From Chthoniobacterales bacterium (GTDB lineage: Bacteria; Verrucomicrobiota; Verrucomicrobiia; Chthoniobacterales; UBA10450): a DNA stretch of 46,275 bases. The translations under genes were made by a program, and so were the position numbers. Shown piece after piece: positions 1 through 46,275 of this stretch. Below the pieces are notes generated by a model. It had not been told where the DNA came from, did not search any database, and saw nothing but the letters and a program-made list of their open reading frames with translations. Numbering within the stretch: the stretch's first letter is position 1; every line of letters starts with the position of its first letter. The stretch is taken from contig JAICMR010000005.1 in NCBI GenBank assembly GCA_025929155.1, forward strand, positions 1 through 46,275. Reading direction: 5' to 3'.

Positions 1-2
1 CC

Positions 3-458
3 GATGGCGCGATTAAATTTTGGGATGGCGAGGAGAAGGTACTGGCGGACGGAATCACGCTTCTGCGCTGCGGCGGACATTTCCCGGGCGGCACGATCAT
101 GCATTGGCGCGACGGTGCGGAAGGTCGCGGAGCGCTTCTCACGGGTGATATTCTGCAGGTAACGCCCGACGGAATGGTGAGCTTCATGTTCAGCTATCCG
201 AACCAGATTCCACTTCCCGCGCGCGCGGTGGAATTGATCGGGGAAAAGGTGAAGCCGTTGCGGTATGAGCGGATTTACGGCGCCTGGTGGGAGCGGGTCA
301 TTGCTTCCGATGCGCAGGAGGTCGTGCGACGATCGGTCGCCCGTTATTTGGGATTGACGGAAATCGAAGCGGGACGTGCAATTGCTCCAACCAAAGGAAC
401 CCATGGCTACAAAGACAAAAAAAACCCCAGCGAAGAAAACGAGCGGGAAAATGCGTGA
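3..458 (+). CDS. MBL-fold metallo-hydrolase, C-terminal part (5' end outside window)
   Basis: The frame is open from base 3, so the start lies upstream and about 151 residues are visible. The segment GGHFPGG followed by an LTGD motif matches the second half of a small metallo-beta-lactamase-fold hydrolase family, where the His of GGHFPG and the Asp of GD are expected metal ligands. The N-terminal HxHxDH motif would be outside the window, so it cannot be checked. The substrate cannot be told. The last 18 or so codons are Lys/Glu-rich and overlap, in another frame, the start of the small basic gene at 403, so the true C-terminus of the fold is probably near the RYLGL segment. The family assignment is from motif recall. 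Confidence 0.7.
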   Translation, partial: DGAIKFWDGEEKVLADGITLLRCGGHFPGGTIMHWRDGAEGRGALLTGDILQVTPDGMVSFMFSYPNQIPLPARAVELIGEKVKPLRYERIYGAWWERVIASDAQEVVRRSVARYLGLTEIEAGRAIAPTKGTHGYKDKKNPSEENERENA

Positions 459-576
459 TCTTCCTGCGAAAAAAAATCCGAAGGGCGGCGCACAGAAAAA
501 GGAAAGCAGCGGCTCCACCAGCACAAAGGAGATCGGCGGCTTGAACTCCGGCCCGCGGCGTCGTCAGCCAGTTTAA
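403..576 (+). CDS. Small basic protein with PAKKNPKGG motif
   Basis: A 57-residue, Lys/Pro/Ala-rich, probably disordered protein. The ATG at 403 is preceded by AAAGGA at Shine-Dalgarno distance, which favours a real start. The first 56 bases overlap the end of the upstream hydrolase gene in a different frame. The N-terminal TKKTPAKK stretch resembles histone-H1-like tails. The central DLPAKKNPKGG segment resembles a short Lys-Gly-Gly motif found in small hypothetical proteins of several soil phyla. Function is unknown. A nucleic-acid-binding tail or a short peptide precursor are both possible, and neither can be shown from sequence. Confidence 0.5.
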   Translation: MATKTKKTPAKKTSGKMRDLPAKKNPKGGAQKKESSGSTSTKEIGGLNSGPRRRQPV

Positions 577-689
577 CGTTCGGTAACCACCTGCAGCTGT
601 CTCAGCGCGCGGGAAATTCCCCGCAGCGCAAGTGCCCCCGCGTCCGGTTTGCGGCGCTTCGCCGCACACGTGCGGGTGTCGCTGAGACC

Positions 690-765
690 GGCGAAGTGCA
701 GCGATGGCGCCATCGCCAGCATGCGACGCGCGTGCGCTCCCCAGCGCCCGGCTTCCATCCGGGTC
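690..765. repeat. Degenerate copy of the GCGCTACC hairpin-repeat family
   Basis: The stretch with CCAGCATGCGACGCGCGTGC followed by GCTCCCC resembles the right arm of the inverted repeat at 8692-8719 (CCAGCACGCGAGACGCCTGC then GCTACCC). It lies in the non-coding gap between the small basic gene and the ABC ATPase gene and is read through by the open frame upstream of the ATPase. It is weaker than the copies near 5.5, 8.6 and 14.9 kb. Confidence 0.4.
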
Positions 766-835
766 AGTTATACGAGAAGCAATCCCTGGGCCGAGGATTT
801 CGAAATGCGGCCCAGTTCGCGGTATGCTATCGCCC

Positions 836-1780
836 ATGCCAGTTCTCGAAATTGCTCCGGCACTCAGCACGAACGAGCTGACGCATCGCTACGGCGATCG
901 CGTGGCGCTTGATCACGTTTCGCTTGTGGTCGCCCCGAGTGAAATTTTCGGCTTGCTCGGTCCCAACGGCGGCGGCAAGACAACCCTCTTTCGGATTCTT
1001 TCCACTCTCGTTAGGCCGACCAGCGGTTCCGCGGAAATTCTCGGGCTCGATCTCCTGCGCGACACCGGTGCGCTCCGTCAGCGGATTGGCGTCGTTTTTC
1101 AAGCCCCGAGCCTCGATCAGAAACTCACCGTCCGCGAAAATCTCGCGCATCAGGGCCGGCTCTATGGAATCGCTGGGCGCGCTTTGCGCCAGCGGATTGA
1201 CCAGTTGCTGATCGAGTTCAACCTGCGGGATCGTCCGAACGATCTGGTCGAGACGCTCTCCGGCGGTTTGCAGCGCCGGGTCGAGATCGCGAAAAGCCTG
1301 CTTCATCGCCCGGAGTTTTTACTCCTGGATGAGCCCTCCACCGGGCTCGATCCCGGGGCGCGGATCGATCTTTGGCAGACGCTCTACCGCCTGCGCGATC
1401 AGCAGAGCGTGACCGTTCTGCTGACGACGCACCTGATGGAAGAAGCGGAACGTTGTGATCGCGTCGCGATCATTGATGAGGGAAAAATCGTCGCTTCAAA
1501 CACGCCCGACGCACTGCGCGCCGAGATCGGCGGCGAAGTCATCAGCGCGCGGACGAATGACGCAACGTCGTTAGGCGAACGAATTGCCAGCTCGTTAGGC
1601 GTGGAAGTGAGCGTATTGAATGACGAGGTACGAATCGAGCATCCGGAAGGCGCGGCCTTCATCGCAAAGCTGGTCGGCGCTTTTCCGCGCGAAATCGATT
1701 CGGTGACGCTGGCGAAGCCGACGTTGGAAGATGTCTTCATCGCGCACACCGGCCGGCGGCTCGACGAAGAAACAAATTAG
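836..1780 (+). CDS. ABC transporter ATP-binding protein, DrrA/ABC-2 type
   Basis: A 314-residue cytoplasmic ATPase that would power an ABC-2 type exporter. Walker A is GPNGGGKTT at residues 42-50, with Gly in place of the usual Ala. The signature is LSGGLQRRVEIAKS, followed by Walker B LLLDEPSTGLDP and the switch His in TTHLMEEAE. The C-terminal tail ending in KPTLEDVFIAHTGR is typical of the DrrA/NodI branch. The frame stays open upstream to 704, but that part reads through a degenerate repeat. Starts at 836 or 824 fit the protein, and neither has a clear ribosome site. No permease gene is adjacent: the next gene is convergent. The substrate is unknown. Confidence 0.88.
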   Translation: MPVLEIAPALSTNELTHRYGDRVALDHVSLVVAPSEIFGLLGPNGGGKTTLFRILSTLVRPTSGSAEILGLDLLRDTGALRQRIGVVFQAPSLDQKLTVRENLAHQGRLYGIAGRALRQRIDQLLIEFNLRDRPNDLVETLSGGLQRRVEIAKSLLHRPEFLLLDEPSTGLDPGARIDLWQTLYRLRDQQSVTVLLTTHLMEEAERCDRVAIIDEGKIVASNTPDALRAEIGGEVISARTNDATSLGERIASSLGVEVSVLNDEVRIEHPEGAAFIAKLVGAFPREIDSVTLAKPTLEDVFIAHTGRRLDEETN

Positions 1781-1785
1781 GCCTT

Positions 1786-1832
1786 CGGTCATCCCTCAGC
1801 TGCGCTGCGCTCCACTCCGCTCGAGATGACCG
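1786..1832. terminator. Inverted repeat between convergent genes
   Basis: CGGTCATC at 1786-1793 pairs with GATGACCG at 1825-1832. It lies 6 bases after the ABC ATPase stop and 22 bases from the stop of the convergent SDR gene, so it could end transcription from both sides, although no clear T-tract follows. The loop (CTCAGCTGCGCTGCGCTCC and onward) belongs to the second repeat family also seen near 10.6 and 13.4 kb. Confidence 0.55.
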
Positions 1833-1853
1833 TAGGACTTCGCTGGTTCCCGG

Positions 1854-2861
1854 TCAGCTTTCCCGCGTTGCGCACCACGCGCCGAACAACGCCACGGCCG
1901 CCGCCACGAGGCCGCCGGCGATGCAGTTTCGATGCATGTCAGTCCAGAGCTGCGGACTGCGCGCATGCGCGCGCGCATCGAAACGGCCGTGTGCCCCGGG
2001 ATCGCCGCCCACGGCCTCGTAAAGATTATCCGGCTTCGAGTGATCCGCCTTCTCGTCCGTCTGCTGGCTTTTCACACCGGTCTTGCCGAGGTAAAGATCG
2101 CCCAGCCGCGGGAAAAGTTTGTTTCCGATAATCGCGATCACCGTCGGCAGGCCGACGTAAATTTCGCGCCTCTGGTTTTTCGACGCGAAGACGATCGCGC
2201 GCGCGGCGACTTCCGGTTGGAAAATCGGCGGCACCGGCTGCGACTTGTTAGGCAACTTATTTTTGCACCAGTCGAACTGCGGCGTGTTCAGCGCTGGCAT
2301 TTGCACCATCACGGGCACGATCCGGCTTTTTTGGTGGATTAGTTCGGCGCGCAAAGAATCCATGAAACCTTGAATGGCGTGTTTGCTCGCGCAATACGCG
2401 GCCTGGAGGGGAATTCCACGATAAGCGAGCGCGCTCCCGACCTGAATAATGTGGCCGCGATCACGCGGGAGCATGCGCTTGAGCGCAGCGAGTGTGCCGT
2501 TGACGTAGCCGAGATAGCAAACTTCTGTCACGCGTTTGAACTCGGCCGGCGTGGTGTCTTTGATGAAGGCGAAGACACTCGTCATCGCAACGTTTACCCA
2601 GACGTCGATCGGACCCAGCTCGCGCTCGACGCGCTCCGCCGCCGCTTCCACGGCTTCGGCGTCGGCCACGTCGCATTGCAGGATGACGGCTTGGCCGCCC
2701 CGCTCTTCCACGTCGCGTTTCGCGCCCTCAAGCGCCTCGGGCCCCCGGGCGAGAAGGCCGATGCGCGCGCCTTCCGTTTCGGCAAACATGCGCGCGGTCG
2801 CGCGCCCAACCCCAGCGGCGGCGCCGGTGATGACAATGACTCTTGGTTTTTTCGTGTTCAT
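1854..2861 (-). CDS. SDR-family oxidoreductase with C-terminal membrane helix
   Basis: A 335-residue short-chain dehydrogenase. The nucleotide-binding TGAAAGVG motif is at residues 12-19, and the catalytic set is Ser143, Tyr156 and Lys160 (YCASK). The usual NNAG is replaced by NVAMTS around Asn90. About 85 residues follow the core fold, ending in a hydrophobic helix near 313-331, so the protein is probably tail-anchored in the membrane. It is the last gene of the minus-strand set with the GMC flavoprotein, 39 bases after that gene, which suggests a role in the same sugar or alcohol oxidation route. The substrate cannot be read from sequence. Confidence 0.88.
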   Translation of the reverse strand: MNTKKPRVIVITGAAAGVGRATARMFAETEGARIGLLARGPEALEGAKRDVEERGGQAVILQCDVADAEAVEAAAERVERELGPIDVWVNVAMTSVFAFIKDTTPAEFKRVTEVCYLGYVNGTLAALKRMLPRDRGHIIQVGSALAYRGIPLQAAYCASKHAIQGFMDSLRAELIHQKSRIVPVMVQMPALNTPQFDWCKNKLPNKSQPVPPIFQPEVAARAIVFASKNQRREIYVGLPTVIAIIGNKLFPRLGDLYLGKTGVKSQQTDEKADHSKPDNLYEAVGGDPGAHGRFDARAHARSPQLWTDMHRNCIAGGLVAAAVALFGAWCATRES

Positions 2862-2900
2862 AAAGTAATTCGTTAGGCAGTTTCAGGATGGCTATTGTCG

Positions 2901-4637
2901 TTAGGCAAGCCGCGGCACTCCTTTCCAGTGCGTCCCCGGCGGCGAAAGCTCGCGTCGCACCGGCGGATCCGTCAGGTCGCGTTTCTCGGAATTGAACACG
3001 CTGGTTCCCTGCGAGATCAGGTAATCGGCGGTTCGCGCCGCGAGCGCTTGAATCGTTAGGCCAGGGTTCGCCGAGCCTTGGGTCGGCAGGACGCTGCCGT
3101 CGCAGACGAAGAGGTTGGCGATCTCGTGGGTGCGGCAAAATTTGTCCACAACGCTAGTTGCCGGATCAGCGCCCATCCGCGCCGCGCCGACGAGGTGGGC
3201 GTAGCGCGCTTCCTGAGCGACTTCCGTGGCGCCAGCGGCGCGCATCACTTCCTCCGTTTTCTTCTTTCCGAACTCGATCAACTTCTTGTCGTTCTCGTGC
3301 AGGCTAAAGCGGATATGCGGAATCCGAATTCCGAATTGGTCACGTTCGTCCGCGAGGGTGACGCGATTATCGGGCCAGGGGAGAATTTCGCCGAGCACGC
3401 CTAACGCCGCCCAATGGTTGTAATCCATCATCACTCGCCGCATTCCCCAGCCCCACGCGCCCTGCGCGACCATCATCTGTTTGGCAAAGGCGATCGGAAG
3501 CGGCCCGACGGTTTGGATGGCGAAGCCGCGGGCGAAATCGCGCTTCGGATCGGTCTCGTAAAATTCCTCGGTGAGCGCGTGCGCCGGCGGCGCTTTGTAT
3601 TGCCTAACGAGTTCGTCGAAGCGGCCGAGAACGACGTTGCCGGCCTGCGCCATCAGATAACGACCAACCGTGCCGCTCCCATTCGCGAGCCCATTTTCGT
3701 GTCGATCGCAGGCGGAATTGAGGAGCAATCGCGGTGTCTCGATTGCGTAGCCGCTGATGATGACGGCTTTCGCTTTCTGGAAATGCTCTTTGCCTTCGCG
3801 ATCGAAATAACTGACGCCGGTGACGCGATTGTTTCTGCCGAGCTGGACCCGGCTCGCCATCGAGCGATCGCGGACTTCCGCTCCGTTCCGGATCGCATCC
3901 GGCACGTGAGTGACGAGCGTGCTCGCTTTCGCGCCGACCTTGCAGCCTTGGATGCAAAACCCACGATAAATGCAATGCGGCCGATCGTTCCGCGAGCCGC
4001 TCAAAATCGCCACCGGTCCGCCGATGCTGACGTCGATGCCTAACGACGTGCAACCTTTGATCAGCACATTTCCCGTGCCGCCCATCGGATGTGGTCCGTA
4101 GGCGTAGCCGTGCGGATCACCCCAGGGATACCAAGCCGGCCCCGCCACGGGCATCTCGAGCTCGAGCAATTCGTAATACGGTTTCAGGTCCCCGTAAGAG
4201 ATCGGCCAGTCGGCGCCAACGCCGTCACGCGTAAAAACCTCAAAATCGCTCGGGTGAAAGCGCGGCGTAAAAGCGGCCCAATGGACGGAGCCGCCGCCGA
4301 CGCCTTTGCCGCTGTTGTTCGCGCCGAAAACGAGCGGATTTTCGCCGCCGGTGATCCGCATGTCTTCCCAGTAAAGCTGGTGTGAGCCCTTCTCGTCGCT
4401 CACCCAATCGCGCTCCGTGTCCCAGAACGGACCCGCCTCCAGACCGACAACGCGGAAGCCGGCGCGCGCGAGCCGTTGCAACAAAACCCCGCCGGCGGAG
4501 CCGACGCCGACAACCAGATAATCGACTTCGTCGTTAGGCGCAAAACGCCGCATGGCCGATCCGACCCGCTGCATTGGGCCCAGATGCCGCTGATGGTCGT
4601 GTGGCGGTTCGAAAGCACCGCCGATTGGTTCTTTCAA
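2901..4637 (-). CDS. GMC-family oxidoreductase, gluconate 2-dehydrogenase large-subunit type
   Basis: A 578-residue FAD-dependent dehydrogenase. The FAD-binding GVGSAGG is at residues 44-50, the GGGSVHW segment follows, and the C-terminal part carries HLVGAARMG, the DGSVLPTQGSANP segment and LTIQALAARTADYL, as in the gluconate/sorbitol dehydrogenase branch. The chosen start is TTG at 4637: AAGGAGG lies six bases upstream, and the start overlaps the stop of the subunit 3 gene as TTGA. This indicates translational coupling. In known three-subunit enzymes the partner subunit 3 is exported with the flavoprotein by Tat and electrons go to a cytochrome c. No cytochrome c is visible here, so the electron acceptor is open. 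Confidence 0.87.
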   Translation of the reverse strand: MKEPIGGAFEPPHDHQRHLGPMQRVGSAMRRFAPNDEVDYLVVGVGSAGGVLLQRLARAGFRVVGLEAGPFWDTERDWVSDEKGSHQLYWEDMRITGGENPLVFGANNSGKGVGGGSVHWAAFTPRFHPSDFEVFTRDGVGADWPISYGDLKPYYELLELEMPVAGPAWYPWGDPHGYAYGPHPMGGTGNVLIKGCTSLGIDVSIGGPVAILSGSRNDRPHCIYRGFCIQGCKVGAKASTLVTHVPDAIRNGAEVRDRSMASRVQLGRNNRVTGVSYFDREGKEHFQKAKAVIISGYAIETPRLLLNSACDRHENGLANGSGTVGRYLMAQAGNVVLGRFDELVRQYKAPPAHALTEEFYETDPKRDFARGFAIQTVGPLPIAFAKQMMVAQGAWGWGMRRVMMDYNHWAALGVLGEILPWPDNRVTLADERDQFGIRIPHIRFSLHENDKKLIEFGKKKTEEVMRAAGATEVAQEARYAHLVGAARMGADPATSVVDKFCRTHEIANLFVCDGSVLPTQGSANPGLTIQALAARTADYLISQGTSVFNSEKRDLTDPPVRRELSPPGTHWKGVPRLA

Positions 4638-5416
4638 TGCGTTCCTCCTTGTCCGGTCGGCGGATGTTCCTGGTGGGCCGCGATCTCTTTCTCCTTCGGG
4701 TCGGAAACCCAGACTTCCGGTCGCACCGACCACTCATAGCGTTGCTCTTCCACTTCCCACGGCTCGGGCTCGCCGCGTTCGAGCCGGATGTAAGCCCGCG
4801 GATAAGCCGGCCCGCCAAAGCCGACCTCGTCCCAGGCCCAGGGATGCGCGTAATACATTTCCACGCAGTCCTGCACGACTAATCCCCAGTAGCGATGGAT
4901 TGGCATGCGCGCCCAGATTTCTTCCGCGCCGGGGAGCGGCTTCGCGTCGTGGATGGATTTCACCAGGTCTTCCTGTTCGCGCCACGACAGCTCGACAAAA
5001 CCACGATCGAAATTCGCGCGCGCAATCTGTTCGATCGCCTGAATGCCGAGGCGATAGGCGTCGCCATCCGCTGGCATATCTTCGAAACGGTAACCGGGCG
5101 TTCTCCTAAGAAAAAGCCGCTCATCGATGAACTGCAAAATCGGAATCCGATGCGCCAAATCGCGATCGTCCTGCGGCAAGAGGTGATCGCAGAGGATGGC
5201 CATGAACTTCGCCTCCTCGTGGTTGAAGAAACGAATCGCCGGCGTCTCCTCCACTCGTTGCCTAACGACCTCCCGCGTCGCCGCATCCCAGAAAGCCTGC
5301 TGAGAGAGCGTGCTGAAGCCGGGGTAGTAACCAGGGTGTGCGGTCGGCGGGAGCGATTGCAGGGTCGCGAGATCAATCGGGAGGCGTTCGGATTTGGTCT
5401 GGTTCTCAGGCGTCAT
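4634..5416 (-). CDS. Gluconate 2-dehydrogenase subunit 3-family protein
   Basis: About 260 residues from ATG at 5416. The FFNHEEAKFMAILCDHLLP segment is the hallmark region of the small (gamma) subunit of gluconate-type GMC dehydrogenases. The frame stays open upstream to 5506, but that part is a translated hairpin repeat and is unlikely to be protein. No Tat signal with twin Arg is evident at the chosen start, which is unusual for subunits that carry the complex across the membrane. Its stop overlaps the TTG start of the large subunit. The C-terminal 60 residues are charged and carry an RYEWSVRPEVW segment of unknown role. Confidence 0.8.
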   Translation of the reverse strand: MTPENQTKSERLPIDLATLQSLPPTAHPGYYPGFSTLSQQAFWDAATREVVRQRVEETPAIRFFNHEEAKFMAILCDHLLPQDDRDLAHRIPILQFIDERLFLRRTPGYRFEDMPADGDAYRLGIQAIEQIARANFDRGFVELSWREQEDLVKSIHDAKPLPGAEEIWARMPIHRYWGLVVQDCVEMYYAHPWAWDEVGFGGPAYPRAYIRLERGEPEPWEVEEQRYEWSVRPEVWVSDPKEKEIAAHQEHPPTGQGGTH

Positions 5417-5445
5417 AGCGATTCGGGCCGAAATTGCCCGGGAAA

Positions 5446-5584
5446 GGTGGGCGTCTCGCCCGGCGGTCGACGCATTCTGCCTCGACGAACTTTCCACCGT
5501 ACACATCCAGAGCGGGATCCGGCGGTCGCAGCGGGAAGTTCGTTCTGGCAGAATACCAAAACCGTCGGGGGCGAGACGTCCACC
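5446..5584. repeat. Hairpin repeat, family 1
   Basis: GGTGGGCGTCTCGCCC at 5446-5461 pairs with GGGCGAGACGTCCACC at 5569-5584 (15 of 16). Inside it, ATTCTGCC-GAACTTTCC near 5474-5495 pairs imperfectly with GGGAAGTTCG-GGCAGAAT at 5532-5553. The element sits between the duplicated membrane protein gene and subunit 3 and is read as an artificial N-terminal extension of the latter. CGTCTCG and the flanking GGGTAG are shared with the copy at 8.6 kb. Confidence 0.7.
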
Positions 5585-5624
5585 CTACCCGATCCACTCC
5601 GGCGTTTGTTAGGCACAAATCGTT

Positions 5625-6635
5625 TCACGGTTCCCTCCTCATCAGACTGGCCAGCAATCCCACCGTCCCGCAGGCCGCGAAGAGGAGCGGCGCGAAAATC
5701 GGCGGCCCGTACATGATGTTATAGAGCGGCTTCTTTAAGCCGCCCGGCCGCCTCACGACTCCACGCGCGTGGTAAAAGAATCCGACGCCGCCATCGGCGA
5801 TTGCGAGCACCGACATCGCCGGGAGCCAGGTGCGCGCGATCTTTGGATTCACGATCGCGCCCGCGGCCGCGCCCATCAGGAGCGGCGTGATAATGATGGG
5901 CGTCCACTGCGCCAGGTAGCGGAAGTTATTCTTGTAATGCGAATAGAGCGCCTCCGCGCCGCTGCAAAAGGTCCCGACAATCGTCGCGACCGCGAGATGC
6001 TTTTGGAACCGGCCTTCGCGCAAACCGATTGCCCACGGATGTTGCTGCGCGAGATCTTCCGAGGTGAAGGAGAGCAAGCGCGCGGCGGGCGGGCGCAGGA
6101 TAAGCGGTGCAGCTTCCTCCGGGCGCAGGAAAGAGGCGATCAGGCCGAGATACGCGCTGATCCCAAAAAGGATCGGTGCGAAGATCGGCGGCCCCATGAT
6201 GAGGTTCGCGACCGGGAGCCGCCAGCCGCCCGGTTTCCGCGCAATCCCGCGAACGTGAAAGATGAAACCAACCAGCCCATCGAGCAGCGTGAGCGCAGAG
6301 GTCCAGCGCAGGACGGTGCGGGCCGCGCGCTTGCTCAACGCGCCCCAAATCCCCGCGACCGACATCGCCCCTCCGAGCGCGACCGGCGTATACATGATCT
6401 GTTGTCCGTAGCTGCCGCGATAGTGCTCGTAAGCGACCTCGGCGCCAGCAAGCACGCTCGAGAGGCCGGCAAGAAACGAAAGGCTGCGCTGAAACCGGCC
6501 TTCGCGAATGTGGGCTTCGGCATTGCGCGCTTCGCGCTCCAGTTTTTCGGGAAGAAATTTGTCGAACAAATCGTCCGGCCAATTGCCGTTCTTCCGGTGG
6601 GCAATTTTCCGAATGCTTTTCGTTAGGGCATTCAT
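5625..6635 (-). CDS. Internally duplicated multi-pass membrane protein
   Basis: A 336-residue hydrophobic protein made of two copies of one module, at roughly residues 44-173 and 207-333. Each copy begins with REGRFQ and carries a His before a Tyr (H71, H233), a second His in FHVRG or YHARG (H127, H289), an RKPGG or RRPGG turn, and GPPIFAP (148-154, 310-316) before a final helix. The equal His positions could be cofactor or metal ligands; this is inference. The start is supported by GGAGG nine bases upstream, inside the end of the ZIP gene. It sits between the ZIP transporter and the GMC dehydrogenase subunits, so a membrane partner of that dehydrogenase is possible. I do not recognise a named family. 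Confidence 0.82.
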   Translation of the reverse strand: MNALTKSIRKIAHRKNGNWPDDLFDKFLPEKLEREARNAEAHIREGRFQRSLSFLAGLSSVLAGAEVAYEHYRGSYGQQIMYTPVALGGAMSVAGIWGALSKRAARTVLRWTSALTLLDGLVGFIFHVRGIARKPGGWRLPVANLIMGPPIFAPILFGISAYLGLIASFLRPEEAAPLILRPPAARLLSFTSEDLAQQHPWAIGLREGRFQKHLAVATIVGTFCSGAEALYSHYKNNFRYLAQWTPIIITPLLMGAAAGAIVNPKIARTWLPAMSVLAIADGGVGFFYHARGVVRRPGGLKKPLYNIMYGPPIFAPLLFAACGTVGLLASLMRREP

Positions 6636-6640
6636 CTTCG

Positions 6641-7402
6641 TTAGCCTCCGAGTTTCGTGAGCACAAACGCGCAGAGAAAGCCCACTACGGTGATGAACCC
6701 GGCGAATTCGTGCGCCGTTTCAAACGCTTCCGGAATCATCGTGTCTGCGAGCATGGCGAGAATGGCGCCCGCCGCGACGGCGGTGGTGCCGGCGATCACG
6801 TCAGCTGAAAAATTACGGAAGACCGCGTAGCCGAGCAGCGAGGCGATCCCGGAGATGACGGCGATGGCGATCCAGACGCCGAAGATGTAGCTGGCGGAGC
6901 GTCCGGCCTTTTTCATCCCTACGGCGCTCGAGAGGCCTTCGGGAATATTGGAAAGAAAAATTGCGATTACTGCCACGAAGCTGACGGCGCCCCCGGCGAG
7001 CAGGCTTAGTCCGATCACGATCGACTCCGGAATGCCGTCGAGAAGCGCGCCGACCGCGATCGCGAGGCCGCTCCCCGGGTTTTGCTTCTCGTTAGGCTGT
7101 TGCTCGCCGGAGCGCTTGCGATGTTTCGCGCCGCGCTGATCAAGATACCAGTTGGCGGCAGTGTAAATCGCGGCGCCGCCGACGAACCCGATCGCGGTCG
7201 AGTCGAATCCGCCGCGCTTGTAGGCCTCGTCCATGAGATCGAAAGAAAGCGCCGAGATGAGAACGCCGCTGCCGAACGCCATGATCGCCGCGATGTAGCG
7301 CTGCGGGATATGAACGAGATAACCGGCGGCCGCGCCGACGATCAGCGCCGCGCCGGCAAAAAAGCCCCACCAACCTGCGATCAGCCAAAGCGGGAGGTTC
7401 AT
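6641..7402 (-). CDS. ZIP-family divalent metal transporter
   Basis: About 253 residues with eight predicted helices. The two ZIP signature sites are present: DGIPES at residues 122-127 and NIPEG at 152-156, which form the metal path in this family. The loop at 90-110 (AKHRKRSGEQQ) is charged and lies where ZIP proteins have a cytoplasmic His-rich loop, though it holds only one His. The stop codon lies five bases from the next start and the ribosome site of that gene overlaps this one, so the two are co-translated. Zinc or iron are the usual cargoes; the actual ion is not shown. An upstream in-frame ATG at 7468 adds an Arg/Pro-rich stretch that is unlikely to be translated. Confidence 0.85.
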   Translation of the reverse strand: MNLPLWLIAGWWGFFAGAALIVGAAAGYLVHIPQRYIAAIMAFGSGVLISALSFDLMDEAYKRGGFDSTAIGFVGGAAIYTAANWYLDQRGAKHRKRSGEQQPNEKQNPGSGLAIAVGALLDGIPESIVIGLSLLAGGAVSFVAVIAIFLSNIPEGLSSAVGMKKAGRSASYIFGVWIAIAVISGIASLLGYAVFRNFSADVIAGTTAVAAGAILAMLADTMIPEAFETAHEFAGFITVVGFLCAFVLTKLGG

Positions 7403-7481
7403 CGGAGGAAATGGATGATCAGGCCTTCGGCGAGGACGGGCTGGCAGCCGGTCCTCCCCAGATCCCAAAGTCGGAGCGAAA

Positions 7482-8573
7482 TCATACGGCGAACTTCTCC
7501 GCGTCCTTTCTTTTCAAAACCAGACCGTTCCCGGGTCGATCGAGATCGGGGCGTAAAGCGCCATCGTTAGGCTCGGGCGCGCCGTCGAAGAACATCCGCT
7601 CAATCCGCGCGTGATCGTGAAAATATTCAGCGTGGCGGAAGGGTCGTGTGGCGCAACCTACGGGAATGTGCAGCGCCGGCGCGCAATGCGAGGAGAGGGG
7701 AAGATGATGGGCTTCGCACAAAACCGCGGCTTGCAAAAACCCGGTGTAGCCGCCGCAGCGCGTCGCGTCCGCCTGAAGCACATCGACCGCCCCGGCGCTG
7801 AGCATGCGATGAAAATAGGTGACATCGTATCCGTACTCTCCTGCGGCGATGTCCATCCCGGGCGGGCCGTCGTCGCGCAGGAGACGCAGCCCATCGAGAT
7901 CGTCGGAGCTGACGGGTTCCTCGAACCAGCTCACGTCCAATTCCGAGAAGACGTAACTGAGCGCGAGAGCTTGTTTGCGCGAATAGGCGCCATTCGCGTC
8001 CACAAAAAGCTCGGCATCTTCCAAGATGGCTTCGCGCGCGGCCGCGACCCGTTGGGGATCGGCTTGCGGGTCACGGCCGATTTTCATTTTGACCCGCGGA
8101 ATCCCTTGCTCGACCCAGCCGCCAAGTTGTTCCTGCAACTTTTCATTTGTGTAGGAGGTAAAGCCGCCGCTGCCGTAGAGGGGCATGACATCGCGCACCT
8201 GCCCGAATAGCCTAACGAGCGGGGTCCCGAGTAGCTTTGCCTGCAAATCCCAGAGCGAGGTGTCGATCGCCGAAATCGCCATCGAACAAATGCCGGGGCG
8301 GCCGAGATTGCGGATCGATTCCACCATGGCGACGAAGCATTCGTTAGGCGAATGCGCGCTCTGGCCGATCACCACATGTTTGAGTTTCGAGTCGATCAGC
8401 TTGGCGGTCGCAACGTCGGCGTAGCTATAGCCTAATGAACGCCGCCCGCCGGCTTCCGCTTCCACGATCACGATCGTCGTGCTGTTCCATGCAATCGTGC
8501 CGTCCGATTCCGGCTGATCGGTCGGAATGGTGAAAGCCGAAACCTCCAGCTTCTCGATCGGCGTAGCGTTCAT
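7482..8573 (-). CDS. Enolase-superfamily enzyme (mandelate racemase/sugar-acid dehydratase group)
   Basis: A 363-residue enzyme from ATG at 8573. The acid/base pair KxK is at Lys162 and Lys164 (RVKMKIG). Likely metal ligands are Asp192 (VDANG), Glu218 or Glu219 (WFEEP) and Glu246 (AGEYG). Asp269 (QADATRCGG) and His296 (SSHCAP) complete the His/Asp dyad of the mandelate racemase subgroup. Members abstract a proton alpha to a carboxylate and act as racemases, cycloisomerases or sugar-acid dehydratases. The gluconate-type dehydrogenase downstream makes a sugar-acid substrate plausible. The frame remains open upstream to 8720, but that part is a translated hairpin repeat. Confidence 0.88.
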   Translation of the reverse strand: MNATPIEKLEVSAFTIPTDQPESDGTIAWNSTTIVIVEAEAGGRRSLGYSYADVATAKLIDSKLKHVVIGQSAHSPNECFVAMVESIRNLGRPGICSMAISAIDTSLWDLQAKLLGTPLVRLFGQVRDVMPLYGSGGFTSYTNEKLQEQLGGWVEQGIPRVKMKIGRDPQADPQRVAAAREAILEDAELFVDANGAYSRKQALALSYVFSELDVSWFEEPVSSDDLDGLRLLRDDGPPGMDIAAGEYGYDVTYFHRMLSAGAVDVLQADATRCGGYTGFLQAAVLCEAHHLPLSSHCAPALHIPVGCATRPFRHAEYFHDHARIERMFFDGAPEPNDGALRPDLDRPGNGLVLKRKDAEKFAV

Positions 8574-8577
8574 GCTC

Positions 8578-8719
8578 TGGGTAGCGCAGGCGTCTCGTGT
8601 GCTGGCGAGGGCGTGCCCGCAGTCGGGGACTTTCCTCGCCGGCGCGAAATCTGATGGGGGACGAAAGACTGTCTCGGCGAGGATGCCGAAGCCAGCACGC
8701 GAGACGCCTGCGCTACCCA
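8578..8719. repeat. Hairpin repeat, family 1 (best copy)
   Basis: Arms of 28 bases at 8578-8605 and 8692-8719 match at 27 positions; each reads TGGGTAGCGCAGGCGTCTCG then CGTGCTGG or GTGTGCTGG-like sequence toward the centre. An inner pair CCTCGCC (8634-8640) and GGCGAGG (8676-8682) continues the stem. The element fills the gap between the TPP enzyme gene and the enolase-superfamily gene. Translated on the minus strand it gives ASTRDACA, close to ASTREACA from the copy at 14.9 kb. Confidence 0.85.
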
Positions 8720-8736
8720 CGTCAAAGACATCGGTG

Positions 8737-10527
8737 TCAATCCTTGTGAGGGATGAAACTTTCGATCGCGTCCTTGAAGGCGCCGCGGATCATTCCGCCC
8801 GCGTCAGGGTCGCCTTTAACGATCGATTTCATGAAATTCTCCGCTTCCTCGAAGCTGATGTGCGGCGGCAGGGTCGGCACTTCCGGATCGGTCATGGCTT
8901 CATAGACTACCGGCCGATCAGAGCTGAGGGCGCGGTCCCACGCCGGTCCGACCTCGTCCGGATTATCGACTCGAATCCCGCGCAGGCCGAGCATTTCAGC
9001 ATAACTGGCGAAGGCGAAATCCGGCACAGTCTGCGACACCACATATTTCGGGTCGCCCGTCATGACGCGCTGCTCCCAGGTCACCTGGTTCAAATCATGG
9101 TTGGCCAGGACCATAATGATGAGCCGCGGATCGCTCCACTCCTTCCAGTTATCCGCGATTGTGATCAGGCCGTTGATTCCGTTCATGAGCATCGCGCCGT
9201 CGCCGACGAGCGCGATCACCGGTCGATCGGGCCAGGCGAATTTCGCCGCGATCGCGTAGGGCACGCCGGGTCCCATCGTTGCCAGATTTCCGGAAAGCGA
9301 GGCCATCATTCCGCGCCGGACCTTGAGATCGCGCGCGAACCAGTTCGCCGACGAGCCGGAGTCGGAAGAGAGAATGCAGTTCTCCGGCAAACGTGGCGAG
9401 AGCTCCCAGAAGACGCGTTCGGGGTTGATTGGGTTCGCGCTGTTCATGGCGCGCGCCTCCAGCACTTCCCACCAGTCTTTCAGCCAGCCCTCGATCTTCT
9501 CCCGCCACGAGCGGTCGGCCTTGCGCTCGAGCAACGGCACGAGCGCACGCAAGGTTTCCGTGCTGTCGCCGACAAGGCTCAACTCCATCGGATAACGGAT
9601 GTTGATCATCTTGGCGTCGATGTCGATTTGCACTCCACGGGCCGCCCCTTCCTTCGGGAGAAACTCCGAATACGGAAAGCTGGAGCCGACCATCAGAAGG
9701 GTGTCGCACTCGGTCATCATGTCCCAGCTCGGCTTGCTGCCTAACAAACCGATCGGGCCGGTGCAGTAGGGCAACGCGTCAGGCAAAACGGCTTTGCCTA
9801 ACAATGCCTTGGCTACGCCGGCGCCGAGGAGTTCGGCCACTTCCATCACTTCATCGGTCGCGCCCAGGCAGCCGGCACCGACCAACATTGCCACTTTCTC
9901 CCCGGAGTTGAGGATGTCGGCGGCGCGGCGCAAATCGGCATCGGTGGGAATAACGCGCGGGGTAGAATAGCTCGTGCCGGAATGAATCGTGTTGTGCTTC
10001 CGTGGCGGCGTCTCGACCGCGTCCAGTTCCTGGACATCGTTAGGGAAGATAATGCAGGTGACCGTGCGCTGGGACTTGGCAATGCGAATCGCGCGATCGA
10101 CCAGATGACGCGCCTGCGCGGGCACATTGCAGGTATGGACATACTCGTGCGCGACGTCCTTGAAGAGGGAGTTGAGATCGACTTCCTGCTGAAACGAACC
10201 GCCCATGGCCGCGCGAGCTGATTGCCCGACGATCGCGACGACCGGCTGGTGATCCATCTTGGCGTCGTAGAGTCCGTTGAGCAGATGGATCGCGCCCGGA
10301 CCGGACGTGGCGAGGCAAATACCGACTTCGCCGGTGAATTTGGCATGCGCGCAAGCCATGAACGCCGCCATCTCCTCGTGCCGCACCTGGATGTAATCGA
10401 TCGCATCGCCCGCACGCTGGATTGCGCCGATGATCCCGTTGATGCCGTCACCGGGAAATCCGTAGATGCGGGTGATGCCCCATTCGGTGATGCGTTTGAT
10501 TAAGAAGTCGCTGACTTGTTCTGCCAT
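8737..10527 (-). CDS. Thiamine-diphosphate enzyme, pyruvate oxidase/acetolactate synthase-like
   Basis: A 596-residue enzyme with the three-domain layout of the POX/ALS family. The catalytic Glu lies in RHEEMAAFMA near residue 51. A central FAD/Rossmann-like domain follows, and the TPP/Mg motif begins GDGAMLMNG at residue 442 and runs to the Asn in VLANHDLNQ. The wording GDGAMLMNGINGLITIA is close to that of pyruvate:quinone oxidases, but the PoxB-type amphipathic C-terminal helix is not obvious, so the reaction is not settled. It lies upstream of the enolase-superfamily gene on the same strand, separated by a hairpin repeat, and may work on the 2-keto acid produced there (inference). Confidence 0.88.
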   Translation of the reverse strand: MAEQVSDFLIKRITEWGITRIYGFPGDGINGIIGAIQRAGDAIDYIQVRHEEMAAFMACAHAKFTGEVGICLATSGPGAIHLLNGLYDAKMDHQPVVAIVGQSARAAMGGSFQQEVDLNSLFKDVAHEYVHTCNVPAQARHLVDRAIRIAKSQRTVTCIIFPNDVQELDAVETPPRKHNTIHSGTSYSTPRVIPTDADLRRAADILNSGEKVAMLVGAGCLGATDEVMEVAELLGAGVAKALLGKAVLPDALPYCTGPIGLLGSKPSWDMMTECDTLLMVGSSFPYSEFLPKEGAARGVQIDIDAKMINIRYPMELSLVGDSTETLRALVPLLERKADRSWREKIEGWLKDWWEVLEARAMNSANPINPERVFWELSPRLPENCILSSDSGSSANWFARDLKVRRGMMASLSGNLATMGPGVPYAIAAKFAWPDRPVIALVGDGAMLMNGINGLITIADNWKEWSDPRLIIMVLANHDLNQVTWEQRVMTGDPKYVVSQTVPDFAFASYAEMLGLRGIRVDNPDEVGPAWDRALSSDRPVVYEAMTDPEVPTLPPHISFEEAENFMKSIVKGDPDAGGMIRGAFKDAIESFIPHKD

Positions 10528-10615
10528 AAGTTCTCTGTTTCTACTTCGTTGTTGTTTGCTCGTCAGGCTCCCTTTAACTCCTTCATTCGTTAGGCGAGAG
10601 CGAAGCCAAAGCACA

Positions 10616-10671
10616 TCATCCTGAGCGAAGCGCAGGGGAGTCGAAGGATCCCTCGGCTCCGCTCCGGATGA
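10616..10671. repeat. Interspersed repeat, family 2, with inverted ends
   Basis: TCATCC (10616-10621) and GGATGA (10666-10671) bound the element. The part from 10620 to 10652 (CCTGAGCGAAGC, then GAGTCGAAGGATCCC) is nearly shared with 13371-13405. It follows the stop of the rhodopsin-transducer homologue by about 30 bases, so it could also act as its terminator. Confidence 0.65.
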
Positions 10672-10700
10672 CTGCTTCTATCTGGGTTAGCCTTCACTCG

Positions 10701-11075
10701 TTAGTCCGATGAAAAGGCGATGGTGGTAATGAGCGCGTTGGCTTCCTGGCGCGAATCGAGCCGGGTGTGTTGCACGACGATCGGCACGTCAGAAATGATC
10801 GTGCTCGCGTAGTTTGTACCGTGTGGGATCGGTTCCGGATCAGTCAGATCGTTGAAACGCTGATGGAGCGTGCGCTGCGGCGGGACCGTGATTTTGTAAG
10901 GGCCAACCGGATCGCGATCACTATAGAAAATGGTGATCTCAACATGGGCCGCGACATTGTTCGCGTTCAGGATACAGACCGTCTCGTGGCTCAGCATTTC
11001 CGGCTCGGGCCCATTGCTCCAGGCGGGAATCCAGCCTTCCGCGATCGCCCATTTTCTTCGTCCGATTTCGTCCAT
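10701..11075 (-). CDS. Sensory rhodopsin transducer (ASRT) family protein
   Basis: A 124-residue soluble protein. The segments KWAIAEGWIP, GPEPEMLSHETVCILNA, VEITIFYSDRDPVGPY, RFNDLTDPEPIPHGT and VPIVVQHTRLDSRQ match, nearly word for word, the transducer of the Anabaena sensory rhodopsin as I recall it. That protein is a small beta-sandwich that binds the rhodopsin; the wider family has been predicted to bind small molecules. The ATG at 11075 has GGAG at proper distance. No rhodopsin gene is in the window, so a metabolite-sensing role is more likely here, perhaps linked to the neighbouring TPP and enolase-superfamily genes (inference). Confidence 0.88.
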   Translation of the reverse strand: MDEIGRRKWAIAEGWIPAWSNGPEPEMLSHETVCILNANNVAAHVEITIFYSDRDPVGPYKITVPPQRTLHQRFNDLTDPEPIPHGTNYASTIISDVPIVVQHTRLDSRQEANALITTIAFSSD

Positions 11076-11208
11076 TGCTTTCTCCGTTTCCGCGAAAAGG
11101 AAACGGCGCATCGACCCTCATCGGATTCAAAAACTTCCCCGCTCCTCCGGCGGCTCGCTCTGAAACTGACAGGTGGGAAAGTGAATCAGTTCAAAATTCG
11201 GCAGGCTG

Positions 11209-11562
11209 CTATGCGCGCACCCACTGGCCGGCGGCGGCGAGATCGGCGGAGTCGAAGTATCGCACCTTTTCGGTCATGATCAGCGCGCCCACTTTTGCGA
11301 GGCACTTCTGCCAGAATTTCTCCCCGACCATCGCCACACGCTCAATTTGGCTGACGTGTCTCATTCCAAAACGCAGGTCATCCCAGGCCGCGCCGACTTC
11401 CCAGCCGTGGAAGTCCTGCATGACCAGCAGCATCCGCATCGATCCTTCTCGCGCGATTAGCGCGTCCCAGGCCGCGATCAATTGCTGGTAATCTTTACGG
11501 CTCAGCTTTCCGCTCACGTCCACGCGGATGAGGTTGCCCTGTTCGGAGACGATCTCGTGCAT
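11209..11562 (-). CDS. SpoIIAA-like (STAS/SEC14-type) small protein
   Basis: A 117-residue cytoplasmic protein beginning MHEIVSEQGNLIRVDVSGKLSRKDY, which is the opening strand-helix pattern of the SpoIIAA-like family. The middle has DFHGWEVGAAWDDLRFG and ERVAMVGEKFWQK, also typical of that family. Members occur widely beside stress and transport genes, but their biochemical role is not well defined. The conserved phosphorylated Ser of true anti-sigma-factor antagonists is not obvious. It lies 133 bases upstream of the ASRT homologue on the same strand and just downstream of the DUF885 gene, so co-transcription is possible. Confidence 0.8.
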   Translation of the reverse strand: MHEIVSEQGNLIRVDVSGKLSRKDYQQLIAAWDALIAREGSMRMLLVMQDFHGWEVGAAWDDLRFGMRHVSQIERVAMVGEKFWQKCLAKVGALIMTEKVRYFDSADLAAAGQWVRA

Positions 11563-11581
11563 CCATTAAGATAATCGTGCG

Positions 11582-13306
11582 CTAGAGGCCCATCAGTTGC
11601 CGAATGTACTTCACCGGCGGACTGCCGAAGCTGAGCGCTTCGTTGTTAAATTTCTTCGCATCGAAGGCTTTGCCTTCTTTGGCCTGCGCACGCGCGCGGA
11701 GATCGAGCCATTCGCTCACGCCGACGAAATAGGTCGAAAGCTGTGCGGAAGTGATCCGGGCGCGTTTCCATTTCGCGACGGCTTCGCCTTCCTGCTGAAA
11801 GCCTTCCTTCTCCATCAGGTCGAGGGCTTCCTGCTCGGTCATGTTTCCGGCGTGAATTTTCTGGTCGATGATCGCGTTCACGATCACGCGGAGGCGCATC
11901 TTGAGTTGCTGCATTTTCACCTCCGGGCCGCTGAAGCCTTCCTCGGCCATCTTCTGTTCCATATAGACGGCCCAGCCTTCGATCATGCTCCCGCTCTGAT
12001 ACATCGCGCGGACGAGCGTCGGGGCTTTGAAGAGATTCGAATGTTGGAGCTGAAGATAATGGCCAGGCATCGCTTCGTGCACCACGAGGTCGTGCACCAT
12101 GTAATTGTTGTATTCGCGATAGAACGAATCTTTCCGCTCCTGCGACCAATCGCTCGGCGTCGGCTCGATCGCGAAAAAGGTCTTCCCGTTTTTCTCCAAG
12201 GGGCCCGGCGAATCGCAATAGGCAATGCCCGCGCCGCGCTTGAACTCCGGCATCACGATCACGTCGAGCGGCTCGTCTGGCACGGTCACAAAATCTTTTT
12301 TCCGCACGAACGCGGTCGCTTCGCCGACGACCTTTTTCGAGTAATCGACAATCGTGTCGTTGTCGGGATGACGCTCGGCCAGTTTATCGAGCACGGCGGC
12401 GGTCACCTTGTGTTTATCTTCGAACGTCTTCGGATCTGCGTTTGGAAAGAAGTTTTTGTAAAGCGGGAGCGCGGTCTCGTAGATTGCCGCCTGCGTCGCT
12501 TTCAGGTCGGCTTGGGCGCGCGCCATCACTTCTTCCATCGGCATGTCGGAGGCGAGGGCGAAATGCAGCTTTTTGCGAAACTTCTCCGCGCCCAACCGGA
12601 AGTTGCCGGTGGAGCGGGGGAGCAAATCTTTTTGGAGCCAAGTTTTGTAATCGGCGAGGGCGGCGGCGGTTTTCTCCTGAAGTGGCGCCAGTTCCTTCTT
12701 CATTTCGGGCGCCTGATCCAGCAAGGGCGCGAGACCTTCCTTGATCAACGAGATCGCGCCCTGCGTCTGATCGATTGCCACCTGGGTATCGATCTCCGGC
12801 GGGCGTTTCAGGTTCGCCTTCGCCTGCACGATCACGGCCGGGATCGCTTCCATCCGCGCACGCAGACTTTCGATTCGCTCTTTCGCGGGGGCGAAGTCGC
12901 GTGCCACCAGCAGGTAGAGGCTGTTCGCAAGGCTCTCGTTGTAAACCAGCGGGTTGGATTCCCACTCTTTCAATTCGTTAAGTTGGAAAAGTTCGTAATC
13001 GATCGCGTCCTTCAGAATCTGGGCATCGACCTTGTTCGGGCCGGTCAGCTTCGCGCGGTCGATCTTCGCGAGTTTGGTCTGGAAATCGCGCGCGGCGGCG
13101 CGCTCCTTCGCAAATGCGTCAGGCGAATAATCGGTCAGCTTGTCGTCGAAACGGTGATCGCCCAGCGCGGTCGCCCATTCCGGATTGTGCTGGAGCGTCT
13201 GCTCGATGTAAGCCTTTGCGGTCGTTTCAAATTCGTCGTCGGCAGGCGTGGCCAGTGCTGAGAGCGGGAGCAAGCCGAGGAAAGAAAGAAGAACGACGTG
13301 TTTCAT
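11582..13306 (-). CDS. Exported DUF885 family protein (putative metallopeptidase)
   Basis: A 574-residue protein from ATG at 13306. A signal peptide is clear: Lys at position 2, a Leu-rich core and a likely cut after SALA. The motif HEAMPGHYLQ near residues 410-419 has the HExxxGH form of the DUF885 group, whose members are treated as zinc peptidases. The downstream part carries IVNAIIDQKIHAG and a C-terminal KRARITSAQLSTYFVGV. The length of about 570 residues fits the family. It is expected to work in the periplasm on peptides. The gene stands between the SpoIIAA-like gene (19-base gap) and the repeat block upstream. Substrate is unknown. Confidence 0.87.
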   Translation of the reverse strand: MKHVVLLSFLGLLPLSALATPADDEFETTAKAYIEQTLQHNPEWATALGDHRFDDKLTDYSPDAFAKERAAARDFQTKLAKIDRAKLTGPNKVDAQILKDAIDYELFQLNELKEWESNPLVYNESLANSLYLLVARDFAPAKERIESLRARMEAIPAVIVQAKANLKRPPEIDTQVAIDQTQGAISLIKEGLAPLLDQAPEMKKELAPLQEKTAAALADYKTWLQKDLLPRSTGNFRLGAEKFRKKLHFALASDMPMEEVMARAQADLKATQAAIYETALPLYKNFFPNADPKTFEDKHKVTAAVLDKLAERHPDNDTIVDYSKKVVGEATAFVRKKDFVTVPDEPLDVIVMPEFKRGAGIAYCDSPGPLEKNGKTFFAIEPTPSDWSQERKDSFYREYNNYMVHDLVVHEAMPGHYLQLQHSNLFKAPTLVRAMYQSGSMIEGWAVYMEQKMAEEGFSGPEVKMQQLKMRLRVIVNAIIDQKIHAGNMTEQEALDLMEKEGFQQEGEAVAKWKRARITSAQLSTYFVGVSEWLDLRARAQAKEGKAFDAKKFNNEALSFGSPPVKYIRQLMGL

Positions 13307-13365
13307 GACGAGAGAGTGGCGCGAAGTAGGCAAAGATGCGAGCGCGCTATTACGCTGACCACGCC

Positions 13366-13521
13366 ATCAGCCTGAGCGGAGCCGGCCTCGGAGTCGAAGG
13401 ATCCCGCGAAGCTTCCTCGAAATTGCGAACGGACCTTCTTAGACCATACGCGCGGAGCCTCCCCGTTACTCTGCGGATTCCTCGGCTTCCTTGCGCTCTG
13501 CTCCATTCCGCTCGGGACGAC
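13366..13521. repeat. Interspersed repeat, family 2 (longer copy)
   Basis: The left part, 13371-13405 (CCTGAGCGGAGC, then GAGTCGAAGGATCCC), matches 10620-10652. The right part near 13482-13520 (CCTCGGCTTCCTTGCGCTC, then CCATTCCGCTCGGGACGAC) resembles the repeat at 1794-1830. The element occupies most of the gap between the DUF885 gene and the carrier gene. No transposase or target duplication is evident. Confidence 0.6.
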
Positions 13522-13534
13522 GCGCGATTTGGAA

Positions 13535-14842
13535 TCATCCGATCTGCCCCGACTTCCCAGCGGCAAGTGCCGCCTGCTTTTTGCCTAACCAAAAGCTGAG
13601 CCCGCACCAGATCGCCGCGAGCGGCGCGGCGATGAACGAAATCCCGGTGAGACCGAGCCCCAGCCAGGTGAGAAGCGCGTAGGACCACGCGCCGACCTGA
13701 TCGCCCAACCGGTAAATGAACGTGTCGATGAAACTCTTGGCTTTGTATTTATCCTCCCGTCGCAGAACCGTGAACAGAACCTCACGCGCGGGGCGGGTAA
13801 CGGCGAAATTGCCTGCGCGACGAGCCACTTGAAAGATAGCCAGTAACAGAAGCACCGGCACGAAACCCAGGCCGAGAAAGCCGAGCACGCTCAAGGCCGG
13901 CAAAAACGCGAGAGTCACGCCGACGCCGAACCATTTCAGGAGCCGCCCCGTAATAAAAAGCTGACCGAGAATGGTCAGCGTGTTCACGGCGAGATCGAGT
14001 TGCGCGAAGAAAGCAGTCCGTGCGGCGCGGTCGTGAAATTGATGGCCTGTGAGATCGGCTTGCTGGAAATAGACGACCGTGTTGCAGAACGCGTGCAGGA
14101 GCAGGAACGCGCAAATGCCGAGCAGGTAAGGCGAGCGGGCCACGTGCGCAATCCCGGAAAGGATCCCGCCGCCGCCGATCGGCTTCTCTTTCTCCTGCTC
14201 CTGCTCGCCAGGATTAGCAAGAGCAGGAGCAGGTCGGACTGCAGGGAAAAACTTCACGCACCAAGGCGCGAGCTCGAGAAGGAGCGCAGTCACGAGGATC
14301 AGATTCGGCGCGCCGATTTTTCTGACGAGCGTCGCCGTGAAAAGTGGTCCAGCGATCGCGCCTAACGAGCCGCCAACGCTGATGAACGCGAAGAGCCGTT
14401 TCGCCTGTTCGCTGTCGAAAACATCGGTCATGAACGCCCAGAAAAGCGTCACGACAAAGAGGTTGAACACGCTCACCCAGATAAAAAAGGCGCGGCCGAC
14501 CCAGACGTTTTGCGCCGGCGTCAGCGTGCGCATGAGCACGTAAAAGATGAGCAGGTTTACGATGAAGAACCGGTAGGCGATCGGCAGAAAGCGTCGGCGC
14601 GACATTTGCGCGACGATCGCGGAGAAGGCGGCGTTAGCGACGAGCATGGCGACGAGCGTCCCGCTGAAAAGCCAGGACAAACTCTCGACGCTTCCCGCCG
14701 CCGCGATGTCGTCGCGGATCGGACGGATGACGTAATAGCTCGCGAGGATGACGAAGTTAAACCCGCACGCCAGGAGGAGCGCGCGGACTTCGTTAGGCCG
14801 GACATCAACGGCTTTTTGGAGGAGCCCGTGCGCGGCTTTCAT
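13535..14842 (-). CDS. ADP/ATP translocase-like carrier (MFS-type, Npt1/Npt2 branch)
   Basis: A 435-residue membrane protein with about twelve helices, from ATG at 14842. The opening part has Glu-Val-Arg-Ala then YYVIRPIRDD, which is the recurring start of the NTP/NDP translocase-like family in free-living bacteria. A cytoplasmic loop with EQEQEKEKPIGGGG splits the two halves. Related free-living proteins are annotated only as MFS or Npt1/Npt2 family, and nucleotide exchange has been shown mainly for intracellular bacteria and plastids, so substrate here is open. The frame stays open to 14929 through a translated hairpin repeat, which is not likely to be part of the protein. Confidence 0.75.
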   Translation of the reverse strand: MKAAHGLLQKAVDVRPNEVRALLLACGFNFVILASYYVIRPIRDDIAAAGSVESLSWLFSGTLVAMLVANAAFSAIVAQMSRRRFLPIAYRFFIVNLLIFYVLMRTLTPAQNVWVGRAFFIWVSVFNLFVVTLFWAFMTDVFDSEQAKRLFAFISVGGSLGAIAGPLFTATLVRKIGAPNLILVTALLLELAPWCVKFFPAVRPAPALANPGEQEQEKEKPIGGGGILSGIAHVARSPYLLGICAFLLLHAFCNTVVYFQQADLTGHQFHDRAARTAFFAQLDLAVNTLTILGQLFITGRLLKWFGVGVTLAFLPALSVLGFLGLGFVPVLLLLAIFQVARRAGNFAVTRPAREVLFTVLRREDKYKAKSFIDTFIYRLGDQVGAWSYALLTWLGLGLTGISFIAAPLAAIWCGLSFWLGKKQAALAAGKSGQIG

Positions 14843-14869
14843 CGTCCGACCGGGCTCCTCCTCAAGACT

Positions 14870-15038
14870 CCGGGCAGCGCACGCTTCTCGCGTGCTGGCG
14901 ACGGCGTCCCCGCGGTCGCGGACTTTCATGCAGAGTCATCTTATTGAGAGCAGTTCACGTTCATCGAGAGTGTCGGCCGCAGTCCGTCGCGGCGAAAACC
15001 CCACAGGCTCGGGACGCCAGATCGCGTGCGCTACCCGG
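14870..15038. repeat. Hairpin repeat, family 1 (spans end of epimerase gene)
   Basis: CCGGGCAGCGCACGC at 14870-14884 pairs with GCGTGCGCTACCCGG at 15024-15038 (14 of 15). Inner parts (CGGTCGCGGAC and GTCCGTCGCGGC) also pair loosely. The right arm overlaps the last codons and supplies the TAG stop of the epimerase gene, as GGGTAG. Confidence 0.7.
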
Positions 15039-16260
15039 AATGTTGGTGCCACGCCGCGAGGACTTCGGCTTCGCGCTCTTTCGTTAGGCCAGCTTTCATC
15101 TTTTCCTGGCGCGCTTTGGACTGCGACTTAAACCAGGTGAGCGTGTCGCGCGCGGTGACGGCAAGCGGCCGGAAGGTCAAGCCCTTCGCGATCGCGCGGG
15201 CATTGCTCACGCCCCCCGTGCCGCCCTCTTCGCTGTCGGGCGGAATCCAGACCGGCATGTCGGACCACGGCGAGACGTTGTGTTCCTCGAGAAACTTCGC
15301 CGGCAACCAGGTAAACTTCGCGGTCTTCGCATCCAATGCGGTTTTGATCCCGTCCAGCATTCCGCCCATCGTTAGGCGCTTGTCTGGGCCGGTGGCGTTG
15401 AAGGTGCCGGTCGTCCCCTCCTCCGCCATCCGAATTGTCCATTCCGCGAGGTCGCGCGCATCGATGAACTGCACCGGATCACTCGGATTGCCCGGCGCGA
15501 GAACTTCGCCGCCGCGATCGATCCGCACCGGCCAGTATGTAAACCGGTCGCTCTCATCGCCGGGGCCGACGATCAAGCCCGGCCGAATTATAAGCGATTT
15601 CCCGGGAAACGATTTTTCGACTTCCTTCTCCGAGAGCGCCTTGAGCGGCCCATAAAGAGCGAAATGCGACGCGATCACTGTGTCGCGTGTTTCCTTCATC
15701 GGATCAGCGCCGGTATATTTCGCCAAGGGCGCGGTTTCGTCGGTGCCTGCTTTGGCAACATTGTCGTAAACCGAAATCGTGGAGATGAAAATGTAGCGCT
15801 CCACATTCCCCTGCAGGATCTGCGCGGCATCGCGGACCCATTTCGGAAGCATCGTCGGATTGTCGATAACTACGTCCCATTTGCGTCCCTTCAGGGCGTC
15901 GAGAGCGCCCGAAGCACGATCGCCAATCAGCTGCTCCACACCGATCGGGAGTTCGCCCGGGTGCGTTTTGCCACGGTTGAAAACCGTGACGTGGTGTCCC
16001 CGAGCGAGCGCATATCGGACTTGGAACGGACCGGTGAATCCGGTTCCGCCAAGAATCAAGATCTTGAGTGATTTGGCTGCTTTCTCCACCTGCGGATCGT
16101 AAGCCGGGACGATGGCTCCGTCCGGCCCGGCTGCCGTCGCGGAGGAGGCCGGCGTCGCAGTCGGGCTGGCGGCGAACAGGCCGCCTGTAACGGTGGAAAT
16201 CAGCAACGAAGCGATAAGTCCGAGCCGAAGAATGAACTGGTTTGGAATGGCAAATGACAT
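15031..16260 (-). CDS. Exported NAD-dependent epimerase/dehydratase-like protein
   Basis: A 409-residue protein. The first 30 residues form a signal peptide or N-terminal anchor (LRLGLIASLLISTVTGGLFA), followed by a low-complexity Ala/Thr/Pro linker. A Rossmann fold then begins with GGTGFTG at residues 71-77. The fold is of the atypical extended SDR type: the RGK in VFNRGKTHPG fits NADP binding, and the Tyr-x3-Lys is not in the classical form. An extracytoplasmic location for a nucleotide-dependent enzyme is unusual; related exported proteins occur in soil bacteria. The stop codon lies in the arm of a hairpin repeat. Substrate is unknown. Confidence 0.82.
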   Translation of the reverse strand: MSFAIPNQFILRLGLIASLLISTVTGGLFAASPTATPASSATAAGPDGAIVPAYDPQVEKAAKSLKILILGGTGFTGPFQVRYALARGHHVTVFNRGKTHPGELPIGVEQLIGDRASGALDALKGRKWDVVIDNPTMLPKWVRDAAQILQGNVERYIFISTISVYDNVAKAGTDETAPLAKYTGADPMKETRDTVIASHFALYGPLKALSEKEVEKSFPGKSLIIRPGLIVGPGDESDRFTYWPVRIDRGGEVLAPGNPSDPVQFIDARDLAEWTIRMAEEGTTGTFNATGPDKRLTMGGMLDGIKTALDAKTAKFTWLPAKFLEEHNVSPWSDMPVWIPPDSEEGGTGGVSNARAIAKGLTFRPLAVTARDTLTWFKSQSKARQEKMKAGLTKEREAEVLAAWHQHSG

Positions 16261-16388
16261 GGATGTAGTGAGGTTGCGGGTTTGTGTGCGGCTACCTTAG
16301 CAATGGCGATGCCAGTGTGAAGCATCCTGTGCAAGCGAAAGGCCCAGAATGCTTTGTGACGCAACACCAAAAACTACCCGCCTCTGAA

Positions 16389-16408
16389 GCGTCCCACAAA
16401 CGGGACGC
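16389..16408 (-). terminator. Perfect hairpin downstream of NISTR-repeat gene
   Basis: GCGTCCC (16389-16395) and GGGACGC (16402-16408) form a perfect seven-pair stem with a six-base loop, about 80 bases past the stop of the minus-strand gene ending at 16489. On the minus strand a run of five T occurs only about 17 bases past the stem, so termination is plausible but not certain. Confidence 0.45.
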
Positions 16409-16488
16409 ATCCATGCCAAACGCGAAACGCTCCCAGTCGAGTGTTACCCCATCGCCAACCCGGGCAGTAGGTTGCCGAGGGCTACAGA

Positions 16489-17697
16489 TCAGCGCAAGCG
16501 ATAAACCTCAACCAGCGCTACACCCACCAATCCATTCTTACCGGCGACAATCGCCGTGTAAGCCGCTGGCAGCAGATCGGTTAAAATCGCGGCCTCAGAA
16601 TCCTTCTCCGGCGCGATGCCAGTCGCTTCGATTTCGCTCTGCTGCGAGTCTTTCCAGTTATCGTTGCTCATCAAGAGCGCGCCGTTTTCGTCATGTAACT
16701 CAAGCGTCGGGTCTGCCAAGGCGCCCTTCACTCCCGCTGCGGTAAGTGAAGGTCCGAGAGCGCGGATCAGAACGCTGCGCGCGCCGTCCCCATTACCCAG
16801 GATGAAGCCCGCGATCATCACTTCGGCGCCATCATCGACAAAGCCGCGGGTGCTGATGTTAGCAAGCTGTGAATCGGCGGCTTGGTCCAAATCATAGGCC
16901 TCGACGAGACCGATTCCGGTACCGCCATTCTCGCCTTTCATAATTGCGGTGTAACTACCCGGATTAAGGGTTGCGACGATGGCCGATTCTAAGTCGCTAC
17001 TCGGCTGAATTCCGCTCGCCTCGATATCGCTTTGCTGGGCATCTTTCCAGTTGTTGTTCGAGGTGATTAAAGACCCGCCAGCTCCGTGTAACTCAAGGAT
17101 AGGATCGGCCAGCGCATTAGTTATCCCCAAATCGGCAAGCGAGGGGCCGATGGCACGAATGATCACCTTTTTGGGATCGTTGCCATCGACGATGAAGCCA
17201 GCGATTAGAACCTGATCATCGGTTTTCACGTTCATCCGCGTGGAAATGTTCAGCGGCTGGCCGGGGGTGGGCGTAGGCGGTGGCGGGCCGCTTATGCTCA
17301 CCCTAAAGCTGCCGATCGGTCCGGGTTGAACGGCGTTACCGATGCCATCGAATACCTGGGCGGCCTGCATGACCACCGTGTAAGTCCCGGTGTCGCCCGA
17401 ATCCCAACTGCCCCCCGGCGGCACGAGCGAATAGGTTGCTATAACGCTCGGCGGTCCGACCAATTTGACCGCACTGTCGAAAGCTCGCGGGCCGGTAATG
17501 CGGACGTCATTACTATCGATGGTATAAATATTGACTGCTCCATCATCGGTATAACGAACCGTGAACGTATAAGGACCCTTGCCGGGGGTCGTAACATCTG
17601 TCGTGGTCGCGACACCGGTAGGGTTTTCGGCGTTGCTCACCACGGGCATGATTGCGATCGCAACGAAGACTGAGTGTAAGAGTAAGTTCGCCTTCAT
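16489..17697 (-). CDS. Secreted protein with two NISTR-type repeats
   Basis: A 402-residue protein from ATG at 17697 with a signal peptide cut near SNA-EN. Residues 25-135 look like an Ig-like beta domain, then a Pro-rich linker (PPPPTPTPGQP). Two repeats follow, near 150-270 and 280-402. Each starts NISTR and has VLIAGFI or VMIAGFI, then VIIRAIGPSL or VLIRALGPSL, LADPxLELH, SNxNWKD and QQSxIEAxGI, and ends in GLVEAYDL or ALVEVYRL. This repeat is very frequent in secreted Verrucomicrobiota proteins as I recall, and its function is unknown. Surface adhesion or matrix roles are guesses. Confidence 0.8.
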   Translation of the reverse strand: MKANLLLHSVFVAIAIMPVVSNAENPTGVATTTDVTTPGKGPYTFTVRYTDDGAVNIYTIDSNDVRITGPRAFDSAVKLVGPPSVIATYSLVPPGGSWDSGDTGTYTVVMQAAQVFDGIGNAVQPGPIGSFRVSISGPPPPTPTPGQPLNISTRMNVKTDDQVLIAGFIVDGNDPKKVIIRAIGPSLADLGITNALADPILELHGAGGSLITSNNNWKDAQQSDIEASGIQPSSDLESAIVATLNPGSYTAIMKGENGGTGIGLVEAYDLDQAADSQLANISTRGFVDDGAEVMIAGFILGNGDGARSVLIRALGPSLTAAGVKGALADPTLELHDENGALLMSNDNWKDSQQSEIEATGIAPEKDSEAAILTDLLPAAYTAIVAGKNGLVGVALVEVYRLR

Positions 17698-17750
17698 AGC
17701 GTAATTCGAGGCACGATCGGGAGTGTTATACTTTATCTTCCAGAATATGA

Positions 17751-18191
17751 CTATGGGGTGACTTTGACGGCCTTCCCTTCCATAACCGCCAAACCGCCGG
17801 CGGGACCGGAAGTTTGATTTAAAATCATTTGTCTGCCATTTGGCGGGCTGTAGGTGTCGTAGCTGGCGCCATCGGCAAAGGTTATCGTTCCGGTGCAATC
17901 TGCTGCCAGTGTATAGGTGCCGGTCGTGCCGCTGGCGCGAATGATGACGCCATTAATACTGGCGGTGAGAAAGGTCGTAACCAGAGTTCCGTCGCCATTG
18001 AACTGGATGCCTTGGAGAATCGCCTTCGGCACGGAAGCGCCGTTCACGATATTGAAGCCATGAGTGTTGAAGACATAGCTCCCGTTCAACGTTTGGGGGC
18101 CGCAAACCTTCGGCCCACCCTCGGCCAGTGCATTGCCGGCAATACCGAGAGCGGCTGCCAGTGTGATGACGGTTTTCACTAATTCTTTCAT
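17751..18191 (-). CDS. Small secreted beta-rich protein
   Basis: A 146-residue protein with a clear signal peptide (TVITLAAALGIAGNALA). The mature part opens with CGPQTLNGSYVF and has Gly/Thr-rich strands, including TGTYTLAADCTGTITF, with two Cys that could form a disulfide. The pattern NGSYxF... GTYTxxxDCTGT recurs in short exported proteins of soil Acidobacteriota and Verrucomicrobiota, whose role is not known. It shares strand and spacing (53 bases) with the NISTR-repeat gene, so the two may be co-expressed. It is divergent from the sigma factor gene. Confidence 0.7.
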   Translation of the reverse strand: MKELVKTVITLAAALGIAGNALAEGGPKVCGPQTLNGSYVFNTHGFNIVNGASVPKAILQGIQFNGDGTLVTTFLTASINGVIIRASGTTGTYTLAADCTGTITFADGASYDTYSPPNGRQMILNQTSGPAGGLAVMEGKAVKVTP

Positions 18192-18457
18192 ATTTCGGTA
18201 TCTTCCTTCCTGTGTCGTTGCGTGTGCTTTACACCTCAGACAAACAACAACGGCGTGTCAAAGTGATCAGTGGCATGCGAAAATTTTGCGTCCCTGCAGT
18301 CTCAGATCCTGCTACGACAGGGTTCCGGTGAAAAACCCGCTGATTTTGAAGGTGGGCTTTCCCAAGGGTCGGGGCGCGTTTGCCACCTTCTGCCCTCGTT
18401 TTCACTTCTGGAAAGTTTTTGTAAATAATGACAAACTGAGCCGGAGCCCGTCAGAAT
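18192..18457. promoter_or_regulatory. Divergent intergenic region upstream of sigma factor
   Basis: This 266-base gap separates the secreted-protein gene (minus) and the sigma factor gene (plus), so it should hold promoters for both. An AT-rich block near 18410-18435 (AAGTTTTTGTAAATAATGAC) is a candidate for the sigma-gene promoter. No confident -35/-10 pair is claimed. Confidence 0.35.
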
Positions 18458-19036
18458 ATGTCTTGCGTGTCCGCCCAAAAAGTGACTCAGCTTCTTGCCG
18501 ATTGGAGTCGGGGAGAAGAAGGCGCTCTCCAGGAGCTGACGCCCCTGGTTTACGAAGAACTGCGCCGCCTCGCACACCACTACATGGGACGACAGCGTTC
18601 CAACCATACGCTTCAAACTACGGCGCTGGTGAACGAGGCTTATCTCCGCCTGGCCGATCAGACCAGCCCGAGCTTTTCTAATCGCTCACACTTTTACGCG
18701 GTTGCCGCCCAGGCGATGCGGCAAATTCTGGTTAATTATGCCAAGGCTTCGCAGTCACAGAAGCGTGGCGGCGGCGCGCTCAAGGTGGAGCTGGACGAAG
18801 CGGCTCTCATTTCCCCTGCACAAACGGCGGAGATTCTCGATCTTAACGATGCCTTGGAACGTCTCTGTCTGCTCGATTTGAGAAAGGCCCAGGTCGTGGA
18901 GCTGAAGTATTTCGGCGGCCTCGATTATGCCGCGATTGCAGCGGTGCTCAGGATTTCAGCCATGACGGTGCGGCGGGACTGGGAATTTGCCAAAGCGTGG
19001 CTCTATGCACAGTTGCGACGCGCAGAAGGGGAATAG
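18458..19036 (+). CDS. ECF-type RNA polymerase sigma factor
   Basis: A 192-residue sigma factor. Region 2 has ALQELTPLVYEELRRLAHHY and HTLQTTALVNEAYLRL, the pattern of the ECF subfamily common in Acidobacteriota, Planctomycetota and Verrucomicrobiota. Region 4 has VVELKYFGGLDYAAIAAVL and ISAMTVRRDWEFAKAWL as the HTH. No anti-sigma gene is adjacent. Instead a kinase-TPR receptor begins 50 bases downstream, and such pairs are known from these phyla, where phosphorylation may take the place of anti-sigma control. Candidate targets in the window are the two secreted genes upstream, but no shared promoter motif was confirmed. Confidence 0.9.
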   Translation: MSCVSAQKVTQLLADWSRGEEGALQELTPLVYEELRRLAHHYMGRQRSNHTLQTTALVNEAYLRLADQTSPSFSNRSHFYAVAAQAMRQILVNYAKASQSQKRGGGALKVELDEAALISPAQTAEILDLNDALERLCLLDLRKAQVVELKYFGGLDYAAIAAVLRISAMTVRRDWEFAKAWLYAQLRRAEGE

Positions 19037-19086
19037 CTTTTCAGGAATCACAAGAGCTTCCTTTTCTTTCACTAACTCGAGTGACC

Positions 19087-21969
19087 ATGACTCCGGCGCG
19101 CTTCCGCCAGATTGAAGAAATTTTTCACGCTGCCAGGAAACTAACCTCGGAAGCGCGTGCGGCCTTTCTCGAGAAAGCCTGCATCAATGATGAGGCGTTC
19201 CGTCGCGAGGTGGAGGAGCTGCTAAGATTTGACGAAGAAGCGGGCGGCTTCATCGAAACGTCAGCGGCCGATATTGCACTGAAGCTAATCGAAGGCACGG
19301 GGCCTGATTTGGTGATTGGTCAAGTGATTGGTCATTACCGACTCCTCAATAGGCTCGGAGCGGGCGGGATGGGCGAAGTTTATCTGGCTAGCGATGTTAT
19401 CGCAGGCCGGAAAGCCGCGCTCAAATTTCTGCCGCGGCGGTTTAGCTATAACTCCGAGCGCCTAAGACGTTTTCAACGAGAAGCTCGTGCTGTCGCCGGA
19501 CTCAACCATCCAAACATCGTTACGGCTTACGAGGTCAGTGAGTTTGATTCTACCTACTTTATTGCCAGCGAATTGATCGAGGGTGAAACCTTGCGTCAGC
19601 GTCTCACGCGCGGGGCGATGAACTCTGGCGAAGCGCTCGAGGTGGCCATCCAGATCACGACCGCGCTCGCCGCCGCTCATCGCGCAGGCATTATCCATCG
19701 CGATATCAAGCCAGAAAACATCATGCTGCGCCCCGATGGCTACGTGAAGGTGCTGGACTTCGGAATTGCCAAGCTCGTCGAACGACCCGAGACGATAGGG
19801 CCAGACACAGCTCTCCTGCTCTCTGAGACCAGCGTAGAACCGATCATGGGGACGCTCGCTTACATGTCGCCGGAACAAGCCCGGGGGAAGCCGGTTGATC
19901 AACGGAGCGATCTTTGGAGCCTCGGTGTCGTGCTTTACGAAATGGTTGCGGGCTGTGCTCCCTTCACCGGTGAAATGCGTGGAAACGTGGTGACATCAAT
20001 CTTGGAAACGAAACCACCGGCACTCACAGGTGTGAACCCGCAAATTTCGCCTGGATTTCAGCCACTCGTGAACAAAGCCTTGACCAAAGATCGGGAAAAG
20101 CGGTTTCAAACCGCCGAAGAGTTTCTCGAAGCGCTTAAGGCTCTTCGACGTGACCTGGAAATTCAGGCCGAGCTGGTGCGTTCGTCAGCCCCTTCGTCAG
20201 GATCGCGCTGGATGCGACCCGTCATTGTCGCAGCACTGTTACTCGTATCGGCTATTGTGACCCTGAGGCTATCCTACCTGCACCGAGAGGCGACGACCGA
20301 TTCCTTTCCCGAGAAAAGTATCGCTGTGCTGCCCTTCGAGAATATCGGACAGAATAAAGACAACGCCGATTTTGCAGCCGGCATTCAGGACGATGTTCTG
20401 ACGAGTCTGGCGCAGATTCGAAATCTGAAAGTCATAAGCCGCGCCAGCGTAATGAATTACAAAAAACTGGGCCGGCGCGACATCCGCGAAATTGGCCGAC
20501 AGCTGGGTGTCACTAATGTTCTGGAAGGCACAGTGAGACGGACCGGAAATAAGGTTCTGGTCGACGTTCGACTAATCGACGCGCGGGACGACCGACACAT
20601 TTGGGCCCAACGCTACGATCGCGCGGTCGCTGATATGATTGGTCTCCAAGGTGAGCTAGCCACAGAGATCGCGGTCGCCCTCAAAGCTACGCTCGTGCCA
20701 GAAGACAAGGGACATCTCGCCGCCGGTATGACTGCTAACTCTGACGCTTATGTCCTATACCTGACAGCACGTGGAAAGGAGCACGTGGACTCGAGAGTCG
20801 CAGAGCGGACCTATCTTCAGGCCACAGCGATCGACCCAAACTTCGCCCTGGCTTATGCCCGCGCTTCTCTTATGAACACCTGGCGATCAAGCTACGGGGA
20901 ATATCCAGCGCTCAACGCGAAGGCACGCGCCCAGGCGGAGGAAGCGTTGCGATTGGCCCCAAACCTCGGCGAAGCGCATGAAGCCCTCGGCCTCCATTTT
21001 TACTGGGGAGAAAGAAATTATGACGAGGCTCTCAAGGAGTTCGCAATGGCGGCCGCGAACTCTCCCAATAATAGCGAAGTCTACAATTATGTGGCTGGTA
21101 TTTATCGGCGACAGGGCCGCTGGCGTGAGTCCCTGGAAAGTTATGCGAGCGCGCTCTCGCTCGATCCTCGCGACGCCGAGCTCGCGGGTGACGCCGGCAA
21201 CGCCCATCTTTTCGTGCGCGATTGGGTCGGGGCCGCTGCCTGCTATAAACGAGGGCTGGAAGTCGCGCCTGATGAGATTGGGTTAAAAGCCCAGCTCGCA
21301 ACCTTGGAAGTGTTCCGAAACAACAGCCCTGAGGCCGGCAGAAAAATCCTCGAGACCATCTCAACCGATCTCGATTCAGACGGCCAGGTCGCGCTTGAAC
21401 TCTGGGACCTGAGTATGTTGGATCGCGACTACGCGGGTGCGGATAAGATTTTGCGCGAACTCCCCGAGAGGAAACTCTTCTCCAATATTGCGACTAAAAG
21501 TTATTATCTGGGGCGCACAGCCCTGGCCGGCGGCAATCGTGAACTGGCCCGGCATTACTTCGCCATGACGGCGCCGGCTCTTGAAAAATGGGTGCGTGGC
21601 AGCCCTCAAGACGCGCAACGCCACGCTCTGCTTGGGCTCCTTTATGCCTACATGCAGCGAAAGGAGGAGGCTATTCGCGAAGGACGTCGAGCTCTGGAGA
21701 TCGCGCCGGAGACGCGAGACGCATTCCACGGCGCCATGTTTGCGGCGAATCTTGCTCAAATCTATGCGCTTCTTGGTGAACAGGAGCAAGCCATCACTCT
21801 GGTCGAACGTTTACTTCACACTCCCGGACCTTTCCCCGGTCCGGGTGTTGATTCTCCCTCCGACATCACCCTGGCTGACCTGCGGATGCGCTGGGAATGG
21901 GATTCGCTTCGCGGTAACGCGCGGTTTCAAAAGTTACTCGCCGGCCCGGAACCAAAGACGGTTTACTGA
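19087..21969 (+). CDS. Ser/Thr protein kinase with TolB-like domain and TPR repeats
   Basis: A 960-residue receptor. An N-terminal helical part (1-80) precedes a complete kinase domain: Gly loop GAGGMGEVY (91-99), Lys113, HRDIKPEN (204-211, catalytic Asp206), DFG (224-226) and SPEQA. A single membrane helix lies near 376-396. The outer part starts with SIAVLPFEN and EGTVRRTGNKVLVDVRLID, the TolB/FlgO-like module also found in adenylate-cyclase-type regulators, and then carries about eight TPR-like units to the C-terminus. All active-site residues are present. The ATG at 19087 is preferred over the frame opening at 18997, which overlaps the sigma gene. It probably senses a cell-envelope or nutrient signal together with the sigma factor. 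Confidence 0.92.
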   Translation: MTPARFRQIEEIFHAARKLTSEARAAFLEKACINDEAFRREVEELLRFDEEAGGFIETSAADIALKLIEGTGPDLVIGQVIGHYRLLNRLGAGGMGEVYLASDVIAGRKAALKFLPRRFSYNSERLRRFQREARAVAGLNHPNIVTAYEVSEFDSTYFIASELIEGETLRQRLTRGAMNSGEALEVAIQITTALAAAHRAGIIHRDIKPENIMLRPDGYVKVLDFGIAKLVERPETIGPDTALLLSETSVEPIMGTLAYMSPEQARGKPVDQRSDLWSLGVVLYEMVAGCAPFTGEMRGNVVTSILETKPPALTGVNPQISPGFQPLVNKALTKDREKRFQTAEEFLEALKALRRDLEIQAELVRSSAPSSGSRWMRPVIVAALLLVSAIVTLRLSYLHREATTDSFPEKSIAVLPFENIGQNKDNADFAAGIQDDVLTSLAQIRNLKVISRASVMNYKKLGRRDIREIGRQLGVTNVLEGTVRRTGNKVLVDVRLIDARDDRHIWAQRYDRAVADMIGLQGELATEIAVALKATLVPEDKGHLAAGMTANSDAYVLYLTARGKEHVDSRVAERTYLQATAIDPNFALAYARASLMNTWRSSYGEYPALNAKARAQAEEALRLAPNLGEAHEALGLHFYWGERNYDEALKEFAMAAANSPNNSEVYNYVAGIYRRQGRWRESLESYASALSLDPRDAELAGDAGNAHLFVRDWVGAAACYKRGLEVAPDEIGLKAQLATLEVFRNNSPEAGRKILETISTDLDSDGQVALELWDLSMLDRDYAGADKILRELPERKLFSNIATKSYYLGRTALAGGNRELARHYFAMTAPALEKWVRGSPQDAQRHALLGLLYAYMQRKEEAIREGRRALEIAPETRDAFHGAMFAANLAQIYALLGEQEQAITLVERLLHTPGPFPGPGVDSPSDITLADLRMRWEWDSLRGNARFQKLLAGPEPKTVY

Positions 21970-22356
21970 GATCGGCGTTCGGAAGCAAGCCTCCTGCCTT
22001 CTTCGCCGGGTGCCGAAATAAGTTGCGGTGTTTCCCGAGGCTCCCGGCACTTTCGATCTGTGGGGCGGAGCAAACGATGCAGCCAATCGTTAAATCCTGC
22101 CGATGCGGACCAGCATCTCGGCCGAAATAAATCCTAATCGACCGCGCGAAGCGTGAGCGAGAGGTGGGGTGAAAATCGCAATGGATGTATTTGGCGGCAT
22201 CGCTGAATTTCCAGAAAAGTTTCCGCACGAAACCAGCAGACCTGCCGAAGATTGACGCCGCTCTCCAGGTGTCCCGCGAGGACTTGCACCGAGTCCTTCC
22301 GATTTTCCAGGCCGACTGTGGCGTCTATCGGCACGCTTCTAGCTTTTCAGCCCGGT
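21970..22356. other. Gap with no confident gene, upstream of the pilus cluster
   Basis: About 390 bases between the kinase stop and the conserved start of the TPR/MshEN protein. Frames on both strands are open for 60-70 codons but look unlike known proteins. No clear terminator follows the kinase gene. The promoter of the pilus/polarity cluster should be here or inside the kinase gene. No TCGTTAGGC copy is present. Confidence 0.4.
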
Positions 22357-23283
22357 GTGCTGGAACACACACTGACAGAAGAGGAGCGCAGCCAGATCCT
22401 CCAGACGATAGAGATGTTTGAGGTCATCACTCAGACACAGCCCGACGACTATCAATCGCTCACGATCTTAAAGGAGGCGCACCAGAAACTCGGCAATACG
22501 GCCGATGCGTTGCGCGTCTCGCGCAAGCTCGCGGAGGCCTATTTCAACGTCGGCTCCTACGCGCTCGCCATGCAGGAGTGCGAGGCGGTGCTCGCGCAGG
22601 AGCCGAACGCGCCGGAGATCCTCGCCATGCTCGGCGAGATCGAGAGTCGCACCGGCGCTTCGACTGGCGGCGCGGGCGGCGGGATCAACTCCCTTGTGCT
22701 AACCCCGGAAACCTCGAGCGTCGAGAAAGGCACAACCGACGGCGGCGGCCTGGCTGAAATCGGCGGTCGCAACGCCGGCGAGCTTCGCAAACGCATCCCG
22801 CTCCAGGATCCCGGAGTCGCACACGATCAGCTCGCGAAGTTTCTGATCGTCCAGCAGATGTTTCCCGAAGAGGAAGTTTCCGCCGCGCTCGAGATGGTCA
22901 AAGCTTCCAACAAAGACCTGACGGGCAACTCCCTCCCGCAGTCGCTCCTTTTGCACTTGTGCGACGGCGATGAAAGCAAGGCCGACAAGGTCCTCTCGGC
23001 GTTGATCGACCGTACGAAGTTCGCCTACGTCCCGCTGGAATATTACGACATCGATCGGCAGGTCGTGCGCATGTTGCCCGACGAGCTGACGATCGGCCGG
23101 TTGGTTGTCCCATTCGATCTCGTTAGTCGCACGATCATGATCGCGGTCGCGAATCCGTTCGATGCCGGGGCGCGCGAAGCGGTCCAGCAATCGCTCGATT
23201 ACACCGTCACCTGGTATCTCGCCAAGCCATCCGCGATCGCGAAGACGCTGCGCGAAATTCACAAGCTGGAGGGCCGGGCGTAG
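22357..23283 (+). CDS. TPR protein with a stand-alone PilB/MshE N-terminal-like domain
   Basis: About 308 residues if GTG at 22357 is used. The frame is open back to TTG at 22252, but the first 35 residues of that longer form look like non-coding translation. The first 100 residues contain two TPR-like helix pairs (DDYQSLTILKEAHQKLG and AYFNVGSYALAMQECEAVL). A Gly-rich linker follows. The last 150 residues match the MshEN-type domain that caps PilB/GspE ATPases (FLIVQQMFPEEEVSAAL, FAYVPLEYYDID, MLPDELTIGRLVVPFD, IMIAVANPFD). No ATPase part is present. It precedes pilB by 16 bases and may tune the pilus motor, by analogy with MshEN c-di-GMP sensing; the RLG binding motif is not well kept. Confidence 0.75.
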   Translation: MLEHTLTEEERSQILQTIEMFEVITQTQPDDYQSLTILKEAHQKLGNTADALRVSRKLAEAYFNVGSYALAMQECEAVLAQEPNAPEILAMLGEIESRTGASTGGAGGGINSLVLTPETSSVEKGTTDGGGLAEIGGRNAGELRKRIPLQDPGVAHDQLAKFLIVQQMFPEEEVSAALEMVKASNKDLTGNSLPQSLLLHLCDGDESKADKVLSALIDRTKFAYVPLEYYDIDRQVVRMLPDELTIGRLVVPFDLVSRTIMIAVANPFDAGAREAVQQSLDYTVTWYLAKPSAIAKTLREIHKLEGRA

Positions 23284-23299
23284 CCGCCGCCTGACAACG

Positions 23300-25018
23300 A
23301 TGGCCAGAAGCAAATCGTTCGGAGAACGCATCGCCGACGTCCTGATCGAGGAGGGCCTCCTCCTGCCGAGCCAGCTCGAAGAAGCGACCCAGATTCAGAA
23401 GACCCAGGGCGGCCGGCTACTCAAGATTCTCACCGATAAGCAGTTCGTGAGCGATCAGGATATGGCCTTCTCGATGGGTCGTTGCCTGAATACGCCCCCG
23501 ATCAACCTGTCGAAAGTGCGGGTGCCGGAAGAGATCCTAAATCTCATTCCGCGCGACATGGCAAAGGCCCATAAAGTCGTGCCTGTCGCCCGCCTGCACG
23601 ACAAGCTTTTTGTCGCGATGGCGGACCCGACGAACGTGCTCGCGGTCGACGACCTGAAACGCCGCGTGCAGCTCGAGATCGTCCCGATGATCGCGACGGA
23701 AAGGTCGGTCGGCGAAGCGCTCAGCGGCGTGCATGCCGCAGGGCAGAACATGAGCGACGTGCTCAAGCAGGTTTCCGAGGAAGCAGCCAACGACGTCGAA
23801 GTCCAGCAGCAGAAGCGCGAGGAGATCGATCTCGATCGGCTCGCGAGCGACACCGAAGACGCGCCCGTCATCAGGATTGTGAACCTGATCCTTGCGCAGG
23901 CGATCAAGGAAAAGGCTTCCGACATTCACATCGAGCCGTTCCAGCGCACGGTGAAACTTCGCTACCGGATCGACGGCGAGCTGGTCTCGGCCGAGTCGCC
24001 GCCCAAGGGCCTGCAGCTCGCCATCACTTCGCGCATCAAAATCCTCGCCGGCCTCAACATCGCCGAGCGCCGCGTGCCGCAGGACGGGCGTTTCCGGATT
24101 CGCGTGATGGGCAAAGACATCGACTTGCGTATCTCAATCCTGCCGACCCAACACGGCGAAAAAGTGGTGATCCGTATCCTCGATAAAACGGCGCTCGCCG
24201 GCAGCATTGAATCCATGGGAATGGACGAGGAAACAGTCACAAAATTCCGCAAAGCGATCGACGCGCCGCACGGGATGATTCTTGTCACCGGTCCGACCGG
24301 TTCCGGTAAAACGACGACGCTCTATTCCGTTCTGCAGGAACTCAACAGCCCGAATTACAACATCGTCACCGTCGAAGATCCGATCGAGTACGAGCTAATG
24401 GGAGTGAATCAGGTCGCGGTCCGCTCCGATATCGGGCTGGATTTCGCTTCGGCCCTTCGTTCCATTCTTCGTCAGGATCCCGACATCGTGATGGTCGGTG
24501 AAATTCGTGACAACGAAACTGCTGACATCGCGGTGAAAGCGGCGCTGACCGGTCACCAGGTGCTCTCGACATTGCATACGAACGACGCCGCTGGCGCGAT
24601 CGCGCGTCTCGACGACATGGGAATCGAACCATTCCTGATCTCGAGCTCCGTCATCATGGCGTGTGCACAGCGTTTGATTCGCCGCGTTTGCGTGAATTGC
24701 CGCGAAGAGTTTCTGCCCGAGCCGGAAATGTTTGAGCGGTTGAATCTCGAGCCGAGCGAAGGCCAGATTTTTTATCACGGCATCGGCTGCGATCGCTGCA
24801 AAGGCCGCGGCTATTCCGGCCGCGCCGCGATCATAGAGGCGCTCCCGGTGAGCGAATCGATCCGCCGGTTGATCATCAAGCGCGCCTCCGCCGCCGTGAT
24901 CAAGAACCAGGCGATCAGCGAAGGCATGAAAACGTTGCGCATGGTTGGCATCGACAAGGCCCTCGAAGGAATCACCACTTTGGAAGAAGTCTGGCGCGTC
25001 ACCGCCGAAGATCACTAA
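23300..25018 (+). CDS. pilB: Type IV pilus assembly ATPase PilB (GspE/PulE family)
   Basis: A 572-residue secretion/pilus motor. An MshEN-type N-domain covers residues 1-160 (FGERIADVLIEEGLLLPSQ). The ATPase core has Walker A GPTGSGKTT at 331-339, the Asp box VTVEDPIEYE, Walker B SILRQDPDIVMVGEIRD and the His box TGHQVLSTLHTND. A CxxC pair of zinc motifs follows (CVNC and CDRCKGRGYSGR), as in extension ATPases and not in PilT. The gene lies in a set with a roadblock protein, mglA, mglB and pilC. It powers pilus fibre extension and, in competent bacteria, DNA uptake. GspE of a type II system is the alternative. The ATG at 23300 is the first good start. Confidence 0.9.
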   Translation: MARSKSFGERIADVLIEEGLLLPSQLEEATQIQKTQGGRLLKILTDKQFVSDQDMAFSMGRCLNTPPINLSKVRVPEEILNLIPRDMAKAHKVVPVARLHDKLFVAMADPTNVLAVDDLKRRVQLEIVPMIATERSVGEALSGVHAAGQNMSDVLKQVSEEAANDVEVQQQKREEIDLDRLASDTEDAPVIRIVNLILAQAIKEKASDIHIEPFQRTVKLRYRIDGELVSAESPPKGLQLAITSRIKILAGLNIAERRVPQDGRFRIRVMGKDIDLRISILPTQHGEKVVIRILDKTALAGSIESMGMDEETVTKFRKAIDAPHGMILVTGPTGSGKTTTLYSVLQELNSPNYNIVTVEDPIEYELMGVNQVAVRSDIGLDFASALRSILRQDPDIVMVGEIRDNETADIAVKAALTGHQVLSTLHTNDAAGAIARLDDMGIEPFLISSSVIMACAQRLIRRVCVNCREEFLPEPEMFERLNLEPSEGQIFYHGIGCDRCKGRGYSGRAAIIEALPVSESIRRLIIKRASAAVIKNQAISEGMKTLRMVGIDKALEGITTLEEVWRVTAEDH

Positions 25019-25021
25019 CGA

Positions 25022-27157
25022 ATGAATTTGCTCCGATTCTTTAGAAAAGAGAAAACTGTCGAACTGGTCGGGAACAACCCTGTGGTCACCCGGCCCGCCC
25101 TCGAGAAACCGGCTTCCGAGCGCTTTGGCAAAACCGTCATGCCAAATGCGGCCCGCGTGATGGAGCCAGACGGCGCGGTGCACGGCTTCTCGGAGCCAGC
25201 GACCGGCAAAGGGATGTCATTAGGCGGAACTGGTGCGTCACCTCGATCGCTCTCGGCGCCTGCGACGCTCGCTCCAGTTGGTGAGCGGACCGTCGCGCTC
25301 CAACTTGCCGAGTTGATACCCCAGATTCCGACCGAGCTTCTCGGCGACAGCGCGGTCGATTCGAGCCGTTCTCTCGTCTTCAACGCGGCCGAGCTCGAGC
25401 GCGGGATGGCGAACGGCCGCCCGTCGGTTTCGTTGCGCTCGATTTACCAGCAGGCGCCGACCATTTTCACCAGCGAAGTCGGCGCGGAGGACAAGCGCGA
25501 AGTCCCGCTGCCCTTCCACAGAGTGCTCGAACGGTTCGCGAGCCTACAGGTGCGGGACGACCAGGAGTTGGATGCGGCCGTGCCGCAGGTTGAGACGCCC
25601 TTTCTGCAGGTGACACTGGAGGACAAGGAGAAATTTGGGATGCCAATCGCGGAGCCGCGGGTGGCCGCGGCGTCGAAGCCGATTGTTCCTTCCGTTGCGT
25701 CCGCGCGCGGGGCGACGCCGCTCTCTGACAAGGTGGTTCCGCAGGGCGGCGCGGCAAGTGGCGCTGCGAAGAGCGAGCCGGCGACCGCGCCCGTCGCTCC
25801 GCCGAAACCCATTCCAGCCCCCGCGCTGGCGCCGCGTGCTCCCGTTCGGATGTCGTTGCCTAACGACAACCCAACCACACCGGCTCCGGCCGCGCTCGCA
25901 CCCAATGAAGCCGGAAAAGCGAAACCGACTCCTCCATTCGCGTTCTCGCCTGCCGAACCCGCCAAAGGGAAACCGGCGCTCCCGGCCATCCATCCGCCTA
26001 ACGAGCCTGAACAACCGGAACCCGCGCTCCCGGTTGCGCGAAAACTTTTCCCGAACGGAGCGGGCGCGCCCATCTCTGAGAGAGTTCCAGCCTCAATTGG
26101 GTCGTCCGCTCCCACTCCTTTACCATCGCCGCTCGCTCCCGCGCGACCAGCAACTCGAATCCCCTTCAAGATGCCGCCGGTTGATCCTTCGCCGCCGGTG
26201 CCCCTGAAATTAAATGCAGAGGTTCCGCCCGTAACCATCGACTCTTCCGAGGGCCCGCGAATTCGGTTGTCACTGCGGAATGTCCTGCGCGGGATTCCAC
26301 CGTTCCAGATTGAAGGTTCAATCGAGACCGTGCCGGAAAAGGCGCAAATCGAGCTGCCGTTCGCACTCGTGCAGCCGCAGTTGTCGTTAGGCCGGGTCGC
26401 GATCTCGCCGACGCAGTTTCAGGCCGCGATGCCGGAGGAGTTCCGTCCGCTTTACCGGCTCGATGAAGGCGGCATGCCGGTTTCGCTGCCGTTGCCGGAA
26501 ATTTTGCAGAACCTGCCTGACGAATCGCTGCAGATCCGCGACGACCAGGTGGAAGTGCAGACGCCGCAGCTTTTCGAGACGCCATTCAGCCAAAAAGCGG
26601 CGGAAGACGCCGCGCGCCTGAATGCGCCCGCCGGCCCGATCGCCAAATCATTGGCGCTGGCGCGTGAATCGGACCCACTGGTCGCCCCGAAAGCCGAGGC
26701 CCCGGCCGTCTCGCTCCCAACATTGGGACTCTCTCAGCCGCCACCCCCGATGCAGAGCCAGCTTCCGCCGGAGGCTGGGACAAACGTGACGGCCGACGCG
26801 AAGTCCACCGTCAGCCAACTCTCGAAACTCGCCGGGATCAAAGCCTGCGCGGTGGTGTTCTCCGATGGCCTCAGCCTCGCGGGCAACCTGCCGGCGGAAT
26901 ACGAAGCCGATGCGCTCTGTGCCATGGCGCCCGAAATCATGAAAAGGCTCGATCAGCAGATGGCCGGGGCAAATCTCGGCGACCTGCAATCTCTCACCGT
27001 TTTCTGCGCGAAAGCGCCAGTCAGCTTTTTCAGCGCCGGCGACATCTGCCTGGCCGCGCTCCATTCCACCGCCTCTCTCCCCGAGGAAACTCGCGGCCAG
27101 CTCGGCCGCGCCACCCAGGAGCTGGCACGCACTTATGCGCGGCCCGCGCTTCCCTAA
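25022..27157 (+). CDS. Long Pro/Ala-rich protein with duplicated module and C-terminal roadblock domain
   Basis: A 711-residue protein starting 4 bases after the pilB stop. Residues 1-200 and 420-540 share a module: an SLRSI or SLRNVL segment, a LQVRDDQE or LQIRDDQV segment and an ETPF segment. Between them lies a Pro/Ala-rich linker of about 200 residues. The last 115 residues form a roadblock/LC7 domain (LAGIKACAVVFSDGLSLAGNLP and LQSLTVFC), the fold of MglB-type regulators. Being next to mglA and a second roadblock gene, it is a candidate scaffold or GTPase regulator that links MglA to the pilus machine (inference). I do not recognise a named family for the N-terminal modules. Confidence 0.8.
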   Translation: MNLLRFFRKEKTVELVGNNPVVTRPALEKPASERFGKTVMPNAARVMEPDGAVHGFSEPATGKGMSLGGTGASPRSLSAPATLAPVGERTVALQLAELIPQIPTELLGDSAVDSSRSLVFNAAELERGMANGRPSVSLRSIYQQAPTIFTSEVGAEDKREVPLPFHRVLERFASLQVRDDQELDAAVPQVETPFLQVTLEDKEKFGMPIAEPRVAAASKPIVPSVASARGATPLSDKVVPQGGAASGAAKSEPATAPVAPPKPIPAPALAPRAPVRMSLPNDNPTTPAPAALAPNEAGKAKPTPPFAFSPAEPAKGKPALPAIHPPNEPEQPEPALPVARKLFPNGAGAPISERVPASIGSSAPTPLPSPLAPARPATRIPFKMPPVDPSPPVPLKLNAEVPPVTIDSSEGPRIRLSLRNVLRGIPPFQIEGSIETVPEKAQIELPFALVQPQLSLGRVAISPTQFQAAMPEEFRPLYRLDEGGMPVSLPLPEILQNLPDESLQIRDDQVEVQTPQLFETPFSQKAAEDAARLNAPAGPIAKSLALARESDPLVAPKAEAPAVSLPTLGLSQPPPPMQSQLPPEAGTNVTADAKSTVSQLSKLAGIKACAVVFSDGLSLAGNLPAEYEADALCAMAPEIMKRLDQQMAGANLGDLQSLTVFCAKAPVSFFSAGDICLAALHSTASLPEETRGQLGRATQELARTYARPALP

Positions 27158-27173
27158 CGCCTAACGAACCATC

Positions 27174-27848
27174 ATGTCGATCATCAACTACGCCAGCCGC
27201 GAGATTCAGTTCAAGATCGTTTACTACGGTCCCGCGCTCTGTGGGAAAACGACCAACCTCGCTTACATCCATGAGCGCATCAGCCCGGCGAATCGAGGCG
27301 ACCTCGTCTCGCTCGCAACGGCTGCCGACCGGACTTTGTTCTTCGATTTCCTGCCGTTGAACGCGGTCGTGATTAAAGGCTTTGTCACCAAATTTCAGCT
27401 CTACACCGTGCCGGGGCAGGTGATCTACAACGCGACGCGCCAGCTCGTGTTGCGCAGCGTGGATGGGATCATTTTTGTAGCCGATTCCCAATGGGAAAAG
27501 ATGGAGGAAAACGTAGAGAGCTTTCACAACCTCGAAGAGAATCTGGCGCAGCAAAATCTGTCGATCGACGACATTCCCTACGTCGTGCAATACAATAAGC
27601 GCGACCTCGAAAATATCGCTCCAGTCAACTACCTCGAGTTCCTCCTGAACAACCGCAAGAAGCGGGTGCAGAGCTTCGAAGTCGTTTCGAGCACTGGCCA
27701 GAACGTCTTTGCTTCGCTCAACGCCGTCTCGCAGATGCTGCTCCACAAATTCAGCAAACAAGGCGAAGCCGCACCGAGCGACACCCCGCCTCCGGTCGCG
27801 CGCCCGGTCGAACCCAACGGTGCTGCGCATTCCGCCAATTCCTTATGA
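27174..27848 (+). CDS. mglA: MglA-like polarity GTPase
   Basis: A 224-residue Ras-like GTPase. The P-loop GPALCGKTT starts at residue 19. Arg53-Thr54 (ADRT), Gly81-Gln82 (TVPGQ) and NKRD at 141-144 fall where bacterial MglA has its intrinsic Arg finger, catalytic Gln and base-recognition motif. The C-terminal 30 residues are Pro/Ala-rich and absent from short MglA forms. MglA-GTP marks a cell pole and directs type IV pili; the neighbouring pilB and pilC fit this. The stop overlaps the start of mglB by four bases (ATGA). A TCGTTAGGC copy (27159-27167, minus orientation) sits where a ribosome site would be. Confidence 0.93.
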   Translation: MSIINYASREIQFKIVYYGPALCGKTTNLAYIHERISPANRGDLVSLATAADRTLFFDFLPLNAVVIKGFVTKFQLYTVPGQVIYNATRQLVLRSVDGIIFVADSQWEKMEENVESFHNLEENLAQQNLSIDDIPYVVQYNKRDLENIAPVNYLEFLLNNRKKRVQSFEVVSSTGQNVFASLNAVSQMLLHKFSKQGEAAPSDTPPPVARPVEPNGAAHSANSL

Positions 27849-28315
27849 ACACGATTCCAGCCCTAACGATCGAAAACGTTGCCAGCCTCGACGGGCTCCT
27901 GGAGGATTTTCTGAAGAAGGCTGACGCTGATCTTACGGTCGTAATCGACCGCGGCGGGAATGTGATTTCGCAATTTGGCGATGATTCGATCCTGGATGTG
28001 ACGATCATCGCCGCGCTCGCGGCGGGATCCTTTGCGGCCACCCGCGAGCTCGCGCGCCGGATCGGCGAAGTCGAGTTCAATGCTCTTTATCATCAGGGCA
28101 ACGGAAGCCACATCTTCATGAATTCGGTCGATGACGACACGATTATGATCACCGTTTTCGGCGCCCGCACGACGGTGGGGCTGGTCCGTTTTTATTCCGG
28201 CTCGACCGCGCACGCGGTCGCGGCTCTCCTGAAATCGATTCAGGAAAGTGGCGCGGAAGGATTTACTTTCGATCCGGCTGACGTCGTCTCACCCGCGGCA
28301 TTCGTGGATCGTTAG
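27845..28315 (+). CDS. mglB: MglB-like roadblock/LC7 protein
   Basis: A 156-residue roadblock domain protein (LDGLLEDFLKKADADLTVVID and RGGNVISQFGDD, then NALYHQGNGSHIFMNSV and TTVGLVRFYS). In known systems MglB is the GTPase-activating partner of MglA and keeps it at one pole. The four-base overlap with mglA implies coupled translation and equal amounts. The C-terminal 20 residues extend past the domain, as in Thermus and Myxococcus MglB, where this tail tunes nucleotide exchange. The TAG stop is formed by a copy of TCGTTAGGC (28309-28317). Confidence 0.85.
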   Translation: MNTIPALTIENVASLDGLLEDFLKKADADLTVVIDRGGNVISQFGDDSILDVTIIAALAAGSFAATRELARRIGEVEFNALYHQGNGSHIFMNSVDDDTIMITVFGARTTVGLVRFYSGSTAHAVAALLKSIQESGAEGFTFDPADVVSPAAFVDR

Positions 28316-28637
28316 GCAGGTCGATCAGCCCCGCCAAGGACGCAGAGCTGGCTGGTGCCCGAACACCGCCTCGCCCGACATGTCATGCCGATCCGGCGCA
28401 GCGCCGAGAGGATCTCCCAAGCGTCCGATGCAGGTCATTCGATGGCCGAGCCGAAAGGACCGTCGCGGGATTCTTCGTCCTCTTCGCGATTGAGGACGAC
28501 GACCCGCTCCAAGGCGATCTTTGAATCGCGCGGCGTGTTTGCCGTTCCTCTCCTCCGCGTTCTTCGGCGCTTCTGCGGTAATCCTCCAGCGCCGCAGTTG
28601 CGCAGGTCGAGAGTGCGCGGAGATTTGAGGGCATTTT
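28316..28637. other. Non-coding gap between mglB and dnaJ-like gene
   Basis: No believable gene. The part 28379-28412 (TGTCATGCCGATCC, then CGCCGAGAGGATCTCCC) looks like a relic of the second repeat family. The stretch near 28545-28585 (CTCCTCCGCGTTCTTCGG, then CGCTTCTGCGGTAAT) looks like another low-complexity dispersed element. The dnaJ-like start at 28638 has GAGG at a plausible distance. A promoter for dnaJ is likely here but was not pinned down. Confidence 0.4.
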
Positions 28638-29612
28638 ATGGCGGTCCAATTCCGGGATTATTACGAGACGTTAGGCGTGCCGAAAACGGCCAGCGCGGAC
28701 GAGATCAAGAGCGCGTTTCGCAAGCTCGCGCGCAAGCATCATCCCGACGTGGCCAAGCCGAAAGAGAAGGCAGCCGCCGAGGAAAAATTCAAGCAGATCA
28801 ACGAAGCCTACGAGGTTCTGAGCGATCCGGAAAAGCGAGGCAAATACGATCAGCTCGGCGCGGATTGGAATCAGCCCGGCGGAGGATTTCAACCACCGCC
28901 CGGCTGGGGCCAGTCCGCCGGCGCGGGACCGGGTGGCGGTTTTCGCCGCGCCGGTGGTGGAAACGGCGGCGTGGAGTTTGAATTCGGCGGGACTGGGTTC
29001 AGCGACTTCTTTGAAGCGTTTTTCGGTGGCGGGCGCGGCGAATCGGCGTTTGGCGGTGGCGGCGGCTTTGGCGGGCGCACCGCGACCGCGGAGCGCGGGC
29101 AGGATGTCGAGGCCGACATCATGGTTACGCTTGAAGAAGCGCTGAATGGCTCAAAACGACAGGTCTCTTTGCGCCGTGGCGGTTCCAATAAAACTGAAAC
29201 CTACCAGGTAAAAATCCCTCGCGGCGTGCATGAAGGGCAGCGAATCCGTCTCGCTGGTCAGGGCGAAGCCGGGGCGCGCGGTGGAAAAAGCGGTGACCTC
29301 TTTCTACGGGTGCGGCTGGCGCGGCATCCGGATTTTACGGTTGAAGGAAACGATCTTGTTTTCGAAGCCGCGCTCGATCCGTGGCAAGCCGTGCTCGGTA
29401 CGCAGCTCGAGATCCCCACTCTCGAAGGGACGCGTCGGCTGAAAGTGCCCGCCGGGACTCAGGGCGGTCAACGCTTTCGGCTGCGTGAGCGCGGGCTCCC
29501 GACCGCGAACGGGTCCCGCGGCGATCTTTATGTCGTCGCACAGATCACGATCCCGAAAGAGCTGAGTGATGCCGATCGCGCGCTCTGGGAACAGCTCGCG
29601 AAAAGCGGCTAA
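28638..29612 (+). CDS. cbpA: DnaJ/CbpA-type co-chaperone
   Basis: A 324-residue J-domain protein. The J domain spans residues 7-72 with HPD at 35-37, which drives DnaK ATP hydrolysis. A Gly/Phe-rich stretch follows (95-150). Two C-terminal substrate-binding domains follow directly, without the zinc-finger CxxCxGxG repeats, which marks it as type II (CbpA-like) and not DnaJ proper. The C-terminal domains hold the [18 protein letters not shown] and GDLFLRV segments. A copy of the octamer CGTTAGGC lies at codons 12-13 (LG), lacking the leading T. The gene stands between mglB and rpiB in one direction. Confidence 0.93.
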
Positions 29613-29748
29613 CGTCCGATCGCACGGCGCGCCTCCGCCAGTCGAGAGTCGGCCAAGGTTGGTTGGAAACGGCGCGATCGTCATCGACGAAGCGACAGCG
29701 TTTCCCTCCAGGCTCGACAGGGCGGCGGCGATCTCTTAAACAGTTTCG

Positions 29749-30177
29749 ATGAAAATTGCCCTCGGCTCCGATCATGCTGGCTTCCTCTACAAAGAAAAAA
29801 TCAAGGAGCTGCTCCCATCGTTAGGCCACGAGGCGGTGGATTTTGGAACCCACAGCACCGAACCGGTTGACTATCCAAAATTCATTCGCCCAGCCGCGGA
29901 GGCCGTCGGGAGAGGCGAATGCGATCGCGGCATTGTTCTCGGGGGCTCCGGAAATGGGGAAGCGATGGCGGCGAATAAGGTTCGCGGCGTCCGTTGCGCG
30001 CTCTGTTGGAACGAGGAGACGGCGCGGCTCTCGCGCCAGCACAACGACGCGAATGTGCTGTCGTTGGGTGAGCGCATGATTAGCGAAGAGATGGCGCTGC
30101 TCATCGTCCGGGTCTGGCTTTCAACCGAGTTTGAAGGCGGCCGTCACATCGCCCGAATCGCCGAGATCGAGCCTTAA
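29749..30177 (+). CDS. rpiB: Ribose-5-phosphate isomerase B
   Basis: A 142-residue RpiB/LacA fold sugar-phosphate isomerase, interconverting ribose 5-phosphate and ribulose 5-phosphate. Asp8-His9 (GSDHAG) and DYP are in place. The loop is GGSGNGE, with Glu where the actinobacterial type has its base, and not the CGTGIG Cys form of E. coli. The end HNDANVLSLGERM contains the conserved Asn-Asp segment. The total length is that of the family. It is in the same direction as the chaperone and pilC genes but is metabolic, so operon membership may be incidental. One TCGTTAGGC copy lies at codons 24-26 (SLG). Confidence 0.93.
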   Translation: MKIALGSDHAGFLYKEKIKELLPSLGHEAVDFGTHSTEPVDYPKFIRPAAEAVGRGECDRGIVLGGSGNGEAMAANKVRGVRCALCWNEETARLSRQHNDANVLSLGERMISEEMALLIVRVWLSTEFEGGRHIARIAEIEP

Positions 30178-30195
30178 GGGATCTGAGGTCGGACT

Positions 30196-30264
30196 CCAGT
30201 TCCGCTCTCTGACATCCGCTCTCGTCTGGCGGGAAGCCAGGTAGTTTCATAGCGGAACCACTGG
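30196..30264 (+). other. Nested stem structure between rpiB and pilC
   Basis: GTTCCGCT at 30199-30206 pairs with AGCGGAAC at 30251-30258, with flanking CCAG (30196-30199) and CTGG (30261-30264) also complementary after a small bulge. Inside it CTGGC (30226-30230) and GCCAG (30236-30240) form a five-base-loop hairpin. It begins about 20 bases after the rpiB stop. No T-tract follows, so it may be a structured leader or processing site and not a plain terminator. Confidence 0.45.
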
Positions 30265-30364
30265 TTAATCTACGTAACGGCTGCACTGCGGCGCTGCGTT
30301 CCCATGCTGCCGGCGCGCGGCGATTAAGCGTCAGTCCGCCACCCAGGCAAAAACATCTCCGCGC

Positions 30365-30392
30365 CATGGCATTCGAGCTGCTGTATGCCATG
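30365..30392. promoter_or_regulatory. Inverted repeat and AT-rich box upstream of pilC
   Basis: CATGGCAT (30365-30372) and ATGCCATG (30385-30392) form an inverted repeat with a 12-base spacer. TAATTATAA follows at once and could be a -10-like element. The pilC ATG is at 30412. The layout suggests an operator or promoter controlling pilC on its own. Confidence 0.4.
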
Positions 30393-30411
30393 TAATTATA
30401 AGAAAAGCCAT

Positions 30412-31635
30412 ATGCTGACCTTCTCCTATCAAGCTCGTGATGGTGCCGGAAATATCGTCAATGGTACTCAGGAAGCCATCAATGAGGACAACGCGGTCAC
30501 CAGTCTCATGAGCCGCGGGCTCATGGTTCTTTCACTTACTCAAAAATCGGCTGCGACCCGCAAAAAGAATAAGGCTTGGACCGTTAAAGAAACCGACCTC
30601 GTCCTTTTCACCCGCCAGCTTGCGACCATGATCGAAGCTGGCATTTCGCTCGTCCAGGCGCTGACCGCGCTCTACGAGCAATGCGACCCGAAACGCCAGA
30701 AGAATCTCCGCCACGTGGTGAGCGACGTGACGGCCCGCGTGCAGGGTGGCGAAACTTTTCACGAATCAATCGCGCGTCATCCCCGCGTCTTCAGCCGGCT
30801 CTACGTGAGCATGGTAAAAGCAGGCGAGCACGGCGGTTTGCTCTCGGAGATTCTTGATCGGCTGGCTGGGTTCCTTGAAGCCAGCGCGCGTCTCCGCAAA
30901 AAGGTGAAATCAGCCATGACTTACCCGGTGATCGTGATCTCGATCGCGTTCCTTATCACCACCTTCCTGATCGTACGCGTGGTGCCGGTTTTCGGCGAAA
31001 TCTTCAAGGATTTCGGCGCAAACTTGCCGGCGCCGACGCAGTTTCTGATCGATCTCAGCGACTTCATTCGCGCGAAATGGTATTTCATGATCCTCGGGAT
31101 CGGCGGCACGATCTTTGGTATTCGGACTTTTCTGCGTTCAAAACGCGGCAGCCAACTCAGCGACCGATGGAAGCTGAAGCTCCCCATTTTCGGACCGCTT
31201 ATTCACAAGATCAGCATGTCGCGCTTTGCCCGCACCTTCGCGCAGCTCATCCGCTCCGGTGTGCCGATCCTGGAAGTGCTCGATATCGTCGGCGGTTCCG
31301 CCGGCAACTTCGTGGTCGAAGAGAGCATCAAAGGCGTGAGCACGGATGTGGAGAAAGGCGACAACCTCTCGGTCGCGCTCTCGAAGAAGAAAATTTTCCC
31401 GCCCATGTTGCTTCGAATGGTAGCCGCGGGTGAATCGACCGGCCGGATCGACACCATGCTGGAGAAAATGGCCGACTTCTGGGACGAAGAAGTCGAAGCC
31501 ATGCTCGACGCCATGACCTCCTTGATCGAGCCCCTTTTGATCGTGTTTCTCGGAGTGATCGTCGGTGGAATCGTGATCGCGATGTTCCTGCCAATCTTCA
31601 AGCTGAACGAAGTAGTTTCGCAGAGCAAAAGCTAG
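30412..31635 (+). CDS. pilC: Type IV pilus inner-membrane platform protein PilC (GspF family)
   Basis: A 407-residue protein with two GspF domains and three main membrane segments. The first domain has LVLFTRQLATMIEAGISLVQAL, the second FARTFAQLIRSGVPILEVLDIV, each followed by a GGxxxHExxxxxxxFS-type or related segment and SMVxAGEHGG or MVAAGESTG, all hallmarks of PilC/GspF. It forms the inner-membrane base on which PilB acts. The start at 30412 is chosen over the frame opening at 30385, which adds nine unlikely residues. A 234-base gap separates it from rpiB, so it may have its own promoter. No pilin, PilT, PilM-Q or prepilin peptidase gene is in the window. Confidence 0.92.
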   Translation: MLTFSYQARDGAGNIVNGTQEAINEDNAVTSLMSRGLMVLSLTQKSAATRKKNKAWTVKETDLVLFTRQLATMIEAGISLVQALTALYEQCDPKRQKNLRHVVSDVTARVQGGETFHESIARHPRVFSRLYVSMVKAGEHGGLLSEILDRLAGFLEASARLRKKVKSAMTYPVIVISIAFLITTFLIVRVVPVFGEIFKDFGANLPAPTQFLIDLSDFIRAKWYFMILGIGGTIFGIRTFLRSKRGSQLSDRWKLKLPIFGPLIHKISMSRFARTFAQLIRSGVPILEVLDIVGGSAGNFVVEESIKGVSTDVEKGDNLSVALSKKKIFPPMLLRMVAAGESTGRIDTMLEKMADFWDEEVEAMLDAMTSLIEPLLIVFLGVIVGGIVIAMFLPIFKLNEVVSQSKS

Positions 31636-31659
31636 GGAGAAGCTTGCTCGGTGGAGAGG

Positions 31660-31695
31660 GAGGGCGGTCCGCCCAGGGCCGCCCTCTTTATTTCC
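31660..31695 (+). terminator. Intrinsic terminator after pilC
   Basis: GAGGGCGG (31660-31667) pairs with CCGCCCTC (31679-31686) around an 11-base loop, followed by TTTATTT. It lies 25 bases after the pilC stop and closes the plus-strand pilus cluster. Confidence 0.8.
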
Positions 31696-31712
31696 CCTTA
31701 TTCTTTAATCCC

Positions 31713-31761
31713 GCACTTACACTTACACAGCGAAACCAAGTAAGGGTGTAAGTGTAGGTGC
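31713..31761. repeat. Inverted repeat between pilC and helicase genes
   Basis: GCACTTACACTTACAC (31713-31728) pairs with GTGTAAGTGTAGGTGC (31746-31761) at 15 of 16 positions with a 17-base loop. Each arm also contains a short tandem (CTTACA). It lies about 30 bases past the helicase stop (minus strand), so it may end that transcript. Confidence 0.65.
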
Positions 31762-31792
31762 AACTCTATGGCGCAAAGCCTAGGATTCAGAG

Positions 31793-34402
31793 TCACCTGC
31801 TGCGGCGCTCGGGCGTTGCGTCCCCTTCTTCCGGTCGATAGGCCGGGTTGCCTGTTACCTGTTCGACCCGCGAATACATCTCAAAGTAAATCCGTTCAAT
31901 GGCGGTCGCGGGATCTTCCATCATCATGTTTTCCTTGATCTTGCTCGCATAGATCGGGAACGAGAACGGCGACACCACCGGCAGCTCCCGCAGCTTCCAT
32001 TCGAACCTCGGCGTCTCTGCGAGAAACACGTAAGCCGTCTCGGCATCGAGAAAAGTGTGCGTCGCCTGGCGATACGCCTCTTCCAGCAAGGGATGATCCG
32101 GCTCGTGTTGTTCGAGCACGCGAAAAAGAACTTCGCTGCTCCAACTCAGCTGGCGCGGTTTGCGCTCCCGCCCCGGAAGATTCCGCGGCACCATCAGACC
32201 AGTCTGCGCCACGCCGCGAAATTGCCACTTCACCAACTCGGAACCCCGTAGTGCCGCGTGCAAATCTTCCTCCGCTTCGGCCCGGCGAAAAAGACTCTGC
32301 CATTGCGCCAGCGGCAACTCCTGAAACCGCCGGAGCGTCAGCAGAAACCCATAGTCATCGATCGTGACGAGTGCATTGCCCCCGATTCGTTCCTGCACGC
32401 GCCAAGCGATGATGCGGGAGAGTGCGTCGTTACCACTCCGCCCGATCAAGGCATGAAAAAAGAAGTGCGAATGTTCTCCCTCGCGATAGAGCTCGATCAG
32501 AAATCTGCGGCCCGCTGGAATCTCAGAGATCGCGAGCTGCGCGCGAAAAAACTCCACGATCGGCTGCGCGTTCGCGAGCGAGATCTGGTAATTTTCCACC
32601 AGCCATTCGACGGCCGCTTCGTCCGAGCCCTCGCGGAGCCGTTGATCCAGTTCGTTGCGCAACCTGACGACCGCGTTCGCCAACCCGGAAGTAAGCGGCA
32701 TTTTGGCGGCGTTCCAGCGCGGAATGGTTGGCAATTGTCCGTCTGCGCGCTCCACATAAGCTTCCTGCACGCCGGTTTCGATCAGCCTCACAACGCGCCC
32801 GCCGAGCACGAAAAGATCGCCCGGGTTAAGTTGCTTGATGAAACCTTCCTCGACAGAGCCGAGCCGACGTCGACCGAGCAGGACACTCACAAAACCTTCC
32901 GAGACACTGGTCCCAATATTGAGCAGGAATTCGCGCGCGACCCGCGAATGGGCGAGCGAAATCAACCCTTCGTCGTCGATCGTGATCTTTCCAAACAGTT
33001 CGGCGTATTGTTTCCGCAAAGAAGCGCCGCCGCCGGCGAGATATTCCAGCACATGGTCGAACTCCTCTCGTTCCAGCTCGCGGAAAGGATAGGCACGCCG
33101 GACAATCGCAAACACATCATCCGCCGCGATCGGGCGCAATGCCGCCATCCCGACGATGTGTTGCGCGAGGACATCGTTCGGTTGAGCGAGAATCCTGATC
33201 GGATCGAGTGCGCCTTGCCTAACGAGTAAAGCAGTTGCAGTTGCCTCGACCAAGTCGTTGATATTGGTTGCGACAAGGACTCCGTGACTGCTTTTATTCA
33301 GCGAATGCCCGGAGCGGCCAATTCGCTGGATCGCGCGCGACACTCCTTTCGGCGTCGCGACCATCACCACGAGATCGACCGCGCCGATATCAATCCCCAT
33401 CTCCAGGCTGGTCGAGCAAACCACGGCCCGCAGCTCGCCATCCTTCAGCCGGTCTTCCACCTCGAGGCGAACGCTCCGATCTAGCGAAGCATGATGCGTT
33501 TCAATCCGGTCCGCGAGTTCCGGCAGCAGCTCTTTCAGGCGCAAACCGATTTGCTCTGCGGCCGATCGGACATTCGTGAAAACAAGAACGGATTGGCGCG
33601 AGCGAATCAGCTCGGCCAGCTCCGCATAGAGTCGCACCCCGGTGTAGCCGGCCGGCGGATAAGGCTTGCGTCGGATTGGCGAGAAGACTTCCACGATCGA
33701 TTCCTTCTCGATCTTGGCCTCCGCAATTTTGCATGGTCGATCGTCGCCAGCAAGAAACCGTCCGAGTAAATCGAGGGGCGCCGCGGTCGCGGACAGGCCG
33801 ATACGGCAAATCCTGCCGCCAGTTAGTTCCTCCAGTCGTTCGAGCGAGAGCGCAAGGTCTACGCCGCGCTTGTTCCCCGCGAAGGAATGCAACTCATCGA
33901 CGATGACAAAGTGACAGCCGGCCAGGTTGAGAGCATAACTCTCCTGCGCGAGCATGACCGCGAGGCTCTCCGGCGTCGTCACGAGAAAATGCGAAGGTCT
34001 CCGCTTGAACTTTCCCCGCTCGCTCGCGCTCGTGTCTCCCGTGCGCACATGCACGAGGAGGTCTTTCTCCAGACGCATGCCTGCAATCGGCGCGCGCAGG
34101 TTTTTCCCGATGTCATAAGTCAGCGCGCGGAGCGGCGAGACGTAAAGACAGCGCACGCCTAACGAGAGGGGGCCGAGATCGAGCTCACGCAGCAGGGCAT
34201 CGAATATCCCGAGAAACCCGGCGAGGGTTTTGCCGCTGCCGGTTGGGGAAGTGAGCAGGATCGATTGACGCGCCAGAATCGAGGGCACGCAGCGCAACTG
34301 TGCGTCGGTAAATCGGCCGTAGGTCGCGCGAAACCAGTGCGCGAGCCGCGGGTGCAATCGCGCGAAGAGCATCTCGTTCGTCACGGCTTTAACCCGAGGC
34401 AT
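31793..34402 (-). CDS. Lhr-type DEAD/DEAH-box ATP-dependent helicase
   Basis: An 869-residue superfamily 2 helicase from ATG at 34402. Motif I is SPTGSGKT (52-59), motif Ia VSPLRALTYD, motif II DELH (169-172), motif III SAT, motif V-like TSLEMGIDIG and motif VI QRIGRSGH. The C-terminal half contains the winged-helix and Lhr-core segments, ending without the extra C-terminal part of full-length E. coli Lhr. Lhr proteins act in DNA repair, often beside a ligase and a phosphoesterase. Neither partner is next to this gene. Three-prime to five-prime translocation is the family activity; the target here is unknown. Confidence 0.9.
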   Translation of the reverse strand: MPRVKAVTNEMLFARLHPRLAHWFRATYGRFTDAQLRCVPSILARQSILLTSPTGSGKTLAGFLGIFDALLRELDLGPLSLGVRCLYVSPLRALTYDIGKNLRAPIAGMRLEKDLLVHVRTGDTSASERGKFKRRPSHFLVTTPESLAVMLAQESYALNLAGCHFVIVDELHSFAGNKRGVDLALSLERLEELTGGRICRIGLSATAAPLDLLGRFLAGDDRPCKIAEAKIEKESIVEVFSPIRRKPYPPAGYTGVRLYAELAELIRSRQSVLVFTNVRSAAEQIGLRLKELLPELADRIETHHASLDRSVRLEVEDRLKDGELRAVVCSTSLEMGIDIGAVDLVVMVATPKGVSRAIQRIGRSGHSLNKSSHGVLVATNINDLVEATATALLVRQGALDPIRILAQPNDVLAQHIVGMAALRPIAADDVFAIVRRAYPFRELEREEFDHVLEYLAGGGASLRKQYAELFGKITIDDEGLISLAHSRVAREFLLNIGTSVSEGFVSVLLGRRRLGSVEEGFIKQLNPGDLFVLGGRVVRLIETGVQEAYVERADGQLPTIPRWNAAKMPLTSGLANAVVRLRNELDQRLREGSDEAAVEWLVENYQISLANAQPIVEFFRAQLAISEIPAGRRFLIELYREGEHSHFFFHALIGRSGNDALSRIIAWRVQERIGGNALVTIDDYGFLLTLRRFQELPLAQWQSLFRRAEAEEDLHAALRGSELVKWQFRGVAQTGLMVPRNLPGRERKPRQLSWSSEVLFRVLEQHEPDHPLLEEAYRQATHTFLDAETAYVFLAETPRFEWKLRELPVVSPFSFPIYASKIKENMMMEDPATAIERIYFEMYSRVEQVTGNPAYRPEEGDATPERRSR

Positions 34403-34789
34403 GATGCAACTTCGCCGTCCCAGACCAGCCGTCGAGTCAGACCGTCCCGCTCGTGCAAAGGCGCAAATTTGTGGCAGGCTCGCGCTGGGCCATGCTAACC
34501 AGATCAGTCCTCCTTCTCCTAGGTATTTCACTCAGTCCCCGCGGTCGCGCCGCCTCCCGCTGCGACTGGCGGCACGCTCAAGGATTCGGCGCGGCTTTCC
34601 GCACGTGCCCCAAAGATGTTGCTGCACCAATTCTGCCGCTCACTCGTGAATCCTGGAGCGTCGCGAGATCCAGGATTACGGCGAAAACCCGCAGCTACGA
34701 ATTTTGCGAGCGACATATGGAAGGGCGCTATCATCGTTAGGTAACGACTGACGTCCACTGAAGAAGACGGCACGATCTTTTCCACGGCA
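34403..34789. other. Divergent gap between helicase and CAX genes
   Basis: About 390 bases that should carry promoters for the minus-strand helicase and the plus-strand antiporter. It contains one possible small secreted ORF, given separately. No clear -35/-10 pair or hairpin was found. A one-mismatch copy of the repeated word (TCGTTAGGT) sits at the end of that ORF. Confidence 0.4.
34492..34740 (+). CDS. Possible small secreted protein
   Basis: An 82-residue frame starting MLTRSVLLLLGISLSPRG, which resembles a signal peptide with a likely cut after RAA. The rest is basic, with three Cys (CDW, TCPKD, FCERH) that could form disulfides. There is no recognised family and no clear ribosome site. 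Open frames also exist on the opposite strand, so chance remains a real possibility. Confidence 0.3.
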   Translation: MLTRSVLLLLGISLSPRGRAASRCDWRHAQGFGAAFRTCPKDVAAPILPLTRESWSVARSRITAKTRSYEFCERHMEGRYHR

Positions 34790-35863
34790 ATGGCTTTTAC
34801 CTGGCTCCTTCTCCTGGTCCCATTCGCGCTGGCGCTGCATTACCTGCTCCACGCCGGGCCAATTTGGACCTTTGCTTGCGCTGTCCTCGCAATCATTCCG
34901 CTTGCCGAATGGATCCGGCGCGCCACCGAGCAACTGGCGCACCGCGCCGGAGCCGCGGTCGGTGGGTTGCTGAATGTGACCTTCGGTAACACCGCCGAAC
35001 TCATCCTCGCGCTCTTTGTGCTTTCCACTGGCCAGACTGGGGTCGTGAAAGGACAGATCACTGGTTCGATCATCGGGAATAGCTTGCTCGGGCTGGGTCT
35101 CGCCATCCTGGCGGGAAGCTGGGGACGCGAACGGCAATCCTTCAAGCGCGCCCGCGGAGGATTGCTTTCGAGCATGCTGATCCTGGTCATGATCGCGCTC
35201 CTCGTGCCGGCGCTCTTTGATTACACGGAGCGCGGACTCTACGCGCAAGCCGATGTGGCGCGGCTCGACGAGCAGCTCAGCCTCGGCGTGGCGGTCGTTC
35301 TGATCGCCGTCTACCTGTTGAACCTCCTTTACACGTTAGTCTCGCACCGCGACGTTTTCGCTTTTGAGAAACCGGAGCCGGGCGCGGCGGAGAAAGCATG
35401 GCCCGTCTGGCGCTCTTTAGGCGTCCTCCTACTCGGAACCGCCTTGACCGCATGGGAAGCGGAGTTGGTCTCCGGCGCACTCAATGAAACTTCGGCCCAG
35501 CTCGGTATTTCCACCTTCTTCCTCGGCGTCTTTGTCCTCGCCGTCGTCGGAAATGCCGCCGAGTATGTCGCCGCGATCTACTTCGCGCGCCGCGACCAGA
35601 TGGGACTGGTTATCAGTATTACGGTCGGCTCAACCATCCAGGTCGCCCTGCTGGTGGCGCCGGTTCTTGTGATTGTGTCGCATTTCATGGGCCACCCGAT
35701 GAATCTGGTTTTCGACAATCCGCTCGAGCTGATCGCGATCGCGGCGGTCTCTTTCGCAGTTAACGCGATCGCAGCTGATGGCGAGACCACCTGGTTTGAA
35801 GGAGTGCTCCTCCTGGCCGTTTATGTCGTGCTCGGGATAGCGTTCTTCTTCGTCACCGAGTAA
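34790..35863 (+). CDS. Calcium/proton antiporter of the CAX family
   Basis: A 357-residue protein with about eleven helices. The two alpha repeats carry [11 protein letters not shown] in the first half and [20 protein letters not shown] in the second; the Glu of each GNxAE is the cation-binding residue of the CaCA superfamily. A Glu-rich acidic segment between halves ([11 protein letters not shown]) matches the CAX layout. It exports Ca2+ (and in some members other divalents) in exchange for protons. The last 43 bases overlap, on the opposite strand, the end of the sulfotransferase gene. Confidence 0.92.
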
Positions 35864-36660
35864 TCGAACCGCCGGTCGAGTTGAGTCAAAGCGGCCGCCG
35901 CATACGACTGATCTTCCGCATTCAGGTAATCCGCGAATCCACCTACTTTGCCTCGGCGGACTTTGTAGGATTCAGGATCGCGGGTGTCACCGGCTCGAAG
36001 AATTTTCGAGTCGAACGCTCCGGCGTTTTCCAATTTTTTCATGTTCTCGAAAACCGAGAAGTCAAGCGCGAAGGCTATCGCTGCTTCGTCAACAGGATGT
36101 TCGCCTAACAAGAAAAGGATTGACTTAAATTCTGCGCGCGGATCTTGACGGAGAGTCTCGTAGCGCACGAGAAGGAAGTCTTTGCGGCCTGACCATTCGG
36201 CGAGCCAGATATTCATTACCTGCACCATGGAAGCAATCCCGTAAGCGGGATCACGCAGGAGCTGGGAGACCGATTGAGTCTTAACCCTTCTGGGTGTTTC
36301 CTTGGTGCGACGGGTCAGTTGGGCGTAAAGCGAAACGAAAGCATCGCGCGGATCACGAGCAAGGAGAACCACAGGATGCCTGGTCCTTTCGCCACGCGGA
36401 ATTAGATATTTCCCGCGTAGCTTGTCCCATCGATCCGCCTTAGTTCGCTCTTCGAAAAGATCGTGGGTATAAATCAGCCGTGGAACGCCGGGATATTGCT
36501 CCGGATGCAGGGTAAAGGGCTGGTGGAATTTATGGCAAAAGTAAGCACACAGGAAGGTACGGACCCAGGTGCGGCCGCTCTTCGGGATGGAGACGACAAA
36601 CGCATCGCCACCAGATAGCTGTGCGGCGCGGCTGCTTAGATTCCACCTGATAAGTCGCAT
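35821..36660 (-). CDS. PAPS-dependent sulfotransferase
   Basis: A 279-residue protein. The 5'-phosphosulfate loop is [13 protein letters not shown] (residues 24-36, with Arg where the consensus has Thr), the 3'-phosphate site is [11 protein letters not shown], and the C-terminal nucleotide loop is [10 protein letters not shown]. These are the three PAPS-binding marks of cytosolic-type sulfotransferases. It moves sulfate from PAPS to a hydroxyl or amine; the acceptor is not known. It begins four bases after the glycosyltransferase-like gene and is part of the GH47-GH92 operon, so a glycan is the natural guess. The end overlaps the CAX gene antiparallel. Confidence 0.88.
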
Positions 36661-36664
36661 GACC

Positions 36665-37456
36665 TTATAGCTGAATCGGATCGCCGGCCTGTTTTCGCAG
36701 CGCCTGTCTCAGTCGCACCCGGCCCAGCGCCCGGAGCAGCCGTCGTTTCCATGGGGTTTTTGAAAAGAGCGGGCGGATCCGCGGTTCCATTTCCACCGAA
36801 TGCGCGCGACAAAGAGAGATGGCTTCCGGCATCCAAAGCCCGCGTGAGATCGCTGACATAAGATAGGGGATCGGAGTGTTATCCCGGTGCAAGTAGGAAA
36901 GGATGGTCATAGCCTGTGTACGCGCACTGCCCCGCGCTTCGAAATCCCAGGCCGTCTCTCCCTGGCGCAAAATGCTTTGCAGGTCGCTTCGCTTCCAGAT
37001 TGTTACCTGGCACCGGGTGCGCCCATCCGAAGCAAGCGGGACCAGGCCGAAGCGATCGTTCACTGCTACCGTTCCGCGATCAGGTGCGCTCCGGGCGCGA
37101 AAGCAGAGCGCACTTGCGCCGGAATCGATAACATACGCAAAGTCTTTCGCCAGTTGCTCAGTGTGGACGGGAGCGTTAAGAAAGTAATCTTCTTGAAAGT
37201 AAAGAACATGCGATTGGGGCATGTCGGCCAAGGCCGCAAGTAAGTTGGTCGACCAGCCGCGATCCTCTCCCACCGCGAAGTATCCGATCCTCGCGGAGCG
37301 AATCGAGAGACGGTTCGTGATTAAACTGACCTCGAAGGGGCAGTCTGGCCAAAACCTGGCGAAGAAGCGCGAGAAAGGTTGCCAGGCGTCGAAAAAGGCG
37401 TCGCAACTGGAAACCAGGATCGCGATGCGATCGGCAAATTCAGAGAGCAATGGCAT
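36665..37456 (-). CDS. Glycosyltransferase-like protein
   Basis: About 263 residues, from ATG at 37456. The order of an N-terminal VSSCDAFFDAW segment, then YFQEDYFLNAP with an acidic pair in the place of a DxD-like metal site, and a C-terminal basic tail (RLLRALGRVRLRQALRKQ) recalls small GT-A-type transferases of capsule loci. The match is weak, and no strict DxD is present. The stop is four bases before the sulfotransferase start, so both are co-translated. A role in building the glycan that is then sulfated is inference. Confidence 0.5.
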   Translation of the reverse strand: MPLLSEFADRIAILVSSCDAFFDAWQPFSRFFARFWPDCPFEVSLITNRLSIRSARIGYFAVGEDRGWSTNLLAALADMPQSHVLYFQEDYFLNAPVHTEQLAKDFAYVIDSGASALCFRARSAPDRGTVAVNDRFGLVPLASDGRTRCQVTIWKRSDLQSILRQGETAWDFEARGSARTQAMTILSYLHRDNTPIPYLMSAISRGLWMPEAISLCRAHSVEMEPRIRPLFSKTPWKRRLLRALGRVRLRQALRKQAGDPIQL

Positions 37457-37486
37457 GAAACCTTGGCGAGCTGGCAGCAAGGTATC

Positions 37487-39769
37487 TCAAGGAGCGCCAG
37501 GGATTTCTGGATGCGTTCCCCAAGCACTCGGTTTGGAGCCCATCTTGAATGTCAGATTCCCGCCTTTCGTTAGGTCAGTAAAGCGCAAGAATGGCTGGTC
37601 TAAAGGTTTGTCATTCAGTGTCACTGACTGCACATATTTATTCTTCTCAGAAATCTCCTCCGCTGTCACTGTAAAGTCTTTGCCGTTTGAAAGATGCATG
37701 ACCGCTTTAGGCAGCTGCGGCGCGCCGATGACATAGTAGTCGCTCGCGGGGCAAACGGGATAAAAGCCGAGGCAGGTAAAAATATACCAGGCTGACATCT
37801 GGCCGCAGTCGTCATTGCCGCTGAGCGAATCCGGATTATTGCCGTAGAACTTCGTGACGACCTCGCGCAGCCTTTCTGCGCTTTTCCAAGGCTGTCCTGC
37901 ATACGAGTAGAGATAGATGACATGATGACTTGGTTCGTTGCCGTGCCAGTATTCTCCGATCCTCCCTTGAATGTCGGATACGCCTTGGCTCGCCTCGGCT
38001 TCGCGGAAGGTGAAAAGGGAATCCAGCTTCTTCGTGAAAGCTTCCTTTCCACCCATCAACGAGATCAACCCCGCAACATCCTGCGGCACATACCACGAAT
38101 ACTGCCAGCTCGTGCCCTCCGTGAAGTCGTTAACTCCAGCCTTTTCGTCGTAGGAGTGGGGATTAAACGGAGAATGCCAATGCCCGGCGGAGTCCTTGCC
38201 ACGCATCAAGCCGATCGAGGGATCGAACAGATTCTTGTAACTTCCGGCGCGCTTCTCGAAGTAGCTGGCGTCGTCGTTTTTGCCCAGTCGGCGCGCGGTT
38301 TGAGCGATTGTGTAATCGTCATAGGCGTATTCCAGCGTCTTGGAGACAGACTCATTCTCCTTGTCAAACGGCACCCAGCCGAGCCGGGCATAGGTCGCTA
38401 CGCTGTCATAATGTGGATTCAAGGCAGTCGTCTTGGCCGCTTCATAAGCTCGCCCTACGTCGAAACCTTTCACATCCTTTGCGATCGCATCCGCAATCAC
38501 CGGGACAGCGTGATAGCCAACCATGCACCAGGTCTCGTTCGCCTGGAGCGACCAGACCGGCAACATGTGCTCCACGCTTTGATCGAAATGGGCGAGCATG
38601 GAATTGATCATATCAGCATCGCGTCGCGCTTCGATGAGAGCGAAAAGCGGATGGGTTGCTCGATAGGTGTCCCAGAGTGAGAACACGGTGTAATTCGTAA
38701 AGCCTTTGGCGCGGTGAATATTGTGATCAAAGCCGAGGTACTCACCCGTCGCGTCCTCATATAGATTCGGCGCGAGCATGGTGTGATACATGGAGGTGTA
38801 GAAGGTCTCCTTTTCGCGCTCGGTGCCCTCGATCTTAATCCGAGCCAGCTCGTCATCCCAGCGTCTGAGGGTTCTTTCTCGCAACCCATCAAAGTTCCAG
38901 TCTTTCAAGGTTCCGTCCAGGTTCTTCAAGGCGTTCGCCGCGCTGATCGCAGAGACGGCGGTTTTGATGAGAATCGGTTCCTGCTCTTTCGTGGCGTAAG
39001 TAGCGAGAAACTTCAGCTCCGTTCCGGCCGCTTCATTCGAACTGCGGAAACGATAGGTGTCGTAGATCACGGGCTTGCCATCGCTAAAGATCTGAGCTTT
39101 ATCGAAAGGCCGGGAGAAACGCGCGGCGAAATAGAGAGGCCGTTCCTTTGCCCAGCCGTTGACGAGATGATAGCCGGTAACGGTGGAGTTATCCTCCACC
39201 CGGAGGTGCGACCAAACCACCTTCCATTTCTTCCCGCTGAGCACATGCTGGAGATCGATCAAGACGGTCGCCTGATCACTGGCGGGAAAAGTCATGCGCA
39301 TCATTCCCGCCCTTTCGCCGGCAGTGAGTTCCACCTTTACACCGGAGTCTCGGAGCCTTACCTGATAGTAACCCGCAGAAGCCACTTCCTCATCATGCGA
39401 GTAACTCGCGAGATAGCCCGAGCCCGGTTTGCCCTTGCTTCCTGAAATCAGCTTGGGTTTACCAATTTGCGGGACGAAGAGAAAATCGCCGAGATCTGGA
39501 ATCCCAGTGCCGCTGAGGTGCGTCAGGCTAAAGCCAAAAATCGTCGGGTCCGAGTATTCGTAACCGGAAGCGGTATCCCATAACTCTTTGTCGGTATCGG
39601 GACTCAGTTGCACCATTCCAAACGGCGCGGAAGGGCCCGGATAGGTGTTGCCCTCGCCTTTCGTGCCGACGAGCGGGCGAATGTAATCGGATAAGCGGTG
39701 GAGATCTTCGGAGCGGACGGTTTGGGCGCAGGCGAGGAGGAGTAGTGAAAGGAGTGTCGATTTTACCAT
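37487..39769 (-). CDS. Exported GH92 alpha-mannosidase
   Basis: A 760-residue enzyme with a signal peptide (STLLSLLLLACAQTVRS). The N-terminal beta domain holds IRPLVGTKGEGNTYPG and PFGMVQLSPDT. The (alpha/alpha)6 domain has FSLWDTYRATHPL, EYWHGNEPSHHVIYLY and GNDDCGQMSAWYIF with GFYPV, all hallmarks of family GH92, calcium-dependent exo-alpha-mannosidases acting with inversion. The Cys after the signal peptide region is not in lipobox form, so the protein is probably periplasmic. The start overlaps the end of the GH47 gene by seven bases. Mannans or high-mannose N-glycans are likely substrates. Confidence 0.93.
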   Translation of the reverse strand: MVKSTLLSLLLLACAQTVRSEDLHRLSDYIRPLVGTKGEGNTYPGPSAPFGMVQLSPDTDKELWDTASGYEYSDPTIFGFSLTHLSGTGIPDLGDFLFVPQIGKPKLISGSKGKPGSGYLASYSHDEEVASAGYYQVRLRDSGVKVELTAGERAGMMRMTFPASDQATVLIDLQHVLSGKKWKVVWSHLRVEDNSTVTGYHLVNGWAKERPLYFAARFSRPFDKAQIFSDGKPVIYDTYRFRSSNEAAGTELKFLATYATKEQEPILIKTAVSAISAANALKNLDGTLKDWNFDGLRERTLRRWDDELARIKIEGTEREKETFYTSMYHTMLAPNLYEDATGEYLGFDHNIHRAKGFTNYTVFSLWDTYRATHPLFALIEARRDADMINSMLAHFDQSVEHMLPVWSLQANETWCMVGYHAVPVIADAIAKDVKGFDVGRAYEAAKTTALNPHYDSVATYARLGWVPFDKENESVSKTLEYAYDDYTIAQTARRLGKNDDASYFEKRAGSYKNLFDPSIGLMRGKDSAGHWHSPFNPHSYDEKAGVNDFTEGTSWQYSWYVPQDVAGLISLMGGKEAFTKKLDSLFTFREAEASQGVSDIQGRIGEYWHGNEPSHHVIYLYSYAGQPWKSAERLREVVTKFYGNNPDSLSGNDDCGQMSAWYIFTCLGFYPVCPASDYYVIGAPQLPKAVMHLSNGKDFTVTAEEISEKNKYVQSVTLNDKPLDQPFLRFTDLTKGGNLTFKMGSKPSAWGTHPEIPGAP

Positions 39770-41133
39770 GTGCGTCTTAGGGGATGGGCTTCTGTGTTGA
39801 AAACAACCTTATCGAAATCCAACGTCTTGTCGGGAGCGAAGAGGAGGTAGAAATATTTGAAAGTCTCGGCCAGGACGAAGCTCTCCATCTCATCGCGTTT
39901 TTCTTTTGTGACCACGCTGTCGAGTGCCGCGTAGCCGGCATCGGTGCGGCAGAAACGGACGAAATCGTGGAACATTTTGTCGCCCATGTCTAAATAAGCC
40001 GGGTGATGGGTGAAGTGCTCGAGATAATAGGCGGACTCTATGATTTCCGGTCGAAGATGGTAGCCCTTCGCGACCACTTGCATCGTTCGGTAGTTGATTA
40101 GTTCGGGTTCAATGTCGTAAAGACTCCACATCCGGAAAGAGGAAGCCTGCAGCTGCCCCGCACGATCAAGATCGCCCGAGAGGGCCAGGAGAGCAGGGAA
40201 GAACGCGTCCAAAGCACCGTAAGTGGTCGCAGTTCTCGCACCGGTTCCCATGTTAGCGTGTCCATACCAAAGGCTGGCACTGGTTTCATCAGCGAGATAG
40301 CGATTCACGGCGGGGATGCTGGCACGCCACATCGCGAGACAATCTTTGTCGCCAAAGAGTAGCCAGCATTTCCAGAGGTATTCGTAGTAGGAGTCGATTC
40401 CGCCGCTGATATGGCTATCGGGATCGAGCCATTGACCCGTCTCGACGTTGATGCTGGACCCGACCAGCCCGAGAGGAGAGCGGCGCTTGAAAGTCTCCAC
40501 GAGAGCTCGCTTCGCCTTCTGGTAGAAGATCGGGTTGCGAGTTAGCTTGCTGAGAGTGCCAAATTCGAGGAGGAGAGTTCCAGTTTCGGCAGGATTCGTG
40601 ATTGGATCGCGGACTTTGCCGCTGCGGAGGTTCACGAATACATAAGGAAGGCCAGTGGGCGAGTTGAAAGCGGGCAGGAGCCGTTGGCCGAGGTCCTGCG
40701 CGAGGCGGAGAAGGCGAGGATCGCCGGTCAGCTGATAACTGGAGAGGAGTCCACCAAGAAGGCGAATCGTGATCTCGAAGTTCTTGACGTAAACATCGCG
40801 ATCGAGGGAAAGCTTTGTCGCAATTAACTCTCGCGTTTTGTAGGCTTCATCGGAACAACCAAGGAGAATCAGTGTATCCAAGGCGTCGACGGGAGTCATC
40901 AGGAGTGACTCGCCATACCAATCATGCGCTGTCCGGCTGAGGGGCTTGAGTGCGTCATGGCCCCAAGCGTAGCGTTCATAACCATGCCACGCGTGCAGGA
41001 ATTCGGCTTTGACCCGGTTTGCATTGTGGCGCGCCTCTTCGCCCTTTTGCGGGGACGAGGCGCAACCGGATAGGGATGTCAGGAAGAGCGTGGTGGCGCA
41101 GACGAGAGGCAAACAGGGCATGCGATCCAACAT
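39763..41133 (-). CDS. GH47 alpha-1,2-mannosidase lipoprotein
   Basis: About 456 residues from ATG at 41133. The frame opens at 41265, and 41157 or 41121 are also possible starts. The N-terminus has a lipobox, LTSLSGC, so it is probably a lipoprotein. The family marks are DALDTLILLG, NPAETGTLLLEFGTLSKLT, HISGGIDSYYEYLWK, LRPEIIESAYYL and, at the end, LAETFKYFYLLFAPD and VFNTEAHPL, all typical of class I alpha-1,2-mannosidases. The Thr of NTEAHPL is the calcium ligand in this family. GH47 is far better known from the eukaryotic secretory route; bacterial members are few and need calcium. It is coupled to the GH92 gene by a seven-base overlap. Confidence 0.92.
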   Translation of the reverse strand: MLDRMPCLPLVCATTLFLTSLSGCASSPQKGEEARHNANRVKAEFLHAWHGYERYAWGHDALKPLSRTAHDWYGESLLMTPVDALDTLILLGCSDEAYKTRELIATKLSLDRDVYVKNFEITIRLLGGLLSSYQLTGDPRLLRLAQDLGQRLLPAFNSPTGLPYVFVNLRSGKVRDPITNPAETGTLLLEFGTLSKLTRNPIFYQKAKRALVETFKRRSPLGLVGSSINVETGQWLDPDSHISGGIDSYYEYLWKCWLLFGDKDCLAMWRASIPAVNRYLADETSASLWYGHANMGTGARTATTYGALDAFFPALLALSGDLDRAGQLQASSFRMWSLYDIEPELINYRTMQVVAKGYHLRPEIIESAYYLEHFTHHPAYLDMGDKMFHDFVRFCRTDAGYAALDSVVTKEKRDEMESFVLAETFKYFYLLFAPDKTLDFDKVVFNTEAHPLRRTW

Positions 41134-41298
41134 GGCATTGGCTGTGAAGCTGCCCATCGGACGGAGCTTACACATGAGAGCCGGTGGTGTAACGCTCGAC
41201 CTGACATTTTCGGCGTTTTGAAACCGGGCTTGGCGCTGAGATTCCGGGTGGAGTGAATGCGTCATTTACGGCGTCCGAAAGCGGTACGGTCGCTGAAT

Positions 41299-41320
41299 AA
41301 CTCAACGATCCCTTTGAGTT
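41299..41320. promoter_or_regulatory. Palindromic operator candidate between GH47 and HTH regulator
   Basis: AACTCAA (41299-41305) and TTGAGTT (41314-41320) form a perfect inverted repeat with an eight-base spacer, in the divergent gap. A TTGAGT hexamer at 41314 is 16 bases from TATTCT at 41336, a possible promoter for the regulator with a very short leader. The repeat overlaps the -35 position, as expected for autorepression (inference). Confidence 0.5.
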
Positions 41321-41345
41321 AATTGAGAATCGTCGTATTCTAGAA

Positions 41346-41978
41346 ATGATGAAAGTAACAGGCTGGCGCAAGCGCCTCATGGAAACGACCCGCGGAAAAA
41401 TCCTCGATTTGCTCCGCACGAACGATCGCACCGTCAACGAACTGGCGGCCGCCCTGCATTTAACCGACAACGCGGTGCGGGCTCATCTTTTAAGTCTGGA
41501 GCGAGATGGGCTAATCCGTCAGTCGGGGACGCGACCTGGTTTTCGCAAGCCGCATGTTACCTACGCTCTCGCCCCCGAAGCGGAGCAGATTTTTCCCAAA
41601 GCTTATGGCGCGCTCATCGATCTGATATTGATCGTTATCTCGAAGCAGTTAAGCCCAAGGGAACTACGGGCGGCAATGCGCGAGGTGGGGAGAAGGATTG
41701 CCGATAATCACCTCCTGGAAACTAAAGATAAAAGCCGCACAGAGAGGATAGAATCCGCTCTACGGATTCTGCAGGACTTGGGCGGATCTGCGACCTTCGA
41801 AGAGAGCGAAGGTAAGCACTTCATCCGTGGCAACGGTTGTCCACTCGCCGCGGCGACGGCTCGCCATCCGGAGGCGTGCCTGATTGCGGAATCGTTGCTG
41901 AGTCAGATCATTGGAGTGCCGGTGAAAGAGCATTGCATTCACGGCGCCACCTCCTCGTGTCGTTTTGAAATCCGTTAG
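41346..41978 (+). CDS. HTH transcriptional regulator with Cys-rich C-terminus (COG2345/SufR-like)
   Basis: A 210-residue regulator. A winged helix fills residues 12-75 (ILDLLRTNDRTVNELAAALH, then TDNAVRAHLLSLERDGLI, and a wing with GFRKPHVTYAL). A coiled helix region follows. The C-terminal part has Cys165, Cys178, Cys197 and Cys205, which could bind a metal or an Fe-S cluster as in SufR, although the spacing after the second Cys differs. The gene is divergent from the GH47 operon and has a palindrome in its upstream region. Control of that operon or of itself is therefore plausible. The stop overlaps the TTG start of the DUF488 gene by 14 bases. Confidence 0.8.
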   Translation: MMKVTGWRKRLMETTRGKILDLLRTNDRTVNELAAALHLTDNAVRAHLLSLERDGLIRQSGTRPGFRKPHVTYALAPEAEQIFPKAYGALIDLILIVISKQLSPRELRAAMREVGRRIADNHLLETKDKSRTERIESALRILQDLGGSATFEESEGKHFIRGNGCPLAAATARHPEACLIAESLLSQIIGVPVKEHCIHGATSSCRFEIR

Positions 41979-42636
41979 ATCCCCGGCGAAGCAGGACAAG
42001 GAACCGCCGCGCCTTCGTACCAGACGGAGCCGATCGGCCGCCGATCCCAGCGGGTTGACTCAACCGGCAACGTCCGAACCGAAGAAACAGAAGCGAGCGA
42101 AGCGCCCGATCGTTGTGCAAACGATCGGACATTCCACCCGGACGATCGAAGAATTCATCGATCTGCTCCGAGCGCATGCGGTCACCCGATTGGTCGATGT
42201 GCGGACCGTGCCACGTTCCCGCCACAACCCGCAATTCAACAAAGACTCGCTTTCAGAGTCGTTAGGCAAAGCTGGCTTGCATTACCTTCATATGCCAGGT
42301 CTTGGCGGTCTCCGCCGGGCCTCGCGCGATTCACTTAATACCGGCTGGCGGAATGCTTCTTTTCGGGGTTACGCGGATTACATGCAGACGACTGAGTTTG
42401 AACAGAAGCTCGAAGAGTTGGCAAAGCTGGCAAGCCAGGAACGGATCGCGATCATGTGCGCGGAAGCGGTGCCGTGGCGCTGCCATCGTTCCCTTATCGC
42501 CGACGCCCTGACCGCTCGCGGCATCCGCACCGAGGACATCATGAGCATGACTCAATCGCGGCTGCATAACATCACGCCATTCGCCCAGGTCCACGGCACA
42601 ACGGTCACGTATCCGGCTCCAGGAGTGGAAGAATAG
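41965..42636 (+). CDS. DUF488 family protein
   Basis: Up to 223 residues. The core starts near residue 48 (VVQTIGHSTRTIEEFIDLL) and has DVRTVPRSRHNPQFN, YLHMPGLGG and IMCAEAVPWRCHRSLIA, the hallmark pair of conserved Arg and Cys-x7-CHR-type residues of DUF488. The first 45 residues are Lys/Arg/Ser/Pro-rich. The only start that keeps them is TTG at 41965, so the true start may be further in. Biochemical function is not established for the family. The overlap with the regulator gene suggests co-transcription. One TCGTTAGGC copy (42259) encodes SLG. Confidence 0.85.
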   Translation: MKSVRSPAKQDKEPPRLRTRRSRSAADPSGLTQPATSEPKKQKRAKRPIVVQTIGHSTRTIEEFIDLLRAHAVTRLVDVRTVPRSRHNPQFNKDSLSESLGKAGLHYLHMPGLGGLRRASRDSLNTGWRNASFRGYADYMQTTEFEQKLEELAKLASQERIAIMCAEAVPWRCHRSLIADALTARGIRTEDIMSMTQSRLHNITPFAQVHGTTVTYPAPGVEE

Positions 42637-42698
42637 ACATTGGCGAAAGCTTGGTTTTCTCTTGTTGCCAAATCTGGTGTGTGTACGGTCGAGCGCGG

Positions 42699-43838
42699 AT
42701 GTGGATGAGAAGGGAGAGTTCCGGCCGCCTCAGAGATCCGCTCTCGACGGCGGCTGAAACAAAGGTTCGGCGTTCTCCTTGGTCCGGAGATCTTTGGCCA
42801 GGCCTGGCATCGGCGGCGCTCGCGATTTTGCTTTTCGTCGGCGACGTTCTCATTCCGCGGGGAGCGACTCCGGCGATTGGCTACTGCGCGATTCCTCTGC
42901 TCGCCAGCGGAGTAAAGCGGAGAGGTTTCGTATTCGGGATGACCATCGCCTGCACCGTGTTCACGTGGGTGGGATATCTGGTCGAACCGGGAGGCGGAGC
43001 AGCATGGATGTCGGGCTTTGACCGCATCATGGTCACGGGCGCACTCTGGCTGATCTTCTATCTCGTCTCCTATCGTAACCAGGTGGTGGCCGCGCTCGCT
43101 CAGCAAACTCTCAGGCTGGAAGAGACGAAGCGAGAGTTAGAACGGTCCAACTCCGAACTCGACAGTTTTGCTTCGGTGGTCGCCCATGACATCGAAGGTC
43201 CGCTGCACACCATTGGTCTCTTTGCTCACCTGCTTCGCAATCAGGATTCGACGAGCTCTGCATCGGAGATTGCTGAGTGGGCGTCTGACATTCAGAGTGA
43301 AATCAGGTCACTGAGTCGGTTGATCCAGAGTCTCCTGAACTATGGCCGGATCGGTGGTGGCAGGATCCGCCTTGAATCCTGCGACTGCGAGGCGGTGCTC
43401 GATTCACTCCGGCGGGATCTGAGATTCTTGCTGGCAGAGAATTGTGCGCAGGTGACAAATGACCCGCTCCCAACCCTGCAGGCAGATCCCGCGCTCATGG
43501 CAGAGCTATTTCAGAATCTAATACAGAACGCGATCAAGTACCGGCGTACCGAGCCGCCCACGATCCATGTCTCTGCCAGCGAGCAACCGGAGGGCTGGCG
43601 CTTTTCAGTGCGCGATAATGGCCTTGGAATCCAAGCCGATGATCTCGAGCGAATCTTCCAACCCTTTGCTCAATGCGAACGGGCCGGAGCCAATTCCGGA
43701 GTGGGGCTAGGCCTTGCGACCTGTAAACGAATTGTCGAGAGACACGGTGGCCACATCGAAGCCCACTCCGTCGCCGGTGCTGGCAGCACGTTCACGTTTA
43801 CCATCGGGTGCGGCGATTCTCCGAAGACTGTCGAGTAA
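42699..43838 (+). CDS. Membrane-bound sensor histidine kinase
   Basis: About 379 residues from ATG at 42699, with 42705 equally possible. Four membrane helices are predicted in residues 35-125, then a coiled-coil linker (LRLEETKRELERSNSELDSF). The H box is VVAHDIEGPLH with His163. The ATPase part has the N box QNLIQNAIKY, G1 DNGLGI, F box IFQPF and G2 GVGLGLATCKRIVERHGG. All elements for autophosphorylation are present. There is no sensory domain other than the membrane part, and no response regulator gene next to it. The signal is unknown. Confidence 0.9.
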   Translation: MWMRRESSGRLRDPLSTAAETKVRRSPWSGDLWPGLASAALAILLFVGDVLIPRGATPAIGYCAIPLLASGVKRRGFVFGMTIACTVFTWVGYLVEPGGGAAWMSGFDRIMVTGALWLIFYLVSYRNQVVAALAQQTLRLEETKRELERSNSELDSFASVVAHDIEGPLHTIGLFAHLLRNQDSTSSASEIAEWASDIQSEIRSLSRLIQSLLNYGRIGGGRIRLESCDCEAVLDSLRRDLRFLLAENCAQVTNDPLPTLQADPALMAELFQNLIQNAIKYRRTEPPTIHVSASEQPEGWRFSVRDNGLGIQADDLERIFQPFAQCERAGANSGVGLGLATCKRIVERHGGHIEAHSVAGAGSTFTFTIGCGDSPKTVE

Positions 43839-43929
43839 CTTCTTAGATCCCGCTGCTAAGTGTCTACTCAGTCAAAAATCCGCCGCATCATCGCGACAAG
43901 CGATCACTTAGGACGAGATTATTCAGATC

Positions 43930-44442
43930 ATGATTCGCTATAAGACATCCACGGATGCCAGAATTCTTTTTGTAGGGATCAATCCACATCCCGGTTCATT
44001 TCGCCGCGGCGTGCCCTTTTCGAACAATAAGATGTTTTGGTATCTGCTCAATCGCGCCGGATTACTCCGCGAGGCCGAGAGCGACCTGAAAAACGATCGA
44101 ACGCTGAAGGCAATCTACGACAAAAAGTTTATGCCGGAATACCGATTGAACTTCGTCAATCTCGTGGATCGGCCAACCGTGGATGTGACGATGCTCAAGA
44201 AAGGCGAAGAAGCGGCTGGGATTAAACGGGCGCTAAGAGTTATTCGGCGCTGCCAACCGCGCGTCGTCTGCTTCATCGGCAAGATCGTTTTCCATACCTT
44301 CTACGGCACCCGCAAATGCGACTGGGGCTGGCAAACGCCGATCGAAAATGTGCCGGCTTATCTGATGCACTTTCCGATCCGCGGTCCCGCTGCTGTCCGG
44401 GTGAAGGAACTGAAGGAAATGAAACGAGCCAGCGGCGTATGA
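43930..44442 (+). CDS. Mug/TDG-like uracil-DNA glycosylase
   Basis: A 170-residue protein. Motif 1 is FVGINPHPGS in the place of GINPGxxS; the Asn there activates water in the Mug/TDG family. NFVNLVDRPTVDVTML matches the family segment that follows the active site. The usual third motif (a Pro-Ser-Gly loop that inserts into the base stack) is replaced by HFPIRGPAAVR, so this is a divergent branch. It would remove uracil or thymine from mismatches with G. The gene converges on the AhpD-like gene with 12 bases between stops. Confidence 0.75.
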   Translation: MIRYKTSTDARILFVGINPHPGSFRRGVPFSNNKMFWYLLNRAGLLREAESDLKNDRTLKAIYDKKFMPEYRLNFVNLVDRPTVDVTMLKKGEEAAGIKRALRVIRRCQPRVVCFIGKIVFHTFYGTRKCDWGWQTPIENVPAYLMHFPIRGPAAVRVKELKEMKRASGV

Positions 44443-44454
44443 CTCACCTGTCGG

Positions 44455-44916
44455 TTAGTGCTTCTTGGGAGGCTGATACAATCCTGGCACAGTGCGAAAG
44501 GAGATGGCAAGCCGGTTCCAGCCGTTGATCGCTATGATAGCAAGGGTCAGGTCCACCAACTCTTTCTCGCTGAAATGTTCGCGGACACTGTTGTAAGTCT
44601 CATCGGGGACATGGGTCTCCGAAACGAGCGTAACCGCTTCCGTCCACTCGAGCGCCGCCCGCTCGCGCTCGCTGTAGAACGGCGTCTCGCGCCAGGCGTT
44701 CAACGCATAGAGCCGCTGCTCGGTTTCGCCCGCCGCGCGCGCGTCTTTGCTGTGCATGTCGAGGCAAAAGGCGCAGCCATTGATCTGCGACGCTCGCATC
44801 TTGACTAACTCGAGCAGAGCCGGTTCCAGCCCGCTGTGTCTGACATATTGTTCCAGGCCAAGCATCGCCTTGAGCCCATCCGGTGCGGCTTTCGTGTAAT
44901 CCAATCGTGCTTCCAT
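44455..44916 (-). CDS. Carboxymuconolactone decarboxylase/AhpD-like protein
   Basis: A 153-residue alkylhydroperoxidase-like protein. Glu36, then Cys48-x2-Cys51 (GCAFC) and His55 (DMH) form the AhpD proton relay and redox centre. TIAIINxWNRLAIS-type sequence in the C-terminus (LAIIAINGWNRLAISF) is typical of this branch. It probably reduces peroxides with help from a thiol partner. The glutaredoxin gene four bases upstream on the same strand and the rhodanese fusion beyond it make a small thiol-redox operon. Confidence 0.9.
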   Translation of the reverse strand: MEARLDYTKAAPDGLKAMLGLEQYVRHSGLEPALLELVKMRASQINGCAFCLDMHSKDARAAGETEQRLYALNAWRETPFYSERERAALEWTEAVTLVSETHVPDETYNSVREHFSEKELVDLTLAIIAINGWNRLAISFRTVPGLYQPPKKH

Positions 44917-44919
44917 AGG

Positions 44920-45165
44920 TCAGATAACGATTCCCTTCTTTTCTAAGACTTCCGCTACTTGTTCAACGCTAGCATCCGGTAGAGTTTCGTCATCGATGAT
45001 GAGGGTTGGGCTTTTGCTTTGCCCTGAAGATGCCTCCACTTCACTCAAATAGGCAGGATTCGTCGTCACATTCCTGACCTCGCAGGGAATGTTCATCTCG
45101 TTCAGGAAACCGATGACTGCGGCTGACCACGGGCATCCGGATTTGCGGTAGAGGGTGATTTTCAT
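44920..45165 (-). CDS. Glutaredoxin-like protein, monothiol CPWS
   Basis: An 81-residue glutaredoxin fold with CPWS at residues 11-14 in place of CPYC, so it has one catalytic Cys. The cis-Pro (SKSPTLII) is conserved. The Asp-Ala segment near the end (PDASVEQVAEVL) fits the glutathione-binding helix start. It is co-directional with the AhpD-like gene (gap of three bases) and is preceded by the DedA-rhodanese fusion. It probably serves as the thiol donor or electron link for that set. Confidence 0.85.
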   Translation of the reverse strand: MKITLYRKSGCPWSAAVIGFLNEMNIPCEVRNVTTNPAYLSEVEASSGQSKSPTLIIDDETLPDASVEQVAEVLEKKGIVI

Positions 45166-45201
45166 CTGACCAACTTCAGTTTCCGGTCGCCTTCCAAAGA
45201 G

Positions 45202-46218
45202 TCAAGAGAGGCATGGACTTTTCGTGGCGCGCAACCGCAGTTGCGGCTGAGCTTGGCAGTTGCCAGGTCGCCCTTCCAACTCCGAGGTGTACGGTTCCAA
45301 GGGATAATGATGGTCGCGCCAGGCGTTAATCCCGCCGCCGAGCGGTCGCACCCGCGTGATGCCGCGCTTCTGCAGCAGCCACGCTGTGCGCGCGCTCGTG
45401 ACTTCATTCGGGCACGAGCAATAGAGGACGACGTCGCGATCGCGCGGGATCTCCAGATGCCGGCGTTCCAGCTCATGCAGATGAAGATGCAACGCTCCCT
45501 TGATGATGAAGGGATCGTTGTGCAGGTCGGCCGCGGAACGCAGATCGACCACGAGTAAATCCTCGCCCGCCTCCTGTTTTCGGTGCAGCTCATCGACGCT
45601 GATGCGCGCGATCCGCAACTTTCGCAGGAGCCGTTGGCGTTGAAAATATTTGTAGCCGAGATAGGCGCCGAGCAGCCCGCCCAGCACGATGATGGCGCCG
45701 TGACCGATTCTCCCGAGCGCGTGCAGAATTCCCAATAACTGATCGCTGAAAGCAAATCCGAGACTGCCAATGACGGCCGGATAGAGAATGCACGCGAGGA
45801 GGTCGAAAAATAGGAAGCGCCGGATGGAGACGTGAAAAATCGCCGCCAGCGGAGGCATTACCGTGCTCAGCCCCGGAACGAATTTGGAGCCGACAATCGC
45901 GCGCATTCCGTAGCGGGAGAAAATTTCCTGCGTGCTGCGAACGCATGAATCCGGCTCGATGGAAATCCGGCATAGCAGCCCGAGAATCCGGGTGCCGCGG
46001 ACGCGTCCAAGCTGGTACCAGATTAGATCCGCGAGCAGACCGCCGAGCGCGGCAGAACCGAGCAGGACGACCCAATTCATTTCGCCGGTGGCGACGAGCG
46101 CACCGGCAGCGAGCAGAAACGGAGCGGCGGGAAGAGGAATCCCGATTTGCTCGATGAAAAGCATGACGAAGAGAACCAGCGCGCCGTGCTGAACAAGGAA
46201 GGCGAGCGTTTCACTCAT
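45202..46218 (-). CDS. DedA-family membrane protein fused to rhodanese domain
   Basis: A 338-residue fusion. Residues 1-195 are a DedA/SNARE-associated membrane domain with EQIGIPLPAAPFLLAAG, the SRYGMRAIVGSKFVPGLST segment carrying the conserved Arg and Gly, and further helices. Residues 205-320 form a rhodanese domain (LLVVDLRSAADLHNDPFIIKGA) with active-site Cys in YCSCPNEVTSAR (Cys267 or Cys269). DedA proteins move lipids across the membrane or keep proton force; rhodaneses shuttle sulfane sulfur. This fusion is known from several phyla. It heads the redox set with glutaredoxin and the AhpD-like protein. Confidence 0.9.
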   Translation of the reverse strand: MSETLAFLVQHGALVLFVMLFIEQIGIPLPAAPFLLAAGALVATGEMNWVVLLGSAALGGLLADLIWYQLGRVRGTRILGLLCRISIEPDSCVRSTQEIFSRYGMRAIVGSKFVPGLSTVMPPLAAIFHVSIRRFLFFDLLACILYPAVIGSLGFAFSDQLLGILHALGRIGHGAIIVLGGLLGAYLGYKYFQRQRLLRKLRIARISVDELHRKQEAGEDLLVVDLRSAADLHNDPFIIKGALHLHLHELERRHLEIPRDRDVVLYCSCPNEVTSARTAWLLQKRGITRVRPLGGGINAWRDHHYPLEPYTSELEGRPGNCQAQPQLRLRATKSPCLS

Positions 46219-46275
46219 TCGGACATTTCGCTGCGACGGGTCGGGTCAGGGGAAACCGACCGTCTTTAGCTTTTC

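Follow-up and report, generated by a model that had tools for sequence, protein, structure and literature searches.

The window studied here (the whole stretch of DNA analysed, 46,275 nucleotides from a Chthoniobacterales bacterium) contains a gene for a duplicated membrane protein, hereafter MEM, beside genes for a Gluconate_2-dh3 small subunit (GDH3) and a GMC flavoprotein. On balance, we lean towards reading MEM as the membrane electron-accepting subunit of a probably cytoplasm-facing [3Fe-4S] GMC dehydrogenase, in which each of its units would hold a haem b and electrons would be passed to quinone. The partnership of MEM with the GDH3-GMC dehydrogenase is well supported, and a role in carrying electrons is probable. 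The novelty lies in an undescribed duplicated membrane subunit with four invariant His, which would replace cytochrome c in a known type of [3Fe-4S] GMC dehydrogenase.

Duplicated architecture of the membrane protein

MEM (5625..6635, minus strand) comprises 336 amino acids from an ATG start, and the translated open reading frame together with AlphaFold2 predicts eight transmembrane (TM) helices arranged as two four-helix units. When the protein was cut at residue 178 and the halves were aligned to each other, residues 43-173 (unit 1; 6117..6509, minus strand) matched residues 205-335 (unit 2; 5631..6023, minus strand) over 131 ungapped residues, with 39% identity, 60% positives, 103 bits and an E-value of 2e-33. 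The two halves reached a Smith-Waterman score of 269, whereas 2000 shuffles averaged 31.5 (SD 5.6) and never exceeded 66; the first half scored 41 with the reversed second half. The motifs that a preliminary description had listed at constant spacing all recurred with an offset of 162 residues: REGRFQ (45-50 and 207-212), the two His (71 and 233; 127 and 289), KPGG/RPGG (134-137 and 296-299) and GPPIFAP (148-154 and 310-316). MEM consists of two tandem copies of a four-helix membrane unit, and the two-fold repeat reported in that description lies far beyond chance.

AlphaFold2 modelled the whole protein with a pLDDT of 88.1 and a pTM of 0.84. Unit 2 modelled alone (pLDDT 94.2, pTM 0.87) formed an up-down-up-down four-helix bundle. 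The transmembrane nature of the helix bundles is predicted by AlphaFold2 and hydropathy together. According to the modelled helix limits, the paired His of each unit terminate TM1 and TM3, two parallel helices. These residues are His71 (codon 6423..6425) and His127 (6255..6257) in unit 1, and His233 (5937..5939) and His289 (5769..5771) in unit 2, all encoded on the minus strand. Since TM1 and TM3 point the same way across the membrane, a unit's two His should lie at a similar depth, at one face, with the two helices as probable diagonal neighbours. The charge bias between the two membrane faces was small in the positive-inside analysis, and the His of TM1 points 71 degrees away from the conserved face of that helix.

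Family distribution and conserved residues

Searches with MEM against Pfam, NCBIfam, PHROGs and PDB sequences gave no identifying match, and Pfam run over 65 family members returned scattered weak matches, none of them consistent; no similarity to a transporter family and no consistent match to a cytochrome b family emerged. Foldseek found nothing significant in the PDB for the whole model or the single unit, so no known cytochrome fold backs a haem in MEM. VIA-align placed the whole protein among generic four-helix bundles (top match, the tandem four-helix metalloprotein 3d19; Z 12.8, 232 residues, 4.2 A) and one unit among copper-storage or invertase-inhibitor bundles (Z about 11); Z values below about 13 are common among helical bundles by the tool's own warning, and these matches were set aside as a common helical arrangement rather than an identity.

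Relatives of MEM number in the hundreds and come from at least eight phyla; a species-genome scan with a 13-sequence alignment yielded 285, of which 80 were retained. MEM accompanies the dehydrogenase pair in Verrucomicrobiota, Acidobacteriota, Chloroflexota, Pseudomonadota, Deinococcota, Actinomycetota, Myxococcota and Eremiobacterota, and plasmid-borne copies were found in Acidobacteriota, Deinococcus, Frondihabitans and many Proteobacteria. Among full-length homologues, His 71, 127, 233 and 289 are invariant (84/84), whereas the remaining His vary. Pooling of 88 half-units left seven invariant positions, namely a His, a Pro, Gly-x3-His and Pro-x2-Ala-Pro. The two His per unit are thereby the only invariant polar residues (88/88), kept despite divergence to about 25% identity over most of the length, and the Gly four residues ahead of the second His is equally constant (88/88). 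TM4 opens with a conserved GPPxxAP motif, in which P-x2-AP is invariant, while REGRFQ lies outside the invariant core. Additionally, an acidic residue (E/D) stands five residues ahead of the TM1 His in 88 of 88 half-units.

A distant homologue was identified in Chloroflexota genome G434 (L176:5351-6283). This 310-residue double-unit protein shares about 23% identity with MEM (profile E-value 2.6e-23) and keeps all four His. Its gene directly follows, on the same strand, those of a multihaem cytochrome c (PF13447) and a cytochrome b/Fer4/FlpD fusion, and no GDH3 or GMC gene was found near it. This single case points to a redox role of the MEM fold. The row of three genes (L176:1684-6283) is a possible undescribed redox complex in its own right.

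The conserved acid near the TM1 His would also fit a metal site, which counts against the haem reading. Each unit could then form a non-haem metal site from its two His and the acid, used for carrying or gating electrons or for metal loading; the best structural match of the whole protein, 3d19, is a metalloprotein, and a ZIP-like protein is encoded next door. We regard this as quite unlikely, given that Z values in this range are common for helical bundles, that the i to i+5 spacing puts the acid and the His on different helix faces, and that the L176 homologue has lost the acid from unit 2 and retained the His.

Operon and genomic linkage

In the window, MEM belongs to an operon on one strand (minus) with the order ASRT, TPP enzyme, enolase-type dehydratase, ZIP-like protein, MEM, GDH3, GMC and SDR. 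The ASRT-family protein (10701..11111; PF07100, E-value 5e-53), a putative sugar sensor by its neighbourhood in PMC2739507, is a recurrent member, as is the PRK07109-like SDR oxidoreductase (1854..2861; Pfam/NCBIfam). The TPP-dependent enzyme (8737..10614; NF006129, PRK08273) was assigned by Pfam/NCBIfam and neighbourhood. The enolase-superfamily (MR/MLE) enzyme (7482..8570; PF13378/PF02746) resembles sugar-acid dehydratases, with TalGalacDh as its best NCBIfam match, below cut-off, and is a conserved neighbour. Between it and MEM lies the ZIP-like membrane protein (6641..7405; PF02535 below cut-off, weak ZupT similarity), which was also observed in an alphaproteobacterial operon (L208). Across the MEM loci, the TPP, enolase, SDR, GH15 and ASRT genes are variable, whereas MEM-GDH3-GMC is constant.

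The only paper found on this gene set is that of De Souza, Iyer and Aravind (2009; PMC2739507), who described an ASRT-linked sugar operon and read ASRT as a sugar sensor. Both operons share the theme of ASRT, a pyruvate decarboxylase/oxidase-like TPP enzyme and a sugar-acid dehydratase/racemase; unlike the window operon, the published one is presented in the main text with neither MEM nor a gluconate dehydrogenase named. The operon content fits sugar oxidation followed by sugar-acid dehydration, in line with the sugar-sensor reading. Elsewhere in the window, we observed an MFS protein matching the TLC ATP/ADP transporter family (13535-14929, minus strand; PF03219, above cut-off) and, downstream of an MshEN-domain protein, an MglA-like small GTPase recognized by eye (27174-28315, plus strand) directly before a Roadblock/LC7 protein.

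A survey of co-occurrence with the small-subunit genes, which the preliminary description had suggested, found GDH3 adjoining MEM in 89 of the 89 loci with room for it, and GMC was present in 81 of 81. The linkage also holds from the side of the flavoprotein. In the window's order, the 11 genomes with MEM (of 197) are the same 11 that carry a GMC protein of at least 78% identity, the next GMC being at 43%. In Chloroflexota, a GMC protein of at least 53% identity occurs in 18 of 201 genomes, and MEM in the same 18 (next GMC, 41%); one further genome has only the distant L176 homologue. In both samples, the close GMC clade thus always occurs with MEM (29/29), with that one extra distant homologue. 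Furthermore, GDH3 and GMC form one polypeptide in Deinococcus D7000, which fits a tight complex. In its genomic distribution, MEM is obligately tied to one GMC clade.

Such strict linkage fits a non-redox membrane anchor or assembly scaffold equally with an electron acceptor. The conserved His would then be structural or in contact with GDH3, and the invariant Pro and Gly and the charged loops are consistent with strong structural constraint. An anchor would leave unexplained the two membrane His per unit, kept in 88 of 88 half-units across deep divergence, as well as their retention in the L176 homologue, within a cytochrome operon that has no GMC or GDH3. We therefore consider it unlikely.

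Features of the dehydrogenase

GDH3 (4634..5416, minus strand; PF13618, E-value 3e-23) probably starts at MTPENQ, with the longest open reading frame running from 5506, and shows no twin-Arg (Tat) signal. The GMC flavoprotein (2901..4574, minus strand; PF00732/PF05199) probably starts at MQRVGS, with the longest frame from 4733. Its best matches among PDB sequences were the catalytic subunits of fructose dehydrogenase and FAD-glucose dehydrogenase (E-value about 1e-55), and the "gluconate-type" label given to it reflects family membership only.

The GMC protein contains a C-x5-C-x3-C motif (3942..3974, minus strand) that aligned with Cys212, Cys218 and Cys222, the [3Fe-4S] ligands of Burkholderia cepacia glucose dehydrogenase (PMC6719666). 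The motif was present in the GMC of 83 of the 88 MEM loci, and the other five are incomplete or broken frames. With its ligand cysteines kept, the window GMC is predicted to bind a [3Fe-4S] cluster, and the conserved motif implies that an electron acceptor is needed. One candidate is a quinone site at the MEM His, fed directly by the cluster with no haem in MEM. Quinone sites use His and nearby Arg/Lys, and the conserved GPPxxAP with its invariant P-x2-AP at the start of TM4 would suit one. Two His on two helices at matching depth in both units fit axial ligands better, however, and the L176 homologue keeps these His among haem proteins, which makes a direct quinone site very unlikely indeed.

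In B. cepacia glucose dehydrogenase, electrons are taken up by a triple-haem cytochrome c, and the small subunit acts as a Tat hitchhiker (PMC6719666). A Tat signal was found in none of the 87 readable N-termini of MEM-linked GDH3, read from the nearest start codon, with longer readings existing. As a control, ten other GDH3 small subunits from the phylum, without MEM linkage, carry the signal. Because its small subunit lacks a Tat signal, the MEM-linked dehydrogenase probably stays in the cytoplasm, and the complex would face that side. The system thus shares with the DET-type FAD dehydrogenases (glucose, gluconate and fructose) a GMC protein closest in the PDB to fructose and glucose dehydrogenases, the three [3Fe-4S] cysteines and a PF13618 subunit; it differs in having neither the Tat signal nor the triple-haem cytochrome c found there, and instead a polytopic membrane protein with invariant His.

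GMC proteins with the [3Fe-4S] motif and without Tat signal also occur without MEM, in loci L271 and L274. A membrane partner is therefore not needed by every such enzyme, and a cytoplasmic location is not peculiar to the MEM-linked clade. The L271 protein (L271:5221-7452), from the window's genus, is a 743-residue GDH3-GMC fusion with C-x5-C-x3-C and no Tat signal; it lies beside an SDR and a GH1-like gene, with no MEM or cytochrome c nearby, and appears as a soluble relative.

Cytochrome c genes

The preliminary description had stated that no cytochrome gene lies near the GMC gene, and a scan of the whole window found no CXXCH motif in any open reading frame of at least 70 amino acids. A cytochrome c strictly co-occurring with the cluster was also sought in relatives, and none was found: 12 of 93 loci have a CXXCH-containing frame within 3 kb of MEM, and these are of mixed kinds. 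No c-type cytochrome belongs to the MEM-GDH3-GMC operon. This gap is weak evidence on its own, because several control GMC/GDH3 pairs without MEM likewise have no neighbouring cytochrome c. Three control GDH3 loci without MEM do have a cytochrome with nine CXXCH motifs next door. In the verrucomicrobial loci L119, L120 and L121, GDH3 and a GMC protein lacking C-x5-C-x3-C are followed by a nine-CXXCH cytochrome.

Single-unit, two-gene and fused forms

MEM occurs as a single unit of 154-157 amino acids in Frondihabitans, two Deinococcus loci and one Chloroflexota locus, as two adjacent single-unit genes in two Chloroflexota loci, and as the fused double unit in others. GDH3-GMC follows in all three forms, and from this natural series we conclude that the working form is probably a pair of units. 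In the tree of MEM units, one clade (98/99) unites the single units from Deinococcus, Frondihabitans and one Chloroflexota. The deep forks are weak and the proteobacterial units sit on long branches, so the order of duplication is not given by the tree, and we do not claim the single unit as ancestral.

Two further small membrane proteins were observed. In Verrucomicrobiota, a distant single-unit relative of 150 amino acids (L128:6524-6976, plus strand) has E-x4-H in TM1 and a second His in TM3; it is apparently outside a dehydrogenase operon, on a contig that ends soon after. In the Deinococcus operons, a second small membrane protein lies right before the single-unit MEM (L013:8601-8999 and L014:8616-9005), with a conserved C-x2-C (ELCGLCLVA/ELCGWCLVA).

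MEM could also be a transporter of the pathway's substrate or product, a sugar or sugar acid, being a duplicated eight-helix protein whose sugar-oxidation operons encode GH15, TPP and sugar-acid dehydratase-like enzymes. The natural half-length form argues against this, as do the absence of similarity to any Pfam transporter family and the set of invariant residues (His, Gly and Pro, at one membrane face). Moreover, the tightest linkage is to GDH3 and GMC, with the other pathway genes variable. A transport function is thus very unlikely.

Proposed mechanism

We propose that MEM, GDH3 and GMC form a three-part flavin/iron-sulfur dehydrogenase with MEM as its membrane subunit. The dehydrogenase would dock on the cytoplasmic membrane face, and electrons would pass from the substrate to FAD, the [3Fe-4S] cluster, MEM and then the quinone pool, quinone being the acceptor that we infer for MEM. 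In each four-helix unit, the invariant His that terminate TM1 and TM3 would coordinate a single haem b. Such bis-His ligation is, by analogy, the chemistry we consider most likely, since paired His in a membrane helix bundle are a common motif for haem b; four-helix bundles of membrane proteins bind haem b through His ligands (PMC4807273, PMC10120048). MEM would thereby replace the triple-haem cytochrome c subunit of the periplasmic gluconate, glucose and fructose dehydrogenases.

The preliminary description had proposed MEM as a membrane electron acceptor or anchor in place of a cytochrome. The linkage in both directions, the [3Fe-4S] motif, the lack of a co-occurring c-type cytochrome, the invariant His and the L176 homologue give this proposal partial support. 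Its setting has shifted, since a small subunit without Tat signal makes a cytoplasm-facing complex probable, unlike the periplasmic relatives.

MEM resembles the membrane b cytochromes (cytochrome b of bc1, cytochrome b561/CybB) in its four-helix unit, where two helices carry paired His at the same level. It differs from them in having no sequence or significant fold match and in placing the His of each unit at one face only. More broadly, MEM may represent a new diheme family among the membrane b cytochromes, with one haem in each four-helix unit and no sequence relationship to the known ones. It would then act as quinone-reducing module both for the cytoplasm-facing GMC dehydrogenase and for a distinct multihaem redox complex in Chloroflexota. 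This reading is plausible but tentative, and we hold it with some doubt.

A family of membrane proteins that neither Pfam nor NCBIfam covers now has a testable identity. If the haem reading is true, MEM is a haem protein that searches for CXXCH or for known cytochromes b would all overlook, and its occurrence as one unit, two genes or a fusion would offer a direct view of how a duplicated cytochrome evolved. If the proposed function is correct, GMC iron-sulfur dehydrogenases would have a second route into the respiratory chain, at the inner membrane face.
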